Shown here one piece after another: positions 1 through 60,538 of a DNA stretch of 60,538 bases. The stretch's first letter is position 1; each line of letters starts with the position of its first letter. The stretch spans positions 1-60,538 of IMG/VR virus record IMGVR_UViG_3300021477_000007, one strand, 5' to 3'. A model generated the notes under the pieces. The model had not been told where the DNA came from and did no database searches. It was given only the letters and a program-made list of their open reading frames with translations. The translations under genes were made by a program, and so were the position numbers. The stretch comes from a virus.

Positions 1-870
1 CGGCGGGGCAGACGTACGCGTCCCCCAGGCGAAGAGCGCGGTACCCGCAGTGACTGAGATCGAGTTGGCCCCCGGCAGCAAAGTCATCCACATCCGGCTG
101 CCGATGTGGCCCAGGCCGCCGACCACGTTGTTGCCCACGGCGTCGAGCGCGGTGTAGCGCAGCACGTCCACCGTGACCGGCCAGGACTGGACGCCCGCGC
201 CCGTGTGAGAGAAGGCCACGCCGGCGGTGTTGTTGGTGACCGTACAGGCCTGGGAGACCGCGACGGTAAAAGAGTTGATCGCGGAGGCGAACCCCTCGCC
301 CACCACGCCCTCGCCGAGCGCGGTAATCGTGCCGCCGCCCGTGCCCACCACCTGCGACCGCTGAGCGGAGTAAAAGTAAGGGTCGCTGAGCAGCAGGTCC
401 ACGCTGAAAGCCGCGTTGGTCCGGCTGTTCATCGTCGGGTCCATGCTGCCGGCGATCTCGGCCATCGCCGTGGAGGTGACCATGGTCGGCGAGCCGCCCT
501 GGGTCAGCCACCAGTTGCGCTGCAGCTGGCCTTGCACGCTGCCCTGCGCCCCGCGGGTGAAGAACAGCTGGCGGAGCATCTGGAAGTTGTCGTTGAACGC
601 GCGGCGCGGGTCGCCCGCCGGGTACGGCTGGCTCGCCGACATCTGGCTGTCGGTCCACATGGTCAGCGTGATGGTGCGCTCGTCCAGGTACTTGCCCCGG
701 AACAGCTGGCCGGAGCGGTAGGGCACCTCGTAGTCCTGGCCCCGGTTGGTGGGGACGCCGAAGCGGGAGCCGCCGAAAGTGGCCACGTTGTAGTAGCTGG
801 ACTGAAGCGGAATACCGTTCCAGTACCACATTTCCGCTGGCAGGTAAGCAGCTACCGGGGCAGCGACCAT
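1..870 (-). CDS. Distal tail / minor tail protein (partial, C-terminus off the left edge)
   Basis: The reading frame is open from an ATG at 870 to the window edge (290 codons seen). The first residues run MVAAPVAAYLPAEMWYWNG, followed by the motifs TFGGSRFGVPTNRGQD and YLDERTITLTMW. That is the look of siphophage distal-tail (Dit)-type minor tail proteins, which cap the tail tube and anchor the baseplate or tip. It starts 19 bases inside the 3' end of the tape-measure gene, which is the classical gene order (tape measure, then distal tail protein). The fold is inferred from motif style and position, not from a search. Confidence 0.75.
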   Translation of the reverse strand, partial: MVAAPVAAYLPAEMWYWNGIPLQSSYYNVATFGGSRFGVPTNRGQDYEVPYRSGQLFRGKYLDERTITLTMWTDSQMSASQPYPAGDPRRAFNDNFQMLRQLFFTRGAQGSVQGQLQRNWWLTQGGSPTMVTSTAMAEIAGSMDPTMNSRTNAAFSVDLLLSDPYFYSAQRSQVVGTGGGTITALGEGVVGEGFASAINSFTVAVSQACTVTNNTAGVAFSHTGAGVQSWPVTVDVLRYTALDAVGNNVVGGLGHIGSRMWMTLLPGANSISVTAGTALFAWGTRTSAPP

Positions 871-3800
871 AAGATCATGCCTCGCCCTCCGAGGAACGCA
901 AGCCTGTTGGACGTCCGGGTAATCGAGTCCTCGGTAGCGGCAGGCCGCGGGTTGTTGATGGTCAGGGCGTCCACGTGCAGCCCCACCCGGGTGCTGGCCG
1001 CCCCGTCCGCCATGGTGCGCGGCATCTCCCTGGAGGCCGACGCCGACAGCTGGCGCGAGAGGGTAGCCGACATGCCGGGCACGAACAGGCTGGGCACCAG
1101 GCCGCCGGCCGCCATGCCGCCGCTGAACATCCCGGCCACGCCGGCCAGCCCCGGGACCTCGCCGCCGCCCGCCAGGCCGAAGCCCATGTTCCCGACCGCG
1201 GGCGCGGCCGGGCCGCCGACGATGAGCTTGTTCAGGTCGATGAGCGTGCCGCCGCCGGTCCCGCCCGGCCCGGAGGGGGCCCCTGGCGTGCCGGCCCCCC
1301 CTGTCCCGCCCCCGCTGCCACCGGAACCCGGAGCCGGGGTGAGCGTGGTGCCCCAGATGCCGTGCCACGCGTTGTAGGCGTCCACCACGTCTGCCTGGAA
1401 CTTAGCCAGGTTCGACTGGATCGGGCTGTAGAGGGCCGGCTCCCTGGACTGGGCCAGCGTGGCCACGTCCATCGCCGCCTGCCAGCGGCGCACCGAGCTG
1501 TTGGCGGTCGACCACATCGCCGGGGTCAGCTCCTGCGGGTTCGTCTTCAGGTCGGTGAACAGCGGCGCGATGTAGCTGCCCGCCACCGACACCCGGTTCT
1601 CGATCGCCGCCCTCGTCGCCAGCCAGGACTTCCAGTCGGCGGCCGACACCCCGGCCGGCTGCCGGGTCCAGGCGTTCAGTGACTTCCACGGCTGCAGCGC
1701 GCCCTCCCAGTCCGGGTACAGCCGGGCCGCCTCGGCCTGGTAGGCGGCCACGTCGCCGGACGGGGCGGCTGACAGGCTCTGCCCGGGGGCCGGGGCGAGC
1801 ATGTTCTGCACGGCGGTCCACGCGTCGGTCAGCCGGCCGGTGGCCGGGGTGCTCCAGTGCGTGCCGAGCGTGGTCGACGCCATCGCCGCCGCGTTGAGCG
1901 CGGCGTTCGCCGGGGTGTTCTTCCACGCCGACGCGGAAGAGCCCAGTACGCCCTTGGCGTAGGCCGGCTCCACCAGCCGGGCCGCCGTGACAGGGTCCTG
2001 GGCCTGCGCCTGGGTGAGGCCCTTGTGCTTGGCCAGGCTGAGGAGCCACGCGCCGTACTCGCCGTAGGAGGGGGCCGACCCGGCCGCGTTCTGCGCGGTC
2101 AGCAGGTACGAGCCGAGCGCCATCGCCTCGCGCGTGTCGGCGTTGGGGGTGGTCGCCAGGATGGCGGTCATCACCGGGCCGCCGCCCGCGTACCAGTGGT
2201 AGGCCTCCTCGTGCGCGAGCGCGCCTGCCGGGGTGCCGTAGCGCTGGGCCACGTAGTTGAGGAACGCGGTCACCTGGCCCGCAGCGGTACCCGCGTTCCC
2301 CCCGTACTGGGCGTACTCGCTAGGCCCGTCAATGAACTGGGCAATGCCGTAGGCGTCCGACGTGGGGTTCTGCGCGTTGAGGTTCCAGCCGGCCTCGTCC
2401 ATCTCGACCGCGTTCAGGTCGTCCCACAGCGCCCCGGTCCAGCCGCGCGCGGCTGCCATCGCCTTGGCCAGGGCCTGCACCTGCCCCGCCGACCCGCCGA
2501 CCGCGTTCGCTGCCGTGGCCCCCGCGGTCTTCGCGACCGACGCGGTGGCCGCCGCGGTCTGGGCGGTCATCCAGGTGGCGACGCCGTTGTGGATGTCCTG
2601 CAGCCAGGCGGCGCCCATGTCGCCCGGCGTGCCGAGCGCCTCCAGCGCCTTCTCGGCAGGCACCCCGGCGGCCGACCACATCGCGTTGAAGACGGCCTGC
2701 TCACCGAACGAGGCCACGTCCTTGGCCGCGCCGGCGATGCCGTCCCAGGCAGCCGACGCCGCGCCCTTCACCCCGGTGACCGCGTCACCTAGCCAGTTGG
2801 TGATGTTCCCGATGACGCCGCCACTGGCGTACCGGCCGTGCCCGGTGCCCCGCTGGGAGGCCGCGTTGCCGCGCGAGCCCGAGCCCAGCCAGGTGTCCGC
2901 CTGGTTGAGCTGGTCCATCACGTCCGGGCCGTAGGCGGCCTGCAGCGCCATCCGGGCGGGCTTGCGGACCATGAACTCGCCGCCCACGGCGACGATGTGC
3001 GTGCCGTCCTCGTCGCCGGTGCCGGGCACCGAGCCGGACACCGCGTGCACCGGGCCGCCGCCGGCCAGCTTGGAGATGGTGCCGATGTGCACGCCGACGA
3101 TCGACGTCACCGAGTTGATCCACCCGATGACCGTGTTCAGCCCGTCGATGACGTGGTCAATCCCGCCCTTGAGGGAGTTCCACATGGCGTTCGGCAGGGT
3201 GGAGGTGAAGAAGTTCTCGATCGGGGTCAGCACGTCCCGGCTGAACGCCGACCAGGTGTTGGACCAGGCCCTGGTGGCCGCCGCCGTGAAGCTGTCCCAC
3301 CACTTGGGCACGTCGCCGGTGAAGAAGTTCTGCAGCGGGGCGAGCACCGTCTTGCTGAATCCGGACCAGACCGCGCTCCACGCCTTGGTGGCGTCCGTGG
3401 CCAGGCTGTTCCACCAGCTAGGGATGCTGCCGGTGAAGAACTTCTGCAGCGGGGCGAGCACCGTGGTGTCGAACGACTTGACGTTGGCGTTCCACAGGTT
3501 CACCCACCAGCGGCTGACGGAGTTGAACCAGCCGGGCACCGTGCCGGTGAAGAACTTGCCCAGCGGCTGCGCCACGTTGGCGTTGAACTGGGCGGCGGCA
3601 GGCCCGAACCAGATGTGCCACAGCTGGACCGCCAGCGCGGCGATGGCCTGGAACGTGGTACCGAAAAACGCCTTCAGGGCATTGAAAACCTGGATGCCCC
3701 ACGACTGGATGTCAATCCAGGCCTGGTGCCAGTGGCCGGTCACCACGTCGAGCGCCACGGAGATGATCGCGACCACCGTGTCCCAGGTGATCTTGGCTAT

Positions 3801-6800
3801 CGCGACCACGGTGGCCCACGCGCCCTTGAACGCGAAAGACAGGATGTCAGCAGCGGACTTCGCAGCCTTTTCGACAAATCCGAAAAAGACTTCGGCTCCG
3901 AACTGAATCGTGGACCAGACAGCGGAGCCGGAGACCTTCAGCCACTGCCAGGCCTGCGCCCCGGATTCCCGCAGGCCCTTCCAGACGTAGCCCCAGGCCG
4001 AGGACCCGGCCGAGGACAGGAAGCCCCACGTCGCGGAGCCGGAGACCTTCAGCCACTGCCAGGCCTGTGCCCCGGCCTCCTGGAGCCCCTTCCACACGTC
4101 CCGGGTAAAGCTGTTGTCGGCTGCGGCCTGCATGACGTGCCAGAAGCCGGTGCCGGTGTCCTTGATGAAATCGAACGCCTTGACCGCAGCCCCGCTGATT
4201 TCGCCCCAGACGGTATCCCAGGTCGCCATGAGCGCCTGGCCGTGGGTGGCCCACCAGGGGTCGAAGTTGGAGGCGACCCAGCTGGTCACGTCACCGAACC
4301 CGCGTACCACCGGCGCCGCCACGTCGCGCCAGGTGTTGTTCCAGGCCGTGCCGAAAGCGTGCGGAACCGACTGGGTGAACCAGTCGAACATGCCGTCCCA
4401 GGCTGCCTCGAAGGTCCTCGCTACCGGGCCCCACACAGCGCCGAACCCGTGCGGCACCGACTGGGTGAACCAGTTGACCGCCCCGTCCCACGCGGACTCC
4501 ACGGCGTGGACGGAGACCTTCGCCGCCTCCGGCAGGTCGTGCACGAAGAACTGGCCGATCGCGTGGTTCATGATCTCCAGGCCGCGCTGTACCTGGGGAA
4601 TCCACGCGAGGAACGTCAGCTCGTAGAACGTGCCGTCTTTGAAGGACTTGAGCAGCGTGTCGACCTCGCCCGGCTTGACCAGGTTCGCCGTAGAGCTGGC
4701 CGTTGCCGCCAGCTGGCCGCGCAGCTTGCTCAGGCTCGCGTTGTCAAGGTCGGAGACATCGCCCTTGGTGGCCTTGAGCTTGTCCTGCAGGGCCTTAAGC
4801 TCCAGGTCCTTGATCTCCGTCTCGACCTGGAGCTTCTTCTTCCCGGTCAGGCCCGGCAGCTCGGCCTTGAGCTTGTCCGCCTTCTGGAGTGCCTGGACCG
4901 CGTCCAGCTCGTAAGTGGTCTTGACGCTCTTCGGGAGCGCGGTGACCTGGACCCACAGCGCGTTCGCCTGCTTGGCGCTCAGCCCCATCGCCTCGCCGAA
5001 GCCCACGAAGTTGGCCTTGGCGCTCGCGCTGCTGCCGGAGACCGCGAGCAGCTCAGCGGCCACGTTGTGCGCCGCCGCCGCGGTAGCGGCGCTGGACGGG
5101 CCGGACTTGGCCAGCGCGTCGGCGAACGTGTTGAAGACCGCCTGCCCGCCGTGGGCATTGAAGATGGCGGCGGCCATCGCCGGGTTGAGCAGGCTCTGCA
5201 GGGTGTTAGTCAGCCGGGCCGCGTCCTGGCTCAGGTTGGAGGCCCCGATGGCAGCGTCGCTGCTGGCCTTGTACAGGGCCTGCAGCGGGTCGACGGCGTT
5301 GCCCACCCACTGCTGCAGAACCTTGATGTTGTCGGTGGCCGGGCCGCCCGCCTCCTGGGCAAGGGCGGAGATCTGGGCCGCGGCCTCCTTGCTGCCGCCG
5401 GCCATGGGGATGAGGGTGGCGACCGCGTTCTTGACGAACGCCGTGAAGTTGCCGCCGCCGGCCAGCGCCTGGGTGTTACGGAACGCGTCGAACAGCTGCT
5501 CGACGTTGTTGTAGTTGGACTGGAAGTCGTTCTGCAGGGTGATGCTGGGCCCGCTCAGCCCGGTCATCGCCGCGCCCGCCTTGGCGGCGTCGGAGTTGAA
5601 CCCGGCGATGCTCTGCGCCAGGGTGAGGACGGCGGACGGGCCGCCGGCCACCGTCTTGGTGAAGGTGTCGTAGGCGGTGTTCAGCTTGCCCATCGAGGCG
5701 ACTTGCGCGGAGTTCTCCAGGTTCAGCGCGTTCAGGTCGGAGCCGATGGCCCCCAGCTGCTGGCCCATCGCCTGGTACCCGGCGATGAGCCCCTTCACCT
5801 GCTGCTCAGCGGTCGCCCAGACGCTGGCCTGGTTGCTGAACAACTGGTTGGTGGTGACCCCGGCCGCGTTCAGCAGGCTCAGCGCGCCGACGAAGTTCGT
5901 CCCGTAGGCCTTGGAGACGTCGCCGACGTGGGTCAGCTCCTCCTGGAGCTTGCCGGACAGGTCCGACTGAGACGCGGCCAGCTCAGAGGCGTTGCCGACG
6001 CCGGTCTGCTGGGCCTTGTTGAGGGTGGTGGTGACCTCGGCCAGGTTGGACACGGTGGTGGAGACCACCGTGAGCAGCGACGCCTTCTGAACGGCAGCGC
6101 CCATGGCATCGGTGAACTGCTTGGTCTGGTCGGCCCGGGTGCCCAGGTAGACGCCGACGGCGATGAGCGCGGCGCCCAGCAGGCCGAGGTCCACGTAGAC
6201 GTTGGACAGCACCGGGGCAAGGCCGCCGAGCATGGCCAGCAGCCCGCCCCCGCCGCCGACCGCCTCGGCAGCGCCCTCAGCGCCGGCACCCAGTTCTTCA
6301 GCCCCGGTCGCCGCGCCGCCCAGCTTCTCGGCCATCCCGGCCAGCTGGGTGTCGCTCGCGCCGGCGGCGATGCCCAGGGCGACCGACTTCTTGCCCGCGT
6401 CGTCCAGGCCCTCGCTGAACCTCTCCAGCCGGGCCGCCGAGGTGGTGCCGGCCCCGGCCACGAAGTCTTCGACGCTCTGCCCGGTGGCCTTGATGGAGAC
6501 GGCGAGCTGGGCCAGCTCCTCCTCGCTGGCCTTGGCCCCGAGCGCGTCGGAAACCGCCCCGACCTCGGCGCTGCTCCTGGTGATGTTGACCAGCTGGGTG
6601 TTGGTCGCGCCCAGCGCGCGGGCCACCGCCTCCGCCCCGGCGTTGAGGGCGGGGAACTTGCCGAGGAGCCCGGCCAGCCCGATGACCACCTTGCCCACCA
6701 CGTCGGCGGCGAGCCCGCCCCACAGCACGATGGCGTGCAGCCCGAGGCCGGCGGCCAGCAGCGGGGTGGGGGTGACCTTAACGATGTCGGCAGCGATCTT

Positions 6801-9551
6801 GAGGATGAAGTCACCGATGACGGCCAGGTCCTCGGCCACGTGCGTGAGGGCCGTGGCCTGGATGAACTTGGCGACGATGACGCCCAGGGAGTCGAACCCC
6901 TGGCCGATGAGCGCGAGGTCCCTGGCGCCGACCGCCAGGAAATTCTGCAGCCCGCCTCCGCCGCCTTGCAGGGCGACGACGACCTTGGCGGCGAACCTGT
7001 CCAGGTAACTGCCGGTCTGGTTGATGAGCTGGCCGAGGACGCCGGTCTTGTTGCCCGCCGCGGTCAGGTAGTCACCGAGCAGCTCGTAGACCTGCGGGCG
7101 GACCGCGTTCTCCAGCTTCTGGAAGTTGCTGGTCAGCGGCGGGATCGTGGTGTTAAGGGCATTGCCGACCGTGCTCAGGCTCTGCCACTGCTGGAAGATC
7201 TCCTTGAACGACTGGTAGCCGGCCGCGCCGAACGCGATGAGCCCGGCCCCTGCCGTGACCAGGGCGGGCACCCACAGGGCCAGCACCTCGACAACGCTGT
7301 CCAGCAGGATGTGCCAGAGGGCTACCTGGCCGATCATGTGCGTGTCGCCCAGCAGGCCCGACCACAACTGGACCTGCGTCCGCAGCAGGCCGATGCGCCA
7401 GCCCATGTTGACGGCGGCGTCGCTGTCGGCCTTCATCGCGGCGGCGGCCTTGGCCGCCGGGTCGGCCAGCCCGCCGAGCCCGGCCTTGACGTCGTACAGG
7501 GCGCGGCCGGCATCGGTCGCGGACTGGTCCGCGTCGCGCATCGCCTGGGCGATCTGCTCCCACGCGCGCGACTCGTCCGGGTCGGGCACGTCACCGCCGG
7601 GGTCGCCCGGAGGCGGCCCCCCGCCACCGCCGCCGCCGGAGGCGCCGCCCATGCCGGCGGTGACGCGGTTCTCCGCCGCGCGTGCCTCTTCCAGCTCGCG
7701 GACCCAGCTGGCCAGCTCCGCCTTGGCCGCGTCGTCACCGAAGCTGGCGTAGAACTCGTACTTGCGCTGGACCGCCTCGATGAGCGCGCTCATCCACCGG
7801 GACAGCCCGCTCTCGGCGCCGGTGTCCTCGAAGTCGGCGCGGGTGCCCACCTCGCGCTCAATGTCCTGGATGTCGCGGCTGTAGTCGCGGACCTCCTCCG
7901 ACGCGCCGCTGGAGTCAACCACCAGGATGGTGTCCACCTCGTGCGGGATGTCGCGCAGGCCCTCGTCCAGCCCCTCGGCTGCCATCCGGGCCTGCTCGAC
8001 CTCCTCGAAGTCGACCCCGAGCCGGGCCTGCGCGTGCTCGTTCAGGTGCGCCAGCTCGCTGGCCAGCAGCTGGGCCTCGGTAACCCCCTGCACGAGGCTG
8101 CCGTCCTCGATCTCCGGGCGGGCCGGGTGGTCGTCCAGCCACTCCATCTCAACGGCGATCTTGTCCAGCACCTGCTCGGCTGCCGTGCCGCCCTGGACAG
8201 CTACCTTCTCAGTGGCCGTGCCGCCCTGCATGTACTTGCTCAGGCCGGACCACAGCTCCTCTTCCTCCGCCGGGCGGGCGACGACCTGCATGGGCGCGGG
8301 CACCGGGTAGCCGCGCGGGGCGTCGGAGATGACCCCCTCGCGCAGCGCCCCCGCGACGTCCTGCAGCCCGTAGAGGTCGGCGAGGTTCTGGTTGCGCTGC
8401 CCGGGAGTGACAGGAGCTGCCCGCTTGCCCCGGCCGCCGCGCTGCGGGACGAACCGGGCGCCGGCCTCCGACAGCAGCTGCTCGGCCGCGGCGAGCCGCC
8501 CCAGGCCCTGCTCCAGCGCGCGGGCGTCAACCGCGGCGAGCGCGAGCGAGTCCTGGAACTTGGCGATGGCGTCGGCGGAGACCGCGGTCTTGTCATTCAG
8601 CAGCGCCATCGAGCCCGCGAGCGCGCCGGTGCCGTCGGACGCGGCGGACAGCGCCTCTCCCGACAGGGGGCCTGGTCCTGACCCGGTGACGGCCAGCGGG
8701 GCGCGCAGCGCCTCCGGGCGGGCTCCGGCGACCGCCTGGGACAGCGCGCGGTTGACCGCCGCGTAGTCGATGTCCGGCCGCACGGAGACCGGCACCGTGG
8801 CGTGCTGCGGCGTGAGCGGGACACCGCCGAGGCGCGAGGCCACCGACACGATGTCCACCCGCTCGGAGCCCGGCAGCCCGAGTAGCGCCGCCCGGTAGGC
8901 GGCGAGCTGCGACATCGCCTGGCCGTCATCGAGCACCGCCTTGGTGACCACCGTGTCCGGCAGCCCGACCAGCGCCGCGCTGTAGGCGTTGAGCGCGCCC
9001 AGCCCCTCGCCGAGGCTGCCCGCCGTGGCGTGCGTGCCCTGCAGCGCGTTGGCGTGCGCGAGCAGCAGCTGGGTCTCGGCGCTGATGGCCGCGCTGCGGT
9101 CGCGGATAGCCGCCGACAGCGAGGCGGTCTGCATGGTCTCGCGCTGCAGGAAGCCCAGGTACTGGTCAGCGGTCTGGTAGCCGGCGAAGTGCGCCCGGTT
9201 CTCCAGCAGGGCGAGGTTGTACATCTGCTGGCGGTAGGACATGGCCTGCTGGACCGAGGAGAAGCCGAGCCAGTGCTGCCGGTTGAGCAGGGTGGTGTAG
9301 TTCAGCTCCTGACTCAGGTCACTCAGGTGCTGGGTCATGTCGTTCCGGCCGCCGTACAGCAGCTGGGTGTTAGTCGACTTGGCCGACTGGGCCAGCTGGG
9401 ACAGGGCCGTCGTCTGCTGCTGGATGGCCTGGACGTCCCTGGCCCGCGCGGCAGCCGCCTGGGTAGAGCCCGTCACCTCGGCCGCGGTCTCCGCCTTGAC
9501 CGCGTCCGACATGCCCTGCAGCGCGGCCTTGGCCTCGGCCGCATCCCGCAT
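852..9551 (-). CDS. Tape measure protein with tail-lysozyme domain
   Basis: This 2,899-residue protein sets tail length and is the largest gene in the window; at about 0.15 nm per residue the tail would be near 430 nm. It has an alanine-rich coiled N-terminus, hydrophobic segments around residues 740-800 and 1110-1140, and a middle region of imperfect Trp-rich repeats (units of the type LAPLQNFFTGDVPKWWDS). A transglycosylase-like domain lies near residues 2380-2440 (YGIAQFIDG followed by YAQYGGNAGT and a conserved QRYGTPAGAL). The annotated ATG at 9551 lacks a well-spaced ribosome-binding site. Eight coding-looking codons precede it (ending GDFGSL) up to a TAA at 9576-9578, so the true N-terminus may be split off by the endonuclease gene upstream (see findings). 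Confidence 0.93.
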   Translation of the reverse strand: MRDAAEAKAALQGMSDAVKAETAAEVTGSTQAAAARARDVQAIQQQTTALSQLAQSAKSTNTQLLYGGRNDMTQHLSDLSQELNYTTLLNRQHWLGFSSVQQAMSYRQQMYNLALLENRAHFAGYQTADQYLGFLQRETMQTASLSAAIRDRSAAISAETQLLLAHANALQGTHATAGSLGEGLGALNAYSAALVGLPDTVVTKAVLDDGQAMSQLAAYRAALLGLPGSERVDIVSVASRLGGVPLTPQHATVPVSVRPDIDYAAVNRALSQAVAGARPEALRAPLAVTGSGPGPLSGEALSAASDGTGALAGSMALLNDKTAVSADAIAKFQDSLALAAVDARALEQGLGRLAAAEQLLSEAGARFVPQRGGRGKRAAPVTPGQRNQNLADLYGLQDVAGALREGVISDAPRGYPVPAPMQVVARPAEEEELWSGLSKYMQGGTATEKVAVQGGTAAEQVLDKIAVEMEWLDDHPARPEIEDGSLVQGVTEAQLLASELAHLNEHAQARLGVDFEEVEQARMAAEGLDEGLRDIPHEVDTILVVDSSGASEEVRDYSRDIQDIEREVGTRADFEDTGAESGLSRWMSALIEAVQRKYEFYASFGDDAAKAELASWVRELEEARAAENRVTAGMGGASGGGGGGGPPPGDPGGDVPDPDESRAWEQIAQAMRDADQSATDAGRALYDVKAGLGGLADPAAKAAAAMKADSDAAVNMGWRIGLLRTQVQLWSGLLGDTHMIGQVALWHILLDSVVEVLALWVPALVTAGAGLIAFGAAGYQSFKEIFQQWQSLSTVGNALNTTIPPLTSNFQKLENAVRPQVYELLGDYLTAAGNKTGVLGQLINQTGSYLDRFAAKVVVALQGGGGGLQNFLAVGARDLALIGQGFDSLGVIVAKFIQATALTHVAEDLAVIGDFILKIAADIVKVTPTPLLAAGLGLHAIVLWGGLAADVVGKVVIGLAGLLGKFPALNAGAEAVARALGATNTQLVNITRSSAEVGAVSDALGAKASEEELAQLAVSIKATGQSVEDFVAGAGTTSAARLERFSEGLDDAGKKSVALGIAAGASDTQLAGMAEKLGGAATGAEELGAGAEGAAEAVGGGGGLLAMLGGLAPVLSNVYVDLGLLGAALIAVGVYLGTRADQTKQFTDAMGAAVQKASLLTVVSTTVSNLAEVTTTLNKAQQTGVGNASELAASQSDLSGKLQEELTHVGDVSKAYGTNFVGALSLLNAAGVTTNQLFSNQASVWATAEQQVKGLIAGYQAMGQQLGAIGSDLNALNLENSAQVASMGKLNTAYDTFTKTVAGGPSAVLTLAQSIAGFNSDAAKAGAAMTGLSGPSITLQNDFQSNYNNVEQLFDAFRNTQALAGGGNFTAFVKNAVATLIPMAGGSKEAAAQISALAQEAGGPATDNIKVLQQWVGNAVDPLQALYKASSDAAIGASNLSQDAARLTNTLQSLLNPAMAAAIFNAHGGQAVFNTFADALAKSGPSSAATAAAAHNVAAELLAVSGSSASAKANFVGFGEAMGLSAKQANALWVQVTALPKSVKTTYELDAVQALQKADKLKAELPGLTGKKKLQVETEIKDLELKALQDKLKATKGDVSDLDNASLSKLRGQLAATASSTANLVKPGEVDTLLKSFKDGTFYELTFLAWIPQVQRGLEIMNHAIGQFFVHDLPEAAKVSVHAVESAWDGAVNWFTQSVPHGFGAVWGPVARTFEAAWDGMFDWFTQSVPHAFGTAWNNTWRDVAAPVVRGFGDVTSWVASNFDPWWATHGQALMATWDTVWGEISGAAVKAFDFIKDTGTGFWHVMQAAADNSFTRDVWKGLQEAGAQAWQWLKVSGSATWGFLSSAGSSAWGYVWKGLRESGAQAWQWLKVSGSAVWSTIQFGAEVFFGFVEKAAKSAADILSFAFKGAWATVVAIAKITWDTVVAIISVALDVVTGHWHQAWIDIQSWGIQVFNALKAFFGTTFQAIAALAVQLWHIWFGPAAAQFNANVAQPLGKFFTGTVPGWFNSVSRWWVNLWNANVKSFDTTVLAPLQKFFTGSIPSWWNSLATDATKAWSAVWSGFSKTVLAPLQNFFTGDVPKWWDSFTAAATRAWSNTWSAFSRDVLTPIENFFTSTLPNAMWNSLKGGIDHVIDGLNTVIGWINSVTSIVGVHIGTISKLAGGGPVHAVSGSVPGTGDEDGTHIVAVGGEFMVRKPARMALQAAYGPDVMDQLNQADTWLGSGSRGNAASQRGTGHGRYASGGVIGNITNWLGDAVTGVKGAASAAWDGIAGAAKDVASFGEQAVFNAMWSAAGVPAEKALEALGTPGDMGAAWLQDIHNGVATWMTAQTAAATASVAKTAGATAANAVGGSAGQVQALAKAMAAARGWTGALWDDLNAVEMDEAGWNLNAQNPTSDAYGIAQFIDGPSEYAQYGGNAGTAAGQVTAFLNYVAQRYGTPAGALAHEEAYHWYAGGGPVMTAILATTPNADTREAMALGSYLLTAQNAAGSAPSYGEYGAWLLSLAKHKGLTQAQAQDPVTAARLVEPAYAKGVLGSSASAWKNTPANAALNAAAMASTTLGTHWSTPATGRLTDAWTAVQNMLAPAPGQSLSAAPSGDVAAYQAEAARLYPDWEGALQPWKSLNAWTRQPAGVSAADWKSWLATRAAIENRVSVAGSYIAPLFTDLKTNPQELTPAMWSTANSSVRRWQAAMDVATLAQSREPALYSPIQSNLAKFQADVVDAYNAWHGIWGTTLTPAPGSGGSGGGTGGAGTPGAPSGPGGTGGGTLIDLNKLIVGGPAAPAVGNMGFGLAGGGEVPGLAGVAGMFSGGMAAGGLVPSLFVPGMSATLSRQLSASASREMPRTMADGAASTRVGLHVDALTINNPRPAATEDSITRTSNRLAFLGGRGMILWSLPR

Positions 9552-9581
9552 CAGGCTGCCGAAGTCACCTGAATGTTAAAC

Positions 9582-9613
9582 CGATCGCTTTGTAAATTAC
9601 GTACCAAAGCGAT
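9582..9613 (-). other. Perfect 10-bp inverted repeat upstream of tape measure
   Basis: GATCGCTTTG and its exact reverse complement CAAAGCGATC are separated by 12 bases, in an AT-richer non-coding stretch between the homing endonuclease and the tape-measure reading frame. There is no U-run, so it is not a canonical terminator. It could be a structural element at the 3' edge of an inserted sequence. Confidence 0.7.
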
Positions 9614-9633
9614 CTAACCAATATTCTGGTCCC

Positions 9634-10398
9634 TCATAAGCCACAGCTGCGGCTCAGAGGCTCAGAATAAGGCGTCATGAGCACCACCCCCTTCCGCATG
9701 AAGGGGCGCGAGCCCAGGTAATCAGGGAACCGCCAGGCCTGCCCGGTCTTTTCAGCCAGCCCGACCATCTGGTTGCAGGCATGGCACAACAGCCCGCGAA
9801 TGCACTTCTTGCAGCAGTGCGTCTGCCCGGACTTCTTGGGCGGGCAGCAATTGTGGTCGTGGTCTACACAGAGGTACACGACACCCTTGCGAGTCTCCGG
9901 GCCGCCGTGAAGGGCGCACACGCCACCCTGCTGTGCTAGCAGCCAGGCGTACTCCTCCTGCGTGATGCCCATGCGCTTGAGCGCCCAGGCCCGGTACTCG
10001 CCGTTCCGCCGGCCTTTACGCGGCTCGCTCCAGCACTCGGTGCACCGCGACATACGCCCGCCTGGCTGTGTCGGCTTGCTCAGGTGGTACTGCTCCCAGG
10101 GCTTGTACTTGCCGCAGCTAGAGCACTCGCGCCCGTCAGGATCAATGCGGAACCCAGTGCCTCGATGACGCTCGGGGACATACGCGGGAGTTGGTCGTGC
10201 ATAAGTCCCTGGCTTGCGCCGGGGAATGCCGAACTTGTCCAGCCGGTACCAGACGGCGGCCTGAGAGCAGCCGATCTCAGCAGCGATGTCCGGTGTAGAC
10301 CTGGCCTGACTGACGTACTGCTCGTGAAGCCAAGCCTTGTCGGCGAGCAGTGAGAGATTACGTTCCATGCTCTCTACTACGTGCAAAGCTCTAGCCAT
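9634..10398 (-). CDS. HNH homing endonuclease (endonuclease VII-like) with N-terminal HTH
   Basis: The protein has 254 residues. The N-terminus carries a resolvase/sigma-like helix-turn-helix (STPDIAAEIGCSQAAVWYRL) that probably reads target DNA. The C-terminal half has paired zinc cysteines (CSSCGKYKPWEQYH) and the HNH-type core CVDHDHNC, then CIRGLLCHACNQMVGLA, typical of the recombination-endonuclease-VII family. Such genes are selfish homing elements. It lies directly between the tail chaperone stop (10402) and the tape-measure frame. The better HEG start is the ATG at 10368 (MERNLSLL); the first ten codons from 10398 follow a strong Shine-Dalgarno sequence and may belong to the original tape-measure gene. 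Confidence 0.85.
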   Translation of the reverse strand: MARALHVVESMERNLSLLADKAWLHEQYVSQARSTPDIAAEIGCSQAAVWYRLDKFGIPRRKPGTYARPTPAYVPERHRGTGFRIDPDGRECSSCGKYKPWEQYHLSKPTQPGGRMSRCTECWSEPRKGRRNGEYRAWALKRMGITQEEYAWLLAQQGGVCALHGGPETRKGVVYLCVDHDHNCCPPKKSGQTHCCKKCIRGLLCHACNQMVGLAEKTGQAWRFPDYLGSRPFMRKGVVLMTPYSEPLSRSCGL

Positions 10399-10401
10399 CT
10401 C

Positions 10402-11414
10402 TCACCCTCCCCTCCCCGGCATCGGCGGCGGACCTCCCATAAGGCTTAGGAAGGCTTCATAGCTTCCGGCCCCGTTGTCCGCCTCCACCCCGGCGTCAGG
10501 GTTGGCGGCTACCTTGCCGAAGCGCGGGTCGTCCTCCACCCGGTCAGCGACCTTGGGGCCGCGGATGCGGTCAAGCTCCTGCTCCTCGGGGCTCTTGCCG
10601 CCGAAGATGTCGATGGACTGTGCCATCTCAACCAGCGGGTTCCTGCCGCCGGTCTTCGACGTGTCCACCATCGCCTGCGCCCCGATGAACTGGCACACCA
10701 TCTTCACCTGCCACTCAGCCAGCCTCAGCCGGGCCTTGTTCTCCCGGCCGCGCCGCGACTCCGCCGCCTCCAGGCACTGCCGGACCCGGCACAGCGGGAG
10801 GCCTAGGACGTACTCGTCGGTCCACCCGTACTCGTGGCTGAGGACGTCGAACGCCGCCGCGAACGCGCCGGCGAGTTGAGGTCCCGCACCGTCGCCTCCG
10901 GCTCCGGCGGCTCCTTGTCCTGGCCCGTCTTGCGGAACAGGTCCAGGGTCCGCTGAAGCTTTTTTCCCAGGGCCTGCAGCTCCGGGGCCTCCCGGCGGAT
11001 GATGTCCTCAATCAGGTCGAGGGTGTCGCCCAGCTCAGGGTTGTGCAGTTCCTCGTTGAACCGCGTCCACAGCGCCTGGTTGGCCTCGGTCTCCTGCTTG
11101 GTGAGCTGCGAGGCGGGCTTGTCCACGATGCCGGCTGGCCGGGTCATCGACGCCAGGAAGCCGATGGCCTCCTGCTCGGCGTCAGGAATCGACATGATGA
11201 CCAGCATGAGCAGCTTCTGGCCGAACACCTCCGACCCGGCCGCGAAGTCGAGCCCGCTCTGGGCCAGCGCCGGGCCCGCCCCGTGGGTGAGCACGCGCAG
11301 CAGGCGGAAGAACTGGCGGGTCTGCATCCGCACCACTTCGACCTCGAAGCCGGTGGACAGCTTGCGGGCCTCAGGCTGCGGGTCGATGCGGTCAAGCTCG
11401 GAGTCGTCCGGCAT
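10402..11414 (-). CDS. Tail assembly chaperone GT fusion (programmed -1 frameshift)
   Basis: Reading the 11414 frame to the slippery run GGGAAAAAAG (10959-10968) and shifting -1 joins it to the frame that ends at 10402, giving 337 residues. The shifted frame is open from the slip site and contains the usual second-half sequence (LSHEYGWTDEYVLGLPLCRV, then a charged Glu/Arg/Lys helix). This is the actinophage equivalent of lambda gpG-T: the fusion protein binds the tape measure and recruits tail-tube subunits. The sequence has the X XXY YYZ form at both G-GGA-AAA and A-AAA-AAG. Position just before the tape measure is diagnostic. Confidence 0.9.
10803..11414 (-). CDS. Tail assembly chaperone G (unshifted product)
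   Basis: This is the non-frameshifted product of 203 residues, starting at an ATG preceded by GTGAGGACC. It contains the acidic helical core (LTKQETEANQALWTRF and LEDIIRREAPEL-type helices) found in phage tail chaperones. Its last 25 or so codons are an Arg/Ser-rich read-out of the overlap region and look like filler. Both G and GT are expected to be made, with G in excess, as in lambda. Confidence 0.88.
   Translation of the reverse strand: MPDDSELDRIDPQPEARKLSTGFEVEVVRMQTRQFFRLLRVLTHGAGPALAQSGLDFAAGSEVFGQKLLMLVIMSIPDAEQEAIGFLASMTRPAGIVDKPASQLTKQETEANQALWTRFNEELHNPELGDTLDLIEDIIRREAPELQALGKKLQRTLDLFRKTGQDKEPPEPEATVRDLNSPARSRRRSTSSATSTGGPTSTS
10959..10968 (-). promoter_or_regulatory. -1 ribosomal frameshift slippery site
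   Basis: GGGAAAAAAG on the minus strand sits in the zero frame as G-GGA-AAA-AAG, with two overlapping slippery heptamers. The -1 frame is open from here to 10402, while the nearest upstream TGA in that frame lies about 45 bases before. It resembles the lambda G-T site (GGGAAAG). Confidence 0.88.
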
Positions 11415-11468
11415 GCGGTCCTCACAGGGACTCTCGGGGTCAGTTGTCCGAGCAATCGGCGAACAACG

Positions 11469-11506
11469 CGAAACGGCACGCTAGTCGCCGCCAGCGTACC
11501 GTTTCG
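11469..11506 (-). terminator. 14-bp hairpin between tail genes (attenuator-like)
   Basis: CGAAACGGTACGCT pairs with AGCGTGCCGTTTCG around a 10-base loop. The one non-Watson-Crick pair is U.G on the minus strand but C.A on the plus strand, so the transcribed strand is minus. It lacks a clean U-run and may attenuate rather than stop transcription between the small 77-codon gene and the chaperones. Confidence 0.6.
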
Positions 11507-11547
11507 TCTCTGTGTTCAGGAGGTACTCGTGCTATACCTCAGTCAAG

Positions 11548-11781
11548 CTACGGGTGCCCGCCCGCGTTGTCCTTCAGGTCCGGGTTCTTCTGCTGCTCTT
11601 CCAGGGCCTCGCCGCCGGTTACCAGGTTGTCCGGCTGCTCGGGCTTCTCCTCGGCCGGGTCGACCCCGGCCTCCGGCTGCCCCTGGGCCGTGCCCGCCGT
11701 GCCCGGCTGCGGCTCGGCCTCCACGGAGTCGCCGGCCGCGGCCTCGTCGCGAAGGGTCCTCTTGCGGTGCTTGCCCGCCAC
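11548..11781 (-). CDS. Small acidic/proline-rich protein between major tail protein and chaperones
   Basis: A GTG start lies directly after the TAG of the major tail protein. The 77 residues begin with a short basic stretch (AGKHRKRTLRDE), and the rest is rich in Glu, Pro, Gly and Gln and probably disordered. I do not recognise a family. Immediate adjacency suggests translational coupling to the major tail protein and a tail-related role, which is inference only. Confidence 0.6.
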   Translation of the reverse strand: MAGKHRKRTLRDEAAAGDSVEAEPQPGTAGTAQGQPEAGVDPAEEKPEQPDNLVTGGEALEEQQKNPDLKDNAGGHP

Positions 11782-12441
11782 CTAGACCACCGTCCCGCCG
11801 CCGGCCCCGAAGGGCTCGGGCACGAACGCCCCGGTCTCGGTGCCCGGCATGGACACCAGGCGACCGATCGCGTTGCCGGCCGAGCCGGAGGTGCCGCCGT
11901 AGGCGGACGGCAGCGACACGCCGACCTCGTTGACCGTGGAGAACAGCGCGCGGCCCGCGATGCTGCAGCTCAGGCCGGTCTTGTACGACGGGCCGGTGAA
12001 GTTGAACGGCTGGAACTGCACGCGGTACAGGATGAAGTCCAGTGTCCGGATCTGCCCGCCGGCGTCCTTGGACGGCACCCGGATGGCCAGCGGCTGGGTG
12101 ACCTGGTTCATGCTCGCCAGGGTCCACAGCGGGATGGCGTAGTAGTCCGCGCCCGCGGCGCCGCTGGAAGTCACCGTCGTGCCGGTGATGTACGCGATAG
12201 TCGAGAAGGGGATGTACCCCTCCTCAATGGTCACGTTGGCGAAGTTGATCCAGAAGTGCTCGGAGAGGACGACGTCGTCGCCGGTGTTCTCGAAGTTGCC
12301 CTGGTCAGTGGAAATCGTGCCGTTGCGAACGCCGTAGACAGTCGCGCCCTCAGCCCCGGTCGAGCCGTTCAGGATGGCGGCGTGGCTGAGGGAGAAGCCC
12401 TCGAACGGCGTGCCCGCAAAGGTGTTGCTGGCGGTGGGCAT
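11782..12441 (-). CDS. Major tail protein (tail tube)
   Basis: The protein has 219 residues with alternating beta-strand-like sequence (for example EGYIPFSTIAYITGTTV and RTLDFILYRVQFQPFNFTG), no membrane segments and a glycine-rich C-terminus. Its size and its place just upstream of the chaperone/tape-measure genes fit the tail-tube subunit that polymerises around the tape measure. The assignment rests on synteny and sequence character. Confidence 0.8.
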   Translation of the reverse strand: MPTASNTFAGTPFEGFSLSHAAILNGSTGAEGATVYGVRNGTISTDQGNFENTGDDVVLSEHFWINFANVTIEEGYIPFSTIAYITGTTVTSSGAAGADYYAIPLWTLASMNQVTQPLAIRVPSKDAGGQIRTLDFILYRVQFQPFNFTGPSYKTGLSCSIAGRALFSTVNEVGVSLPSAYGGTSGSAGNAIGRLVSMPGTETGAFVPEPFGAGGGTVV

Positions 12442-12495
12442 AGTCTCGGGCCCTCTCCTGCTAGGCGGCGAACCTCGCAGGCCTAATCGGCTCGG

Positions 12496-13047
12496 CTACT
12501 TGTAAGCCTGGGTGCAGTTGACCGGCGCGAACGTGAGGTCCACGAAGGCGAGGAACTTCTGCTCCCCGGCCTTCTGCGCCGCGGTCTTCGGCGGCCCCGT
12601 GAGCTGGAAGATGTACTGCCAGAGCTGGCGCTGCTCAGCCCGGGTGTCGTTGCTGCTCGCGCAGTTGGCCAGCTGGGAGGCGTGCAGGGTCTCGCCCTGG
12701 GACAGGGCACTCAGCGTCAGCAGGGTGACCACGACCGTGAGCACCACGTCGAGCACGATGGACACGCCCAGCCCGACGGCCAGCTGCCGGGTGCGGCGGC
12801 CGGCGGCCCGGTCGGCGACCTGGGCCGCCGTTACCGCCTGGAGGCCGCTGGTAACCAGCCCCAGGGCCATGCCCAGGGTCTCCAGGCGGGCCATGATCCC
12901 CGCCAGTGCCTCCTCCGACAGCATCACGGGCACGACCGCCTGCGGAACGTCTTCCGGCACTTCCTCAGGCGGAGCCTGGCCGACTGGCTCGAACTGCCCG
13001 GAGGCCGGGTTGTAGTTCAGCGGACCCTCTTCACCCGAGCTGTTCAT
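12496..13047 (-). CDS. Single-span membrane protein, unassigned
   Basis: This 183-residue protein has a Pro/Glu-rich N-terminus (QAPPEEVPEDVPQAVVPV), an amphipathic helix and one strong membrane helix (LGVSIVLDVVLTVVVTLLTL, near residues 96-116). Two cysteines (NCASSNDT; VNCTQAYK) follow on the far side and could form a disulphide outside the membrane. It is grouped with two other membrane/coiled-coil proteins and two muralytic enzymes, so a role in lysis or in sensing the envelope is plausible but unproven. Confidence 0.7.
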   Translation of the reverse strand: MNSSGEEGPLNYNPASGQFEPVGQAPPEEVPEDVPQAVVPVMLSEEALAGIMARLETLGMALGLVTSGLQAVTAAQVADRAAGRRTRQLAVGLGVSIVLDVVLTVVVTLLTLSALSQGETLHASQLANCASSNDTRAEQRQLWQYIFQLTGPPKTAAQKAGEQKFLAFVDLTFAPVNCTQAYK

Positions 13048-13207
13048 TGCCTTCTTCCTGGGCTCCGGCCTGGGCAGCGCCCAGAACCTGCTTCATCGTG
13101 AGGACGGTGGTGTTCAGGTCCGCGACAAGCTGCTCAGCGCGCAGCACCAGGGCATCGATCCGCTCGTCCGCGGCAGCCATGTCACGGCCCCGTTCCTCAG
13201 CCGTCAT
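13031..13207 (-). CDS. Small helical protein, unassigned
   Basis: The 58 residues from the ATG at 13207 (ATG follows GGAGG with good spacing) are entirely helical in character, with heptad-like Leu/Val spacing (DALVLRAEQLVADLNTTVLT). The ends overlap the genes on both sides, so it is translationally coupled. No family is recognised; it may partner the coiled-coil membrane protein upstream. Confidence 0.6.
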   Translation of the reverse strand: MTAEERGRDMAAADERIDALVLRAEQLVADLNTTVLTMKQVLGAAQAGAQEEGNEQLG

Positions 13208-13514
13208 GCTCACCCTCCAGACGGGCCAGGCTCTGCTTGATCTGGTTCAGGGACTCGACAACGAGCGACAGCGCCGGCAGTACCTGCGAGGACTGCGACT
13301 CGATGAGGCGATCACGCTGCTCAATCGCCCGGTCCCGCTCCCGCTCCAGCTCCTGGCGCATCTTCTGCGCCTGGTCCCACAAGACGTCGGCCTCACTGGT
13401 CCGGACACTGCCGGCGGTCGTCCGCCGCCGCATCAGGTACGTGACAAGCCCGCTAGCCAGTCCCGCGCCGAACGCGGCCACGCTGGCAAGGGCGGCAATA
13501 GTCCCCGCGTCCAC
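13197..13514 (-). CDS. Holin-like small membrane protein with coiled coil
   Basis: The protein has 105 residues: one N-terminal membrane helix (AALASVAAFGAGLASGLVTY, residues 7-27), then a basic patch (MRRRTT), then a long charged coiled coil (QAQKMRQELERERDRAIEQR). Size, topology and placement near muralytic enzymes suggest a holin or accessory lysis protein. Many small phage membrane proteins look alike, so the function is only inferred. Confidence 0.6.
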   Translation of the reverse strand: MDAGTIAALASVAAFGAGLASGLVTYLMRRRTTAGSVRTSEADVLWDQAQKMRQELERERDRAIEQRDRLIESQSSQVLPALSLVVESLNQIKQSLARLEGEHDG

Positions 13515-13525
13515 GAAGTGCGCTC

Positions 13526-14191
13526 CTACTTGCTGACGACCACGACGACGATGACGGCGGCCACGGAGATGACCACGGCCAGCAGCTGGAGGACCAGTCC
13601 CGTGTTCAGCCGCTGCTCGGTGCCATGCCGGCCGGCCCCGACGTCCTGGCCCTCGCCCCGGTCGATGCGCTCCTTCAGCTCAGCCAGCCGGTCACCGAAC
13701 GTGTCCCCCAGTGCCTTGATCTGGGCCAGGAGAAGGTCGATCTGCTTGGTGAAGCTCAGCTCGGTCTTGTCCGCGGCCTTCGCCGCCGCCTGGGCCTGCT
13801 CGAACACTGCCTCCTTGGCGGCTTGCAGGGCCGCCGCCAGCGCGCTGGCGCTGGCGGTAGCCGCCTGGTCGGTCCGGACGTCCCGCTCACTGAACTGCTG
13901 GGCGATGCTGCTGAACCGCTCGTCAACCGTCGCCGAGCGGTCAGCGAGCTGCTGCTGCACGCTGGTGAACCGCTCGTCGTAGACCTCGCGGATGCCGGTC
14001 ACCGCCGTCTGGATGGCGGTCGGGGTCCGGTTGACCGTCTCGGACAGCACCTGGGCGGCCCTGTCCATGGCATTCAGCCGGGTCTCGAAGATCTCGCGCA
14101 GCGACGACAGCTCGCGGAGCAGCTGCTGGGTGGTCAGCAGGGTCGGGTCGGGTCGCGGCGTCCAGTCGCGCGGCTCCTGCGGTACGGTCAT
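13526..14191 (-). CDS. Tail-anchored coiled-coil protein (possible lysis accessory)
   Basis: The 221 residues are mostly alpha-helical coiled coil (TSVQQQLADRSATVDERFSS; repeated Ala-rich heptads). A single C-terminal membrane helix (LVLQLLAVVISVAAVIVVVV) ends at the terminal VSK. The N-terminus lacks a signal peptide, so the coiled coil is probably cytoplasmic. It lies between the cysteine-peptidase-like gene and the small holin-like gene. Proteins of this design occur near lysis genes in actinophages, but no specific activity is known to me. Confidence 0.65.
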   Translation of the reverse strand: MTVPQEPRDWTPRPDPTLLTTQQLLRELSSLREIFETRLNAMDRAAQVLSETVNRTPTAIQTAVTGIREVYDERFTSVQQQLADRSATVDERFSSIAQQFSERDVRTDQAATASASALAAALQAAKEAVFEQAQAAAKAADKTELSFTKQIDLLLAQIKALGDTFGDRLAELKERIDRGEGQDVGAGRHGTEQRLNTGLVLQLLAVVISVAAVIVVVVVSK

Positions 14192-14203
14192 GCACGGCCC
14201 CGG

Positions 14204-15001
14204 CTAGACGCCTGACATGTCCGCGAGCAGCTGCTGCAGGTCCAGGCCCTCCACGGTGGTGCCGTTAGCGGTCAGCCAGTCCTGCGTGACCACCGCCCAC
14301 GCCTCCTCGGCCGCGTGCGCCTGGAAGCTGACAGTGGCAGGCTGCAGGGCTCCCCAGGTGACGTACTCCAGCGGGGCCTTGCCCGAGCCGAGGCGGCGCT
14401 GCAGGCAGATGGCGTGCCCGCCGATGACCTCGCCGCCGCGCTTCCACGTCCACGGCTGCTGGTCGGAGAACTCGGTCTCCATCTGCTGCTGCACGTTGAT
14501 GCCGACGTACACCGTGCCGAACACGTCGAGCACCTGGCCGAGCAGGGTCTCGTCCGCCGGGTTGCCGAACGCCGCGTAGCCGGCCACCGTGTGCACCTTG
14601 CCGCTGGCGTCGGTGATGCCGGCTGACTGCTGGTCGGCGAGCACGTCCTGCATGACGCAACCCTGGTCCGTGGACGGGTCACCGGGGACGTAGCCGCCCA
14701 CCCGGGAGTACACCGCCTGGATCTGGTCATCGGCGAACAGCGCCTCAGCGGCCCCCGCGTACGTGGACCACGCGCCGTACATGTGGCCGACGGCGGCGAT
14801 GGCGCAGTCCTCAAGCTGGTCGTTGAGGTACATGGGCCAGGACGTCACCGCGCTGGCCCGGTCGACGTCCGTGGCCAGCGGCACCGGCGGCAGCCCGGCC
14901 GCGCTGAGCGCGACCCGCGGGTCCAGGTACTTCTCCAGCGTCAGCCGGGGCCGGGCGGGGTCCGGGTGCCGGCGTCCGTACTTGCCTGCCTGCCGTGGCA
15001 T
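14204..15001 (-). CDS. Papain-fold-like cysteine peptidase/amidase candidate
   Basis: This 265-residue protein has a possible catalytic cysteine in LNDQLEDCAIAAVGHMYGAW (about residue 67), followed 115-125 residues later by a histidine in GGEVIGGHAICLQRR. A Trp-rich strand (PLEYVTWGALQ) follows. This Cys-then-His order resembles papain-like or C39-like folds used for peptide or amide cleavage. It has a basic N-terminus and no signal peptide. It may be an endolysin component or a virion-associated protease; the exact substrate is unknown. Confidence 0.55.
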   Translation of the reverse strand: MPRQAGKYGRRHPDPARPRLTLEKYLDPRVALSAAGLPPVPLATDVDRASAVTSWPMYLNDQLEDCAIAAVGHMYGAWSTYAGAAEALFADDQIQAVYSRVGGYVPGDPSTDQGCVMQDVLADQQSAGITDASGKVHTVAGYAAFGNPADETLLGQVLDVFGTVYVGINVQQQMETEFSDQQPWTWKRGGEVIGGHAICLQRRLGSGKAPLEYVTWGALQPATVSFQAHAAEEAWAVVTQDWLTANGTTVEGLDLQQLLADMSGV

Positions 15002-15058
15002 GCTGCCTCCTGCGTGACGAAGGGCGAGCCCAAGACCCTGGCTCGCCCTTCCGATCGG

Positions 15059-15592
15059 TCACGCGGAGAAAGTCGGCTGACGCCGGTTGTGCGCTTGCGT
15101 CAGCCAGTCAGCCCAGCGAAGGTTGCCGGGCTCATAGTTACCGTCGTTGTCGATGCGGTCCAGTGTCATGCCCTCGGGCCGGGGCCCGAGGTTCTGCTCG
15201 ATGTACTCGATGAACGCCCCGGCGTCATGCCGCCACGGCTCCCAAACACTGATGCCACGGGCTCCGTACCAGCGGTAATTGTGCGCGTTCGGGTCGTAGC
15301 AGCGCTTATTGATGCGCAGCCAGAGCCGGTAGAGCGGGTCCTTGTCGCCTGCTGCCCGGCCGTGCGTCGTGAGGGTGCGCTGTGCCAAAGTCGCTACCTG
15401 CTCGCGCTTGAGGCAGCCACAGCTCTGCGACTTACCGTTGCGCAAAGCGAATACGAGAACGTCCTGATGGGTGCCACACTCGCAAACACAAGGGACAACG
15501 CGGTGACTGGCATCTCTCAAGAAGGATTCGCCGGCCACTGCCCAGCGCCCGAAGTGCATGCCGACTGGAAGAGGGGGAAGAGGCTTGCTCAC
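15059..15592 (-). CDS. AP2/HNH-type free-standing homing endonuclease
   Basis: The protein has 177 residues. It opens with the family signature MHFGRWAV, then a zinc-ribbon-like block (CVCECGTHQDVLVFALRNGK, SCGCLKR), a helix with the family motif YRLWLRINKRCYDP, the segment YRWYGARGISVWEPW and the HNH-like end TLDRIDNDGNYEPGNLRWAD. These are standard for phage and bacterial homing endonucleases. It lies alone between the peptidase-like and LysM/Rpf genes, so it is probably an intronless mobile gene. Confidence 0.85.
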   Translation of the reverse strand: MSKPLPPLPVGMHFGRWAVAGESFLRDASHRVVPCVCECGTHQDVLVFALRNGKSQSCGCLKREQVATLAQRTLTTHGRAAGDKDPLYRLWLRINKRCYDPNAHNYRWYGARGISVWEPWRHDAGAFIEYIEQNLGPRPEGMTLDRIDNDGNYEPGNLRWADWLTQAHNRRQPTFSA

Positions 15593-15611
15593 GCCCCCAG
15601 TTTAGCATGCG

Positions 15612-16184
15612 TCAAGGGGTACACCCATCGTATGGGGCCCAGTCGCTGTAGCCGTCCTGCGCCACCGTGTTGGCGTAGACCTGGTTCTGCTCGGCGACCG
15701 ACGCGTTGCCGAAGTCGGCCGGAGCGCCGCCGTGCGCGGACCAGGTGGCCGCACTAAATTGGTACAGGCCCCAGTGGCCAGAGGCGTTCCAGGCGTCAGG
15801 GTTGCCGCCGGACTCGCGGGCGATGATGCACGCCTGCATCGAGCCGACCGTGCCGGATACCGAGGTCACCGCGGGCGCGCTCGCCGGCTGCTGCGGAGCC
15901 GGGGCCTGCGCCGCGCTGGCGTGCGAGACGTAGTGAACCGGCGAACTAGGCGGCGAACTGCCCGGCGAGTTCCCCATCAGCCCGTACCGGCTGGCGATGG
16001 CCTGGGCGGCGGCCTGGCAGGCGACCTTGAACACCTGCCCGGCGTAGATGAGGTCCGGGTTGGCGACGTTGTTGTTGTAGGCCAGGGCGAAGTAGTCGCC
16101 CGGGTCCCCGCAAGCGCGCCCGGCGATGGCCGACAGCGTGTCGCCGGGGCGGACGGTAACGGTGGCAGGCGGAAGTGCGTGCAT
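15612..16184 (-). CDS. LysM plus Rpf/transglycosylase-like muralytic enzyme (endolysin candidate)
   Basis: The protein has 190 residues. Residues 8-55 form a LysM peptidoglycan-binding module (TVRPGDTLSAIAGRACGDP to YAGQVFKV). A Pro/Ala/Ser linker follows, then an Rpf-like lytic transglycosylase domain (CIIARESGGNPDAWNASGHW, GLYQFSAATWSAHGG) with the catalytic Glu in ARESG. Domain order is inverted relative to many Rpf proteins. It probably cleaves host peptidoglycan, either as an endolysin or as a virion lysin. No signal peptide was seen. Confidence 0.85.
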   Translation of the reverse strand: MHALPPATVTVRPGDTLSAIAGRACGDPGDYFALAYNNNVANPDLIYAGQVFKVACQAAAQAIASRYGLMGNSPGSSPPSSPVHYVSHASAAQAPAPQQPASAPAVTSVSGTVGSMQACIIARESGGNPDAWNASGHWGLYQFSAATWSAHGGAPADFGNASVAEQNQVYANTVAQDGYSDWAPYDGCTP

Positions 16185-16346
16185 GGGTGTCTCCCGGCCA
16201 GGCGGCGCGCGCCGGTGCCGGCTCCCCTCCGGCGGTGCGCCCCGGGGTCAGGGGAGGCGCGAGCGCTCAGCCGCCGGGCTTACTGGCGGTCAGGTGCGGA
16301 TCAGGTGACGGTAACACCATGACCAGCACGAGCGCTCAGGAACGCG

Positions 16347-16940
16347 CTAAGCCGCCCGCACCAGGCTGAGCCGTGCCTGCAGCAGGCCGGACAGGTCGCC
16401 CGGCTTGACGTAGCCTGTCCAGCGCTTGTCGTCAAAGAGCTGCACGCCGTTGAGCCGGTAGGCCGCGTCGACGTACTGCGAGCAGATCATCCGGTTAGTC
16501 GACTCGATGTACCCGCGCAGGCCGGGCGCCGGGACGCGCAGCATGTGCAGCACCAGCGCGCCGTAGTCGGCGAACGAGTAGCCGGTGTCCTGGTGGCTCA
16601 CCGCCCAGGCGGTGATGCCGGTCCGCTGGGTGCCGGTCAGGTCGATGAGCCCGGACGACCACAGCGAGCCGGGCAGCTCCCAGGCGGGGCACGGCAGGGC
16701 GCGCTTGCCAGGGCCGCTCGGGTAGGTGCTGACCGTGTAGCCGAACGGCCCGGCCGCGTCGGCCTTGCCGATGTAGACCGTGGTGTGGTCGTAGAACTGG
16801 AAGCGGTCGCCGTCCAGCCACTGCCCGACGGTGATGCCGAGCCCGACAGGGCCGCTGACCGGGACGCAGCAGAAGTCACCGGGCCGGGGCCGGGACACCG
16901 CGATGGGGGCAGGCCAGCCGGCTACGGCGCGGTAGTGCAC
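16347..16940 (-). CDS. NlpC/P60-like or permuted-papain amidase candidate
   Basis: The protein has 197 residues from a GTG start. The N-terminal PRPGDFCCVPVSGPVG matches the opening of phage NlpC/P60-like hydrolases. It continues with YDHTTVYIGKAD (His strand) and ends with RMICSQYVDAAYRLNGVQLF, where the cysteine precedes a helix. The His-before-Cys order suggests a circularly permuted papain fold as in the YiiX/LRAT group. Proximity to the LysM/Rpf gene supports a cell-wall role. Confidence 0.6.
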   Translation of the reverse strand: MHYRAVAGWPAPIAVSRPRPGDFCCVPVSGPVGLGITVGQWLDGDRFQFYDHTTVYIGKADAAGPFGYTVSTYPSGPGKRALPCPAWELPGSLWSSGLIDLTGTQRTGITAWAVSHQDTGYSFADYGALVLHMLRVPAPGLRGYIESTNRMICSQYVDAAYRLNGVQLFDDKRWTGYVKPGDLSGLLQARLSLVRAA

Positions 16941-16946
16941 GCGCGG

Positions 16947-17192
16947 CTAATCGGACTGCTTCCGGTGCACCTCCAGCAGCCACTCGATGCCGGCCGTGTG
17001 CCCCATGATGTCCTCGCAGGCACCGCCTGACTCAGGGAAGCAGCGGTGGTACAGGTGACGGCGCAGCCGCCTGGTCCGGCCGATGACGACGCTGCCCTCG
17101 GCGTGCGGCCGGCCTAGCCAGATGACGTACCACTCAGCCGGCCGCTCCTTGCCCTGGGCCTCACGGTGCACGCCGGCCGGGGTGAACCGCAT
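16947..17192 (-). CDS. Small protein of unknown function
   Basis: The 81 residues start at the ATG 17192 behind GGGCGG. The protein is basic and aromatic-rich (WYVIWLGRPHAEGSVVIGRT) with a C-terminal helix. The YVIWLGRP-to-RRLRRHLYHRC layout vaguely recalls small GIY-YIG-like or nucleic-acid-binding domains, but the catalytic residues are not evident. No assignment is made. Confidence 0.55.
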   Translation of the reverse strand: MRFTPAGVHREAQGKERPAEWYVIWLGRPHAEGSVVIGRTRRLRRHLYHRCFPESGGACEDIMGHTAGIEWLLEVHRKQSD

Positions 17193-17201
17193 TCCGCCCA
17201 A

Positions 17202-17591
17202 CTAGCCAGCCTGCCTCAGGTGCGCCTCGTAGTCGGCGATGAGCCTCTTGGGGTAGTAGAGCTGCCTCGGCCGCCCGTTCTTCCCGGTCGTCCAGTGCTC
17301 CTCGGCACGGCCGACGGAGGCCGCCCACTCGCGCAGCCCGGCGTAGAACTCACGGGCCTGCGCCGAGCCCGGCTTGCCGTGGCTGGCCAGGGCGTCCGGC
17401 GCCTGCCCGGCTTCCAGCCAGGGGGCGAGCACCTTGTCTAGTTCCTCGCCGTGCTCGCCGGTCAGGTCAAGCCGGACATGCTGGACACCGCGTTTCGTCC
17501 TGTACGTCAGCTCCACCTGCACGTCGGAGGCGACCCGCTCCCCCGCCCTCGCGTGCAGGTCGTCCCAGAGCTTGACCAGGATCTCTTGCAT
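17202..17591 (-). CDS. Lsr2-like nucleoid-associated protein
   Basis: The 129 residues have the two-part layout of Lsr2. An N-terminal oligomerisation domain (VELTYRTKRGVQHVRLDL, then EELDKVLAPWLEAG) is followed by a linker and a C-terminal DNA-binding domain (REFYAGLREWAASVGR, then NGRPRQLYYPKRLIADYEAH). Host Lsr2 uses an R-G-R minor-groove hook before the last helix; here the equivalent may be GRPR. Lsr2 silences AT-rich foreign DNA, so a phage copy could displace, cap or mimic host Lsr2. The family call is from motif order only. Confidence 0.7.
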   Translation of the reverse strand: MQEILVKLWDDLHARAGERVASDVQVELTYRTKRGVQHVRLDLTGEHGEELDKVLAPWLEAGQAPDALASHGKPGSAQAREFYAGLREWAASVGRAEEHWTTGKNGRPRQLYYPKRLIADYEAHLRQAG

Positions 17592-18052
17592 CAGGCACCC
17601 CGGAACTGGACGGGGGCGACCGGCGGGCGCTCGGGTTCAGCCTCGTCGGTGAGCCCGGTAATTGCCCTGCCCATGAAGGCGGTCAGTTGTGCCTGCCCGC
17701 GGCGGCACCGCTCGTCGCGCATGACCCGGCTGCCGCGCGGCTGGCTCATGGGCATCCGCACCCAGTTCTGGCCGTAAACGATGCCCGACTTCAGGAACCC
17801 GTCGACCCCGCCGCCCGGGTGCGTGTAGGTAACCCGGGTCGCCGCCATGCAGGCCAGGCACGGCTCCATCATCTTGTACCGGCCCTCGCTCGCGAACATC
17901 ACGCTGACGCCCCGGGGGATCTCGGACGGCGGCTCCCAGTCATCGAGCGCGAACTTATGGTGCCCGGCCCGGCACCGGACCTGCTTGATGGGGATATCTC
18001 CCGGGTCATTGCCCTCGGTCCCCCCGACTACGCTCAGCCTTCGGTCGTTCAT
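17591..18052 (-). CDS. Cys/His-containing protein of unknown function
   Basis: This 153-residue protein has putative metal-ligand pairs (VRCRAGHHKFALDDWE; EPCLACMAATRVTY), a central glycine-rich stretch and a basic helix (RDERCRRGQAQLTAFMGRAI). It overlaps the Lsr2-like start by one base (ATG shared with stop), so the two are co-translated. It may be a small zinc protein acting with DNA or RNA; the function is unknown. Confidence 0.6.
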   Translation of the reverse strand: MNDRRLSVVGGTEGNDPGDIPIKQVRCRAGHHKFALDDWEPPSEIPRGVSVMFASEGRYKMMEPCLACMAATRVTYTHPGGGVDGFLKSGIVYGQNWVRMPMSQPRGSRVMRDERCRRGQAQLTAFMGRAITGLTDEAEPERPPVAPVQFRGA

Positions 18053-18082
18053 TAAATCTCACCTCCGGTGGTGAGGCTACCG

Positions 18083-18349
18083 CTATATCACCTCGCCGTC
18101 AGTCAGTGTCGCCACCAGAGTTCCCGTCAGGTCGAACCTGTGCAGCACGCGACTGACGCTGACGCCGCGCTTGCGGAGCCGCCCCCGGCAGTCGTCGCAG
18201 GGCAGCTCGATGAGGTTGTCCGGGTGCACGAACGAGGGCGACTCACCCAGGACGATCAGCTTCATCAGCAGCTTGCCCGGCGGGCAGTCGCCGTTCGGGA
18301 GCGGCACCGTGGCCGGGCACCGGACCTCGATCTCCTCCACTGCCGTCAC
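18083..18349 (-). CDS. Com-like small zinc-finger protein
   Basis: The 88 residues start at a GTG that overlaps the glycosyltransferase stop (GTGA). Cysteines are arranged as EVRCPATV, NGDCPPGKLL and ELPCDDCRGRLRKRG, recalling the Mu Com-type zinc finger (CPxC, GKLL, CxxC). Com is a translational activator of a DNA-modification gene in phage Mu; an analogous RNA-binding role here is speculative. The start was chosen over longer frames because it uses the overlap. Confidence 0.55.
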   Translation of the reverse strand: MTAVEEIEVRCPATVPLPNGDCPPGKLLMKLIVLGESPSFVHPDNLIELPCDDCRGRLRKRGVSVSRVLHRFDLTGTLVATLTDGEVI

Positions 18350-19563
18350 TGGCGCCAGCCGGGCAGCGCGCGCTCCGGGCCCGGCTCGGGCTCGCGGCGG
18401 CAGGCGAACGCCAGGGCCGCCACCTCGGGCCCGGGGCCGGTCACCTGGTCGCCGATCCGGCGGAACAGGTTCTCCGCGACCACGCCCCAGTCGCACATCT
18501 GCGGGATGATCCGCGCGGCCAGGTTCCCCTTCTCCCGGGCCTCCGCCCGGTGGGTGTAGATGTGCCAGATCACCTGCTTCAGGTGCTCCACGCTCACCCT
18601 GGCGTCGTGCGCGGCCCACGGCTTGTCCTCGAACGTCGGGGCCAGGGTGTAGTCCAGCGGGTAGGCGTAGTCGCCGTTCAGCCACTGCGTGTGGCCGCCG
18701 AAGTTGGTGGCGGCCACCACGCCGCCGGTGGTCATGAACTCCAGGGCCGGCAGGTTCTTGCCCTCGCCGCGGCTGGGGGCGAGCAGGCAGTGCCCGGCCG
18801 AGTAGAAGTCATCCAGCGTCGGCCGGTCGAACGCCTCCACGAACACCCGGATCTTGGTGTTCCTGAACGGCTCGTTCAGCTCGGGGAACAGCTTGCCGGG
18901 GGCGTTGGTGTGCAGCGCGAGAGTGGCCCCCTCGAAGTCCGCGCCCTTCTCGAACTTGAGCGCCTGGAACGCCTCGATCGCCGTCCACGGGCACTTCCGG
19001 TCATTCAGCGCGCCGTGCATGATGAACCCGAACCGCTCGCTGAACCAGTCGCGCTCGGCCTTCTTCCACTCGCCCGCGTCGTAGCCGCCTTGCAGCACGC
19101 CGCGGTGCACCCTCGCCGGGATGTAGGGCTCCAGCGCGTCCAGGCTCACCTGGTCGTAGCCCAGCACCAGGTCGAACCAGCGCAGCGAGCTGCGCAGCTT
19201 AGACCGCTGGTCGCAGTGCGGCACCAGCCCGGATACGCCCTTGCCGTCCTTGCCCGGCCCGCCGGCGAACTCCCACATGGTCCAGGCCACCGCCACCCGC
19301 GCGCACTGGCGGGCCTCCGGCGTGATGAACAGGTGGCTCGGGTCCCAGTGGTTGATGAGCAAGTCGAACGGCGCGCGCAGCTCCTTGGCGAACAGCGGCA
19401 GCAGGTCGCGCGGGATGGGAGTGTCCAGCCAGACCGGCTGCAGGTAAACGTCGCAGCCCCAGCGGTGTAGCGCGCGGGCCAGCCCGTAACCGTCCCGGCC
19501 GTACCCGCTGTACTCGCTAAACGGGGACTTGATCAAGATTTTCAATGGCCGGTCGGCTGGCAC
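18346..19563 (-). CDS. GT-B (GT4-like) glycosyltransferase
   Basis: The protein has 405 residues. The N-terminal Rossmann start (LKILIKSPFSEYSGYGRDGY) is followed by a donor-binding half containing MHGALNDRKCPWTAIEAF and the GT4-like block CLLAPSRGEGKNLPALEFMT, TGGVVAATNFGGH. This predicts transfer of an activated sugar to a host or virion acceptor; DNA, tail protein or cell-surface glycans are all possible. It lies between the tail terminator and the lysis genes, an unusual place, and has its own small zinc-finger partner downstream. Confidence 0.75.
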   Translation of the reverse strand: MPADRPLKILIKSPFSEYSGYGRDGYGLARALHRWGCDVYLQPVWLDTPIPRDLLPLFAKELRAPFDLLINHWDPSHLFITPEARQCARVAVAWTMWEFAGGPGKDGKGVSGLVPHCDQRSKLRSSLRWFDLVLGYDQVSLDALEPYIPARVHRGVLQGGYDAGEWKKAERDWFSERFGFIMHGALNDRKCPWTAIEAFQALKFEKGADFEGATLALHTNAPGKLFPELNEPFRNTKIRVFVEAFDRPTLDDFYSAGHCLLAPSRGEGKNLPALEFMTTGGVVAATNFGGHTQWLNGDYAYPLDYTLAPTFEDKPWAAHDARVSVEHLKQVIWHIYTHRAEAREKGNLAARIIPQMCDWGVVAENLFRRIGDQVTGPGPEVAALAFACRREPEPGPERALPGWRQ

Positions 19564-19632
19564 GGGCCCTCCCCCTCGCGGTTGCGGTTACCTCACCCGC
19601 CGCGCTGACGATGATGACGCGGCCACGGGTAA

Positions 19633-20154
19633 CTATTCGGTCGCATCCGTCCAGCCGCTGTACTCCACCCCGTAGTAAGCCGTCCCGCGCAGCATCCAGT
19701 CGCCGTCGGCTACCGGCTGGAAGACGGGCTCAGTCAGCAACTGGCAGCCGATGGTGCACAGGTCGCCCCAGAACACCGCGTCCGGGTCGGTGCGCTGCAG
19801 CCGGAACTGAACGGCGTTGAACACCGCCATGCCGCGGTTGCCGGTGACAGAGGAGGACTCGCTGACGTTGGCAGAGGCGTCGCGCTGCGGGTCAATCCAG
19901 ATGTCCAGGCGCAGCCGCCGGTAACGGGCGGTAGAGCCAGGCACCGGGACCTCCCAGCCGCCGAAGTCGGCGCACACGACGGCTGCGGCCGAGGTGCCCT
20001 CCATGACCTTGAGCACGCCCTGGTTCATGTCGCTGAACAGCCACGGCCTGCCGGCGAACCCGGGCGGGTCAGACAGCGGGTAGGAGCCGAGCAGGCTGAT
20101 GACGTCGGTGAACTGGCTCAAGTAGCGAACTGAGCCGGTCGCTACGTCATCCAC
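19633..20154 (-). CDS. Tail terminator protein (candidate)
   Basis: The protein has 173 residues from a GTG. It has a helix-rich N-terminus (VRYLSQFTDVISLLGSYPL) followed by long beta-strands (RRLRLDIWIDPQRDASANV; AVFNAVQFRLQRTDPDAVFW), like Neck/terminator subunits of siphophages. It is the last of the connector genes before the tail, the usual place of the terminator. The assignment is based on order and length. Confidence 0.65.
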   Translation of the reverse strand: MDDVATGSVRYLSQFTDVISLLGSYPLSDPPGFAGRPWLFSDMNQGVLKVMEGTSAAAVVCADFGGWEVPVPGSTARYRRLRLDIWIDPQRDASANVSESSSVTGNRGMAVFNAVQFRLQRTDPDAVFWGDLCTIGCQLLTEPVFQPVADGDWMLRGTAYYGVEYSGWTDATE

Positions 20155-20160
20155 GTGCCG

Positions 20161-20394
20161 CTAATCGGACGGCGGCCGGCAGGTGAACCCGCCGGCCGGG
20201 CCCCGCTCGGTGCCCGGCGGAAGAAACTCCAGCTCGTGCCCCTCTTCGGGGATGACGCCGAGCCGCCCGCACACCCGGCAGGTCACCAGCGTGCCGTGCG
20301 CGACCGCGTCCAGTCCGGGCAGCCCCGGGTCCGCGTACGGCCCGTAGCACATGCTGTACCCGTACAGCGGGTGGAAGACCTGCGCGTAGTCCAT
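20161..20394 (-). CDS. Small protein with CxxC, unknown
   Basis: The 77 residues start at the ATG that overlaps the TGA of the upstream gene (TGATG, 20394). It contains MCYGPYADPGLPGLD and LVTCRVCGRLGVI, a likely zinc knuckle, and ends with CRPPSD. A longer frame would start at 20415. No family is recognised; it is part of the connector operon. Confidence 0.55.
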   Translation of the reverse strand: MDYAQVFHPLYGYSMCYGPYADPGLPGLDAVAHGTLVTCRVCGRLGVIPEEGHELEFLPPGTERGPAGGFTCRPPSD

Positions 20395-20819
20395 CAGTCG
20401 CCGCCGCTCTTCCACGGCAGGCCGGCCGACGGGGCCCTCCCGCCCTTGCCGCCGGTCACCCAGTTCCAGAACGCCTGCCGCACGCCCGCCTCGAACTCGT
20501 GGCCGCCGGGATCGAAGAAGTAGTGGCGGCCGGGCACGGGGTGGTGCCTGGTCGGGGCGTCGCCGCGCGCCAGCTCGAAGATGCCGGGGTTACGCGCGTA
20601 GTCGATTTCGCCTGTCCAGGTGTACTTGTCGAAGTGCGACTGCGGGTGACCGGACTCCAGCAGCCCCCCGGTGATGACGTGCACCCGGCGCTCGGTGATA
20701 GCGTAGCCGAGCATCAGCGCCGCTTCCATGTGGGCGATGGTCTGCGCGTCCGGGCCGCGGGCCAGCCGGTCCAGCTCCTCGCCCGCCCCGTCCAGGTAGA
20801 CCGCGAAGTACTCAGCCAT
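20394..20819 (-). CDS. Head-tail connector / tail completion protein (candidate)
   Basis: This 141-residue protein begins MAEYFAVYLDGAGEELDRLA. It has a helix-turn-strand core (GYAITERRVHVITGGLLESG) and an aromatic C-terminus (FEAGVRQAFWNWVTGGKGG). The layout resembles HK97 gp10-type tail-completion proteins, which often carry a strand with TGxLxxS followed by a C-terminal helix. It lies between the head-closure and terminator genes. Confidence 0.6.
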   Translation of the reverse strand: MAEYFAVYLDGAGEELDRLARGPDAQTIAHMEAALMLGYAITERRVHVITGGLLESGHPQSHFDKYTWTGEIDYARNPGIFELARGDAPTRHHPVPGRHYFFDPGGHEFEAGVRQAFWNWVTGGKGGRAPSAGLPWKSGGD

Positions 20820-21309
20820 CTGCGCTGCCCGGGTACGGCGTCGGGCTGCCTGGCTTGAGCATCTGGGATACCTCGAAAACCTGGGTCTCGATGTGGTGCG
20901 CGCCGAACAGGTTCTGCGCGACGTCGGGGATGAGCCGGACCTCGAACGTGCCGAAGATCGGGCCCTGCACGCACTGCAGGCGGTCGCCCGCCTTGACCAG
21001 CGACGCGCCGTTGGCGTCAGGCGCGGGGTCAAAGTAGCAGACACCCGTGCGGTCGGGGGCACGGCCGGCCACGACGGGGGCGGGCTGGTCCTTGCCGGGC
21101 CGCAGGAACGTCAGGTCAAGGCGGCACTGCAGCAGGCCGGGCGTGTTCAGGTAGTGGTCCACCACCTGGTCCACCGGGTCCCAGGCGAACGCCATGCCGC
21201 CGCCGGAGTTCAGCGTCTCGTTGAGGCGGAGCACCTGGCAGACCGAGGTGTAGAACATCCGCATGCCCTGGCCAGGCGCGAACGGCTGGTAAGGCTGCGG
21301 CGTGGTCAT
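20812..21309 (-). CDS. Head closure / connector protein (candidate)
   Basis: The protein has 165 residues with a short N-terminal tail (PYQPFAPGQG) and beta-rich segments (RLDLTFLRPGKDQPAPVV; LQCVQGPIFGTFEVRLIPD) plus a final strand reading HIETQVFEV. Stopper proteins of siphophages have this size and position. The gene overlaps the next one downstream and follows the small protein upstream with an ATGA overlap. Confidence 0.55.
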   Translation of the reverse strand: MTTPQPYQPFAPGQGMRMFYTSVCQVLRLNETLNSGGGMAFAWDPVDQVVDHYLNTPGLLQCRLDLTFLRPGKDQPAPVVAGRAPDRTGVCYFDPAPDANGASLVKAGDRLQCVQGPIFGTFEVRLIPDVAQNLFGAHHIETQVFEVSQMLKPGSPTPYPGSADG

Positions 21310-21575
21310 GCACTGGGAATCGGAGGCCGCTTCATCACCCTGAGCGTGACCCGGCCGGGAGCGGCCGGGTAGACGCGCAGGTTCATAACCGGAGACGGCC
21401 GGAAGCTCAGCTCGGGCACCGCCTGGATGTCGATCATGTGCCCGTCAAAGTCGAACTCAGTGTCCACCAGCAGGTCCGTGCCTTCCGCTACCGCCGAGGA
21501 CCCGTCCGGGTAGTAGAGGTAGATCGCGAGCCGGACCGCCCGCTGGCGGGTACCGTGGTCAAACGGGATCGTCAC
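21306..21575 (-). CDS. Small beta-rich protein, unknown
   Basis: The protein has 89 residues from a GTG overlapping the upstream stop (GTGA). It appears to be all beta-strand (RLAIYLYYPDGSSAVAEGTD; MNLRVYPAAPGRVTLRV). It could be a small capsid or connector accessory protein. No family is recognised. Confidence 0.55.
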   Translation of the reverse strand: MTIPFDHGTRQRAVRLAIYLYYPDGSSAVAEGTDLLVDTEFDFDGHMIDIQAVPELSFRPSPVMNLRVYPAAPGRVTLRVMKRPPIPSA

Positions 21576-21712
21576 CAGTTCACCCTGCCGTACAGCAGCA
21601 GGTCCCCGATGATGAACAACGCGGAGAACACGATGCCCGCGCCAATAGCGAACAGCAGCGTGAACAGGACCCTGTGCCAGAGCCTGTACCCCTGCACCCC
21701 CCGGTGAGCCAT
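21572..21712 (-). CDS. Small single-span membrane protein
   Basis: The 46 residues start at the ATG 21712 that overlaps the TGA of the upstream 48-codon gene (TGATG). A basic N-terminus (MAHRGVQGYRLWHR) is followed by a strong membrane helix (VLFTLLFAIGAGIVFSALFI). This makes it a candidate holin-like or envelope-associated peptide. The longer frame upstream is an unlikely start. Confidence 0.6.
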   Translation of the reverse strand: MAHRGVQGYRLWHRVLFTLLFAIGAGIVFSALFIIGDLLLYGRVNW

Positions 21713-21858
21713 CACACCACCTGCCAGCCGTGCCCGTGAAAGAGGTTCCACACCTTGCCGTGCACGCTCTCCGGGTAGTACCACTGGGTGGCCCACCCCG
21801 GCGGCGCGAAAAAAGCCCAGAGCCCGCCGAAGAGCCCGTCGTTCGCCAGCTTCCTCAT
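21712..21858 (-). CDS. 48-residue aromatic-rich protein
   Basis: A complete small frame begins MRKLANDGLFGGLWAFFAPP and ends HGHGWQVV. It starts within the TGA of the upstream gene (ATGA) and ends overlapping the next ATG. Gapless coupling on both sides argues that it is translated. It has high Trp/Phe content with a mildly hydrophobic middle. The function is unknown. Confidence 0.55.
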   Translation of the reverse strand: MRKLANDGLFGGLWAFFAPPGWATQWYYPESVHGKVWNLFHGHGWQVV

Positions 21859-22298
21859 GCAGCCGGGATCGGCGCGTACCTCTTCACCGGGATGCCGTGG
21901 CCCTCAGCGTAGCGCGCGCAGTGCCCGGTGCCGTGCGTAACGTGGAAAGGCCAGCCCGGGTCAGGCTGCTTGCCCCTGCACTCCTGCCGCTCGCAGGGCA
22001 GCCCGAACGCCAGGCAGCCCCACGCACCCAGGTCCACCATCTCCGCGCTGCGCCGGAACCCGGCACTGCGGTCGAACGAGCCGCTGGCGTACCAGTCCAC
22101 CGGGTGGCGCTCGGTGCCGCCGCCCAGGTACGCGTCCCAGAACGTCTCGCACAGCAGGTCCGCCCCGCGCGGGCACCCGCCGCTGACCAGCAGGATGTCC
22201 GGGTCGAAGTCCCACAGCCTCTTCAGGGGCTTGCGGATGGCGCCCCAGTCGTCCCAGTCCTGCGACCCGGTGACCAGCAGGCGGCGGCGCTCAGCCAC
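21855..22298 (-). CDS. SLOG-family (YspA-like, DUF2493) protein
   Basis: The 147 residues start at a GTG inside the end of the upstream gene. It begins ERRRLLVTGSQDWDDWGAIR and has the SLOG nucleotide-binding core DILLVSGGCPRGADLLCETF, then HPVDWYASGSFDRSAG and a C-terminal helix. DUF2493/YspA proteins belong to the SLOG superfamily, thought to bind nucleotide-like or ADP-ribose-like ligands and often linked to phage-host conflict. Its presence among connector genes is odd and suggests a moron. Confidence 0.75.
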   Translation of the reverse strand: MAERRRLLVTGSQDWDDWGAIRKPLKRLWDFDPDILLVSGGCPRGADLLCETFWDAYLGGGTERHPVDWYASGSFDRSAGFRRSAEMVDLGAWGCLAFGLPCERQECRGKQPDPGWPFHVTHGTGHCARYAEGHGIPVKRYAPIPAA

Positions 22299-22680
22299 CG
22301 AGGTAGCGAATCGTGTCTTCTTCCACCATGTCGGCGAACCGGCGCGCACCGTTGACGATGGCCTCGCAGCTCTTGGTGTCGTCTCGCTGGTACCGCAAGA
22401 CGCCGAAGAACCCGGTCGCGAACACCGCCGGGCCGTCCGTCGACAGTACGGCCACCGCCTCGGCCCCGTTCCACCTCGGCTGCCACTCGAAGTTCGCGAA
22501 CTTCAGCTCTTCGAGGCCCTGGGCCTTGAGCGCGGTTAGCAGCGCGCCGTTACCCGGCAGCTGGGCCACCTGCGTGAGCGCGTCCCAGAACGCCTGCTTG
22601 GCCCGAGCCCGGTCTTCCGCCGACACGTCGGCCTGGTCACATCCGGCGACCTTAGCCGCCAGCTCCCTGTAAATGTCCAT
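22291..22680 (-). CDS. Unknown protein with N-terminal helical domain
   Basis: This 129-residue protein has an N-terminal helical half (DRARAKQAFWDALTQVAQLP) and a C-terminal strand-rich half (AVFATGFFGVLRYQRDDTKS), ending MVEEDTIRYLGG. It overlaps the SLOG-family gene by 8 bases, so the two may act together. No family is recognised. Confidence 0.6.
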   Translation of the reverse strand: MDIYRELAAKVAGCDQADVSAEDRARAKQAFWDALTQVAQLPGNGALLTALKAQGLEELKFANFEWQPRWNGAEAVAVLSTDGPAVFATGFFGVLRYQRDDTKSCEAIVNGARRFADMVEEDTIRYLGG

Positions 22681-22693
22681 GCCCGTACTACGC

Positions 22694-23272
22694 TTAAGAC
22701 GGGTCGGCCGGGAAGCTCTCCGCGCTGATGCTGAAGAACTGGAAGTCGATCTTGTCGTGGTCAGCCGGGCCGACCAGCACCATCCGCTGCTCGCGCGGGT
22801 CCCACTTGACGTAGGCGAGGTCATCGCGCCCGGTGTGCTCGAAGCCCGTGACCTGGCCGAAGAACACGCCATTCATCGCCTGGCGCCGGGCCAGGCGCCG
22901 GATGGCCAGGTCGAACATCTGCACGCCAGTCTGCTCGGACGTGACCTCGATCGCCTGCGCGTTGCGGGCCATCTCCTGGACCGGCTTGGAGTAGGAGTAG
23001 GAGCCGATCGTCTCGGCCTGCAGCGGGCTCGCCAGCACCTGCGCGTACGGCCAGCGCAGGTACAGGTAGTCGGCCATCGCCATCACGCCCATGTTGGCCA
23101 GGGCCTGGAAGTCCGGCTGCATGCCGCCGTAGTCGTCCGCGCTCAGCTCGCTCAGGATGGTGAACATCATCGTCGCCTGCAGCAGCGCCGAGTTCACGTA
23201 AGCGGTGTAGCTGGCCAGCGGCCGGCCGGTGTACTGCGCCAGCTCCTGCGAAGTCGGCACGGGCCAGGTCAT
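22694..23272 (-). CDS. Head-tail connector (gp6-like adaptor, candidate)
   Basis: The protein has 192 residues that are mostly helical. It begins with PTSQELAQYTGRPLASYTAY, an opening typical of HK97 gp6/SPP1 gp15-like adaptors, followed by an Ala/Met-rich helix (LANMGVMAMADYLYLRWPY). It is the first connector after the capsid block. The assignment is by opening motif and order. Confidence 0.65.
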   Translation of the reverse strand: MTWPVPTSQELAQYTGRPLASYTAYVNSALLQATMMFTILSELSADDYGGMQPDFQALANMGVMAMADYLYLRWPYAQVLASPLQAETIGSYSYSKPVQEMARNAQAIEVTSEQTGVQMFDLAIRRLARRQAMNGVFFGQVTGFEHTGRDDLAYVKWDPREQRMVLVGPADHDKIDFQFFSISAESFPADPS

Positions 23273-23613
23273 GCGCCCTCCAGCAGCGCTGACAGGTCCA
23301 CGGAGGCCCCCAGGGCGGACGGGACCGAGATGCCCTCGTAGGGGGGAGGGTTGTTGTCAGCGCTGGTCAGCCGCAGCGTGACGGTGTAGGTGAACGCCGG
23401 GCTCACGGCGTCGGTCGCCGGGATGGTCACCGGGAGCATCACCCCGTCCGTGACCTGCGCCATGGCCGACCCGAAGACCACGAGGTCAGCGGCCGGATCG
23501 GCGACAGGCTCGCTGGCGGTGAAAACCACGTAGCCGGACAGGGGCGCCCCGCCGAAGTCGCGGAGGTTCTCGCCAGTAACCTCGATCGCGGCCAGCCCGC
23601 CGGGGAAGGTCAC
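23269..23613 (-). CDS. Beta-sandwich-like structural protein, unknown
   Basis: The protein has 114 residues with Ig-like strand spacing (LSGYVVFTASEPVADPAADL; FTYTVTLRLTSADNNPPPYE). It overlaps the connector gene by four bases. It could be a minor capsid or ornamental protein; the function is uncertain. Confidence 0.55.
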   Translation of the reverse strand: MTFPGGLAAIEVTGENLRDFGGAPLSGYVVFTASEPVADPAADLVVFGSAMAQVTDGVMLPVTIPATDAVSPAFTYTVTLRLTSADNNPPPYEGISVPSALGASVDLSALLEGA

Positions 23614-23619
23614 GGCTGC

Positions 23620-24531
23620 TCACCCGAACGCCGGGGCCGGCACCGCCCGGCCGCGCCTGCGCTCGGCCTCGTCGGCGTCGCGCAGTTGCTGCACGGTCGG
23701 TCCGGTGATGGCGACCTTGTTGCCCTGCGCGTCCCGGCCGAAAAGCTGCTCGAAGCTGCCGTAAGCCTCAGCGTAGGAAGAGCGGCCGGGCCACGGGCCG
23801 AAGTCAAACTTCTGCTCGCCCCAGCGGTCGGCCTGCTGCCAGCGGTTCAGGGTGATCCAGCCGAGTGCCTCGGTCCAGCGCGGATGGTCCGGGCCGATCG
23901 ACAGCTCCTGGCCGCGGTACCAGACCTGGCCGAACGCGGTCAGCCCGTCAGCGACGAAGTGAATGAGGACGGCCTCGCCCTCCGCCGGCACGTACTGCTG
24001 GGGGGCACTCTCGAACTGCGCGGCGGCGGCCACGGCGGCGGCATGCTCCCGCTCACGGTCAGCTTTTTCCGCCGGGGTCAGCTCGGCCGCGGGCTTGGGC
24101 CGCTGGGGCTCGCCGCGCACCGGGATGGACGCGCCGACTGGCAGCCCGCACGCGCCGCAGAACCGCATGCCGGGCGCGTTGGGGTGCCCGAGCGGGCAGG
24201 AAGACGCAATCTCCGTTGGAACCCCGGGCGGCGGTTCCAATCTTGAGGCGGTTTCGTTGGAGGTGCTGGGGCACAGCCGCTCGGAAAGGGCCACCACGTC
24301 GATTACGGCCTGCTCGCCGCTCAGTCCTGCCATGCCGGGGGTATCGGCGGCCAGAAATCGGGAGGGCCGGGTAGCGGCTTTGCCCGCGAGGCCCCTCTGT
24401 TCCTGAGCGGGGCCAGCCCTCTTAGTCGCGAGCCAGCAGTTAGCGCCCGTCCCTCCCTCATTCCCGGTGCCGGGTCCGGGGGCGGCCCCGTGCCACGGCA
24501 CGGTAACTACTACGGCCAGGGTCCTACTCAT
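23620..24531 (-). CDS. Zinc-ribbon head-region protein (start uncertain: 24531 or 24333)
   Basis: The conserved part includes a zinc-ribbon (SSCPLGHPNAPGMRFCGACG, near residue 110 in the long form) and an acidic/aromatic C-terminal half (DFGPWPGRSSYAEAYGSFEQ, then GPTVQQLRDADEAERRRGRA). An ATG at 24531 overlaps the end of the tiny upstream gene and would give 303 residues; the ATG at 24333 gives 237. The zinc-ribbon plus KFDFGPWPGR-type segment recurs next to capsid genes in actinophages as far as I recall, but the role is unknown. Confidence 0.65.
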   Translation of the reverse strand: MSRTLAVVVTVPWHGAAPGPGTGNEGGTGANCWLATKRAGPAQEQRGLAGKAATRPSRFLAADTPGMAGLSGEQAVIDVVALSERLCPSTSNETASRLEPPPGVPTEIASSCPLGHPNAPGMRFCGACGLPVGASIPVRGEPQRPKPAAELTPAEKADREREHAAAVAAAAQFESAPQQYVPAEGEAVLIHFVADGLTAFGQVWYRGQELSIGPDHPRWTEALGWITLNRWQQADRWGEQKFDFGPWPGRSSYAEAYGSFEQLFGRDAQGNKVAITGPTVQQLRDADEAERRRGRAVPAPAFG

Positions 24532-24598
24532 AGGCGAGGACCAGGCTGACTGCGGCGAGGATGAAACTGAGCCATGCTATGGCCCTGCTCTTGTCCAC
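24524..24598 (-). CDS. 24-residue membrane peptide
   Basis: A GTG start follows a near-perfect ribosome-binding site (GGAAGGAGGTGG) and gives a peptide with one membrane helix (AIAWLSFILAAVSLVLAYE). Its TAG overlaps the ATG of the next gene, so it could couple translation. It is too short for most gene finders. It lies just after the capsid terminator. Confidence 0.55.
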   Translation of the reverse strand: MDKSRAIAWLSFILAAVSLVLAYE

Positions 24599-24623
24599 TG
24601 CCGCCACCTCCTTCCGGTGCGCA

Positions 24624-24656
24624 AGAAGACCCCGGCCGCCATAGCCGGGGTCTTCT
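24624..24656 (-). terminator. Intrinsic terminator after major capsid gene
   Basis: A perfect 13-bp inverted repeat (AGAAGACCCCGGC with its reverse complement, loop of 7) lies 30 bases downstream of the capsid stop. A short T-rich tail (TTCTT) follows on the minus strand. It probably limits read-through from the strongly expressed capsid gene. Confidence 0.75.
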
Positions 24657-24685
24657 CTGTACTGGGCTCGATGACAGGCTCCAGG

Positions 24686-25891
24686 CTAGTCGATCGGGCT
24701 GCCGCCCCCGACGACGCCCATCGAGCCAGCGTAGTAGCCGGCCGGGGCATTGCCGCCGTTGGAGACGATGTTGGTCGCCACCAGCATCTGCTCGGGCCGG
24801 GTGATGATAGGGAGCATGTGCCACTCCAGCAGGTACTGGCGGGCCGAAGGGTCCTTTTCCTTCCAGGTCTTCGCGTACTTGCCGGTGAAGCCCTCGGGGG
24901 CCTCGTCGTCGGCGGTCGGGCCGATCAGCACTTCCACCGGCCGCTGATCCTGGTAGTTGCCCATGTAAATCTGGCCGTCAGGCACGAAGAACGTCAGGTT
25001 GCCGAGGTCGGACTCGAAGACCTGCTCCACCGTGGTCCAGACGAGGCCCATGAAGCCGGTCATGATGCCGGTCGAGTAGAACTCGTCCTTCATCCGGTCA
25101 CTCAGCATGGTGGCCGGGATCGACACGGTGGACGCCTGGGTGGCCGAGACCCACGCCTCCATCAGGGCGACCATGGTCACCGAGGTGGCGAAGATCTCCT
25201 TGGCCGGCACCCGGCCGTGAACCTGCAGCAGCCTCTTCCAGGACCGGACGTCCTCGATGATGCTCACCGGCGTGGCGTAAGTGACGGTGCCGCCGGAGTT
25301 CAGGTTGGTGTTGGCCTGGCCCAGGGTGGCCGCGTTGCCCGGCGCGCCGCTGTTGGTCGAGCTTCCGCCCGCGGTGTAGTAGCCGAGCGCGGTGTTGGTC
25401 ACCCACGCGGTCGCCGGGACGACGAAGTGGCTGCGCGGGAACTTGTAGTCGATCGTGGCCTGGACGTCGGCGTAGTTGTACTGGATCGCGCCGCCCAGCG
25501 CCTGCCACGCCGACCACTCGGCGAAGTTGTCGAACCGCTGGTTGAGGTCGTTGATCTCCCTCAACACCGCGCGCTCGGCGTTGATGCGGGCGATCTCGCC
25601 CGGGGTCCTGAGCCAGTGCAAAGTGGTGGGCTCGAAGACCTTCTTCTCGCGAAGGTAGATGAAGCTCGCCGACTCCTGCGAGCGGCCGAGGCGCGAGATG
25701 ATGTGCGCTTCGCTGTTGGGCACGTTCGGCTTGGCGACCGCGCGGCTCCCCTTCACCACGTCCCAGGTAGCGCTGGGGAAAGGCCAGGGGGTCTGGTCCA
25801 GCCGGTTGAGCAGCAGGAGGGTCTCAGGCGTCACGAACTTCTCGACGACCCCTCGCAGCACAACTGGCTCAAGAAGGCTGATATCAGGCAC
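24686..25891 (-). CDS. Major capsid protein (gpE-like)
   Basis: This 401-residue protein has a GTG start with GAGGGG ahead. The sequence has the pattern of lambda gpE-type capsid proteins: an N-terminal arm (SLLEPVVLRGVVEKFVTPET), an early hydrophilic block (SEAHIISRLGRSQESASFIY), the E-loop/helix region LREINDLNQRFDNFAEWSAW, and a C-terminal domain ending MLPIITRPEQMLVATNIVSN. It forms the icosahedral shell. It lies between two intrinsic terminators and so may be an independent transcription unit. Confidence 0.88.
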   Translation of the reverse strand: MPDISLLEPVVLRGVVEKFVTPETLLLLNRLDQTPWPFPSATWDVVKGSRAVAKPNVPNSEAHIISRLGRSQESASFIYLREKKVFEPTTLHWLRTPGEIARINAERAVLREINDLNQRFDNFAEWSAWQALGGAIQYNYADVQATIDYKFPRSHFVVPATAWVTNTALGYYTAGGSSTNSGAPGNAATLGQANTNLNSGGTVTYATPVSIIEDVRSWKRLLQVHGRVPAKEIFATSVTMVALMEAWVSATQASTVSIPATMLSDRMKDEFYSTGIMTGFMGLVWTTVEQVFESDLGNLTFFVPDGQIYMGNYQDQRPVEVLIGPTADDEAPEGFTGKYAKTWKEKDPSARQYLLEWHMLPIITRPEQMLVATNIVSNGGNAPAGYYAGSMGVVGGGSPID

Positions 25892-26028
25892 TGCTAGCCC
25901 CTCATGTCCGGGTTCGCTCGGTTAGTCAGCGACCCGGGATTCCGAGTCCGGCCTGCGCCGCCCCGGGAAGGGGCCACATGGCTGGCCTGGCCGCGCCACG
26001 GCGGTTACCCCGTCCTATCGGACACGGC

Positions 26029-26068
26029 AAAAAGCCGCGCCCCGGGGGCTCGCATCCCGGGGCGCGGC
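26029..26068 (-). terminator. Strong intrinsic terminator upstream of major capsid gene
   Basis: GCCGCGCCCCGGG pairs perfectly with CCCGGGGCGCGGC around a 9-base loop and is followed by TTTTT on the minus strand. Its position between the 114-residue protein and the capsid gene means capsid expression needs a promoter within 25892-26028 or antitermination. I could not identify that promoter with confidence. Confidence 0.85.
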
Positions 26069-26100
26069 AGTGGCGGTTTACCGCTTAACCGTCAATATCA

Positions 26101-26445
26101 CTAAGCAGGCGGCACCAGGGTGTTGAGCCCGCCGACCGAAGTGTCCAGCGCTGCCTGGTTCTGCGCGAGCGAGGCGACCGCGGCGTTGAGGTCCGAGGTG
26201 TCCACGTTCTGCGGCAGGGCCGCGAGCGCGGCCTGGATATTGGTCACGTCGGTGCCGATGGCGGCCGACTGGGCCTGAAGGTCACCCATGGTCGCGTTGA
26301 TCTGGGTGACCGCCGCGTTGATGTCGTCTTGAGCTGCCACGATTTCTCCTAGCTTGCCGTCGATCTGGGACAGCCTCTGGTCCAGCCGGCGCTCAAGCGC
26401 GGCAAGGTCTGCCCGGGTAACCCACACGCCGGGGCTATCGGTCAC
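26101..26445 (-). CDS. Coiled-coil protein, unknown
   Basis: The 114 residues read as one long coiled coil (LERRLDQRLSQIDGKLGEIV; INATMGDLQAQSAAIGTDV), with regular Ile/Leu/Asn heptads like trimeric fibre stalks. It could be a small head fibre or scaffold helper; the place beside the decoration protein fits a capsid appendage. No family is assigned. Confidence 0.6.
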   Translation of the reverse strand: MTDSPGVWVTRADLAALERRLDQRLSQIDGKLGEIVAAQDDINAAVTQINATMGDLQAQSAAIGTDVTNIQAALAALPQNVDTSDLNAAVASLAQNQAALDTSVGGLNTLVPPA

Positions 26446-27134
26446 TAGAAGATGAAGGCGTTGACCCCGACACCGGTCGGCACGACGCCGGCGGCCGACG
26501 GGGGGACGCCGTCCATCGGGCCGCCGGGGAACGGGGCGCCGAGGGAAGCGCCGGAGACCGCGCCGCCGTAGGGGACGTACCGGGCACCGAGCAGCACCAT
26601 CGCCTGGCCCGCGCCGGAGCCGAGGCCCTGGCCGTTGATGATGTTGGTCGTGTCGGTGCCGGAGACCACGTTGCCGTTGAGGATGCCGCGGATGACCATG
26701 TTGCCGAGCGCGTCGCCGGCCACCTTGCCCCCCGGGCTCGCCGGGAAGACGACCGCGCCGCCGGCCAGCGTGATGCCGCCGGGGTTCACGTTGTTGGTTC
26801 CGGCGTTGTAGGCCGACAGGCTGGCCGCGCCGGGGCCGCCGGTGTCGCGACCGTCGCGCAGCACGCCGACCGGGACCTGCCGCCCGTCGGTCGCGCCCGC
26901 CTGGTAGGAGAAGTACTTGCCGGAGGCGACGTGCCGGGCGATGATGCAGCCGGTCGGGAGCACGCCCTGGCCGGCCGCGAGGGTGACCCCGCGCTGGGTG
27001 AAGCCGGCGTAGCTGAGCAGCAGCTCCTGGACGGCCTCGGCGTGAAACTCGTCGCCGAACCCCTGGCCGTACTCGTGCGTCGGCTTGACGTACCCCGGCG
27101 GGTAGTCGAACTCGAAAGAGTCACTCTGTGGCAT
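26445..27134 (-). CDS. Head decoration protein (gpD-like)
   Basis: This 229-residue protein has a helix (FHAEAVQELLLSYAGFTQRG) leading into VTLAAGQGVLPTGCIIARHV and SGKYFSYQAGATDGRQVPVG, then LRDGRDTGG. This is the G-x-LPxGxxL-type core of lambda gpD-family cement proteins. It is longer than gpD, with a Gly/Pro-rich tail. It binds the capsid exterior at three-fold sites to stabilise packaged DNA pressure. Confidence 0.82.
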   Translation of the reverse strand: MPQSDSFEFDYPPGYVKPTHEYGQGFGDEFHAEAVQELLLSYAGFTQRGVTLAAGQGVLPTGCIIARHVASGKYFSYQAGATDGRQVPVGVLRDGRDTGGPGAASLSAYNAGTNNVNPGGITLAGGAVVFPASPGGKVAGDALGNMVIRGILNGNVVSGTDTTNIINGQGLGSGAGQAMVLLGARYVPYGGAVSGASLGAPFPGGPMDGVPPSAAGVVPTGVGVNAFIF

Positions 27135-27165
27135 CAGCCGCGCTCCTCGCTGCGCCTATCCCCGG

Positions 27166-28305
27166 TTACTGCCGGGTCCCGTCGGAGGTGAAGAAGTCCT
27201 TGTGCTGCGCGGTGAGCCGCGCCACCTCGGCGTCGATGTCCTGCTCCTGGCGCTGCTCGCCGTCCGGGCCGGACAGCCCCACCTGCTGGTCGAGCTTCAC
27301 GTACGGACGGTCAGCCGGGGCGAGGATGGCGTCCAGGTCATCGCGGCGGGACAGCGCCATCTCGATGGCTGCAGCCCTGGCCTTGGGCAGCAGGCGGCCG
27401 GCCCCGATGTAGCCGTCCACCTCGGTCATGGCCGCCCGGCGCTGCAAGCCGGTCACCGTCTCGCGCAGGCCCTTGTTGTCCGCGGCCAGCTCGACCACCG
27501 CAGCGGTGACGTCGGACAGGCTCACCGTGCCCGGGTCAGCGGACAGCTGGAACGTGCCCGAGTCCTTGAGTGCCTCCGCGACGGCGACGGGCAGCGCCTG
27601 CATGAACTCGGCCGACAGCGCGGCGGCGTCCGGGGCCGCAGTGGCGGCGGCCTGCAAGGCGGCGACGTCGATGCCGTGCTCGTTCTTCAGAGCGGCGAGC
27701 AGCTCTTCCCTGGTAAGCGGCACGGTTTCCTCCGGCACGGGAGTCAGGACGACGACTTCTCCGGTGCTATCGGCTGACGCGGCAAGGACTTCCTTGTAGT
27801 CGTCTAGGTCCACGCAGTACGGCCGGTTTGTCACCGCGACGTGGAGGAGTGTTGGGCCGACCTTCTTGTCAGTCCGCGTATCGGTGTAGTTCGTGCTCAG
27901 GAACGCAGACGCACCCAGGTACGTCTTGCCGAGGCGGGCCGCCGCCTGCTCGTCGCGCGCGTCGATGAGGGCGTACACCTTGTCACCACGGGACTTGATG
28001 CCGACGACTTCACCGATGTTGGCATCAGGGTTCTCCACGTGCTCGTTCCTCGCGTTAGCGAGGGGCACCTGGACGATGGGACAGACTCCGGCCTTGAAGT
28101 TCGCCTCCATCGCAGACACGAAGCCATCGTCAATATTGATCCGGACCTTGGTCACCGGATGAATAAGCGGGCCTTTGTTGAGGATGTGCTTTTCGAACAG
28201 CCGGCCTGTGACCTGGCGCGACCGGGCCAGCTCCACCGGGACGTCCTCAACCGGCCGGAAGGCTCCGCCAGGGGCGGGCACGATGTAACGAAGGTCATCG
28301 CCCAT
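27166..28305 (-). CDS. Capsid maturation protease with scaffold-like C-terminus (Mu gpI-like)
   Basis: The protein has 379 residues. The N-terminal half has the fold signs of a Mu I-type prohead protease (HILNKGPLIHPVTKVRINID; NANIGEVVGI; YLGASAFLS; LLHVAVTNRPY), where a serine in the GAS segment is a plausible nucleophile. The C-terminal half is a long acidic helical region (ALSAEFMQALPVAVAEALKD onward) like an internal scaffold. It would assemble procapsids and then cleave the scaffold. Location just before the decoration and capsid genes is standard. Confidence 0.78.
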   Translation of the reverse strand: MGDDLRYIVPAPGGAFRPVEDVPVELARSRQVTGRLFEKHILNKGPLIHPVTKVRINIDDGFVSAMEANFKAGVCPIVQVPLANARNEHVENPDANIGEVVGIKSRGDKVYALIDARDEQAAARLGKTYLGASAFLSTNYTDTRTDKKVGPTLLHVAVTNRPYCVDLDDYKEVLAASADSTGEVVVLTPVPEETVPLTREELLAALKNEHGIDVAALQAAATAAPDAAALSAEFMQALPVAVAEALKDSGTFQLSADPGTVSLSDVTAAVVELAADNKGLRETVTGLQRRAAMTEVDGYIGAGRLLPKARAAAIEMALSRRDDLDAILAPADRPYVKLDQQVGLSGPDGEQRQEQDIDAEVARLTAQHKDFFTSDGTRQ

Positions 28306-28425
28306 GCCCCGGGTAATCGGACTAAAGCGGAAACGTCCTGGCCTCGGGGTTCAGCACCACGTACCGGCCGAACCGCTGACCCGCCTGAACAAACCTCCTT
28401 GGCGTTCCCACACGTCTTACTACGC

Positions 28426-28644
28426 CTAAGGCGTCTTCCGCCTGCGGTAGCTGAAGGCAGGCGACCGGGCCATGATGTCGTCGGCTGCCTGGCGGAGGAT
28501 GTCCTCTGCCAGCGACGGGTCAGTTTTCGCCACCCGGGCAGCCCTGCGCACGCTGGCCGCCGCATCGTCCAGCCCGGCAGCCTCCAGGCGGTCGGCGATC
28601 TCGGCTGCCTCGGCCGGTATGTCCCCGTCCTGCCGGATGATCAT
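28426..28644 (-). CDS. Small helical protein, unknown
   Basis: The 72 residues start at an ATG preceded by AAGAGGAA. It has two amphipathic helices (AAEIADRLEAAGLDDAAASV; PSLAEDILRQAADDIMARSP) and a basic end (YRRRKTP). The minus-strand frame continues further upstream (to 29106), but that part is antisense to the DUF397 gene and is not counted. It may be a small DNA-binding or structural accessory. Confidence 0.55.
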   Translation of the reverse strand: MIIRQDGDIPAEAAEIADRLEAAGLDDAAASVRRAARVAKTDPSLAEDILRQAADDIMARSPAFSYRRRKTP

Positions 28645-28652
28645 GTTTCCTC

Positions 28653-28681
28653 TTGACTGGAGTCTAGCAATCGTGCAGAAT
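28653..28681 (+). promoter_or_regulatory. Sigma-70-type promoter for the DUF397 gene
   Basis: TTGACT (28653-28658), a 17-base spacer and CAGAAT (28676-28681) read on the plus strand, placing transcription start near 28688. That is 44 bases ahead of the GTG of the plus-strand gene. It is the clearest plus-strand promoter in the window. Confidence 0.7.
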
Positions 28682-28731
28682 GGGTTCCGCTGCAGCAGTC
28701 CGTGCAAACTTCTACGGCAGGAGAACAGCAA

Positions 28732-28956
28732 GTGCAGACGGCAGGACATCAGGCCGGCCCGACCTGGGTCAAGAGTTCGCTGAGTTTCGCGAACGGCAAC
28801 TGCGTTGAGGTAGCGAGCCTGTCCGGCGGCGAAGTTGGCGTCCGGAACAGCAGGGATGCTGCAGGCGCGGTTCTCCGCTTCACGCCAGACGAATGGCGCG
28901 CGTTCATCGGTGGCGTTCAGAGCGGCGAATTCGACAGGTTCGGCCAGCAGGGCTAA
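28732..28956 (+). CDS. DUF397 protein (plus-strand moron)
   Basis: The 74 residues start at a GTG with AGGAG eight bases ahead. The sequence has the DUF397 pattern from end to end: TWVKSSLSFANGNCVEVASL, GGEVGVRNSRD, AVLRFTPDEWRAFIGGVQSG, EFD. DUF397 proteins are small actinomycete proteins usually encoded next to XRE-type regulators of the WhiJ/BldB-associated type, with roles in development. Here it stands alone, on the opposite strand to its neighbours, with its own promoter and terminator. A host-derived moron is the simplest reading. Confidence 0.85.
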   Translation: MQTAGHQAGPTWVKSSLSFANGNCVEVASLSGGEVGVRNSRDAAGAVLRFTPDEWRAFIGGVQSGEFDRFGQQG

Positions 28957-28992
28957 CTCGTCAGCGTCAGGGGCCGCGGTCCCGTCAGCGTC

Positions 28993-29034
28993 AGCAGCCC
29001 CCGGGTCGATGGTGACCCGGGGGCTGCTTTCATT
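28993..29034 (+). terminator. Intrinsic terminator of the DUF397 gene
   Basis: A perfect 15-bp stem (AGCAGCCCCCGGGTC with its complement, 6-base loop) is followed by TTTCATT on the plus strand. It lies 37 bases after the DUF397 stop. With the promoter it makes a self-contained unit. Confidence 0.8.
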
Positions 29035-29112
29035 CTCCGGCGGCGGCTCCGGCTCCTCGCGCACGGCCCACTCACCGTCGTCCCGCGTCACCCACTCACT
29101 GCCCATACAGCG

Positions 29113-29346
29113 CTAATCGGGCTGGTACTCCACCAGGCCGGGCACGCCGGCGAGGACCGTGGCGGCGCGCTCCAGGTCGTCCTCGGTGCCGGAGACGGTC
29201 AGCCCGCCGTCGGTCATGGAATGGATGTCGAGAGGGCCGAAGACGTACCGCACCCGGTGCTCCCTGGCGTACTCGAACAGCGTGAGCACGGCCAGCGCGT
29301 AAGAGACGTTGCCGTCCGCGAACCACTGGCGCGTCTTGTCAGCCAC
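29113..29346 (-). CDS. Small protein, unknown
   Basis: The protein has 77 residues: a helix (NVSYALAVLTLFEYAREHRV), then strands (RYVFGPLDIHSMTDGGLTVS) and a final helix. It overlaps the 3' end of the MuF-like gene by 8 bases (its start lies within that gene). No family is recognised. Confidence 0.55.
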   Translation of the reverse strand: MADKTRQWFADGNVSYALAVLTLFEYAREHRVRYVFGPLDIHSMTDGGLTVSGTEDDLERAATVLAGVPGLVEYQPD

Positions 29347-30343
29347 CGCCCCCTGCCAGTCTCTTCAGCATTTGGTCAAGTTCGTGGACAGCCGCCCGCA
29401 GGAACGCGGAGTCGGCCTCGTACTCATCGGCGGGCATGTCCTGGATGTCACCTGCGGAGATGAAGGCGGCCGGCACCTGCCCGTCATCCGAAGGTACGTC
29501 GGCAGTATCGCCAGTGCGTACGATTTCCAGCCGGCACCTGCAGAAGGGGTGCAAGAGCGGCCCTTGCAGCTTACCGTGGTACGGACGCGGAGGGTGCGTG
29601 TAGACAATCCTGTGGCCGACGGGCAGCCCGTACTTCCGCTCCCCCGCCTGGGTGGCCACGCGGCGCTCACCGGACTGCGGCATGGCGGCCGGCCCGCCCA
29701 GGTAAGGGGCGAACGACTCGCGCAGGCCTATCGTCACCCCGTTCAGCTTCCGGCACCAGTAGCAGCACGACGCGCTCTCGGCGTGCGCCCGCCACCGCTT
29801 GCTCAGCCGCTCGCCCCGTGCCTCGCGCGCCAGGGCATCGCCGAGCGCCGCGGCCGACGCGCCGGAGCCCTCGGCCGTGTGCGCTGCCATGCGGGCCCGC
29901 AGGGCGGCCTGACGGCCCCAGGACAGCAGGGCGTCCCGCACGGCGCCCGCGCGCTCCTCGGCCGCCCTCTGGTCCGGGTGCTCGCCCGGCGGGGTCACCC
30001 CGCGGATGAACGCCCGCCGCGGCACCGAGGCGTGCGCGTGCCGGACCAGGCCGCGCAGGCGGGCTACATCCCCGAAAATCGCGCCGGTGTCGTCCAGCAG
30101 GTGACCCAGTACCCCGTCGTCGCCGCTCAGCGCGCCCGAGGAGTACCAGGCCTGGCGGACCAGCTCCTCCGCTGCCGAGCGCGCCTCGTCCAGGGCCTGC
30201 TGGAGTACGGCGTCGGTGTCCGGCCGGCGCAGCAGCGCGTCCGCCGAGCCCGCGGGGTTGTTGCGGGTAACCAGCGCGAGGTACCCGGCCGCCTCCGCGA
30301 CAGCCTGGCGGACAACGGCGGCCAGCTGGTCGGGCGCGGCCAC
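29339..30343 (-). CDS. MuF-like minor capsid protein
   Basis: The 334 residues start at the GTG 30343, just after the stop of the upstream gene. It has a helical N-terminal half (DQLAAVVRQAVAEAAGYLAL) and a C-terminal MuF-type domain with CCYWCRKLNGVTIGLRESF, then PPRPYHGKLQGPLLHPFCRC and RLEIV. These proteins bridge portal and capsid and enter the virion in few copies. Location directly after the portal is canonical. A longer frame to 30388 is less likely. Confidence 0.8.
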   Translation of the reverse strand: MAAPDQLAAVVRQAVAEAAGYLALVTRNNPAGSADALLRRPDTDAVLQQALDEARSAAEELVRQAWYSSGALSGDDGVLGHLLDDTGAIFGDVARLRGLVRHAHASVPRRAFIRGVTPPGEHPDQRAAEERAGAVRDALLSWGRQAALRARMAAHTAEGSGASAAALGDALAREARGERLSKRWRAHAESASCCYWCRKLNGVTIGLRESFAPYLGGPAAMPQSGERRVATQAGERKYGLPVGHRIVYTHPPRPYHGKLQGPLLHPFCRCRLEIVRTGDTADVPSDDGQVPAAFISAGDIQDMPADEYEADSAFLRAAVHELDQMLKRLAGGGG

Positions 30344-30344
30344 G

Positions 30345-30830
30345 CTACTCCGGGTTAAGCGTGCCGCGAAACGACGTGCGCCGGTCAACGTCCGTGGACT
30401 CGACCGTGACCAGGTACGGGTCCCAGCCCGGGGCGTGAACCGGCTTGTAGGGCCGCGCCCAGTCGCGCGGCCCGGTGTCCCCCTCGCTGGCCAGCGCGAA
30501 GTCTTCCATGCGCTCGTGCAGGTCCACGTCGCCTAGCCGGTCGAACAGCCACCGCGTCCACGACTGCGCGTTGTACGTCGCCGGGGGCACCGGGAAGTAG
30601 TGGTTCACGTCCATCTGCTGCGACGGGTCGTAAGTGTTCGTGCCGTGCCGCCCGACGACTAGCGTCAGGCCGCGTGACTCGCCGCTGTGGCGGCCGGGCT
30701 TGTCCCGCTGGCAGTCATCCTCAAGCCACACGTTCCAGCCGAGGTGGTCACGGTAGCGGAGCCAGCTGACAAGCTCCGCGAGGATCGCGGGGTACGGGGC
30801 AACCTGCTGCATCTGACGGTCATCGCTCAC
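30345..30830 (-). CDS. Unknown protein near portal
   Basis: The protein has 161 residues from a GTG overlapping the upstream stop (GTGA). It includes VSWLRYRDHLGWNVWLEDDC, SRGLTLVVGRHGTNTYDPSQ and YNAQSWTRWLFDRLGDVDLH. It is mixed alpha/beta and rich in Trp and Asp. No family is recognised; the tight operon suggests a head-assembly role. Confidence 0.6.
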   Translation of the reverse strand: MSDDRQMQQVAPYPAILAELVSWLRYRDHLGWNVWLEDDCQRDKPGRHSGESRGLTLVVGRHGTNTYDPSQQMDVNHYFPVPPATYNAQSWTRWLFDRLGDVDLHERMEDFALASEGDTGPRDWARPYKPVHAPGWDPYLVTVESTDVDRRTSFRGTLNPE

Positions 30831-31123
30831 TGCCCGGCAATCGGAGGCTGGCCCGGCGGCCCAGGCGGCGCCGGGGGCACGGGCGGCTGCATGTGCACGT
30901 AAGCGAGGCCGGAGATGGTGTCGCCCGGCGGGACCACCAGGTTTACCCCTAGCTGCGGGTACACGGCGCCGGCCCCCGTCTTCGGCGGCGGCACCGTCGC
31001 CGGCGTCACGGGCGCGACGGGAGGCTGCCCCGGGGCCAGGGCAGCCAGCTCCAGCGCGCGCCCGGCGGCGATCTCCTCAACGAGGTCGCGGGCAAGCGCC
31101 ACCATGGCGTCGTGCGCGCTCAC
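30827..31123 (-). CDS. Proline-rich small protein
   Basis: The protein has 98 residues: an N-terminal helix (VALARDLVEEIAAGRALELA), then a low-complexity Pro/Val/Gly stretch that ends PPGPPGQPPIAGQ. The GTG start overlaps the portal stop (GTGA). It is probably disordered. The function is unknown. Confidence 0.55.
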   Translation of the reverse strand: MSAHDAMVALARDLVEEIAAGRALELAALAPGQPPVAPVTPATVPPPKTGAGAVYPQLGVNLVVPPGDTISGLAYVHMQPPVPPAPPGPPGQPPIAGQ

Positions 31124-32738
31124 CCGCCCAGCCCGTTCCCCTTGCCGGCCTGCCCGACCGCGCTGCCCCCGGCGGCCGAGGTACCGGTGGCGGTGGTCTG
31201 GGAGCCGACTGGCACCTTGATGTGCACTACCGGCTGCTGCGGGGACCCGCCCTTGCCGGCCTGGACCGGGTTCTGCTGCTGTTGCTGCGCCTGCTGGGCC
31301 GCGGCCTTCTGCTGGGCGGCCATCTGCTTCTGCTGCTTCTCGCGGTCGGCCTTGATCTTGTCGTAGTCGATGTCGAAGCCGAAGTCGCCGGCGAGACGCT
31401 GCTCCAGCTCCAGCATGAACTCGGGCGTGACGTTGGCCTGCTGCCCAGCTGTGGCGAGCTTATCGAAAGTATCCTGGATAGCCGCCTTGGCTTCCTCGGT
31501 CAGCGGGCCCCACTTGAAGCGCGGGTACATGTCACTGCCGAAGTTCCAGTCGACAAAGCGCGGGAAGATGTGGTCGTTGATGACCTGCGCCATTTCCTCC
31601 AGGATGCCCTCTAGCATGAGGAAATAGGTCACGTCGTCCTGCTTGCCGAAGTCGACCAGTGTGCTATCCCCCTGGCCGCCGCCCTGCTCATTGTCGAACC
31701 ACTGAGCGAGAACGCTCTTCGACATCTGGGAATTGTGGTGGTTGATCAATCCCAGGAAGTCAAAGCGCGACGCCGACTCGTTCAGCGTCTGCACGGTCCA
31801 GTCGGCCGTGGGGAGCGCGATGTACTGCGCGAGCCCCAACTGGGCCAGCGCCTTGACGAAGTTGTTCTTGTCCTCCGCCGGCGCATTGGGGACCATCGTG
31901 CCCACGCGCAGGCCTACCGCCGCCCTTTGCGCTGCCAGGTGCGCGATGTAGTAAAGCTTTTCCTTCTTGTCATAGTGATAAAAGGCGCTCTCGAACATGG
32001 ACACGCCGTAGAACGGGCGTTCGGCTTCCTCGTGCGCGTAGTACAGCGCGGTTTCCTTCGGGATCTTGACGTCGATCGTCCGTCCCTGGAAGAACGTGCG
32101 CTGCCGGAAGCCGTTGAACTCGCCCTGGCCGTCAAGCAGGAAAGTGAGGGTCTCCGAGGGGCGCCAGTCCATCTTCCGGAGCGTCCACTTGCCCTTGTTG
32201 GGCCCCGTCTTGGGCTGCCAGTAGACCATCTCCCAGGCGCTGAACCCGTTGAACAGCGCGAGCAGCATCTGCTTGACGAACCTGTCGAAGGAGTGAGTCA
32301 TCCCGCCGGCCGCCCGCGGGGCGAACAGCAGGTCCTTGCAGAACTGCGCCTCCTCGACCCCGCCCTCCTGGCCGTCGGCGGGCACCACGTCAGCGTTCTT
32401 CATCGCCGACAGCAGGGGCTTGGTCAGCAGCCGGTACAGCGCCCTGGCCTGGCCGTCGCGGCGGCGCATGGTGACCAGCTGGCGAATTGAAACTGGGTCA
32501 TCGCGGAAGATTTCCCAGCTGTCCCGGTACGGGGTCGCGAAGGGGAGGAAGTACGGGACACCAGGTTAAGCCGACCGCGAAGTTCTGGGCCTCATCCGGC
32601 GGACGGACAAGCGACTGCTCGTCCTGAAGAACGTAACCTTCCTGGCCGTAACCCTGCGTGGCTTAAGGTGACGCCCATTCCTCCGGGCGGCTGCACGCTG
32701 GCGGTGTATGAGCCTTGTCCCGAACCTGGGGTCGTCAT
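31120..32738 (-). CDS. Portal protein; frame requires two +1 shifts at TTA-A
   Basis: The conserved body (31120-32565) has DSWEIFRDDPVSIRQL, MRRRDGQARALYRLLTKPLL, WEMVYWQPKTGP, ETALYYAHEEAERPFYG and a Gln-rich C-terminus, typical of Mu gp29/DUF935-type portals, the dodecameric DNA gate. An excellent start (GGGGAGGTGA, 8-base spacing, ATG at 32738) opens a different frame reading MTTPGSGQGSYTASVQPPGG. That frame connects after codon 25 (TTA, 32664-32666) to a second frame (QGYGQEGYVLQDEQSLVRPP), which connects after another TTA (32567-32569) to the main frame. Skipping one A at each site gives 538 residues. Genuine recoding, assembly error or a damaged gene are all possible. Confidence 0.8.
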
Positions 32739-32744
32739 ATGGCA

Positions 32745-33419
32745 TCACCTCCCCCTGCAGACAGGAGGCAGCGCCTCGCGGACCTGTTCACCTCCCGTCT
32801 GATCGGTTAGTGCTTCCTCGATGTGCGGAGGCAGGGTCTTCCACCAGTGCTCAGGCCGTCGCAAGTGATGCGACACGCAAAGCGTCACAAGCCAGCGAGG
32901 GTCGTTAACTGGCCGCAGCCGGTACGGGATGACATGGTGAACGACTAGCCCAGCACCAGACGGAATGAACTCTCCGCCGTCCTGGCAGCTGTAGCCGTCG
33001 CGCTCAAGAACAGCCCGACGGATCTCCGGCCACGTCGCCCCCCGGTAAGTCCGCTCCGAGGGCGAACTGCCACCTCGGAAGTTCGGGTGGGCATCCCCGC
33101 GCAGCCAGTAGTCCCGAATGCCCGTCAAGCCGAGGGCAGACGCCTTATGCCGCACAGCGCCCTCTGAACGGCCAGTCAGCTCAGCAACAGCCCCTAGCGG
33201 CATGTCAGGTTCCGCTAGGAGTTCTAGCTCCCACGGCTCCCAGCCACGCTGCCAGCTTCGGGCCTTACCCTTGCCGCCTTGGCAGAACACCCGGTTCACT
33301 CCGAGCTGGGAGGCTTTCGTACTAGCGCCAGCCAATGTACGGCCCGTTCGCTCCGCCACCTCAGCCAGCGACAGCGACGTGTCCCGCAACAGTGCTAGCT
33401 CAGCCTCAGTCCACCGCAA
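32745..33419 (-). CDS. HNH homing endonuclease with two N-terminal HTH repeats
   Basis: The protein has 224 residues. Two SANT/HTH-like repeats come first (WTEAELALLRDTSLSLAEVA and WELELLAEPDMPLGAVAELT, each followed by GR and a Ser/Ala-rich recognition helix). The HNH nuclease follows (WPEIRRAVLERDGYSCQDGG, then LVVHHVIPYRLRP and LVTLCVSHHLRRPEH). It ends 7 bases before the portal start and overlaps the gene upstream by 14 bases. It is a free-standing homing gene placed at the 5' end of a conserved target gene. Confidence 0.85.
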   Translation of the reverse strand: MRWTEAELALLRDTSLSLAEVAERTGRTLAGASTKASQLGVNRVFCQGGKGKARSWQRGWEPWELELLAEPDMPLGAVAELTGRSEGAVRHKASALGLTGIRDYWLRGDAHPNFRGGSSPSERTYRGATWPEIRRAVLERDGYSCQDGGEFIPSGAGLVVHHVIPYRLRPVNDPRWLVTLCVSHHLRRPEHWWKTLPPHIEEALTDQTGGEQVREALPPVCRGR

Positions 33420-33720
33420 CAGCAGCCTCGCGCAGCCTGCGCAGCTCCGCCACGACCGCGAGCACGCGCCGGTCGCCAGACGGCGGGTTGTACTGGGTCG
33501 ACTCCTCCCAGTGCCGCAGGGCCTCTTGCCAGGTCACCCCGGCCGCCTCGTGCTTGCTGCGTAGCGGGCTAGCCGCGTCGCTGGTGCACGACATCTTCAT
33601 GTCGCGCGAGTCTCCGACTTCAAGCAGGGCACCGCACACCCGGCAGATCGGCTTCTCCGCGTAGCGAAACTCCAGGACAGCGAGCAGTTCGTCCGTAATC
33701 TCAACAGGTACTTCACTCAT
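33406..33720 (-). CDS. Small protein with CxxC, unknown
   Basis: The protein has 104 residues. After an acidic N-terminus (VEITDELLAVLEFRYAEKP) come CRVCGALLEVGDSRDMKM and a Trp/His-containing helix (GVTWQEALRHWEESTQY). One CxxC and a later Cys suggest metal binding. The C-terminus is overlapped by the HNH gene start. No family is recognised. Confidence 0.6.
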   Translation of the reverse strand: MSEVPVEITDELLAVLEFRYAEKPICRVCGALLEVGDSRDMKMSCTSDAASPLRSKHEAAGVTWQEALRHWEESTQYNPPSGDRRVLAVVAELRRLREAAVAVD

Positions 33721-33745
33721 ACCTGTTGATACGTGCGAGCCCTAA

Positions 33746-34036
33746 CTACCTGCCAGCGGGCCTGCGGGCCGGGGGCTTGTCCTCAGCAGACGGCGCGTCG
33801 ATCATGCCGGCCAGGTTATTCGAGTTGACGAACAGGTGCCGCCCGTCCGGCAGGAGCACCTGCACGCCGATGAGGTTGCCCATCTCGGCCGCGATGGTCA
33901 CGCTGTCACTCGGCACGGTAACCTCGCCGACGCCGCCGACCGGCTGGAGGAGGGTGACCACGACGTCGCCCTTCTGCGCGCCGGGAGCGTTGCCGGCGTC
34001 GGCCATGAACTCGTGCCACATCCCCTTAAGGTGCAT
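33746..34036 (-). CDS. Small beta-rich protein, unknown
   Basis: The protein has 96 residues. It contains KGDVVVTLLQPVGGVGEVTV, then a central LIGVQVLLPDGRHLFVNSNN and a basic end (PPARRPAGR). The sequence looks like a small beta-barrel. No family is recognised. Confidence 0.55.
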   Translation of the reverse strand: MHLKGMWHEFMADAGNAPGAQKGDVVVTLLQPVGGVGEVTVPSDSVTIAAEMGNLIGVQVLLPDGRHLFVNSNNLAGMIDAPSAEDKPPARRPAGR

Positions 34037-34121
34037 GCACGGGCAATCGTCCGGACAGCGCAGGGCCCCGGCGGCGGTGCCGGGGCCCTGCTGGTTGTTT
34101 ATGAAGTTGTCGCCTGGCCGG

Positions 34122-35183
34122 CTACGGCCGGTTGGAGATGAACGTGACGTGCCCGGTGCGCGTGCCGACGATTTGCGTCGTACTGCCCTGGGCCGTCACC
34201 GGGGTGAAGAACACCGCGTAGGTGTGATTCGCCTCAAGGCCGCTGTAAACGCCCGTGTTCAGCTCGCCCGCGATGGCGTGCACCCAGCCCTGGTGGCCGT
34301 TGATGGCTCCCGGGCCGGCGATCTGGAAGTGGACCCAGGTCGTGATGGTCGTGTCAAAGACCACGTTCTCCCGGGTGGGAGCGACGAAGGTCGCCGCGCC
34401 GTGCGAGAGCACCGGCACCGGGGCAACCGGGGCCGGGCCGCCGTTGACCTTGAGCAGGAACCCGCCGGTGCCCACCGCGCCGTTGACGTCGGTGGCGACC
34501 ACGGCCAGGTTGTTGTAAGTACCCGGGGCCGCGGTACCCGGCAGCAGCGGGTTGGCGGCGTCCAGGCCGCCCGGGAGGTTGGTCTCGGTGATGCTGACCG
34601 CGGCACTCAGGTTGTCCGTGGCCGAGAACAGGACCGAGCCGGGGCCGTTCTGGTTGGCACTGGTGACGGTCAGAATCTCGTCAGTCAGCACGCCCCCGCC
34701 GCCCAGGTTGACCTGCACTGCGTTCGGCACAGGGAAGGGCACCGTGACCGGCACCGTGACCACGGCCACGTCGCCGTCGGTGTCGATAGCCGTGAGGACA
34801 ACGGGCCCGTTCTTGTTGGCGCTGCCGTTGGTGGGGTTACCGACAGCCGTGAGCACGGCATCGCTAACCGCGCCCACGGCAATGGTGGTCACCGAGATCG
34901 TCACGCCGTCAAGCGGGCTTCCGGACTTGAGCGCCCAGGTCACATGGCGGTCGGTGCCCGGCCCGAAGCCGCCCTCGTCGCCCAGCAGCCCGGACACACG
35001 AACCCCGCTGCCGGAGTTCACCGCCACCGCAGTCCCGGTGATGGTGTGCTGCGCGACGAACGACGCCTGCAGCGACGTGTCGGCGAAGCCGTCAGCGTGC
35101 GCGCCGCCGACAGCGGCCAGGGCACCCGCCCCGGCCAGCGCCGGCACCACTACCGCGGTGAGCAGCCGCTTGCCATACTTCAT
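34122..35183 (-). CDS. Secreted protein with signal peptide
   Basis: The 353 residues from the ATG 35183 (spaced 6 bases from GAGGGAG) begin with a textbook Sec signal: MKYGKRLLTAVVVPALAGAG, then ALAAVGGAHADG with cleavage expected after AHA. The mature part is beta-rich, with repeated motifs about T-V-T-S-A-N-Q-N-G-P-G and two similar segments (LTAVGNPTNGSANKNGPVVL; LTVTSANQNGPGSVLFSATD) suggesting internal repeats. It is probably exported by the infected cell. Secreted phage proteins can block superinfection or alter the cell surface; here this is inference. Confidence 0.75.
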   Translation of the reverse strand: MKYGKRLLTAVVVPALAGAGALAAVGGAHADGFADTSLQASFVAQHTITGTAVAVNSGSGVRVSGLLGDEGGFGPGTDRHVTWALKSGSPLDGVTISVTTIAVGAVSDAVLTAVGNPTNGSANKNGPVVLTAIDTDGDVAVVTVPVTVPFPVPNAVQVNLGGGGVLTDEILTVTSANQNGPGSVLFSATDNLSAAVSITETNLPGGLDAANPLLPGTAAPGTYNNLAVVATDVNGAVGTGGFLLKVNGGPAPVAPVPVLSHGAATFVAPTRENVVFDTTITTWVHFQIAGPGAINGHQGWVHAIAGELNTGVYSGLEANHTYAVFFTPVTAQGSTTQIVGTRTGHVTFISNRP

Positions 35184-35335
35184 ACGCATCTCCCTCTTCA
35201 GGCTCCCGAATACTCCACGGGAGAAACAGTCAACTATGACGCAGGGAATCGGTTTCTTACCACGAGTTAACCGAACTGTGACCCAACCGGGACGCCGGGG
35301 TCAGCCGGAACAGTGTGACGAATGTACCCTGGCGT

Positions 35336-35394
35336 GGCGGGGGCCGGCCCGTTCTCGCACCCGCGAAGCCGAGTTCACGTACCCGGCCCCCGCC
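35336..35394 (-). terminator. 12-bp hairpin at the end of the RNA array
   Basis: On the minus strand GGCGGGGGCCGG pairs with CCGGCCCCCGCC around a loop of about 35 bases, immediately downstream of the four-module RNA array and upstream of the secreted-protein gene. There is no U-run; it may end or protect the non-coding transcript. Confidence 0.5.
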
Positions 35395-35416
35395 CCACCC
35401 TAGTAGGCAAGGCGAA

Positions 35417-35874
35417 GGCCCTGCGGGGTGCCGGTGAGCTATCAGGGTCCTCTGCAAGGGCCCCAGGATTCGAACCTGGGAAAGAAGGAAGCTCACCGAT
35501 GGCCGCAGGGCCAGTGCGGTATTCGTCAGGCGGGAAGCCGGGACTCTATTCTTTGGCAGCCGGGCTTCGCCCCCGAGGGGGCAGCCGCCGGCTAGAGCGA
35601 TAGAAGGAAGACTCCCGATGGCCGCCTGTTGAGTTGTCAGCGCGAGGAAGGCAAGCCAGCTATTTTCAAGGCCGGTGCTCTGCCGCTGAGCTACCAGGGG
35701 CTTTCGCCCCCGGGCGGGATTCGAACCCGCGGCCCCCGGCTCCGGTTTGAGGGAAGGAAGCTGGCCTATGGCCTCACGCTGTTTGAGTTGTGAAGTTAGG
35801 GGGCGAGGAAGGCGAGTCAGCTATTTTTCATCCGTATAAGGGGTGTAGAAGGAAGCTAACCCATGGCCTCGCCC
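35417..35874 (-). ncRNA. Array of four related structured RNA modules
   Basis: Four modules (35801-35874, 35640-35779, 35527-35628, 35417-35512) share one plan on the minus strand: an outer 7-10-bp helix (for example GGGCGAGG/CCTCGCCC; GGCCCTGCGG/CCGCAGGGCC), then CCAT, an inner 6-8-bp helix (GTTAGC/GCTGAC; GCCAGC/GCTGGC; GGTGAGCT/AGCTCACC), then TTCCTTC, a variable insert, ATAG and closure. The helices covary between copies, and wobble pairs are U.G only on the minus strand. Module 2 carries a permuted tRNA-like cloverleaf and module 4 a canonical T-arm. Linkers contain AACTCAAACAGCGTG and AACTCAACAG. I see no reading frame. Confidence 0.7.
35671..35740 (-). ncRNA. Permuted tRNA-like cloverleaf D (inside RNA module 2)
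   Basis: The order is GCCGG (3' anticodon strand), variable loop, T-arm GCGGG-TTCGAAT-CCCGC, acceptor CCGGGGG, a C-GAAA-G cap, acceptor CCCCTGG, TA, D-arm GCTC-AGCGGCA-GAGC, then CCGGC (5' anticodon strand). All four stems are perfect apart from one U.G. A GNRA tetraloop replaces the free acceptor end, so the molecule cannot be aminoacylated as encoded. Confidence 0.7.
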
Positions 35875-35881
35875 TTGAATA

Positions 35882-38122
35882 CTACGCCGGAATCAGGTCA
35901 CCCAGGTTCGCCAGCGTGATGACCGAGGAGCCCTCCGGCAGGCCCTCCGGCAGGCCCTCCGGCTCCTCCACGCCGACGTAGGTCACCGGCACGGTGGCCT
36001 GCTCGCGCCACTTGCCGGCCTTGTCCATCAGGACGACGGTGTTCTCCGCCGACCACGCCTCGTACAGGTACCGGACCGTCAGGAACTTCCGCGCCATGAA
36101 GTGCCGCGCGAGCAGTTCGGTCGTGGCCCGGTTCTCCTCCACCCGGTGGCCGCCGCCCCAGGACTGCATGTGCGCCCTGAGGCCGAGGTGCAGCCACTTG
36201 GCGTACCACGCGCCGTCGTCACCGCGGTAGAACACCACCGGCATGACGCAGACGTGCTCACCGGTGAGCACGGTCTTCATCCGCACCGTGCGCGGCTCGA
36301 AGGGCAGGCCCTTCTGCTCCGCGCTCCGGGTCATGTAGCCGAAGAAGTTCTCCGCCAGGGCGTCGAACGACTCGCCCGAGCTGTCGTAGGCCCCGTGGTT
36401 GTAGAGGTACAGCTGCGGGATGACGGTGTAGCCCTTGGCCACCTGGTCCAGGCGGACGTTGATGAACTCGGTCGCGCCGTGCGGGGCCGGGGCACTGGTG
36501 AGGTCGCCAGAGTGCTCGCCGTGGCCGTTCCTGAGCTGGGTGTAGCTCAGGTAGCTGCCCGTGCGGAACGTCTCGTCAACAAACAGCGCCGACAGGTCGT
36601 AGTCCGTCCGGTTCCCCTTCTCCACCCAGTGGAAGTAGAAGCGCAGCCAGTCACCCGGCTCCAGCTTCGACACCGAGCCACGCGGCCACACTCCCAGCCC
36701 CCCGGACTGGTTCTTGCCGGTCAGCGGCAGCGCCGCGCCGAGGATAGCCGGGTCGAACACGAAGGTGCCGCCCTCGCCCAGCCGAGTCTTCAGCTCGAAG
36801 TCGATGATGCCGTTGACGTCCCGCACCAGGCCCGGGTCAAGCAGCGAGCGCTTGTCCTGCGTCACCCACGCCCGGCCACCACGGCCCGGGAAGAGCCGCG
36901 GCCCGCCCTCGGCCACCCGGTTGAGCAGGTGCTGGCGCACGCCGAGCAGCACACGAGCTGACACGTCAGGAGCGGTGCCGCCGAGCGCGGCGCCCAGCCG
37001 GGCCAGGTCAGCCGGGCCCGACGCGCGCAGCAGCCGGTCGGCGGAGCGCCACAGCTCGCCCGGGGCCAGCCGCGTGGCGGCGTGCCCCGGCTTGCCCAGC
37101 TTCATCAGCGCCTCGAACTGGCCGAGCCGGCTCTGGACGTCGGTCTCGCCGCGCGCGACGGCGAACACGTACTGGGCCCGGTCGAACTGGCCGAACTCGT
37201 GCGGGTGCAGCCGCTCGCCCAGGCGCTTCCACATCTCGGCCCGCGGCGGGATGTCCGCCGACTGCTCACGATGCGCCGTCATGACCTCATGGAGCGCGGC
37301 CATCAGCACGTAGCGCACCCGGCGCGGCAGCGACTTGAACTTCGGCGCGGTCGCCAGCGTAACGTCCGCGCCGGACAGCTCAGCGGCCACGCGCAGGATG
37401 TCGGTCAGCGAAGTCACCTGCAAGGCGAAGCCCAGGCGGACCCGCTGCGCGTTGATGACCGCCAGGTTCTCCCGCACCGGGATGTCCATGGCGAGCGGGC
37501 CGACGGGCGAGTAGCCGTGCGCGAGGAAGCGCAGCTGGTCCAGCTTGTCGCCGGACAGCGGCACCCGCGAGCCTGCCAGCGACCGGAACAGCGCCTGGCC
37601 CTCGGCGTCGGCGCCCTGGCCCAGGTGGATGACCGTCAGCCTGTCACTGAGCAGTGCCTCGAACGCCTGATGGTGCTCCAGCAGGTCCGCGTAGGCGTGC
37701 TGGTAGGTGCCGTAGCCCGGCAGGGACAGCAGGTCGAGCGCGAACTGGCCGTCCGGGCCGAGCGCCGCGCGGACCTCCGCCCTGCTGCCCCCGGTTGCAG
37801 CGTGAACCGCGTCCGTCAGCAGCTGAGCCCAGAACGCCTCCGCCTCCGGCACGTTAGCCGGGAAGTCGATGAAGTAGGCGTTGTGCTGCCGGTGCGCGCC
37901 GACGGCCTCGCGAGCCCAGCCGAGCACTTCCACGGCCTTGTCGATGACGTAACCGCGGTCCAGCGTGCCCAGCTCGGCGAGCAGGCGGCCGGAGAGCTTG
38001 AAGCCCAGGCTCATGAGCACCGCGTCAAACTGGCGCGCGACGACCTCGCTGTCGCCCGTGGCGCGGGCTCCGTCCAGGGACACCCGGCACCGGGTGTCGA
38101 AAACCAGCTGCTCAACGTTCAT
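35882..38122 (-). CDS. SCO0854/MXAN_6230-like protein with TerD-like domain
   Basis: The protein has 746 residues. The N-terminal region (MSLGFKLSGRLLAELGTLDR, then VGAHRQHNAYFIDFPANVPE) looks like the conserved start of the SCO0854/MXAN_6230 family. The C-terminal third has a TerD-type calcium-binding fold signature: GDWLRFYFHWVEKGNRTDYD, LSALFVDE, SYTQLR, GEHSGDLTSAP and IPQLYLYNHGAYDSSGESF. Such proteins are linked to stress/conflict systems in Streptomyces and myxobacteria; their biochemical role is not established. It sits between the tRNA archipelago and the RNA array and has its own promoter. A triplicated EGLPEGLPEG run lies near the C-terminus. Confidence 0.7.
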   Translation of the reverse strand: MNVEQLVFDTRCRVSLDGARATGDSEVVARQFDAVLMSLGFKLSGRLLAELGTLDRGYVIDKAVEVLGWAREAVGAHRQHNAYFIDFPANVPEAEAFWAQLLTDAVHAATGGSRAEVRAALGPDGQFALDLLSLPGYGTYQHAYADLLEHHQAFEALLSDRLTVIHLGQGADAEGQALFRSLAGSRVPLSGDKLDQLRFLAHGYSPVGPLAMDIPVRENLAVINAQRVRLGFALQVTSLTDILRVAAELSGADVTLATAPKFKSLPRRVRYVLMAALHEVMTAHREQSADIPPRAEMWKRLGERLHPHEFGQFDRAQYVFAVARGETDVQSRLGQFEALMKLGKPGHAATRLAPGELWRSADRLLRASGPADLARLGAALGGTAPDVSARVLLGVRQHLLNRVAEGGPRLFPGRGGRAWVTQDKRSLLDPGLVRDVNGIIDFELKTRLGEGGTFVFDPAILGAALPLTGKNQSGGLGVWPRGSVSKLEPGDWLRFYFHWVEKGNRTDYDLSALFVDETFRTGSYLSYTQLRNGHGEHSGDLTSAPAPHGATEFINVRLDQVAKGYTVIPQLYLYNHGAYDSSGESFDALAENFFGYMTRSAEQKGLPFEPRTVRMKTVLTGEHVCVMPVVFYRGDDGAWYAKWLHLGLRAHMQSWGGGHRVEENRATTELLARHFMARKFLTVRYLYEAWSAENTVVLMDKAGKWREQATVPVTYVGVEEPEGLPEGLPEGSSVITLANLGDLIPA

Positions 38123-38160
38123 CGTGCCTGCCCTGACTTTGCTCTAGCGGATTTGCTTAA

Positions 38161-38195
38161 CTTGAGTCTAATGCACTTCCTTGACAAGAGTCAAG
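38161..38195 (-). promoter_or_regulatory. Promoter with palindromic operator upstream of the SCO0854-like gene
   Basis: On the minus strand CCTTGAC-TCTT-GTCAAGG forms a 7-bp palindrome (38178-38195) whose left half includes the -35 TTGACT. An 18-base spacer and TAGACT (-10) follow. Transcription would start about 40 bases ahead of the ATG at 38122. The palindrome overlapping -35 suggests repressor control. Confidence 0.6.
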
Positions 38196-38206
38196 GAAAG
38201 AACTTA

Positions 38207-38223
38207 CCACAGCGTGAGCATCG
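38207..38223 (+). repeat. 17-bp inverted repeat copy flanking tRNA cluster (left)
   Basis: CCACAGCGTGAGCATCG is identical to the minus-strand sequence at 43208-43224 on the other side of the tRNA cluster. Similarity extends upstream (AAAGAACTTA here versus TTGAGAACTC there). Confidence 0.75.
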
Positions 38224-38227
38224 AAGG

Positions 38228-38301
38228 CGGCCCTGGCTGGATTCGAACCAGCGGTACCTCGCTTAGGGGGCGAGTGCTCTGTCCGGCTGAGCTACAGGGT
38301 C
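38228..38301 (-). tRNA. tRNA-Arg(CCT)
   Basis: Cloverleaf with T-arm GCTGG-TTCGAAT-CCAGC and anticodon loop CCCCTAA. Position 33 is C instead of the near-universal U. One A.C mismatch in the acceptor stem; CCA is not encoded. Confidence 0.85.
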
Positions 38302-38302
38302 A

Positions 38303-38377
38303 TGGAGGCGGAACGGAGAATCGAACTCCGGTTGCGCGTTTTGCAGGCGCGCGCCTATGCCACTCGGCCATACCGCC
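38303..38377 (-). tRNA. tRNA-Cys(GCA)
   Basis: Acceptor GGCGGTA with TTCCGCC, loop CTGCAAA, T-loop TTCGATT; T73 followed by encoded CCA. Close in layout to actinobacterial tRNA-Cys. Confidence 0.88.
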
Positions 38378-38389
38378 ATTGAACTTGCG

Positions 38390-38463
38390 TGGTCTCAGAG
38401 GGACTCGAACCCCCGCCAACCCGCCTCCGGAGGGCGGTGCTCTGTCCACTGAGCTATGAGACC
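38390..38463 (-). tRNA. tRNA-Arg(CCG)
   Basis: Acceptor GGTCTCA/TGAGACC perfect; anticodon arm CCGCC-CTCCGGA-GGCGG; A73; no CCA encoded. Confidence 0.9.
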
Positions 38464-38464
38464 T

Positions 38465-38550
38465 TGGAGGCGCGTGCAGGATTCGAACCTGCGAAGGATC
38501 TACCGGCCGCTTTACAGGCGGCTGCCGTTGGCCACTTGAGCTAACGCGCC
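38465..38550 (-). tRNA. tRNA-Tyr(GTA)
   Basis: Long variable arm as in bacterial tRNA-Tyr; anticodon arm GCCGC-CTGTAAA-GCGGC; acceptor GGCGCGT/ACGCGCC; CCA encoded. Confidence 0.88.
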
Positions 38551-38553
38551 ATG

Positions 38554-38627
38554 GGGTAAGTAACGGGGCTCGAACCCGCCCGCCTGGGACCACAACCCAG
38601 TGCTCTGCCGTCTGAGCTATACCTACC
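38554..38627 (-). tRNA. tRNA-His(GTG)
   Basis: Anticodon arm CTGGG-TTGTGGT-CCCAG; C73 as expected for His. The extra 5' G(-1) is not encoded. T-loop TTCGAGC. Confidence 0.87.
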
Positions 38628-38633
38628 ACGAGA

Positions 38634-38996
38634 CTAATCCGGCAGAACGAGATTCAAGACCTCGAACGCTGCACGGATCTGCCCTTGCCGCCGAGAGCCC
38701 AGATGCGGGTACAGGACCCGCATAAGTGCCTCAGCGTCAGCTTTCCTGTTGACGAAAAACCGCCAGTACGGCTTCCGGTTCGACTGAGTGCGGGCGGTGT
38801 AGGGGCCTCCAACAGTCCCCACGCCTGACCACGCATGCAGCTTACGGATGACGTCCTCGTCGGTCATATTGCACTCGATGCGTAGCTGGACGTACTCCTT
38901 CTTGCGCCCACCGCAACCCGCCTTACGGCGGTTGATGCCGAAGTGACCCTCACCTTCGAGAACTCCGACCACCCACATCAACTTTGCGTTGTCCAT
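38634..38996 (-). CDS. LAGLIDADG-type homing endonuclease (single motif)
   Basis: The 120 residues carry one LAGLIDADG-like helix (LMWVVGVLEGEGHFGINRR), then beta-strands (YVQLRIECNMTDEDVIRKLH) and the family block YWRFFVNRKADAEALMRVLY followed by PHLGSRR. Single-motif enzymes act as homodimers. It is placed between tRNA-His and tRNA-Val, without visible intron features. It may cut a tRNA gene in competing phages. Confidence 0.85.
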   Translation of the reverse strand: MDNAKLMWVVGVLEGEGHFGINRRKAGCGGRKKEYVQLRIECNMTDEDVIRKLHAWSGVGTVGGPYTARTQSNRKPYWRFFVNRKADAEALMRVLYPHLGSRRQGQIRAAFEVLNLVLPD

Positions 38997-39009
38997 GTCA
39001 ACTACTACG

Positions 39010-39084
39010 TGGTCGATGAGGGATTCGAACCCCCGACAGCCCGCTGTGTGAAAGCGGCGCTCTACCAGGCTGAGCTAAACGACC
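39010..39084 (-). tRNA. tRNA-Val(CAC)
   Basis: Acceptor GGTCGTT/ATCGACC; anticodon arm CCGCT-TTCACAC-AGCGG; A73; no CCA encoded. Confidence 0.88.
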
Positions 39085-39095
39085 TCGTACTTGCG

Positions 39096-39168
39096 TGCCC
39101 CCCGGGAGACTCGAACTCCCACCCTCCCGGTTCGTAGCCGGACGCTCTATCCGTTGCGCTAGAGGGGC
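39096..39168 (-). tRNA. tRNA-Arg(ACG)
   Basis: Acceptor GCCCCTC/GGGGGGC with wobble; anticodon loop CTACGAA; T-arm GGGAG-TTCGAGT-CTCCC; A73. Confidence 0.88.
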
Positions 39169-39181
39169 ATTGGGTCTTGCG

Positions 39182-39253
39182 TGGGCGAGGCAGGGATCGA
39201 ACCTGCGGCCTCTTCCGTGTCGGGGAAACGCGCTTCCGCTGCGCTACACGCCC
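39182..39253 (-). tRNA. tRNA-Val(GAC)
   Basis: Acceptor GGGCGTG/CTCGCCC; anticodon loop CCGACAC with C33; T-arm GCAGG-TTCGATC-CCTGC; A73. Confidence 0.83.
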
Positions 39254-39260
39254 AAGTTTG

Positions 39261-39288
39261 TTGACGCCGGTCAAGCAACGGGTACCGT
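39261..39288 (+). promoter_or_regulatory. Plus-strand promoter for leaderless transcript
   Basis: TTGACG (39261-39266), a 16-base spacer and TACCGT (39283-39288). The predicted transcription start (7 bases on) coincides with the GTG at 39295, so the mRNA would be leaderless, as is common in actinomycetes. Confidence 0.6.
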
Positions 39289-39294
39289 TAGGTC

Positions 39295-39435
39295 GTGGGA
39301 TTTTTCATCGGCCTCGGCATCGGCCTCGCAGTCGGCGGCTTCTACGGCCTCAGGTGGGGCGGCGTCCGTGCCTTCTACCGACTCGGCCGGTACGAGCACA
39401 CTGAGCGCATGCGCCGCTCCGGGCTCGGCAACTGA
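39295..39435 (+). CDS. 46-residue membrane protein (plus strand, leaderless)
   Basis: From a GTG the frame reads MGFFIGLGIGLAVGGFYGLR (one glycine-zipper membrane helix), then WGGVRAFYRLGRYEHTERMR and a short basic tail. Plus-strand genes are rare in this genome. The TGA overlaps the next ATG (TGATG). It could be a small holin-like or toxin-like peptide; the function is unknown. Confidence 0.6.
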   Translation: MGFFIGLGIGLAVGGFYGLRWGGVRAFYRLGRYEHTERMRRSGLGN

Positions 39436-39596
39436 TGAAGCGGGGTTCGGCCTTCTTCATCATCGGCGCCGTCATCGGCCTTGGCGTCAGCGTCACGCTG
39501 GACGCAACCGGGCTGCACTGGCTGACCTGGCCTATTGCCGGACTGTTCGCACTAGCCGCCCTGGCCATCACCGTCACTATGCGTAAGCGCTCCTGA
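39435..39596 (+). CDS. 53-residue two-helix membrane protein (plus strand)
   Basis: It starts within the TGA of the preceding small gene and contains two membrane helices (SAFFIIGAVIGLGVSVTL; LTWPIAGLFALAALAITVTM) with a basic tail (RKRS). The last three codons overlap the 3' end of tRNA-Asp on the other strand. The hairpin topology is typical of small holins or toxin-like peptides. Confidence 0.6.
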   Translation: MKRGSAFFIIGAVIGLGVSVTLDATGLHWLTWPIAGLFALAALAITVTMRKRS

Positions 39597-39663
39597 CGGG
39601 ATTCGAACCCGCGATTTTCTGCTTGACGGGCAGACGGGGACGGCCTGACTCCCCTACAGGTGC
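39588..39663 (-). tRNA. tRNA-Asp(GTC)
   Basis: Acceptor GCACCTG/CAGGAGC (one mismatch); anticodon arm TCTGC-CCGTCAA-GCAGA with C33; G73. Confidence 0.83.
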
Positions 39664-39675
39664 ATGTGTACTGCG

Positions 39676-39748
39676 CTCCGGCAACTGGGATCGAACCAGT
39701 GCGCTTCCGCTTAACGGGCGGCTGCTCTGCCGTCTGAGCTATGCCGGA
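39676..39748 (-). tRNA. tRNA-Asn(GTT)
   Basis: Acceptor TCCGGCA/TGCCGGA perfect; anticodon loop CCGTTAA with C33; T-arm ACTGG-TTCGATC-CCAGT; G73. Confidence 0.87.
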
Positions 39749-39912
39749 TCGATTGGAGCCCCCGTCAGGCTACGTACCTGACACTCATCGCCCGCCACGC
39801 GGCGGGCGAGTCCCCTGCGCGGGAGGGGGCGCAGTTGCGGAGTATGAGTCCAGCGGGGACACCGAACTCCCCCACTCCGCATCGTGCCTCCAGGGTAACC
39901 CGGAGGTCTTCG
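39749..39912 (-). other. Structured non-coding gap between tRNAs
   Basis: No gene is seen. The minus strand folds into several stable hairpins: CCTCC..GGAGG, GCGGAGT..ACTCCGC enclosing GGGGGA-GTTCGGTG-TCCCC, GCCCGCC-GCGT-GGCGGGC, and TCAGG-TACGTAG-CCTGA next to GGGGGCTCCA. The last looks like a degenerate T-arm plus acceptor with CCA. It may be a decayed tRNA or a separate RNA. Confidence 0.4.
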
Positions 39913-39985
39913 CTCCCCCAACGGGATTCGAACCCGTGCTCTCGCCTTGAAAGGACGGCGACCTCGGCCGCTAGTCGATAGGGGC
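39913..39985 (-). tRNA. tRNA-Glu(TTC)
   Basis: The D- and T-arm sequences are very close to actinobacterial tRNA-Glu (ACGGG-TTCGAAT-CCCGT); loop CTTTCAA; position 1/72 is mismatched; G73. Confidence 0.87.
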
Positions 39986-39990
39986 TTGCG

Positions 39991-40065
39991 TGGTCCTGGC
40001 GGGCTTTGAACCCGCGTCACCGACTTGAGAGGCCGGCGTCCTGAGCCTGACTAGACGACAGGACC
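39991..40065 (-). tRNA. tRNA-Glu(CTC)
   Basis: Acceptor GGTCCTG/CAGGACC perfect; anticodon loop CTCTCAA; unusual T-loop TTCAAAG; A73. Confidence 0.87.
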
Positions 40066-40076
40066 GTGTTCTTGCG

Positions 40077-40149
40077 TGTACCAGGCGGGGATCGAACCCG
40101 CGGCCGACTGCTTAGAAGGCAGCTGCTCCTTCCGCTGAGCTACTGGCAC
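40077..40149 (-). tRNA. tRNA-Arg(TCT)
   Basis: Acceptor GTGCCAG/CTGGTAC; anticodon arm GCTGC-CTTCTAA-GCAGT; T-arm GCGGG-TTCGATC-CCCGC; A73. Confidence 0.88.
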
Positions 40150-40153
40150 CCGG

Positions 40154-40225
40154 TGCCTCCCGAAGGGGTCGAACCCTCATCCCATGGCTTAAAAGGCCCG
40201 GATGCTCCCGTTGCACCAGAGAGGC
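40154..40225 (-). tRNA. tRNA-Lys(TTT)
   Basis: Acceptor GCCTCTC/GGGAGGC; anticodon loop CTTTTAA on a weak stem with two mismatches; T-loop TTCGACC; A73. Confidence 0.8.
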
Positions 40226-40226
40226 T

Positions 40227-40305
40227 TGGTAGCGCGGGTGGGATTCGAACCCACGTACGGCAGGTTATGAGTCTGCTGCTTGAAACCTGACTCAGCTACC
40301 GCGCC
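40227..40305 (-). tRNA. tRNA-Met(CAT), elongator type (or Ile2)
   Basis: Acceptor GGCGCGG/CCGCGCT (G1.U72, so not an initiator); loop CTCATAA; long D-loop; A73 and CCA encoded. If C34 is modified to lysidine it would read AUA as Ile. Confidence 0.8.
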
Positions 40306-40306
40306 G

Positions 40307-40382
40307 TGGGTCCAGGTGGATTTGAACCACCGCGTCTTCCGGTTATCAGCCGGATGCCTTCACCAGACTTGGCCACAGACCC
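40307..40382 (-). tRNA. tRNA-Ile(GAT)
   Basis: Acceptor GGGTCTG/TGGACCC; anticodon arm TCCGG-CTGATAA-CCGGA; T-loop TTCAAAT; A73. Confidence 0.87.
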
Positions 40383-40521
40383 ATGTGACTCGACAGCAAC
40401 AAGTAACTGTGTGTATGCTGTCGAGTGCTCGTAGTAATGAAACTGCGTGCACCGTCGTTCGACGGCAGGCAGAGTTGAGGCGGTTCCTTCAGCGGCCCGA
40501 GGGGACCGCCTCAGTCATGCC
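40383..40521. other. Non-coding gap with inverted repeats
   Basis: CTCGACAGCA (40389-40398) and TGCTGTCGAG (40416-40425) form a perfect 10-bp inverted repeat with a 17-base loop. CCGTCG-TT-CGACGG and an 8-bp stem GAGGCGGT/ACCGCCTC follow. No convincing frame was found. It could be an operator, a small RNA or a recombination site. Confidence 0.5.
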
Positions 40522-40608
40522 TGGAGGAGACGGTGGGATTCGAACCCACGGGGCCGTAACCCGCTGGTTTTCGGGACCAGAGCCTTAATCCACTCGTGCC
40601 ACGTCTCC
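40522..40608 (-). tRNA. tRNA-Ser(CGA)
   Basis: Long variable arm; anticodon arm CTGGT-CCCGAAA-ACCAG with C33; acceptor GGAGACG/CGTCTCC; CCA encoded. Confidence 0.87.
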
Positions 40609-40612
40609 AGAG

Positions 40613-40698
40613 AGGAGCGAGCGGGATTCGAACCCGCGGAGGTGTTACCCCCGCCGCGCTAGCAACGCGGTGCCATAAGCCTCTCGTGCCATCGCTCC
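40613..40698 (-). tRNA. tRNA-Ser(GCT)
   Basis: Long variable arm; anticodon arm CCGCG-TTGCTAG-CGCGG; acceptor GGAGCGA/TCGCTCC; no CCA encoded. Confidence 0.88.
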
Positions 40699-40702
40699 AG
40701 AG

Positions 40703-40783
40703 TGGGCGGGGAGGGAGTCGAACCCTCACGTCCGAGGACACACGGGCCTGAACCGTGCGCGGCTGCCATTACGCCACTCGCCC
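40703..40783 (-). tRNA. tRNA-Leu(CAG)
   Basis: Long variable arm (TGTCCTCGGACG); loop TTCAGGC; acceptor GGGCGAG/CCCGCCC with one mismatch; A73. Confidence 0.87.
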
Positions 40784-40949
40784 TTGCTCCCCGGGCTGTT
40801 CTCCCTTTGCTGGGCCAGGCCCGGGGGGCTGGCAGGGAGCCAGGTCAGCGCTCTCGCGATGAGCTTCCCGGCCGGTGCACCGGCCAGTCTGCCTGGAGGT
40901 TGTCTGGGGTCCCCTCTTGGGCGCGTCCGCCCGCCAGTTCACCCCATAG
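40784..40949 (-). other. Structured non-coding gap
   Basis: No gene seen. Contains the perfect 16-base palindrome GGCCGGTGCACCGGCC (near 40868-40887) and other GC-rich stems (CCCGGG, TGGC..GCCA). Probably a processed spacer or unassigned RNA. Confidence 0.4.
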
Positions 40950-41021
40950 AGCCGACGACGGGATTCGAACCCGCGACCTTCACCTTGGCAAGGTGGCGTG
41001 CTACCGCTGCACTACGTCGAC
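40950..41021 (-). tRNA. tRNA-Gly(GCC)
   Basis: Acceptor GTCGACG/CGTCGGC; anticodon arm CCACC-TTGCCAA-GGTGA; T-arm GCGGG-TTCGAAT-CCCGT; T73. Confidence 0.88.
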
Positions 41022-41022
41022 A

Positions 41023-41099
41023 TGGAGCCGGCACGCGGGGTCGAACCGCGGGCCTCGCCCTTACCGAGGGCGCGCTCTAACCGCCTGAGCTATACCGGC
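41023..41099 (-). tRNA. tRNA-Thr(GGT)
   Basis: Acceptor GCCGGTA/TGCCGGC; anticodon arm CGCCC-TCGGTAA-GGGCG with C33; T73 and CCA encoded. Confidence 0.87.
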
Positions 41100-41100
41100 A

Positions 41101-41176
41101 TGGTTCCGGGGGCTGGGCTCGAACCAGCGTGCCCCGGCTTCAAGGGCCGGGCGGGATGCCGTCAACCCACCCCGGA
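41101..41176 (-). tRNA. tRNA-Gln(TTG)
   Basis: Acceptor TCCGGGG/CCCCGGA perfect; anticodon arm CCGGC-CCTTGAA-GCCGG with C33; A73 and CCA encoded. Confidence 0.86.
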
Positions 41177-41247
41177 TCGGGCACCGGACTTGAACCGATC
41201 ACCCGCTGCTTACAAGGCAGCCGCTCTGCCAGATGAGCTAGCCCGGC
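41176..41247 (-). tRNA. tRNA-Thr(TGT)
   Basis: Anticodon arm GCTGC-CTTGTAA-GCAGC; acceptor GCCGGGC with GCCCGAT (two weak pairs). Its 3' end touches the 5' end of tRNA-Gln(TTG), so 3'-end processing must be exact. Confidence 0.83.
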
Positions 41248-41251
41248 GAAG

Positions 41252-41336
41252 TGTCCGAGGCGGGACTTGAACCCGCAGCGCCCGTAGCGGGCACCAGCAC
41301 CTCAAGCTGGCGCGTCTGCCATTTCGCCACACGGAC
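41252..41336 (-). tRNA. tRNA-Leu(GAG)
   Basis: Long variable arm; anticodon arm CCAGC-TTGAGGT-GCTGG; acceptor GTCCGTG/CTCGGAC; A73. Confidence 0.87.
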
Positions 41337-41464
41337 AAGTAGGAAGACCCGGAGACCGGACCCTGACGCGCACCAGGGCGGCTGCCCTCGCTCCGCCTCC
41401 GTCACTGCCCTGCGCGGGACAGCTTCCAGCGGCGAGTCTCCTGGGGATGTCGCACGTTTTCCCG
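41337..41464 (-). other. Structured non-coding gap
   Basis: No gene seen. GC-rich, several potential stems (GGGCAG..CTGCCC type; GCGCAGGGCAGTGAC opposite GTGCGCGTCAGGG). Unassigned. Confidence 0.35.
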
Positions 41465-41537
41465 AGCCCCGAACCGGCATCGAACCGATGACCTCGCCAT
41501 TACGGGTGGCGCGCTCTGCCATCTGAGCTACCGGGGC
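41465..41537 (-). tRNA. tRNA-Thr(CGT)
   Basis: Acceptor GCCCCGG/TCGGGGC; anticodon arm CGCCA-CCCGTAA-TGGCG with C33; T73; no CCA. Confidence 0.87.
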
Positions 41538-41570
41538 ATAAGGCCGCCTGCGCAAGCGCTGACAGCCACG

Positions 41571-41646
41571 CTGCGGTACCTGGGATCGAACCAGGGTGAC
41601 TCCGGGTTCAGGGCCCGGCGAGTTTGCCAGCGTCCTCCATACCGCA
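41571..41646 (-). tRNA. tRNA-Gln(CTG)
   Basis: Acceptor TGCGGTA/TACCGCA perfect; anticodon arm CCGGG-CCCTGAA-CCCGG with C33; T-loop TTCGATC; G73. Confidence 0.87.
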
Positions 41647-41743
41647 TCGTTGCCGGGGCTCTTTGCTGGCCCCGGATTAACGGACCTGTTCCTCCCGCAG
41701 AGGGGACCGGGCAAGGATTCGCAGGACGGCCTTGCCAGCCGCG
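41647..41743 (-). other. Structured non-coding gap
   Basis: No gene seen. Two 7-bp hairpins on the minus strand: GGCAAGG..CCTTGCC and CCGGGGC..GCCCCGG. Unassigned. Confidence 0.4.
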
Positions 41744-41820
41744 TAGGCGAGGCGGGACTCGAACCCGCAGGAAGGCACGGATTTTGAGGCCGCCGCATAT
41801 ACCGGTTCTGCTACTCGCCC
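41744..41820 (-). tRNA. tRNA-Leu(CAA)
   Basis: Loop CTCAAAA; variable arm longer than class I; acceptor GGGCGAG/CTCGCCT; weak anticodon stem; A73. Reads UUG. Confidence 0.8.
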
Positions 41821-41902
41821 AAGAAGAGGAGGCGGGCCCGCTGACAGCAGGAGACCTGTACGTCGTTGTCAGCCACGGGCGCGGTCTCCGGACCGCCTCC
41901 AG
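41821..41902 (-). ncRNA. Closed two-hairpin RNA candidate between tRNAs
   Basis: On the minus strand an 8-bp helix GGAGGCGG/CCGCCTCC closes two hairpins: CGGTC-CGGA-GACCG, and GCCCG..GCTGACA paired with TGTCAGC..GGGC. The compact architecture nearly fills the space between tRNA-Lys(CTT) and tRNA-Leu(CAA). No T-arm is present. Confidence 0.45.
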
Positions 41903-41975
41903 TACGCCGCCCGGGACTCGAACCCGGAACCCCCTGATTAAGAGTCAGGTGCAGTGACCATTGTGCTAGCGACGC
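41903..41975 (-). tRNA. tRNA-Lys(CTT)
   Basis: Acceptor GCGTCGC/GCGGCGT; anticodon arm CCTGA-CTCTTAA-TCAGG; T-arm CCGGG-TTCGAGT-CCCGG; A73. Confidence 0.88.
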
Positions 41976-42077
41976 ATAACCAGGCTCGCGGGCTCAGTGT
42001 CAGCTGTCCCGCCCCGCCTGGCCGCGGTCTGACAACCGCTTGCGCGACCCGCGGATTAGCGGTCCGCGTCCGCACCG
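41976..42077 (-). other. Structured non-coding gap
   Basis: No gene seen. One hairpin, GCGGA-CCGCTAA-TCCGC, has a 5-bp stem and 7-base loop exactly like an anticodon arm with C33; two more hairpins follow (GCGGT-TGTCAG-ACCGC; GCGGG..CCCGC). Possibly a degenerate tRNA. Confidence 0.4.
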
Positions 42078-42149
42078 AGGGGATGACGGGAATCGAACCC
42101 GCATCTGCTGATTGGAAGTCAGTCATCCTTGCCGTTGGACGACATCCCC
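42078..42149 (-). tRNA. tRNA-Gly(TCC)
   Basis: Acceptor GGGGATG/CATCCCC perfect; loop CTTCCAA; T-arm GCGGG-TTCGATT-CCCGT; T73. Confidence 0.87.
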
Positions 42150-42353
42150 ATGTCCCGAGGCCCCGCCGGTCCAGAGCAAGGTACGACCCGCTTGCAGCAG
42201 GTCTCCCAGGGTGCCGGCGACGTTATGAGGTGCCTCGGGCGGCGCGAAGTCCGGCCCATTGCAATGGGCCGGCTTACCCGGAGGAGCGCTACTCTCCGGG
42301 CCGTATCCCCCCGGGTAGCCTATGGCTGGGCAGCCGGGCGGGGCGTCGTGCCG
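42150..42353 (-). ncRNA. Structured RNA candidate in 204-base gap
   Basis: No gene is seen. On the minus strand CCCGAGGC pairs with GCCTCGGG, enclosing GCCGG/CCGGC and a 44-base apical part. Separate stable hairpins are an 11-bp perfect palindrome in CCGGCCCATTG and its complement, and CCCGGAG..CTCCGGG. The nested closing helices recall the modules at 35.4-35.9 kb, but the conserved loops are absent. Confidence 0.4.
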
Positions 42354-42429
42354 TGGTGGCTGCGGAGGCGATCGAATCCTCGACCTGTCCCTTTTCAGGG
42401 GACCGCTCTCCCAACTGAGCTACACAGCC
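42354..42429 (-). tRNA. tRNA-Phe(GAA)
   Basis: Acceptor GGCTGTG/CGCAGCC; anticodon arm GTCCC-CTGAAAA-GGGAC; A73 and CCA encoded. Confidence 0.87.
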
Positions 42430-42440
42430 ATGAACTTACG

Positions 42441-42512
42441 TCGGGACACAGGGACTCGGACCCCGTCTGCCTGCTCCCAAAACAGGCGCGCTAACCCTTA
42501 CGCGATATCCCG
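42441..42512 (-). tRNA. tRNA-Pro(TGG)
   Basis: Acceptor CGGGATA/TGTCCCG with the Pro-specific C1-G72; loop TTTGGGA; T-loop reads TCCGAGT instead of TTC; A73. Confidence 0.82.
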
Positions 42513-42520
42513 TTGTTTCC

Positions 42521-42595
42521 GCAGGTGTCTTAACCAGGCCTAGACGATCCCGCCCCAACCGGGACAGGGGCGGGACTTGAACCCGCTTCTCCTGC
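42521..42595 (-). ncRNA. Permuted tRNA-like cloverleaf C
   Basis: Order on the minus strand: GCAGG, T-arm GCGGG-TTCAAGT-CCCGC, acceptor CCCTGTCCC, loop GGTT, acceptor GGGGCGGG, A-TC, D-arm GTCT..AGAC, A, CCTGC. Anticodon-stem strands GCAGG/CCTGC, T-stem and D-stem pair perfectly; the acceptor helix has one bulged U. Its 5' end directly follows the CCA of tRNA-Pro(CGG), so tRNA processing would release it. Confidence 0.65.
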
Positions 42596-42674
42596 TGGTC
42601 GGGGTGGTGAGATTCGAACTCACGACCTCTGCGTCCCGAACGCAGCGCGCTCGACCAAGCTGCGCTACACCCCG
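42596..42674 (-). tRNA. tRNA-Pro(CGG)
   Basis: Acceptor CGGGGTG/CACCCCG with C1-G72; anticodon arm CTGCG-TTCGGGA-CGCAG; A73 and CCA encoded. Confidence 0.88.
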
Positions 42675-42676
42675 AA

Positions 42677-42747
42677 ACCCGGCGCTCTTCCGTTGAGCTA
42701 CCTGGCCCACGAGTGGACCCGGCAGGAGTCGAACCTGATCTACCGGT
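42677..42747 (-). ncRNA. Permuted tRNA-like cloverleaf B
   Basis: Order: ACCGG, T-arm CAGG-TTCGACT-CCTG, acceptor CCGGGTCCA, loop CTCG, acceptor TGGGCCAGG, TA, D-arm GCTC-AACGGAA-GAGC, G, CCGGGT. The acceptor helix pairs with one G.A mismatch and extends two pairs beyond normal to a tetraloop. Lies between tRNA-Ala(CGC) and tRNA-Pro(CGG), nearly abutting both. It is less perfect than the other three. Confidence 0.55.
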
Positions 42748-42748
42748 G

Positions 42749-42822
42749 TGGAGAAGATCGGATTTGAACCGACGACACCCCGGTTGCGGGCCGGGTGCTC
42801 TTCCGGGCTGAGCTACATCCCC
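42749..42822 (-). tRNA. tRNA-Ala(CGC)
   Basis: Acceptor GGGGATG/CTTCTCC with mismatches; anticodon arm CCCGG-CCCGCAA-CCGGG with C33; T-arm GTCGG-TTCAAAT-CCGAT; A73. Confidence 0.8.
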
Positions 42823-42827
42823 ATGTT

Positions 42828-42905
42828 CAGGAAAGGTGTCCTGCCGTTAAACGAGCCGGGCGGATAAGCCCGGCCTCCCGAGTCGAACGGGAGACCCATT
42901 TCCTG
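42828..42905 (-). ncRNA. Permuted tRNA-like cloverleaf A
   Basis: Order: CAGGAAATGG, T-arm TCTCCCG-TTCGACT-CGGGAGG region, acceptor GCCGGGC, loop TTATCC, acceptor GCCCGGC, TC, D-arm GTTT-AACGGCA-GGAC, A, CCTTTCCTG. The acceptor helix is 7 perfect pairs; the anticodon-side helix is 9 pairs with one bulged U. It starts two bases after tRNA-Ala(GGC) and ends six bases before tRNA-Ala(CGC). Confidence 0.65.
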
Positions 42906-42907
42906 CG

Positions 42908-42980
42908 TGGAGCCTGCGGGACTTGAACCCGCGACCTTTTGCATGCCATGCAAACGCGCTTCCAGCTGCGCCAAGGCCCC
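42908..42980 (-). tRNA. tRNA-Ala(GGC)
   Basis: Acceptor GGGGCCT/AGGCTCC; anticodon arm TTTGC-ATGGCAT-GCAAA; T-arm GCGGG-TTCAAGT-CCCGC; A73. Confidence 0.87.
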
Positions 42981-43281
42981 GTGGAGGCCGGCCCCTTGCC
43001 CGGTGTGAACAGGCGGAAGGCCGGCCATCGCCCCCGTGGCCCTGGCAGAAGCACTCCGCACCAGGGCGTCAGGGAGTCTAGCTGGCACAGTGCCCGGTAC
43101 AGGAACGTCTTGCGACGCCCCCAGCCTTTAACGGCTGCTGCTCCCCGGGAGTAGCTGCATTGTCTTTCACCGTGCCGAAAACTCGCGGCGGGTTGGCGCC
43201 CGCCGCACGATGCTCACGCTGTGGAGTTCTCAAGATTCATTGACTTGCGCCGCCGTTGGCTTTCGCCGCGGGCGGCGGTCG
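42981..43281 (-). promoter_or_regulatory. rrn-like leader region of the tRNA operon (boxA-like)
   Basis: The 300-base gap holds no gene. On the minus strand a GC-rich hairpin (43249-43280) is followed by AATCTTGAGAACTCCACAGC (43216-43235), then GTGAGCATCG and a second hairpin GCGGCGGG/CCCGCCGC (43185-43206). TTGAGAACTC with CAGCGTG downstream is the conserved boxA-containing leader seen before actinobacterial rRNA genes, where Nus factors load for antitermination. Here it would help transcription through the highly structured tRNA array. Confidence 0.6.
43208..43224 (-). repeat. 17-bp inverted repeat copy flanking tRNA cluster (right)
   Basis: CCACAGCGTGAGCATCG on the minus strand, identical to the plus-strand copy at 38207-38223; part of the rrn-like leader. 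Confidence 0.75.
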
Positions 43282-43356
43282 CAGGGGAGGAGGGATTCGA
43301 ACCCGCGCTGGCGTGGTTTTGGAGACCACCGCTCTGACCTTCTGAGCTACACCCCT
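43282..43356 (-). tRNA. tRNA-Trp(CCA)
   Basis: Acceptor AGGGGTG/CTCCCCT (one mismatch); anticodon arm GTGGT-CTCCAAA-ACCAC; G73. First tRNA of the cluster in the direction of transcription, lying ahead of the boxA-like leader. Confidence 0.87.
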
Positions 43357-43375
43357 ATGTTCAGTTGTCTCACTG

Positions 43376-43408
43376 AAAAACCGCCCTGCCGAGAGTCTCG
43401 GGGGCGGT
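43376..43408 (-). terminator. Intrinsic terminator ahead of the tRNA cluster
   Basis: ACCGCC/GGCGGT with an inner CCGAGAC/CTCGG stem, followed by TTTTT on the minus strand. It separates the terminase-side genes from the tRNA operon, so the tRNAs need their own promoter or read-through. Confidence 0.8.
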
Positions 43409-43428
43409 CTGCTGGTGCAGGTTGGCCG

Positions 43429-43545
43429 CTACACAACGACCGCCTTGTTCGTCGGGATGCAGTTGTCTTCGGGCAGCGTGGCGGCTGCGGGGGCGTGGAA
43501 GTACCACCCTCGGAGCTGCTGCTTGCTCGGTGACCTTGACATCAT
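43429..43545 (-). CDS. 38-residue protein, unknown
   Basis: A short frame begins MMSRSPSKQQLRGWYFHAPA and ends NKAVVV, with GTGAGGACC ahead of the ATG. It ends about 20 bases before the terminator, as expected for the last gene of a unit. No family is recognised. Confidence 0.45.
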   Translation of the reverse strand: MMSRSPSKQQLRGWYFHAPAAATLPEDNCIPTNKAVVV

Positions 43546-43638
43546 GGTCCTCACGGTAGCGGAGCGGGCCTTCCCGCGCCAGTTCTTTGCGCCCCCGGAG
43601 GGGCCATGTCTCCAAGGTACTACCCTGCTTGACTGGTG

Positions 43639-43920
43639 TCAAGCTAAATCCAGGGGGATTTCTGGCTGGGTAAAGAAGCTGGTCACAGCCCCGCTGGCCA
43701 CCCCGCTACGGTCGGCGTCCACCGCCCGGCGCACGGCCGGGTGCATGGACGCGCGGATCTCGACCGGGCTCAGCCGCACCAGCCTGGCGGCCACCATCGC
43801 GTCGGCCAGGCGCTCGGGGAAGGTCCCGGCGCGCGCAGCCAGGTGACCCATGTCCTCCTGGAGGTCTTCCTCGGTGAGGCTGGCCGCGTACTCAACCAGG
43901 ACCTCGAACGGGACGCTCAC
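43639..43920 (-). CDS. Small helical protein downstream of terminase, unknown
   Basis: The 93 residues start at the GTG 43920 with GGAG ahead. Content is helical (EVLVEYAASLTEEDLQEDMG; ERLADAMVAARLVRLSPVEI). The short form was chosen because the longer frame (to 43989) lacks a ribosome-binding site. No family is recognised. Confidence 0.55.
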   Translation of the reverse strand: MSVPFEVLVEYAASLTEEDLQEDMGHLAARAGTFPERLADAMVAARLVRLSPVEIRASMHPAVRRAVDADRSGVASGAVTSFFTQPEIPLDLA

Positions 43921-44062
43921 CGTTTTTCTCCGTACAGTCTCGTTCGGAATCGTTCGCGAGGGCGACAGCACGCCGCCGACACGGCACACTGGAAGTGCCT
44001 CGTCTGGAGCACGGATGGGCGGACGGTAATGCGGAGGGGCCGGGATGCAGCCTGGCCCCTCT

Positions 44063-46030
44063 TTACTGTGTGTAGTCCCCGCTCATCGTGCCCCAGTCGT
44101 CCAGGTAGCTGCTGCCGTACTCCATGCCGGGGCGGTCGGGGGGCATGAACTGGTCGGGGCCGAGCGCCGACATGCCGGCCGGCATCCCCGCCGGAAGGGG
44201 AATCTCGGCGGCCGGGCCGTAGAACGAGATCTGGCCGGGGTAGGCCCGCTTGCCGGCCGGGTCCTCCATGCCGCCGATGCTCAGCGCGCCGACCACCGCG
44301 CCGGCGAGGCTGTCGGCCTCGTCCTTGGAGGAGTCTCCCAGGTGGTCGATCTTCCCGTTGGGCAAACGGGACAGGCCGAGCAGCTCGATGACGGTCAGCT
44401 CGCGGGCGGGCATCTCCAGGCGGCCCTCGTACATGACGTCGCGCAGCGTCCTCCAGCCCTCCTCAGAGACATCTGTAGAAAACCTGTCCGTCTCAATGCC
44501 GTGGCTTTCGAGTATTTGCATACTATCTTTCGATTGCCATTGATCAAATGAGAAGAACGTCACCGGGAAGCCCATCCGGCGCAGCTCCAGGCACAGCATG
44601 CGCGCCCAGCGGATCTGGATCTCCATCGGGGGCCGCGCGCCGGCGTCAGCCTCGTAGCTGATGGTGAAGTCGACCTTGACGACCGGGCGGCGCTCCTGCA
44701 CCTTGATCTCCAGGCCGTCCTCGTCGTTGCCGGTCAGCGCGTGGTCCTGCCAGCGCTTGACGTGCGCCATGGTAATGCCGGCGCGGTCGCCGGTAGCCGC
44801 CAGGTCGGCGTGCATGGCGTAGAGCGCGCCCTTGACCGGGTAGCACTCGGGGCTGAAGGTGTAGACCGGCTTCCAGGACGCGCCCTCGCGGATGTAGCTC
44901 ACCGCCAGGGGCGGCTGGGCGTACTCGGTCAGGCACTCGCGGATGGCTTCCTCGTTGGCGAAGTACGGGTTGATCGCCCGGCGGGGCTTGCACTCGTACT
45001 TGGCCTCGGCCAGCGCCGGGTCCTTCTCGTAGTCCTCGGCGAACGCCTCCTTACCGGAGATGCGCGGGTTGGCCTCCCAGGTGGCCAGCGGGCCGGACAC
45101 GTAGTACCGGCTCTTCTCGCCGCGTGCCTCGTTGTCCGCCTTGCCCCTGGCGACCAGCTGCTGGATGGTGCTGCCCAGGTAGCGCGGGTAGGAGATGTGG
45201 ACGTTCTTAAAGCACTCGGGGAACCGGGTGGTGGCCGAGGTCCGGATCATGTCGAGGATGGCCTCGGCGCTGCTGCTCGACTCACGCTGCTTGGCGGAGG
45301 AGTTACGGGCCAGCTCGGCCGCGGACCGGAACGCGTCGATCTCGTCGGCGATGCCGAGGATGAGGTTGAGGCCCTCCTGGCTGTCGGCGTCGGAGTGACC
45401 GGAGACGGCCTCGATGTTGTGCTCGAACCGGATGGTGTCCAGCAGGGTGACAGTGCGCTCCCCGCGGGCGCTGCGCTGCTGACGGGCGGAGGCGTCCAGG
45501 ATGTCGATGCCGGCGTTGCGCTGGAACCAGCAGCCCGACCGCTGCACGGCGCGGCGCATCGGGGCGAAGAACGCGCGCTGGGCTTGCTTCGACGATGATG
45601 CGACATTCAGGACGTGGATCGAGTCCTGTTCGGGCATCTGGTAGTAATCCTGCGGGGACTTCAGGCACAGCAACAGGTAGCAGACCCGCATGGCGATCAT
45701 CCGGCAGGTGTGGTCCTTGCCCCCGCCCTTGCCCCACTCCAGCTCCAGGAAGTTGACCATGCGGCACGGCGCCGACCAGTAGTCGCGCACCTTCTTGTCC
45801 GCGCTGGCCGCCAGCAGCTCGTAGGTCGGCAGGTAGAAGACACGCTCGGCGTGCCGCACCGCCTCGTACTGCACGTCTGACAGCGGCGGGTTGGCCAGGT
45901 AGGCCCGGTCCCGCACGAACACGTCAAGCGGGACCGGCTCCTCCTCGAAGATGCCAGTCCCGCTCGCCGACGTCCCCGTGCCGCCGGACCGCCCAAGCAG
46001 GGCCGCGGCGGCTGCGCCAGCAGTGGCCAC
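44063..46030 (-). CDS. Terminase large subunit
   Basis: The protein has 655 residues from a GTG. The ATPase half has a deviant Walker A (WGKGGGKDHT, residues 99-108) and a Walker B-like LNLILGIADEIDAF. The nuclease half has YAMHADLAATGDRAG, with the first catalytic Asp, and a late acidic motif (DSSKDEADSLAGAVVGAL). It packages DNA through the portal using ATP and cuts concatemers. It is separated from the portal by the tRNA and RNA-array region, which is unusual since these genes are normally adjacent. Confidence 0.88.
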   Translation of the reverse strand: MATAGAAAAALLGRSGGTGTSASGTGIFEEEPVPLDVFVRDRAYLANPPLSDVQYEAVRHAERVFYLPTYELLAASADKKVRDYWSAPCRMVNFLELEWGKGGGKDHTCRMIAMRVCYLLLCLKSPQDYYQMPEQDSIHVLNVASSSKQAQRAFFAPMRRAVQRSGCWFQRNAGIDILDASARQQRSARGERTVTLLDTIRFEHNIEAVSGHSDADSQEGLNLILGIADEIDAFRSAAELARNSSAKQRESSSSAEAILDMIRTSATTRFPECFKNVHISYPRYLGSTIQQLVARGKADNEARGEKSRYYVSGPLATWEANPRISGKEAFAEDYEKDPALAEAKYECKPRRAINPYFANEEAIRECLTEYAQPPLAVSYIREGASWKPVYTFSPECYPVKGALYAMHADLAATGDRAGITMAHVKRWQDHALTGNDEDGLEIKVQERRPVVKVDFTISYEADAGARPPMEIQIRWARMLCLELRRMGFPVTFFSFDQWQSKDSMQILESHGIETDRFSTDVSEEGWRTLRDVMYEGRLEMPARELTVIELLGLSRLPNGKIDHLGDSSKDEADSLAGAVVGALSIGGMEDPAGKRAYPGQISFYGPAAEIPLPAGMPAGMSALGPDQFMPPDRPGMEYGSSYLDDWGTMSGDYTQ

Positions 46031-46033
46031 CCG

Positions 46034-46201
46034 CTACCAGCGCCGCCCGTCCGGCGCCCAGACCCGGAACGCGGCCCAGGCGGCGAGGAAGACCAGGCCG
46101 ACGAAGCCGATGGACAGCAGGTGGCTGACCGAGATGGTCTTGTCCACCCAGCCGAGGATGGCGGCGATGAGGAAGATGACTCCCGCGATGACTGCGAACA
46201 T
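46034..46201 (-). CDS. 55-residue two-helix membrane protein
   Basis: It begins MFAVIAGVIFLIAAILGWVD and has a second helix ISVSHLLSIGFVGLVFLAAW, ending in a basic RVWAPDGRRW. The stop lies four bases ahead of the terminase GTG, so the two are co-transcribed. It could be a small holin or an envelope-located accessory; the role is unknown. Confidence 0.6.
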   Translation of the reverse strand: MFAVIAGVIFLIAAILGWVDKTISVSHLLSIGFVGLVFLAAWAAFRVWAPDGRRW

Positions 46202-46203
46202 GA

Positions 46204-46998
46204 CTACCAGTCCCTCCTGGGCTCGGAGCCCGGCCGGTGCAGCGGGCCGCCGCTGTGGCTGTTGTCGCCGAAGTGCTGGTGGTCGTGCTCGTGCGTGGCG
46301 CCGACCGCGTGCGCGTGGCTGTGGGTGCCGGTCATCGGCGCGTGGTGCATCGCCACCCCGCCAGCCGCCTGCTTGGCCAGGGCCACCATCGACGCGGCTG
46401 CCTTCTCGTGCCCCTCGTCGGTCCCGCCGAAGCCGGGCAGCGACTTGACGTCCACGCCCAGTTCGCGGGCCCGCTTGCGGATCAGGGCCTTGGCCGCGCC
46501 GGCGTCACCGTGCCCGGAGGCGGCCAGCACCGCAGCCGAGTGCAGGTGCTTCTTGTCCTCGATCGGGTAGCTGCCGTCAGCCAGCGCGTGCCCCTTGCCG
46601 GCGGCCTTTTTGCGCCCCTCGGCGGTCTCGCTCTCCGGAGTCAGGGTGACCAGGGCGATGTCCTGCCCCGGGCGCCCGGCCAGGATGACCGCGATCGACT
46701 CCGCCAGCTGCGTGGCCTTGATGTTCTTGTCGCTTTTCGCGCACATCGCGGCAGCGCGCTTGGGCGGGACGTTCCGCTTCACCATCGCCTTGTAGGTGGC
46801 GTGGCCCGTGTGCTCACCGCCGTCGCCCCCGTCATCGTCGCCGGAGCCGCCGCCCTTGGACTTGCCGTCCTCGTCATCGGCGGCGAGCAGCAGGGCCAGT
46901 TCCCCGGAGGCGACCTGGACGGCGAGCAGCAGCCCGGCGTCCAGGTCCGGGGCCGACGGGACGGCCCCGGACAGTTCAAGGATCTTCTCCAGCGACAC
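46204..46998 (-). CDS. Unknown protein with DUF6582-like region and His-rich C-terminus
   Basis: The 264 residues start at the GTG 46998 with GGGAGG at good spacing. The middle is acidic and Gly-rich. Residues 150-200 contain YPIEDKKHLHSAAVLAASGH, GAAKALIRKRARELGVD, which resembles a small domain found in many phage head or replication proteins (DUF6582-like). The C-terminus is rich in His (THEHDHQHFGDNSHSG), suggesting metal binding. The function is unknown. Confidence 0.6.
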   Translation of the reverse strand: MSLEKILELSGAVPSAPDLDAGLLLAVQVASGELALLLAADDEDGKSKGGGSGDDDGGDGGEHTGHATYKAMVKRNVPPKRAAAMCAKSDKNIKATQLAESIAVILAGRPGQDIALVTLTPESETAEGRKKAAGKGHALADGSYPIEDKKHLHSAAVLAASGHGDAGAAKALIRKRARELGVDVKSLPGFGGTDEGHEKAAASMVALAKQAAGGVAMHHAPMTGTHSHAHAVGATHEHDHQHFGDNSHSGGPLHRPGSEPRRDW

Positions 46999-47120
46999 CG
47001 TGCCTCCCGGGAGCAAGCGGATTCCGCCCGGGTAATCGGACTGCCGCTAAACTGAGCGACGGCTGACTCGGCAGCCTGTCCCGGCCTGGCCGGGCAAGTG
47101 CGGCTCAGCCCACCCGGGGC

Positions 47121-48938
47121 CTACTTCTTGACGGTCTTGCCGGCGGTCGTGGCGTGCGTGGCCGGGCCGGGGGCCTTCTTAGGTGGCGCGGCCGGGTGGG
47201 CGGCCAGGTGCTGCAAGTGCTCCAGGTGGAGCGCGTGAAGGTGCTGCAAGTGCTCCAGGTGGAGAACGTGCATCTCGTGCAGGTGGTGTGACTCCGGGGT
47301 CGGGTGCCCGGCAGGCGGGTGCGCGGAGCCAGGGTAGGCCCTGGGCCTGGCCGCGCCCGTGCTGTGCCCGGCGCTGGTGCCCGCTGACTTGCCCGCGGCC
47401 ACGGCCAGCTCCAGCCGCTCGACCGCGCTCAGCCTCGCGGGCCCGTTCGGGTTGTCACTGCCGGCCTGAGCGTAGACGTGCGAGCTGACCGTCTTGCCGC
47501 CAGCCTGCATTCGCGACGCGGCGTCCGCCGTGACGGTCATGTTCCCCATGTCGGCCAGCGCCCGCACGTGCGCGTGGATGTGCCGGGCCAGGTGGTGCGC
47601 CCCGGCCTCGCGCGCGATCATGACGGCCCGCAGCGCGGACTGGGCGGCCCCGCTGCGGTTGGTGCCCAGCATGTCCCGTGCCCGGTTCAGGTAGGCGTCC
47701 AGCCGGGCCTTGTCGAGCGCGGGCATGGCGTTCAGCTCGGCCGCCGCCCGCGACTCGGTGACGTTCATCAGGTCCTCGGGCGGCTGGATGAGCGGCGTCG
47801 CGCCCGAGGTGTCGGACTCCGCGGGCTCGGACACGTCCTTGCCCGTGACCACCGCCAGCGCGAGGCGGTCCAGTGCGCTCATGTCACCCTCCGTCATCCG
47901 GGCCATCTGGCTCGGGCCGTTGAAAACGCCGTGGAAGTACCGCTTGCGGATGCGGTCGGACAGCGCGCCCAGCGCCTGCTCCGCCTTCCGCCAGGCCATG
48001 GTCTTGTCATAGCCCTGCTTCATCGCCGTCGTAGCCGAGGACTGCCCTGCCGGCGGGATGCGGGTGAACACGTTGGCGGTGTAAGCCGAGGGCAGCATGT
48101 TCCCCAGGTCAGCCTTGTGCGCCGCGTACATGGCCGCCTGGGCGCTGCGCATCATGCCCAGTGCCTCCAGCGGGTTGTCCTTGTTCAGCTTCCAGGCGGC
48201 CTGCTCCAGGAACTTCCTCGCGGTGTCGCTCAGGTCCTTCTGGCTGCACTCGGGAACCAGCGGGATGACCGCCTTCACCTCGGCCGCGGTCGGCAACGCC
48301 ACGACCGGCGGCAGCGGCGGGCTCGGGCTGATGGCCTGCACCGGGTTCTGGTAGAGACCGTACTGGGAATACCGCCCGCCAGGTGGCGGCGGCACGAGGA
48401 ACGGGCGCGCGCCCGGGGCCGTCGCCACCGCCAGCCCGACGGCTGAGGCGGCAGCGTGGTGCTCGTGCGCCTCGGCCTTCTCCTTCTCCCACTCGGCCAC
48501 GTTCTTCGCCGCGGCGGCCCGCACGTCCGGGTGGGTGCGCTTGCCCTTGCCGCTCTTGGTCTTCCAGCCGCCCGGGTTGACGCCCGCCGCCCACTTCTTG
48601 ACGATGCCGACGGCGACCCCGTACGCGTCGTGCTTGCCGTAGCGCTCCACCAGGTGCGGGTACAGGTGCTCCACGTACGGGGGGAGGTGATGGCCCTTCA
48701 TGTGGAACAGGCCGGGCCCGCCCGGGGGCACCGTCGGCTTGACGACGGTCGACGCCTCGGGCGTGTGCGGCGTGAACTTGACTAGTGCCCCGCCGCCCGT
48801 TGCCGGCCTGCAATGCAGGTCAGGGTGGTCACGCCCGCCCTTGTCCACGTGTCGGTACCACGGGCACTCGCGCAGCAGGTGGTCATGCGCCTCGCGCTCA
48901 TCGTGCGCCGCCTCCAGCAGCTCCAGGGCTCCCGCCAT
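47121..48938 (-). CDS. Large protein with His/Leu heptad repeats, unknown
   Basis: The protein has 605 residues: an N-terminal Cys/His region (LLRECPWYRHVDKGGRDHPD), a conserved-looking block (VERYGKHDAYGVAVGIVKKW, then WKTKSGKGKRTHPDVRAAAA), helical Ala-rich repeats with MARMTEGDMSALDRLALAVV and RLSAVERLELAV, and a C-terminus of repeated LHLEHLQHLHA units. The VKKWAAG plus KTKSGKGKRTHPDVRAAA block is often seen in phage head-associated proteins. It may be an internal virion protein; the role is not known. Confidence 0.55.
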   Translation of the reverse strand: MAGALELLEAAHDEREAHDHLLRECPWYRHVDKGGRDHPDLHCRPATGGGALVKFTPHTPEASTVVKPTVPPGGPGLFHMKGHHLPPYVEHLYPHLVERYGKHDAYGVAVGIVKKWAAGVNPGGWKTKSGKGKRTHPDVRAAAAKNVAEWEKEKAEAHEHHAAASAVGLAVATAPGARPFLVPPPPGGRYSQYGLYQNPVQAISPSPPLPPVVALPTAAEVKAVIPLVPECSQKDLSDTARKFLEQAAWKLNKDNPLEALGMMRSAQAAMYAAHKADLGNMLPSAYTANVFTRIPPAGQSSATTAMKQGYDKTMAWRKAEQALGALSDRIRKRYFHGVFNGPSQMARMTEGDMSALDRLALAVVTGKDVSEPAESDTSGATPLIQPPEDLMNVTESRAAAELNAMPALDKARLDAYLNRARDMLGTNRSGAAQSALRAVMIAREAGAHHLARHIHAHVRALADMGNMTVTADAASRMQAGGKTVSSHVYAQAGSDNPNGPARLSAVERLELAVAAGKSAGTSAGHSTGAARPRAYPGSAHPPAGHPTPESHHLHEMHVLHLEHLQHLHALHLEHLQHLAAHPAAPPKKAPGPATHATTAGKTVKK

Positions 48939-48958
48939 GCCCTGGTAATCGCCCGCGG

Positions 48959-49345
48959 CTACCCGGGCGTGCCCAAGGTGACGTCCTTGAAACCGCTCTT
49001 CTCCCAGTACCGCAGGTTGGCGCGGCGCATGTCGTCGGGGTAGTGCGCCAGCAGCGCCACCGCCGCGGCCTCGTACGGCTCGAACACGGCCATGCAGCCC
49101 TCAACAGGGTCCTCAGCGGTCCCGCACACCCGGCAGGGCAGGAACTGCGCGTCCGACTCGCGCTCCCACTCAGCCTTGCGCTCCGGGTCGTTACGGTACT
49201 TACGCAGCTCCTCGCGGAACTTTTCCTCCAGCGGGGCCAGCTGCAGGTCGCGGATAGCGGCCTGCAGCATCTCGGACGGGCTCAGGCCGTGGCCCTTGAG
49301 GAACTTGTACTGGTCACCAGGCAGGTAGACAGAGACATTCGGCAT
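48959..49345 (-). CDS. Ribbon-helix-helix-like regulator candidate
   Basis: The 128 residues start at the ATG 49345. It begins PNVSVYLPGDQYKFLKGHGL, followed by SPSEMLQAAIRDLQLAPLEE, which fits an RHH DNA-binding fold (strand VSVYLP, then two helices). The C-terminal part has CRVCGTAEDPVEGC, a likely zinc site. The transcript appears leaderless (see the promoter), and the repeat in the spacer could be its own operator. Confidence 0.6.
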   Translation of the reverse strand: MPNVSVYLPGDQYKFLKGHGLSPSEMLQAAIRDLQLAPLEEKFREELRKYRNDPERKAEWERESDAQFLPCRVCGTAEDPVEGCMAVFEPYEAAAVALLAHYPDDMRRANLRYWEKSGFKDVTLGTPG

Positions 49346-49381
49346 GCACATACACTATGCGTGTACTTGTACCCCCGTCAA
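49345..49381 (-). promoter_or_regulatory. Leaderless promoter with GTAC repeat in spacer
   Basis: TTGACG (49376-49381), an 18-base spacer and TAGTGT (49352-49357) on the minus strand. The expected start base is the A of the ATG at 49345. The spacer holds GTACAAGTAC, a paired GTAC repeat that could be an operator for the RHH-like product. Confidence 0.6.
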
Positions 49382-49405
49382 GCTCCTGGGTCCAGGTGTC
49401 CGCCA

Positions 49406-49846
49406 TCAGGCCCCGCTCAGCGCCTCAACGAACTTGTCCTGCAGCAGCGCGCGCAGCGCCCCGTCGTCCACCTCGTCCAGCACCGCCAGGAAGACGTCGC
49501 GGACCTTCTCCGGGGCGAGGCCTCCGGGGTCAGTGCGCTTGCTCTTCAGCCGCACGTCGTCCCAGGTCTTGGCGATGGCCTCCCAGGCGAGGATGGCGTC
49601 CTTCTCCTGGCCCGGGTGCTGGTAGCCGTCGTCGGTGCCGTAACCGCGCCTGCTGACCTGCTGGTGCTTGAAGAACCAGTTGAGCATCACCGACGTGCGC
49701 ATGATCTGCGCGACCGACATGTCCAGGCCCTCGCACTCGCGGCGCGCGGTCGCGTAGAACTCCTCGTACCCGGTACGAAGGTCGGCGTCCTCTACGCTCT
49801 TCGGGCAGGTGAACAGCCCGTCGAACTTGTCCCAGTCACTAGCCAC
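49406..49846 (-). CDS. Unknown helical protein
   Basis: The protein has 146 residues from a GTG. All-helical character (EEFYATARRECEGLDMSVAQ; KDAILAWEAIAKTWDDVRLK; EKVRDVFLAVLDEVDDGALR). It lies upstream of the terminase cluster; a small-terminase role is conceivable but there is no direct support. Confidence 0.55.
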   Translation of the reverse strand: MASDWDKFDGLFTCPKSVEDADLRTGYEEFYATARRECEGLDMSVAQIMRTSVMLNWFFKHQQVSRRGYGTDDGYQHPGQEKDAILAWEAIAKTWDDVRLKSKRTDPGGLAPEKVRDVFLAVLDEVDDGALRALLQDKFVEALSGA

Positions 49847-50033
49847 GCACGGATAATCGGGCGGCCCCGTGGTGCGGGCAGTCAGGCTCCGTCGTCAGGC
49901 GCACCCAGTCCTTGCCCATGCCGACCCCGTAAAGCCGCCCCAGGCTCTTGAACTCGTACTCGCACGGGCAACGGTCATCGCCCTGGTAGAAGATGACCGA
50001 CTGCCGCAGCACCTCGTCCTCACGAGCCTTCAT
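49839..50033 (-). CDS. Small protein with CxC and Cys, unknown
   Basis: The protein has 64 residues. It contains IFYQGDDRCPCEYEFKSLGR and TEPDCPHHGAARL, three cysteines and a HH pair that could bind zinc. It overlaps the next gene by eight bases. No family is recognised. Confidence 0.55.
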   Translation of the reverse strand: MKAREDEVLRQSVIFYQGDDRCPCEYEFKSLGRLYGVGMGKDWVRLTTEPDCPHHGAARLSVRG

Positions 50034-50157
50034 CAGGCGGCTTGTCGCTTCCCGAGCACGCAGTACCCTCGCCGTGCCGGTAGAGATTCCCGGTCAACGG
50101 CCGGACCGCCACGCCGCAGCGGCACACCGGGCACTCAGCTAGCCGGGTCGTCCACAA
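50020..50157 (-). CDS. Small zinc-finger protein (TTG start likely)
   Basis: The 45 residues include AECPVCRCGVAVRPLTGNLY, RHGEGTACSGSDKPP. The CPVC, then a turn, RHG and a final Cys followed by SGSDKPP is a recurrent small actinophage zinc-finger pattern. It overlaps genes on both sides; the start is uncertain because no ATG is present in the frame. Confidence 0.5.
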   Translation of the reverse strand: MWTTRLAECPVCRCGVAVRPLTGNLYRHGEGTACSGSDKPPDEGS

Positions 50158-50923
50158 GACGGTAGCTCACGTGCTCGCGGTGCTCGCGGAACGAGGCCGC
50201 CTGCTGCAGCGGGAAGATGCCCGGAGTGGAGTAGACGCCGGCGTACTCGCCGATGGTCTGGCTGCGCGCGGCATCCGGAACAAGGTTCCGCCACGGGCCG
50301 ATCGCGGACAACCGCTGCAGGTTCCAGTCGTAGCCGGACTCACCTGCCCCGCCGCTGTCGCAGTCCCAGTCCCACACCGGGCGGATCGTGGTCCTCCAGG
50401 TGCGCCGCCAGGTGCACCACACCCAGGGGTTGAAGTACGGCAGCAGCCGCACTGCGGCCTGGTCGGCGCCCTCGTCCTCGCGTGGCGCGGACAGGCCGTC
50501 CCAGCCGGCCCCGCCCTGGTTGTGCGCGCAGATGCACAACGTGACGTCATCGAAGTGGCCCTGAGCCCAGTCCATGTAGGCCAGCACGTCACTGGAGACG
50601 ATGACGTCTTCCTCGCCGCAGAGCACGAACTCCGGGGCGAAGCCGTCGAACAGCCGGTCAATAGCCTCGCCGAGCGCGCGGTGCATGCCGGGGCCCGCCT
50701 GCGCTCCCGGGCTGTCGGGGAGGACCACGATCTTGCGGGACAGGGCGTCCTCGGCTTCCCTGATGACGTCCATCTGGTCATCGAGCCGGTGCGAGGGCCC
50801 AAGCGCGACGGCGACCATGCGCAGCTCATCGACCCGTGCCGCGGCTGCCCACGAGAGGAAAGTGCGCCGCAGGTAGTCCGGGCGCTTCCACGCGGTGATG
50901 ACCAGCGCGGTGTCGTTCAGCAT
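50135..50923 (-). CDS. GT-A fold glycosyltransferase
   Basis: The protein has 262 residues. It opens with DTALVITAWKRPDYLRRTFL, has the acidic metal/nucleotide-sugar site in FVLCGEEDVIVSSDVLAYMD, and carries an aromatic acceptor-side region (YFNPWVWCTWRRTWRTTIRP). This suggests inverting GT-A transfer (GT2-like). It overlaps the second glycosyltransferase by seven bases, forming a sugar-transfer pair with it. Confidence 0.72.
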   Translation of the reverse strand: MLNDTALVITAWKRPDYLRRTFLSWAAAARVDELRMVAVALGPSHRLDDQMDVIREAEDALSRKIVVLPDSPGAQAGPGMHRALGEAIDRLFDGFAPEFVLCGEEDVIVSSDVLAYMDWAQGHFDDVTLCICAHNQGGAGWDGLSAPREDEGADQAAVRLLPYFNPWVWCTWRRTWRTTIRPVWDWDCDSGGAGESGYDWNLQRLSAIGPWRNLVPDAARSQTIGEYAGVYSTPGIFPLQQAASFREHREHVSYRLVDDPAS

Positions 50924-51771
50924 GCGCCCTCCCTCGGGCGGAACCAGATGTCAGGAGCAGGGCCGACCGGGCGCTGCCGGCCGGCGTCCCAGCTGCGCGC
51001 GATCCACTCCGGCCAGGTCGAGTCGACTTCCACGGCGGTGAACTGGGTCTCGCCCGCCCGGCCGCTGCCCGGCCACCACAGGCCGTCGCGGTAGTACCGG
51101 CCGGCCGCCAGCCCGGCCTCGGTCTCGGGGATGGCCTCAGCGTGGCTGAAGGCGTGCACCTTCTCGCGTGCGGCCAGCTCACCGCCCAGCCAGGTCAGGT
51201 GCCAGCCGGCCGGCCGCACGTCCTCGTAGACGGGCCAGCCGGTCTCGCGCAGCTGGGTGAAGCTGCCGACCTGGCCGTAGCGCATCACCGACGGGGCGTG
51301 CCAGGGCCAGGGCACCTCCCAGTCAACGGCGAACATGAAGAACCGCAGTTGCAGCTTGCACGGGGTGACCGACCTGCGGTTAATCCCGAGCGACAGGATT
51401 GCCTCACGCGAAGGAATCTCGTCCGCGTCACCGTGCAGGATGAGGTCGCCGCGCCGTGCGCCCGCGCGGTCAAGCCCCCCGAACACCGCCTGGCGGGAAC
51501 TGTGCTCGCGCGCCCAGGTGTCGCCGGCCTCCTTGCCGACGTGGCTGGTCGACGGGTGGTGGCGGACGTAGGTGATGCGCCGGGCCCAGGGCGCAAACCG
51601 CTCACGCTGCTCCTCGAACGTGAACGGCTTGGGCTGGCCCTGGAAAGTCAGGTCGCCCTCCACGACCACGTGGTGGACCCCGATGCACTCAAGCTCGCGC
51701 AGGCGGCACTCCAGCAGGTCGGGCTCAGTGCCGATGCCGCTGTAGAGGAGCGTGTCGTAGATCCTGGTCAC
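50917..51771 (-). CDS. GT17-like glycosyltransferase
   Basis: The 284 residues start at a GTG overlapping the methyltransferase stop (GTGA). It has the GT17 pattern: IYDTLLYSGIGTEPDLLECR, VVVEGDLTFQGQPKP, a run of charged helices, and GDLILHGDADEIPSREAILS, where D-A-D-E-I-P is the metal-binding site. Family members add GlcNAc to glycans in eukaryotes; bacterial and phage members are uncharacterised. The target could be host glycopolymers or virion proteins. Confidence 0.78.
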   Translation of the reverse strand: MTRIYDTLLYSGIGTEPDLLECRLRELECIGVHHVVVEGDLTFQGQPKPFTFEEQRERFAPWARRITYVRHHPSTSHVGKEAGDTWAREHSSRQAVFGGLDRAGARRGDLILHGDADEIPSREAILSLGINRRSVTPCKLQLRFFMFAVDWEVPWPWHAPSVMRYGQVGSFTQLRETGWPVYEDVRPAGWHLTWLGGELAAREKVHAFSHAEAIPETEAGLAAGRYYRDGLWWPGSGRAGETQFTAVEVDSTWPEWIARSWDAGRQRPVGPAPDIWFRPREGAC

Positions 51772-52334
51772 AGGACCACCCACCAGAGCTTGTCGAACTG
51801 GGTGTTGACCTGAACGACGTCCTGGTCGGCAGGGAACACCTGCCGGACCCCGGCCGCTACCGTCGGCCAGTTCCAGTCGTCGCCGGCGAAGACCGCCCCG
51901 GGCACGGCGTACGGCAGCAGCGCGGTGATGTTGTCGGCCACTTCCTGCGTCGTGTGCGCGGCGTCCAGGTGCAGGAACCGGATCGGGTCTTCCCACTGGG
52001 CGGCGAACTCGCGCCAGCCCATCTTCCAGACGCAGACGTTGCCCTCGGTAGCCTCGGCGATGTTGGCCATGAAAATGCCGTAGTTATCACGCTTGACCAG
52101 CTCCGGGTCAATGCCGATGCCGGCCGCAGCCGACTCCGGGCCGTCGCCCAGCCAGTGGTCCACGACATGCAGGAGCTTCGGGCAGATCGCGTTAGCGACG
52201 GGGATAGCACTGCGGCCCTGCCAGGTGCCGACCTCGATGGCCTCGCCGGCCAGGTAGTCCGTGGACTGGGCCAGGGCCGCCAGCACGTCCAGCTGGCCCT
52301 GGCTCATCCACTCCTCGTCAAAGCAAAGGACCAC
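51768..52334 (-). CDS. Class I SAM-dependent methyltransferase
   Basis: The 188 residues carry the glycine-rich SAM-binding motif I as AIEVGTWQGRSAIPVANAIC, then an acidic residue at the end of the next strand (LLHVVDHWLGDG), and the sequence DPIRFLHLDAAHTTQEVADN typical of the Methyltransf_24 group. Clustered with two glycosyltransferases, it may modify a sugar. Confidence 0.75.
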   Translation of the reverse strand: MVLCFDEEWMSQGQLDVLAALAQSTDYLAGEAIEVGTWQGRSAIPVANAICPKLLHVVDHWLGDGPESAAAGIGIDPELVKRDNYGIFMANIAEATEGNVCVWKMGWREFAAQWEDPIRFLHLDAAHTTQEVADNITALLPYAVPGAVFAGDDWNWPTVAAGVRQVFPADQDVVQVNTQFDKLWWVVL

Positions 52335-52570
52335 TAGCCCTCCGCGTCGGCGATGGCCTGGCGGACCGCCGCGTCCTTGGCGTCAACCAGGTGCCGCAGG
52401 GCCACGGTGAACTCAGGGCCGTCGCCGACCAGCTCAAGCAGCCGGTCCCGGGTGTCGCACATCACAGCGGCAACAGTAGCGGGAGCACCCTCCGGAAGGC
52501 GGGGGTTCGGCGTAAGCCACCGGGCTACCTGCTGGGTGGACGGGTGGCGGGCGGACAGGTTTGCGCTCAT
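52334..52570 (-). CDS. Acb2-like small helical protein (anti-CBASS/Thoeris candidate)
   Basis: The protein has 78 residues. The N-terminal STQQVARWLTPN leads into two helices ending in FTVALRHLVDAKDAAVRQAI. The pattern G-x-E-x-x-x-A-L-x-x-L-x-x-A-K-x-A-x-x-x-A-I matches the core of small Acb2-type proteins that sequester cyclic nucleotides. Many unrelated small helical proteins can look similar, so this is a hypothesis. Confidence 0.4.
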   Translation of the reverse strand: MSANLSARHPSTQQVARWLTPNPRLPEGAPATVAAVMCDTRDRLLELVGDGPEFTVALRHLVDAKDAAVRQAIADAEG

Positions 52571-53721
52571 ACGGACCCCAGCGTCTCTCTCATGAACTCG
52601 ACGGAGGCCCTCTCGCCCCCGCCCGGTGCGATCGGCGCGGCCTGCTCGCGCGGGGCCAGCTTCCGGGCGACCATCGCCAGGGCCAGGGTCAGCGCGGTAT
52701 CGCGGTCATCGAGCCGGACCCTGGCGTGCAGGTCCCACAGCACGGCCATGGCGGCGTGCGCGCGAGCCCCCCCTAGCCGGGCGGCCAGGGCCTGCCGGGC
52801 GGCCAGGGCCTCGCCCTGGGCGGCAATGCAGCCTCCGCACGACAGCACCAGCAGGTCGCGCAGGGCGAGGACAAGCTGGCGGGCCACGTGGCCCGCGTCC
52901 CCGTACGACACCAGGGCGCGGGCCAGCGCCTCGTACATGGCGGGGTAGTCGCCGTCAGCCGCCGCGGTCAGCAGGGCCGGCGCGAAGTCAGTCTCCCCGG
53001 TCAGCTCGCGCCACAGCTCCAGGCTGGAGATGCCGACCGAGCTGACCTGGTCGAGCCGCATCACAGCATCGCGCATGCCGCCCCCGGCGGCCTCGGCGAC
53101 AGCGGTCAGCAGCGCGGGCTCAGCCGCGAGCCCCTCGGCCTGGCAGATGCTCACCAGGCGGTCGCGGATGACGCCAACGGGCAGCGGGTCGAACCGGAAC
53201 GGGCTGCAACGGGAGCGCACCGTGCGGGGGATGGAGGCGAACTGGGTGGTAATCAAGATGAACACCACGCCAGGCGGCGGCTCCTCCAGGATTTTCAGGA
53301 TGGACTCGAATGCCGCAGCGGACAGCCCGTGCGCCTCATCGATGATGTAGACCTTGCGCCCGCCGCCGACGGCGCCGTAATAGGCGCGGGTGCGGATGGC
53401 CCGCACCTGGTCGACGGTGCCATTGCTCGCGGCGTCCAGCTCCTCCACGTCCGGGCTGGTGTCGTTGTCGACCGCGAGGCAGCTCACGCACGTCCCGCAC
53501 GGCCAGCTGGCCGCCGGGCCGGGCCGGGCCTCGCAGTTGAGCGCCTTGGCCACGATCCGGGCCATGGTGGTCTTGCCGCAGCCGCGCTCGCCGTAGAAGA
53601 GCATCCCGCCGGGCACCGTGCCCCGCTTGCACATCAGGTACAGCAGGGCCACGGCTGGCTTCTGCCCGGCGACATCGCCGAACACGCGCGGCCTGTAGCG
53701 CAGTGCCAGCTGCTCGCTCAT
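52567..53721 (-). CDS. DnaX-like clamp loader ATPase
   Basis: The protein has 384 residues. It begins LALRYRPRVFGDVAGQKPAV, with Walker A FYGERGCGKTT (residues 44-52), four zinc cysteines (63, 75, 78, 81) as in DnaX, Walker B VYIIDEAHGL, sensor LITTQFASIPRTVRSRC, and a C-terminal collar-like helical region. Phage gamma/tau homologues load the sliding clamp encoded a few genes upstream. It lacks the long tau extension. Confidence 0.88.
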   Translation of the reverse strand: MSEQLALRYRPRVFGDVAGQKPAVALLYLMCKRGTVPGGMLFYGERGCGKTTMARIVAKALNCEARPGPAASWPCGTCVSCLAVDNDTSPDVEELDAASNGTVDQVRAIRTRAYYGAVGGGRKVYIIDEAHGLSAAAFESILKILEEPPPGVVFILITTQFASIPRTVRSRCSPFRFDPLPVGVIRDRLVSICQAEGLAAEPALLTAVAEAAGGGMRDAVMRLDQVSSVGISSLELWRELTGETDFAPALLTAAADGDYPAMYEALARALVSYGDAGHVARQLVLALRDLLVLSCGGCIAAQGEALAARQALAARLGGARAHAAMAVLWDLHARVRLDDRDTALTLALAMVARKLAPREQAAPIAPGGGERASVEFMRETLGSV

Positions 53722-53981
53722 GCGAACGTCCTCGTCTCGCCCGCCACGACCGCGGCCATGCACTCGCCCAGGTCCAGCCCGAGCTTGCTGCCCAGCTCGA
53801 ACAGGGCGAGGCCGACATCTCCGTACTCCTTCGCCACCTCCCCGGCAGGACGGCCCTTGAGAACGGCCCCGGCCAGCTCCCCCAGCTCTTCCAGCGCCTT
53901 AAGGGCCTGCTGCTCTACAGCGGGGTACCGGTCGGTACCGTGCTTCGCGATGATCTCGCGGGCCAGCTCGTGTCCGTTCAC
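53718..53981 (-). CDS. MazG-like NTP pyrophosphohydrolase (short)
   Basis: The 87 residues start at the GTG 53981 behind GAGGAGA. The MazG helical core is visible: VEQQALKALEELGELAGAVL with E-E-x-x-E-L, then EVAKEYGDVGLALFELGSKL with E-x-x-D. These residues coordinate Mg2+ to hydrolyse NTPs, or (p)ppGpp-type signals in some phages. It overlaps the clamp loader start by four bases. Confidence 0.75.
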   Translation of the reverse strand: MNGHELAREIIAKHGTDRYPAVEQQALKALEELGELAGAVLKGRPAGEVAKEYGDVGLALFELGSKLGLDLGECMAAVVAGETRTFA

Positions 53982-54217
53982 TCGGGTCTCCTCATGCTGA
54001 TGGTGGTCGCGATAACCGGGGGGCCGGGCTCCGGCCCGGTCACGGGCAGGCCCGCCGCGCAGAACGCGCCCGAGCTGAGCTTGCGGTGGCCGAACTCGCC
54101 GCCGCACTCCGGGCAGGCGAGGTACGTGACGTCGCCGTCCTGCTCAGGCTCAGCGGGGCCGCCGCAGTAGATGCAGTCGGCGCCCTCTTCGACCAGCGGC
54201 TCAGGCGGGCTGCTCAA
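53978..54217 (-). CDS. Small zinc-ribbon protein (TTG start likely)
   Basis: The 79 residues contain two CxxC pairs (DCIYCGGPAE and YLACPECGGEFG) and a final Cys (GAFCAAGLPV). The start was chosen at the TTG overlapping the radical-SAM stop region, because upstream ATGs would place it deep inside that gene. It is probably a structural zinc protein; the function is unknown. Confidence 0.5.
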   Translation of the reverse strand: MSSPPEPLVEEGADCIYCGGPAEPEQDGDVTYLACPECGGEFGHRKLSSGAFCAAGLPVTGPEPGPPVIATTISMRRPE

Positions 54218-57200
54218 CGGGCTCCAGGACCTCCGGGGCGGGCTCTTCGGCATAGCCGTCGCCCGCCCAGTTCTCGTCAGGCGCGGTGTCCGGGCTGGTG
54301 CCGAAGGACTGGCCGTACTGATGCGTCTTGCCGAATCCGGGACTTTCCACAGGTTCCTCCACAAGGTGTGCGGCTACCTGTAATACGCCGGAGCCCGCGA
54401 GCGCCGCAATGACCTTCCCTTCGGCCTCGTCGCCACAGCGCGGGCAGAACCTCATCCCCCAGGGCGCGTCCAGCAGAGTGGAGGGGACCGGCAGGCCGCA
54501 CCCCTCGCACGGCTGGCCGCCGCCGTGGAAGAACTCCAGCCGACGGGCGGTGTAGCGCGCGGCCTCGACCGGGCTGGCCTTGCCGGCGAGCGCGGCGTAG
54601 GCCTGGTAGGGACCGAGGCGGCCCTTGAGCAGCATGCGCAGCACGGTCCGCTGCCCCTCGCGGGCCAGCCAGAGGTCGCGGACGTGCTCGCGGGCGTCGC
54701 CCTCCTCGGCGGTCGCCCCGGCGTAGAAGCTCTCCGCGCGAATCAGCACCGGCACTGCCTCTGCCTCGTCCCACCACCGCAGCCGCCGGGCCAGGGCCGC
54801 GGGGTCGTCAGCTACCTCCAGCTCCCACAGGCCGGTCGGGCGCGCGGGGAACTTCCCCGCGGCCGGGAGCACAGCGAAGTTCCCGCCCCAGCGCAGGTAC
54901 GGGTACAGGTGCACCGCCATCTTGATGAGGTAGTCGCCGATGTCGAGGCCGTCGGCGACGCGGGTCAGGCCGAACTCGGCGTAGTCCACCCCGGCGCTGC
55001 GCTCGCGGTAGCCGGTGCCCGAGGACGCCAGCCTCACCGACTCCACGGCCAGGTCGGGGAACGGCGGCCGGCCGGACCTGCTCATCCGCCCGGCGATGTC
55101 AGCCCGTGCCCGGTAGGCGGCCCGGCGGATGATGTACTCCAGCGACGTGCCGGAAACGAACCGGTACTCATCCGGGCGCTCCACCTTCATCCGGACGCGC
55201 TGCGCGACGGTGGACTGGTCGAGCGGGCGCACCGGCTCAGCGACCAGGTCGCGGTCGACGGCCTGCACGTACCTGCGGCGCAACTCCAGGTCCTTCCGGT
55301 CGCACACCCCGCAAGCGGTCCCGCTGCACTGCTGGTCGCAGCGCGGCACCCACTCATTGCCGTGATATCCCTCGGGGATATCACTGTCGTAGCCCTCGGC
55401 GGTGGTCCCCTCCAGGAACTCCACCATGTCCCGGTACACCCGCCACAGCAGGGACCGCGGCACGCCGGTGTCGATCATCTCCCAGCCGAGCAGGTCCTCG
55501 TAGAACCGCTCGCCGAAGATGTCGTCCAGCCCGTTGCGGAACCCGTGAACTTTCATCGCCTCATCGAGCTTTTCCCGCATGTCCTTCGGGAAGCCGCCCC
55601 ACGACGCGGTGCCGTAAGCCTCGATGACGTCCACGACGGCCTCGCCGACGTCCCGGCTCGCCCGCTGGCACGCTTGGAAGAACGCCAGCTTCGGCGGGGA
55701 GGCCTTGCTGCCGATCTTGATCCAGATCCGGTGATCGCGAAGTTCGCCGAGCGCCTGCTGCAGCATGTAGTCCGGCGGGGTGACCTCGAACCACTGCAGC
55801 GGAGTCTGCGCCTCGATGAGCAGCGGGGTCCAGGAGAAGATGATCTGCACCCCGGCCGCGGCCTCGCCGAACCCGTTGCGGATGTCGGCCAGCCGGCGGC
55901 CCAGCTCCACGACCCTCATCACGTCGGCTTGCTCCTCACCGGGCCAGTTGGTGATGAAGTAGAGCTTGATCTTCCTGATGCCCGCGCGGATCGCCCGGGT
56001 GACCGCCTCGGCCACGTCGTCGTCACTGGTGCCCTTGCCGGCCAGGTCGCGCATCCGCTGGCTGTTGCCCTCCAGGCCGAGAGTGAGCGACGTCGTGCCG
56101 GAGACTTGCAGCAGCAGGGCGAAGCCGGGGTCGGCGAGGTAGTCATCGATCCGCATCGAAGAGGCGTCCACCCGGCCGGCGACGTTCTCCAGCAACCCGG
56201 CGATCAATGCCTTCTTTCGCGTGTGCATGGGCGGGTCCGGGGCGACCAGGCTGATGTCGGTCGAGCCCATATTGTCCCGCCACGCCTTGGCCCGCTCCAC
56301 TGAGCGGCCTGTGCCCTCCTGCCGGTAAGGCTTGGTCACCCACGAGAGCCTGCAGAAGCTGCACCAGGCCGGGCAGCCGCGCGCTACCTCAACGTCCCCC
56401 GAGCCCATGCCGGGATCGGAGAACAGCACCGGCGCGCTGGTCATCAGGCTGGCCTTGTTCAGGTCAGCGACGCGCCGGGCCTTGAAGATCGGGCCGATGC
56501 CCTCAGCCAGACTCCGGTAACCGGACACCATCTTGGTCAGCTCGGGCAACCCGCGGTCCTCGTACTTGTAAGCGACCTCAGTGAAACGCGGGAAGTACAG
56601 GAAGGGAAACTCCCTGGCCAGCATCTGGTAACACCACAGCCGGTCATTCTGCCAGGACCGCGGGCCATTGCTCTTGAACTGCGCGATGCGCTCACAGACT
56701 GCGGAGATGCCGGGGTTGCCCTCCTCGTCCTCGGCCTCTCCCAGCCACACGGCATCGACCACCGGGGCCATGAACTCGGGCGCGCAGTACGCCTGGCCGC
56801 CAACCAGCACCATCGGGTAGTCCTCGGCGCGCAGCGTCCGGTCGGCCCAGCGCAGCGGGATACCGCTCATGGAGAGGGTCTTGCAGAAGTTCATGAAAAG
56901 AACTGTGTACGAGATAGACGTGCCCACCACGTCGAAGTCGCTCAGCTGGTGCCTGCTCTCGATGCCGAACGCCGGCACCTGGCCGCGCTCCAGCAGGTCC
57001 ATGTCACGCGGGGTGGCGGGCAGGTAAAAACGGTCAGCGAGCGTGTAAACCCCGGCCTTGTGCAGCGCGTCGTACACAGCGGGGATCGCCATGTTGCCGG
57101 CCGCCTGACTGTAGGGCCAGCTCGCGACGAGCAGCCAGCGCACCTGGGCGGCACCCCACGGGCGGCGGGCGGCGTTGGGCTCGGTGCCCAAGAACTGCTG

Positions 57201-57269
57201 CGGTCCGTCAAAGCGGAACAGGTTTCCGTCTAGCCACCGGGCAATCGACTCAGGACTGCGGCCTGTCAT
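54201..57269 (-). CDS. Large radical-SAM protein (B12-binding-like N-terminus)
   Basis: The 1,022 residues start at the ATG 57269 preceded by GGAGGAGG. The N-terminal 290 residues have a Rossmann-like region (VRWLLVASWPYSQAAGNMAI, then LVGGQAYCAPEFMAPVVDAV) as in cobalamin-binding radical-SAM enzymes. The cluster motif is GCPAWCSFC (Cys299, 303, 306), followed by the TIM-barrel motif RIDDYLADPGFALLLQVSGT. Two further Cys sets (CDQQCSGTACGVCDR; CEGCGLPVP with CPRCGD) may bind more clusters or zinc. Related proteins are uncharacterised; a nucleic-acid or peptide modification role is possible. Confidence 0.8.
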   Translation of the reverse strand: MTGRSPESIARWLDGNLFRFDGPQQFLGTEPNAARRPWGAAQVRWLLVASWPYSQAAGNMAIPAVYDALHKAGVYTLADRFYLPATPRDMDLLERGQVPAFGIESRHQLSDFDVVGTSISYTVLFMNFCKTLSMSGIPLRWADRTLRAEDYPMVLVGGQAYCAPEFMAPVVDAVWLGEAEDEEGNPGISAVCERIAQFKSNGPRSWQNDRLWCYQMLAREFPFLYFPRFTEVAYKYEDRGLPELTKMVSGYRSLAEGIGPIFKARRVADLNKASLMTSAPVLFSDPGMGSGDVEVARGCPAWCSFCRLSWVTKPYRQEGTGRSVERAKAWRDNMGSTDISLVAPDPPMHTRKKALIAGLLENVAGRVDASSMRIDDYLADPGFALLLQVSGTTSLTLGLEGNSQRMRDLAGKGTSDDDVAEAVTRAIRAGIRKIKLYFITNWPGEEQADVMRVVELGRRLADIRNGFGEAAAGVQIIFSWTPLLIEAQTPLQWFEVTPPDYMLQQALGELRDHRIWIKIGSKASPPKLAFFQACQRASRDVGEAVVDVIEAYGTASWGGFPKDMREKLDEAMKVHGFRNGLDDIFGERFYEDLLGWEMIDTGVPRSLLWRVYRDMVEFLEGTTAEGYDSDIPEGYHGNEWVPRCDQQCSGTACGVCDRKDLELRRRYVQAVDRDLVAEPVRPLDQSTVAQRVRMKVERPDEYRFVSGTSLEYIIRRAAYRARADIAGRMSRSGRPPFPDLAVESVRLASSGTGYRERSAGVDYAEFGLTRVADGLDIGDYLIKMAVHLYPYLRWGGNFAVLPAAGKFPARPTGLWELEVADDPAALARRLRWWDEAEAVPVLIRAESFYAGATAEEGDAREHVRDLWLAREGQRTVLRMLLKGRLGPYQAYAALAGKASPVEAARYTARRLEFFHGGGQPCEGCGLPVPSTLLDAPWGMRFCPRCGDEAEGKVIAALAGSGVLQVAAHLVEEPVESPGFGKTHQYGQSFGTSPDTAPDENWAGDGYAEEPAPEVLEPVEQPA

Positions 57270-57420
57270 CGGGCCTCCTCCGGAGGTGTACCACCGGGCG
57301 CGTGCCCTCTTCGGCCTCACGCCGGACACGGCGGGCCAGCTCCTCGGGAACCGGGACCCTCGCCACCCTGCGGTACCGGGTAGCTGCCCGGTGCTCGCGG
57401 AACCTCCACCAGCGCCTCAT
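57250..57420 (-). CDS. 56-residue Arg-rich protein overlapping the radical-SAM start
   Basis: The frame begins MRRWWRFREHRAATRYRRVA and continues RVPVPEELARRVRREAEEGT. It starts inside the TGA of the ATPase gene (ATGA) and runs 20 bases past the radical-SAM ATG in another frame. The second half resembles a ribbon-helix-helix start (RVPVPEELARRVRREAEEG). It could be a DNA-binding peptide. Confidence 0.5.
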   Translation of the reverse strand: MRRWWRFREHRAATRYRRVARVPVPEELARRVRREAEEGTRPVVHLRRRPDDRPQS

Positions 57421-58088
57421 TCGCTCTCCCCCTCAAACACCCTCGTCACCCCGTCCGGCCCGAGCGCGAAGCGGACCCGGGCGTCCGCGTACGCGCTGTA
57501 CGCCCGGTCGTGGGTAATCATAACGACCTGGACGCCAAGCTCATCGGCCACCTGGCGGACGAACTCGCCCAGCCGGTCGGTGTAGCTCTCGCTGACGAAC
57601 CGGAAGGTCTCGTCCAGGAACAGGGCCTTCCGGGCGCCGGGCGTGAGCCGCACCATGACCAGCCGCAGGACGAAGGCGACCACCTGCACCATGCCGCCGC
57701 CGCGGGCGTCAAGCACAGGAGTCTCCAGGACCTCGCCACCGTGCCCCGACCGGATGACCGGCTCCAGGGTCACCTGGCCGCCCACCTCACCGGGCACCAG
57801 GCGGAAGGACAGCTCCTCCTCGAAGATGTCCCGCAGCGCCCGGGTGGTCAGGTCCTCGAACATCGCGCGGGCGCTCTCCTGCGCCTCCTCACCGATCCTC
57901 GTGAGCAAGGCGGCGACCTGGGCGTACAGCGCGGACTGCTCCTCCGCGCGCGTGATGTCCGCCTCCGCCCGCTTGCCGGCCTTGACCACCTGCTGGGCAC
58001 GCCCCGCCTGGCGGTCCAGGTCACGCCGTGTGGCCCGGACCGCCGTCGCGAGGGCTGCGAGATCGGTCAAGGGCGGACCCACTGCCAC
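57417..58088 (-). CDS. Rad50/SbcC-like C-terminal ATPase half
   Basis: The protein has 223 residues. It starts in coiled coil (RDLDRQAGRAQQVVKAGKRA), then shows ABC-ATPase C-lobe features: LDARGGGMVQVVAFVLRLVM (signature-like G-G-G-x-x-Q), Walker B RKALFLDETFRFV, and VVMITHDRAYSAYAD with the switch His. No Walker A is present, so it must pair with another subunit or be regulatory. Such halves occur in phage recombination modules. Confidence 0.7.
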   Translation of the reverse strand: MAVGPPLTDLAALATAVRATRRDLDRQAGRAQQVVKAGKRAEADITRAEEQSALYAQVAALLTRIGEEAQESARAMFEDLTTRALRDIFEEELSFRLVPGEVGGQVTLEPVIRSGHGGEVLETPVLDARGGGMVQVVAFVLRLVMVRLTPGARKALFLDETFRFVSESYTDRLGEFVRQVADELGVQVVMITHDRAYSAYADARVRFALGPDGVTRVFEGESE

Positions 58089-58222
58089 CGGGACATGTCC
58101 GTCCCCGGGTACTCGAACAGCCAGTCGGCAAAGTCAGACGGCGTGTCGAACGTGATCTTCCGCCCGCCGTCGGTGATGGCCGCCTTGTCGCCGGTGACGA
58201 AGTTCTCGGTCGTCCTGGCCAT
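58067..58222 (-). CDS. 51-residue protein, unknown
   Basis: The frame runs from MARTTENFVTGDKAAITDGG to DMSRWQWVRP, with an ATG overlapping the stop of the upstream MazG-like gene (TGATG). It overlaps the Rad50-like start by 22 bases. No family is recognised. Confidence 0.55.
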   Translation of the reverse strand: MARTTENFVTGDKAAITDGGRKITFDTPSDFADWLFEYPGTDMSRWQWVRP

Positions 58223-58758
58223 CAGGCCCGCCGCCCCCCGTGCCGGTAGTCGCGAGTGCGGTTATACGCCATTTTTCTCTCGTACTCGGCCATGAGGTCG
58301 ATGCCGTAGAGCTTGCAGAGCTGCCGCAAGAACGACAGAATCCCGGCGAACGCTGAGCTAGGACTCTCGTAGGATGCCTCCTGCGCCATTGTCACGCGGG
58401 CGATGAGGCCGTGCAGGGTGTTGATGTTCACCAGGAACTCGTCGTCAAGGACGAAGATCTCCTCGTCTGGCTCCAGGCACTCTTCCAGGTCCCACCCGAA
58501 CAGATCCGCATCATCCAGCAAGCGGATCAGGACGTCCGCGAACTCGCTGCCGACGCCCTGCGGCTTAGGATTCAGCCCGACGCCGAGACGCTCGGTTACG
58601 TCTTCCAGGCCCCAGTCACGCCACGCGTGCCCGGCCTCGGCGGCCTCCTCGTGCAGCAGCGCCATCGCCTGCCCGAGCGGGCACGGGCTCTCCCGCCACC
58701 CCTTCTCCTCGCAGTAAGCCGTCACCTCGGCCTGCATTTCCTTCAGTGTCTTGGGCAT
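58222..58758 (-). CDS. MazG-like nucleotide pyrophosphohydrolase (long)
   Basis: The 178 residues start at the ATG 58758 behind GAGAGG. The metal-binding helices are visible as MALLHEEAAEAGHAWRDWGL and VGSEFADVLIRLLDDADLFG, the MazG/all-alpha NTPase pattern (E-E-x-x-E, later E-x-x-D). The C-terminal extension (ILSFLRQLCKLYGIDLMAEY) holds a third helix pair. It may clean or rebalance nucleotide pools. The longer frame to 58893 has no ribosome-binding site. Confidence 0.75.
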   Translation of the reverse strand: MPKTLKEMQAEVTAYCEEKGWRESPCPLGQAMALLHEEAAEAGHAWRDWGLEDVTERLGVGLNPKPQGVGSEFADVLIRLLDDADLFGWDLEECLEPDEEIFVLDDEFLVNINTLHGLIARVTMAQEASYESPSSAFAGILSFLRQLCKLYGIDLMAEYERKMAYNRTRDYRHGGRRA

Positions 58759-58772
58759 CTCGTGCCTCTCTG

Positions 58773-59945
58773 CTAGTAGCCGACCGAGTTGGGCGGCATC
58801 TGCGGGCAGGTACCGGTGACCTGCTTGTCCTTGTCGTGCAGCAGCAGCGGCGCCCGGACTTTCCCGCGGTCCTTGCCCACCTTGAACTCGCACGTCGGCG
58901 AGGGGTGGGCGGCCAGCATGGCGGACAGGAACACCGCGTTCACCACCAGGAGGTGCTGGCCATGACCCCAGGAGGCCGGGATGACCTCCTCGGCGCTGTT
59001 GCCGTCCTTGTCGCGGCCGGTAACCGTCAGCCGGGCGCGCTTCCCGTTGTCACTGTCAGCGATGAGCGCGACCGCTGACGTGCTCGCCTCGGTGTTGATC
59101 TTCACCCGGCGCAGCGCGGCGGTCAGCTCGCCCTTGTCGACGCCCAGAGTCATGTCGTTGCCCTTGGCCGGATCGAGGAACAGCTTCTCGACGTCGGGGA
59201 AGGGCGCGGCCATCCGCAGCGCGGCCAGGGTGACCGGGCCGACGCGGAACACCGAGTAAGGGCCGGCCTCGGCCACCTCGGCGTCCTCCACCGGGTTCTT
59301 GGCGAGCAGCTTGAGCAAGTCGTCCAGCGCGGCCCCGGGGATGAGCATGTCACGCGGGAAGCCGGGCACCGGCGCGCAGGCGAACTGGGCGGCGTCGGCC
59401 GCCCAGGCGAGCATCCGCCCGGTAGCGTCGCCGCTGATGCGGACCTGGGTGAAAGCCGGGCGGCCTGCTTCCCTGCCCACCGCGTGCCGCACCGTGTCCA
59501 GCGCGGCCCGCAGCGCCTCGCGGCCGACCGGAGCGAACCCGGCAGCCGACAGGTCGGGCATTCCCGTGTACCCGTCGGGGTTCGGCAGGCGCAGCTGCCA
59601 GGTCGCCGAGCCGGCGGTCACCAGGGCGGCCCCGCCCTTGACCGTCACCGTAACATCCCCCTCGGGAGCTTCGGCGAGGATCGACTTCAGCTTCTTGGCG
59701 GGCAGGTAGGCCTGGCCGCCGGACTGAGTGAGCACGGCGGGGATCTCGGCGGAAACCGCGGTCTGCTGGTCGGTGGCCGCCACCCGCAGGCTCTCCGGGC
59801 TCACCGTGACCTGGAAGCAGCCGTTGACCGGCAAGGTGGCGCTTGACGGCACGGCGGGCAGCGCCCAGTCAACCAGCTGGGCGAGCACCGCCCGGCGGAC
59901 CGTGAACTCCAGGGAGCCGTAGTCGGCCCCGGCCTCGTTGCTCAT
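58773..59945 (-). CDS. DNA polymerase III beta-clamp-like sliding clamp (DnaN)
   Basis: The protein has 390 residues. Three repeated domains follow the DnaN plan: strands such as FTVRRAVLAQLVDWALPAVP and LRVAATDQQTAVSAEIPAVL in domain 1, FRVGPVTLAALRMAAPFPDV in domain 2, and KGELTAALRRVKINTEASTS with ARLTVTGRDKDGNSAEEVIP in domain 3. The C-terminus diverges. With the DnaX-like loader it forms a phage-encoded processivity module. Confidence 0.78.
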   Translation of the reverse strand: MSNEAGADYGSLEFTVRRAVLAQLVDWALPAVPSSATLPVNGCFQVTVSPESLRVAATDQQTAVSAEIPAVLTQSGGQAYLPAKKLKSILAEAPEGDVTVTVKGGAALVTAGSATWQLRLPNPDGYTGMPDLSAAGFAPVGREALRAALDTVRHAVGREAGRPAFTQVRISGDATGRMLAWAADAAQFACAPVPGFPRDMLIPGAALDDLLKLLAKNPVEDAEVAEAGPYSVFRVGPVTLAALRMAAPFPDVEKLFLDPAKGNDMTLGVDKGELTAALRRVKINTEASTSAVALIADSDNGKRARLTVTGRDKDGNSAEEVIPASWGHGQHLLVVNAVFLSAMLAAHPSPTCEFKVGKDRGKVRAPLLLHDKDKQVTGTCPQMPPNSVGY

Positions 59946-60193
59946 GCCGTTCCTCCCGCGAGTTCGAGCTGCCGCTGTACCTCGGCCGCCTCGGCTTCTA
60001 GCTGCCGGTCCAGCTCAGCCAGCTTCTCCCTGGCCTGCCCGGCAGTGGTGACGCCGAACTCGGCCTCCAGGTCCTCGCGGACCGCAGCGGCGCGGGCGCC
60101 CGCCTGCTGCGCCTGCGCGTCGGCGCTGGCGTGCCGGCGCTGGGCGCTGGTGATGTCCTTCTGCAGTGCCGCTACCGTTTCTTCGATGGCCAT
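59942..60193 (-). CDS. Small coiled-coil protein
   Basis: The 83 residues are entirely coiled coil (ALQKDITSAQRRHASADAQA; REKLAELDRQLEAEAAEVQR). It resembles small coiled-coil partners of recombination ATPases. The stop overlaps the clamp start by four bases. The function is not known. Confidence 0.55.
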   Translation of the reverse strand: MAIEETVAALQKDITSAQRRHASADAQAQQAGARAAAVREDLEAEFGVTTAGQAREKLAELDRQLEAEAAEVQRQLELAGGTA

Positions 60194-60200
60194 GCCCTTA

Positions 60201-60538
60201 CTACGCCGCCGTGAGCGACAGGCGGCCGGGCCTGCCGCCGAGGCTGAACTTGGGGCAGGCGTGCTTGACAGGGCAGTACGCGCAGCCCGCGTTATCAGCT
60301 TTTGGGGCGAGGCGGCCCGCCCAGATGTCCTGGGCGGTCTTGGTGATCCGGCCCGCCATCTGGGCCACCGCGTCACGGTTCACCGTGACCGGGAGGACCC
60401 GCGTGTCGCACATGGGCTGGATGAGCCCGCTCATCGCCGGGAACTGCCCTTTCAGCACCTTGACCGCGATGGCGTAGAACGCCAGCTGGCCGAGCACCTT
60501 GCGGTAGTAGTTATTGTCGCGGGTGGCCTTCAGGTCCC
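60201..60538 (-). CDS. PD-(D/E)XK nuclease with Fe-S cysteines (partial, N-terminus off the right edge)
   Basis: The visible 112 codons begin DLKATRDNNYYRKVLGQLAF, where D-x-K is the last part of the nuclease catalytic motif and Y-x-x-x-x-x-Q-L-x-x-Y the RecB motif. The C-terminal CAYCPVKHACP supplies three of the four cluster-ligating cysteines of Cas4/AddB-type nucleases. It probably processes DNA ends during recombination. Its 5' end lies beyond the window. Confidence 0.75.
   Translation of the reverse strand, partial: DLKATRDNNYYRKVLGQLAFYAIAVKVLKGQFPAMSGLIQPMCDTRVLPVTVNRDAVAQMAGRITKTAQDIWAGRLAPKADNAGCAYCPVKHACPKFSLGGRPGRLSLTAA

Follow-up and report, generated by a model that had tools for sequence, protein, structure and literature searches.

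The tRNA-like domain of the bacterial Y RNA YrlA binds PNPase, and in two-piece permuted tmRNA the acceptor is permuted around an intervening loop. The passages on YrlA in one source describe this domain as resembling the D, T and acceptor arms of tRNA (PMC8394870), and a section of a study on RNA superposition has Y RNA superposing on tRNA by circular permutation (PMC11472068). Part of a third source mentions phage Y RNAs for mycobacteriophages (PMC12282133). The permuted tRNA genes of algae and archaea mature, as part of a further source sets out, via a circular intermediate and with the help of a splicing endonuclease that acts at a BHB motif (PMC3978253).

Here, we describe permuted tRNA-like units in the tRNA arrays of a phage and its relatives. 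The DNA under study, called the window throughout, is the whole 60,538-nucleotide stretch of IMG/VR record IMGVR_UViG_3300021477_000007; it is a phage fragment with a terminase at 44063-46030 and 35 tRNAs at 38226-43356, every one of them on the minus strand (ARAGORN). The units share their shape with the tRNA-like module of YrlA, a bacterial Y RNA (Rfam RF02553): we take them to be Y-RNA tRNA mimics and not a new kind of tRNA, and their stem-less form inside the array differs from the form that is known. In the literature, which we covered incompletely, we found no account of Y-RNA modules that lack the stem and lie in tRNA arrays.

Anatomy of the permuted units

Read along the minus strand, the order of elements is Ala-GGC, A, Ala-CGC, B, Pro-CGG, C, Pro-TGG, as established from the sequence and the ARAGORN tRNA calls (Table 1). 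Inside units A, B and C, the 3′ half comes first, then an acceptor hairpin, then the 5′ half; this is the half order of a permuted tRNA gene. An initial annotation of this DNA had placed three permuted cloverleaves with canonical arms between these tRNAs. All three units are present, as are the helices it gave for A and the end strands it gave for C (GCAGG/CCTGC), but "canonical" is too strong a word for B, which has 4 of 5 T-stem pairs and 6 of 7 acceptor pairs. The D-stem of A has only about 3 bp. The acceptor hairpin of A is GCCGGGC-TTATCC-GCCCGGC (7 bp with a TTATCC loop), its T-arm is TCCCG/CGGGA, and its end helix pairs CAGGAAA(T)GG with CCTTTCCTG over 9 bp with one bulge. Unit C has an 8-bp acceptor capped by GGTT. 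This anatomy agrees with the annotation's description of tRNA-shaped molecules opened at the anticodon and closed at the acceptor. At gathering thresholds, Rfam reported only tRNAs in the window.

Table 1. Permuted units, neighboring tRNAs and related features of the window
Feature	Position	Strand	Location or remark	Basis
Unit A, permuted tRNA-like module	42828..42905	-	tRNA-Ala(GGC)/tRNA-Ala(CGC) gap	scanner score 57 for core 42832-42900
Unit B, weaker permuted module	42677..42747	-	tRNA-Ala(CGC)/tRNA-Pro(CGG) gap	scanner score 46
Unit C, permuted module	42521..42595	-	tRNA-Pro(CGG)/tRNA-Pro(TGG) gap	scanner score 61
tRNA-Ala(GGC)	42907..42980	-	upstream neighbor of unit A	ARAGORN
tRNA-Ala(CGC)	42748..42822	-	units A and B on either side	ARAGORN
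tRNA-Pro(CGG)	42596..42674	-	units B and C on either side	ARAGORN
tRNA-Pro(TGG)	42440..42512	-	downstream of unit C	ARAGORN
Unit D, perfect permuted module	35671..35740	-	outside the tRNA array	scanner score 78 (top score)
Unit D with predicted basal stem	35638..35781	-	35759-35768 with 35652-35661; beyond a small internal loop, 35772-35781 with 35638-35647	
Second, degenerate 3′-half/5′-half fragment	35390..35488	-	beside unit D	scanner score 50
TTGACACCAGTCAA, putative promoter motif	43629..43642	-	ahead of the tRNA array	motif scan

The annotation's count of three overlooked a fourth unit, D, which is perfect and lies outside the array. Its arms have 5+5+7+4 bp, its acceptor is capped by a GAAA tetraloop, and the lowest-energy fold of D alone is the exact permuted cloverleaf. 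When the flanks of D are folded along with it, its T, acceptor and D arms persist, a long basal stem forms (10 + 10 bp as predicted), and the anticodon stem is re-paired.

The palindromic motif TTGAC-N4-GTCAA has further copies in the window at 39261-39274 and 38181-38194, besides the one listed in Table 1. Of the relatives with an array, L002-L007 and L041 were scanned (L042, L047 and L048 were not among them), and all seven have a copy that precedes it. Because it precedes the array in the window and in all seven of these relatives, it is probably a phage promoter, the copies serving as promoters or operators. A sister of unit C in record G002 lies outside the array, about 76 kb from it, and its end helix is found 26 nt behind a TTGAC-N4-GTCAA copy of its own. 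If the motif is a promoter, the G002 RNA would begin near the 3′ half, making the permuted order the real gene order; mechanical reading frames overlap the sister locus and leave this argument less firm.

Recurrence and covariation

A permuted-cloverleaf scanner, which recovered 204 of 211 ordinary tRNAs that had been permuted artificially (median score 70), was applied to seven phages: the window and six relatives, L002-L007, which share 86-93% terminase identity with it. L001, whose 6100-base array does not differ from the window's, was left out; L008 carries no tRNA. Counts refer to the 123 array gaps of 40-900 bases in these phages, with a score of 57 as the threshold for a unit. Junctions of ordinary tandem tRNAs also fit the permuted shape, reaching up to 47 bits with a covariance model, R1, trained only on the window's phage group; thus, only places overlapping no called tRNA were counted. 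The gaps hold 12 units scoring at least 57, and five of the seven arrays have at least one. The remaining 148,517 bases of the seven phages yielded a single such unit, which is D. On the reverse strands of the same gaps there were none, nor were there any in 300 dinucleotide-shuffled sets, in which the highest score was 55. The arrays of L006, L007 and L048 had no unit at this threshold.

Units recur in the same gaps. The Ala/Ala gap holds one in the window, L002, L003, L004 and L005; a Pro/Pro gap in the window, L003, L004 and L005 (where it is Pro(GGG)/Pro(TGG)); and the gap behind Gln(CTG) in L002, L003 and L005. A full 5+5+7+4 unit also occupies the Pro(CGG)/Pro(TGG) gap of L041, L042 and L047, a more distant group whose members are alike among themselves and whose terminase is 74% identical to the window's. 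Unit B falls below the threshold and clusters in BLAST with the stronger Ala/Ala unit of L002 (13315-13384). BLAST also groups L003, L004 and L005 by their Ala/Ala units, and L003 with L005 both by their Pro/Pro units and by the gaps that follow Gln(CTG). Not every unit resembles its gap-mates in sequence, however: A and C formed no BLAST cluster with theirs. Records have at most four units, the weak B included. The initial annotation had named intact tRNAs made from the same halves as the finding that would speak against its proposal; at these places, the related arrays have permuted units and no such tRNAs.

Placement within the arrays is regular. All 14 in-array units, among them unit B and the L041 unit, begin within 1-7 nt of the tRNA that precedes them, and for 10 of them another tRNA follows after 2-9 nt. 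The four without a close downstream tRNA comprise the L003 Ala/Ala unit and three that follow Gln(CTG).

In an alignment of the 12 units with loops equalised, 90.7% of the cells were paired vs. 73.0% after shuffling, and 0 of 500 shuffles reached any of five measures; the scanner picks for pairing and so biases pair counts upward, which makes the dinucleotide shuffles the stricter control. Changes on both sides were seen in 15 of the 21 pairs. Unaided, RNAalifold recovered the T, acceptor and D arms and missed the anticodon stem, which is gap-shifted in several rows. When acceptor or anticodon strands were swapped among 14 units, the observed pairing was reached in 0 of 20000 draws for each helix. 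The cloverleaf is the lowest-energy fold in 3 of 15 stretches (both of those from L002 and the L005 Pro/Pro unit), and units A, B and C are not among them.

In a hand-chosen set of 17 short-loop acceptors, homologous pairs included, 8 are closed by a GNRA or UNCG tetraloop. Between L003 and L005, a single base of 73 distinguishes the Pro/Pro units, and this difference turns a UCCG acceptor cap into a UUCG cap. For all 15 units compared, the tRNA closest to the 5′ half is not the one closest to the 3′ half (alignment scores 0.62-0.83 per base). Loop size ranges from 3 to 74 nt in the scanner's output, and the junctions, inspected by eye, have no common or conserved anticodon and mostly lack U33. 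From these data, we conclude that the units are real, that they recur and that they bear signs of selection. The presence of similar units in related phages suggests a working tRNA look-alike rather than debris.

Kinship to Y RNAs and to the modules of Ro60 phages

The initial annotation cited permuted tRNA genes from algae and archaea and not from phages; in bacteria and phages the shape is already known, from the tRNA-like part of bacterial Y RNAs. The units have the circularly permuted tRNA-like module of YrlA, and for D the YrlA model itself finds it, with a match at 35650-35748 from the first to the last model position. None of the four reaches the YrlA gathering score of 69 bits (D, 37.9; A, 11.4; B, 20.8; C, 13.4). 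Several array units of L002, L003, L004 and L005 score 29.7-33.9 bits, in a range where ordinary tandem tRNA junctions can reach about 31 bits (L007). Searched over whole records at E values up to 1, RF02553 also lists tandem tRNA junctions and has matches in 13 of 14 control genomes. The R1 scores of A, B and C (41, 40 and 45 bits) are inside the tandem-junction range, even though A and C belong to the training set. For the whole-record search with R1 in six group records, at most 150 of 180-232 first-look candidates were scored and the L004 Ala/Ala unit was recovered in part, so that the units it gave there are a minimum.

R1 was calibrated on nine named tRNA-rich phages, with E values up to 1e-9 and places overlapping no tRNA. 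The TROVE (Ro60) domain is encoded by eight of the nine, and six of these eight have R1 modules: Magritte, ScoobyDoobyDoo, Gilson, Samisti12, A3Wally and Myrna. At the same E value, none was found in Daubenski or Atu_ph07, both of which have TROVE; Mimi, the phage without it, has two. Several modules are near the Ro60 gene. Those of Magritte and ScoobyDoobyDoo lie 566 and 87 bases before a Ro-like gene, the nearer of two in Gilson lies 689 bases before the TROVE-domain gene, and the distances in Samisti12 and A3Wally are 5.5 kb and 2.6 kb. The Myrna module (36 bits) is far from the TROVE gene; this phage, which has Ro60, also has a weaker stem-less unit (score 54), which a spacer of 3 nt separates from tRNA-Asp on one side and from tRNA-Met on the other. 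In the GenBank phage tables examined, no annotated feature lies over the R1 modules.

Five of eight R1 modules are matched by YrlA, with 28.8-40.8 bits (six loci, in Magritte, ScoobyDoobyDoo, A3Wally, Samisti12, Gilson and Mimi), and three have no match at E 0.05 (that of Magritte, Mimi's first and Gilson's second). Like the units of the window, the modules of the Ro60 phages and Mimi are below the YrlA gathering score. Unit D and these units of the relatives score in the range of the Ro60 phages, and A-C score lower; the shape is Y-RNA-like, and D probably shares its ancestry with Y-RNA modules, which is less sure for A-C.

With YrlA, the units share a permuted T-arm, a closed acceptor, a D-arm and an exit via the anticodon stem, and D has a predicted long basal stem as well. 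They differ in their sub-threshold scores, in their number of up to four per record, in that no Ro60 gene was found in the group, and in the Ro-binding part: the 1-7 nt between an in-array unit and the preceding tRNA cannot accommodate the upstream strand of a stem for Ro60. The modules of the Ro60 phages are close enough to be found by the model of the window's group, and Samisti12 and Gilson each have one 33-38 nt behind a tRNA; however, these phages encode Ro60, and a spacing of 33-38 nt fits a basal stem.

A separate observation concerns Magritte (L088 4529-4663; 76028-76162 in Microbacterium phage Magritte). A tRNA-Arg(tct) is annotated there immediately before the Ro-like gene; a 36.6-bit YrlA match overlaps it, and it may be part of a second Y RNA.

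Ro60 and RNA-joining enzymes

Among 14 records from the group and its terminase relatives, some of them from near-identical phages and several of them fragments, none had TROVE. A phage Ro60 query likewise matched 0 of 10 group records and both control phages. With no Ro60 found in the group, the usual partner of a Y RNA is missing, unless the host supplies one. Searches for RNA-joining enzymes gave no RtcB in nine group records and no PF09414 RNA ligase in ten, the latter family being matched in two control phages; a PF09511 search in which no control matched was uninformative. Pfam identified no Ro60 or RNA-repair gene among 18 window proteins.

What the units might do

Are these units tRNA genes in pieces, or do they serve in the permuted form? 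The first possibility would have the ends ligated in the anticodon loop and the acceptor loop cut by RNase P and RNase Z, giving a working tRNA as in red algae and some archaea. The halves and their order are right for this, as is the loop between them. When the gaps were circularised artificially, ARAGORN called a tRNA in 6 of 123, all six of them unit-bearing (three calls need a 30-58-base intron); on linear gaps, it called 1 of 123, which is not one of those six. Exact cuts at the flanking tRNAs would also leave several units with anticodon-side loops of about 6-8 nt, by eye. However, circularisation of the window's own gaps gave a tRNA in 0 of 14, no anticodon is shared and U33 is mostly absent, and neither the PF09414 ligase (10 of 10 records) nor RtcB (9 of 9) was found in the phage records. 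Moreover, algal and archaeal permuted genes mature to tRNAs, whereas many of the acceptors here have stable tetraloop caps that look built for staying shut. On the grounds of the circularisation result, the negative ligase search in the phage records and the stable caps, we rejected working permuted tRNAs as the main reading and consider them very unlikely. The annotation stated that no bacterial splicing route would close the units; no closing is needed, since Y RNAs work in permuted form. The units resemble two-piece permuted tmRNA, in which the acceptor is also permuted around an intervening loop, but no mRNA-like part was noticed in them.

That the units are remnants of tandem tRNA duplicates whose outer halves have decayed, the duller alternative offered by the annotation, is highly improbable. 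Junctions of tandem tRNAs do resemble the units, and so might the degenerate fragment beside D, the weakness of B and the imperfect likeness of some same-gap units be read. Decay does not account for acceptor and end helices that covary, for recurrence in the same gaps of phages whose terminases are 86-93% and 74% identical, for halves whose closest tRNAs differ in 15 of 15 units, or for units outside the array; the covariation, the recurrence and the outside units led us to reject it. It is quite unlikely, too, that the units are spacers or processing aids, stable folds that steer 3′ end processing of the preceding tRNA and block exonucleases. The 1-7 nt spacing in 14 of 14 in-array units suits such a role, and other gaps hold conserved structured RNAs, that between Leu(CAA) and Gln(CTG) in 7 of 7 phages being an example; a spacer, though, need not keep T-loop, D-loop and elbow residues, and neither D nor the G002 sister of unit C is in the array at all. 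Several authors hold that phage tRNA sets counter tRNA-cutting defences, and the units could, as the annotation suggested, be decoys for anticodon nucleases or sensors of cleaved tRNA, resembling as they do a tRNA already cut in its anticodon loop. The geometry fits, and there is an analogy in the proposal, in the part of Hughes et al. 2020 that concerns it, that YrlA, itself uncut by an anticodon nuclease, may be its competitive inhibitor (PMC7790460). A specific nuclease, however, would meet no conserved sequence in the anticodon loop, and loop size varies from 3 to 74 nt; we regard this reading as unlikely.

The reading that we prefer, with about as much doubt as confidence, is that the units are tRNA mimics of the YrlA kind, mostly effector modules without a Ro stem, which would be freed by tRNA processing and would occupy a host RNA-handling enzyme. 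The RNA would be a circularly permuted cloverleaf whose acceptor hairpin is covalently closed and whose chain begins and ends at the anticodon stem. Most units of the group would be bare modules, devoid of a Ro60-binding stem and directly behind tRNAs. Processing of the flanking tRNAs could release them, by RNase Z or 3′ exonucleases upstream and RNase P downstream. Where the next tRNA is close, the product would be a compact and presumably stable RNA of about 70-140 nt. Such an RNA would not be expected to decode; acting as a decoy, the look-alike might instead occupy a host protein that reads the tRNA elbow or the Y-RNA module. PNPase would be the first candidate target, followed by tRNA-targeting nucleases.

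A bolder form of this proposal, possible in our view though doubtful, is a Ro-independent branch of Y RNAs. Here, the module would have been freed of its Ro60 stem, multiplied and lodged between tRNA genes, where ordinary tRNA processing would produce it, supplying sponge RNAs that shield the tRNAs or transcripts of the phage against RNA decay in the host or against defences that cut tRNA.

The gaps of phage tRNA arrays are easily taken as empty; some hold recurring, covarying tRNA mimics, which ARAGORN and default Rfam thresholds miss. They raise the question: do phages that carry many tRNA genes produce look-alikes of tRNA as well? A natural, separable effector module of Y RNA would allow the module's role to be asked about without Ro60, and the R1 model flags unannotated modules near Ro60 genes in the GenBank phage records examined.

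Other features of the arrays and the window

Additional RNAs appear in the array gaps. Long acceptor loops at L003 9590-9643 and in the Ala/Ala gaps of L004 and L005 are structured and have a common motif like AGTACGCNTAGCGGAAAGCC, for which tRNA was the only family among the Rfam matches listed at gathering thresholds. Another repeated gap RNA, with stretches like GGTGGTCGGCCGAAGCA, occurs at L004 13479-13772 and 14062-14178 and at L005 13965-14083; these three gaps cluster. The tRNA-Leu(CAA)/tRNA-Gln(CTG) gap (41647-41742 on the minus strand of the window) measures 96-103 nt in 7 of 7 phages, is BLAST-clustered in all seven and has several predicted hairpins. It is probably an undescribed structured RNA. 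Away from the array, 54201-57329 of the window encodes a 1042-aa protein with radical SAM domains, whose neighbors match the DNA polymerase III clamp-loader and beta-clamp families.
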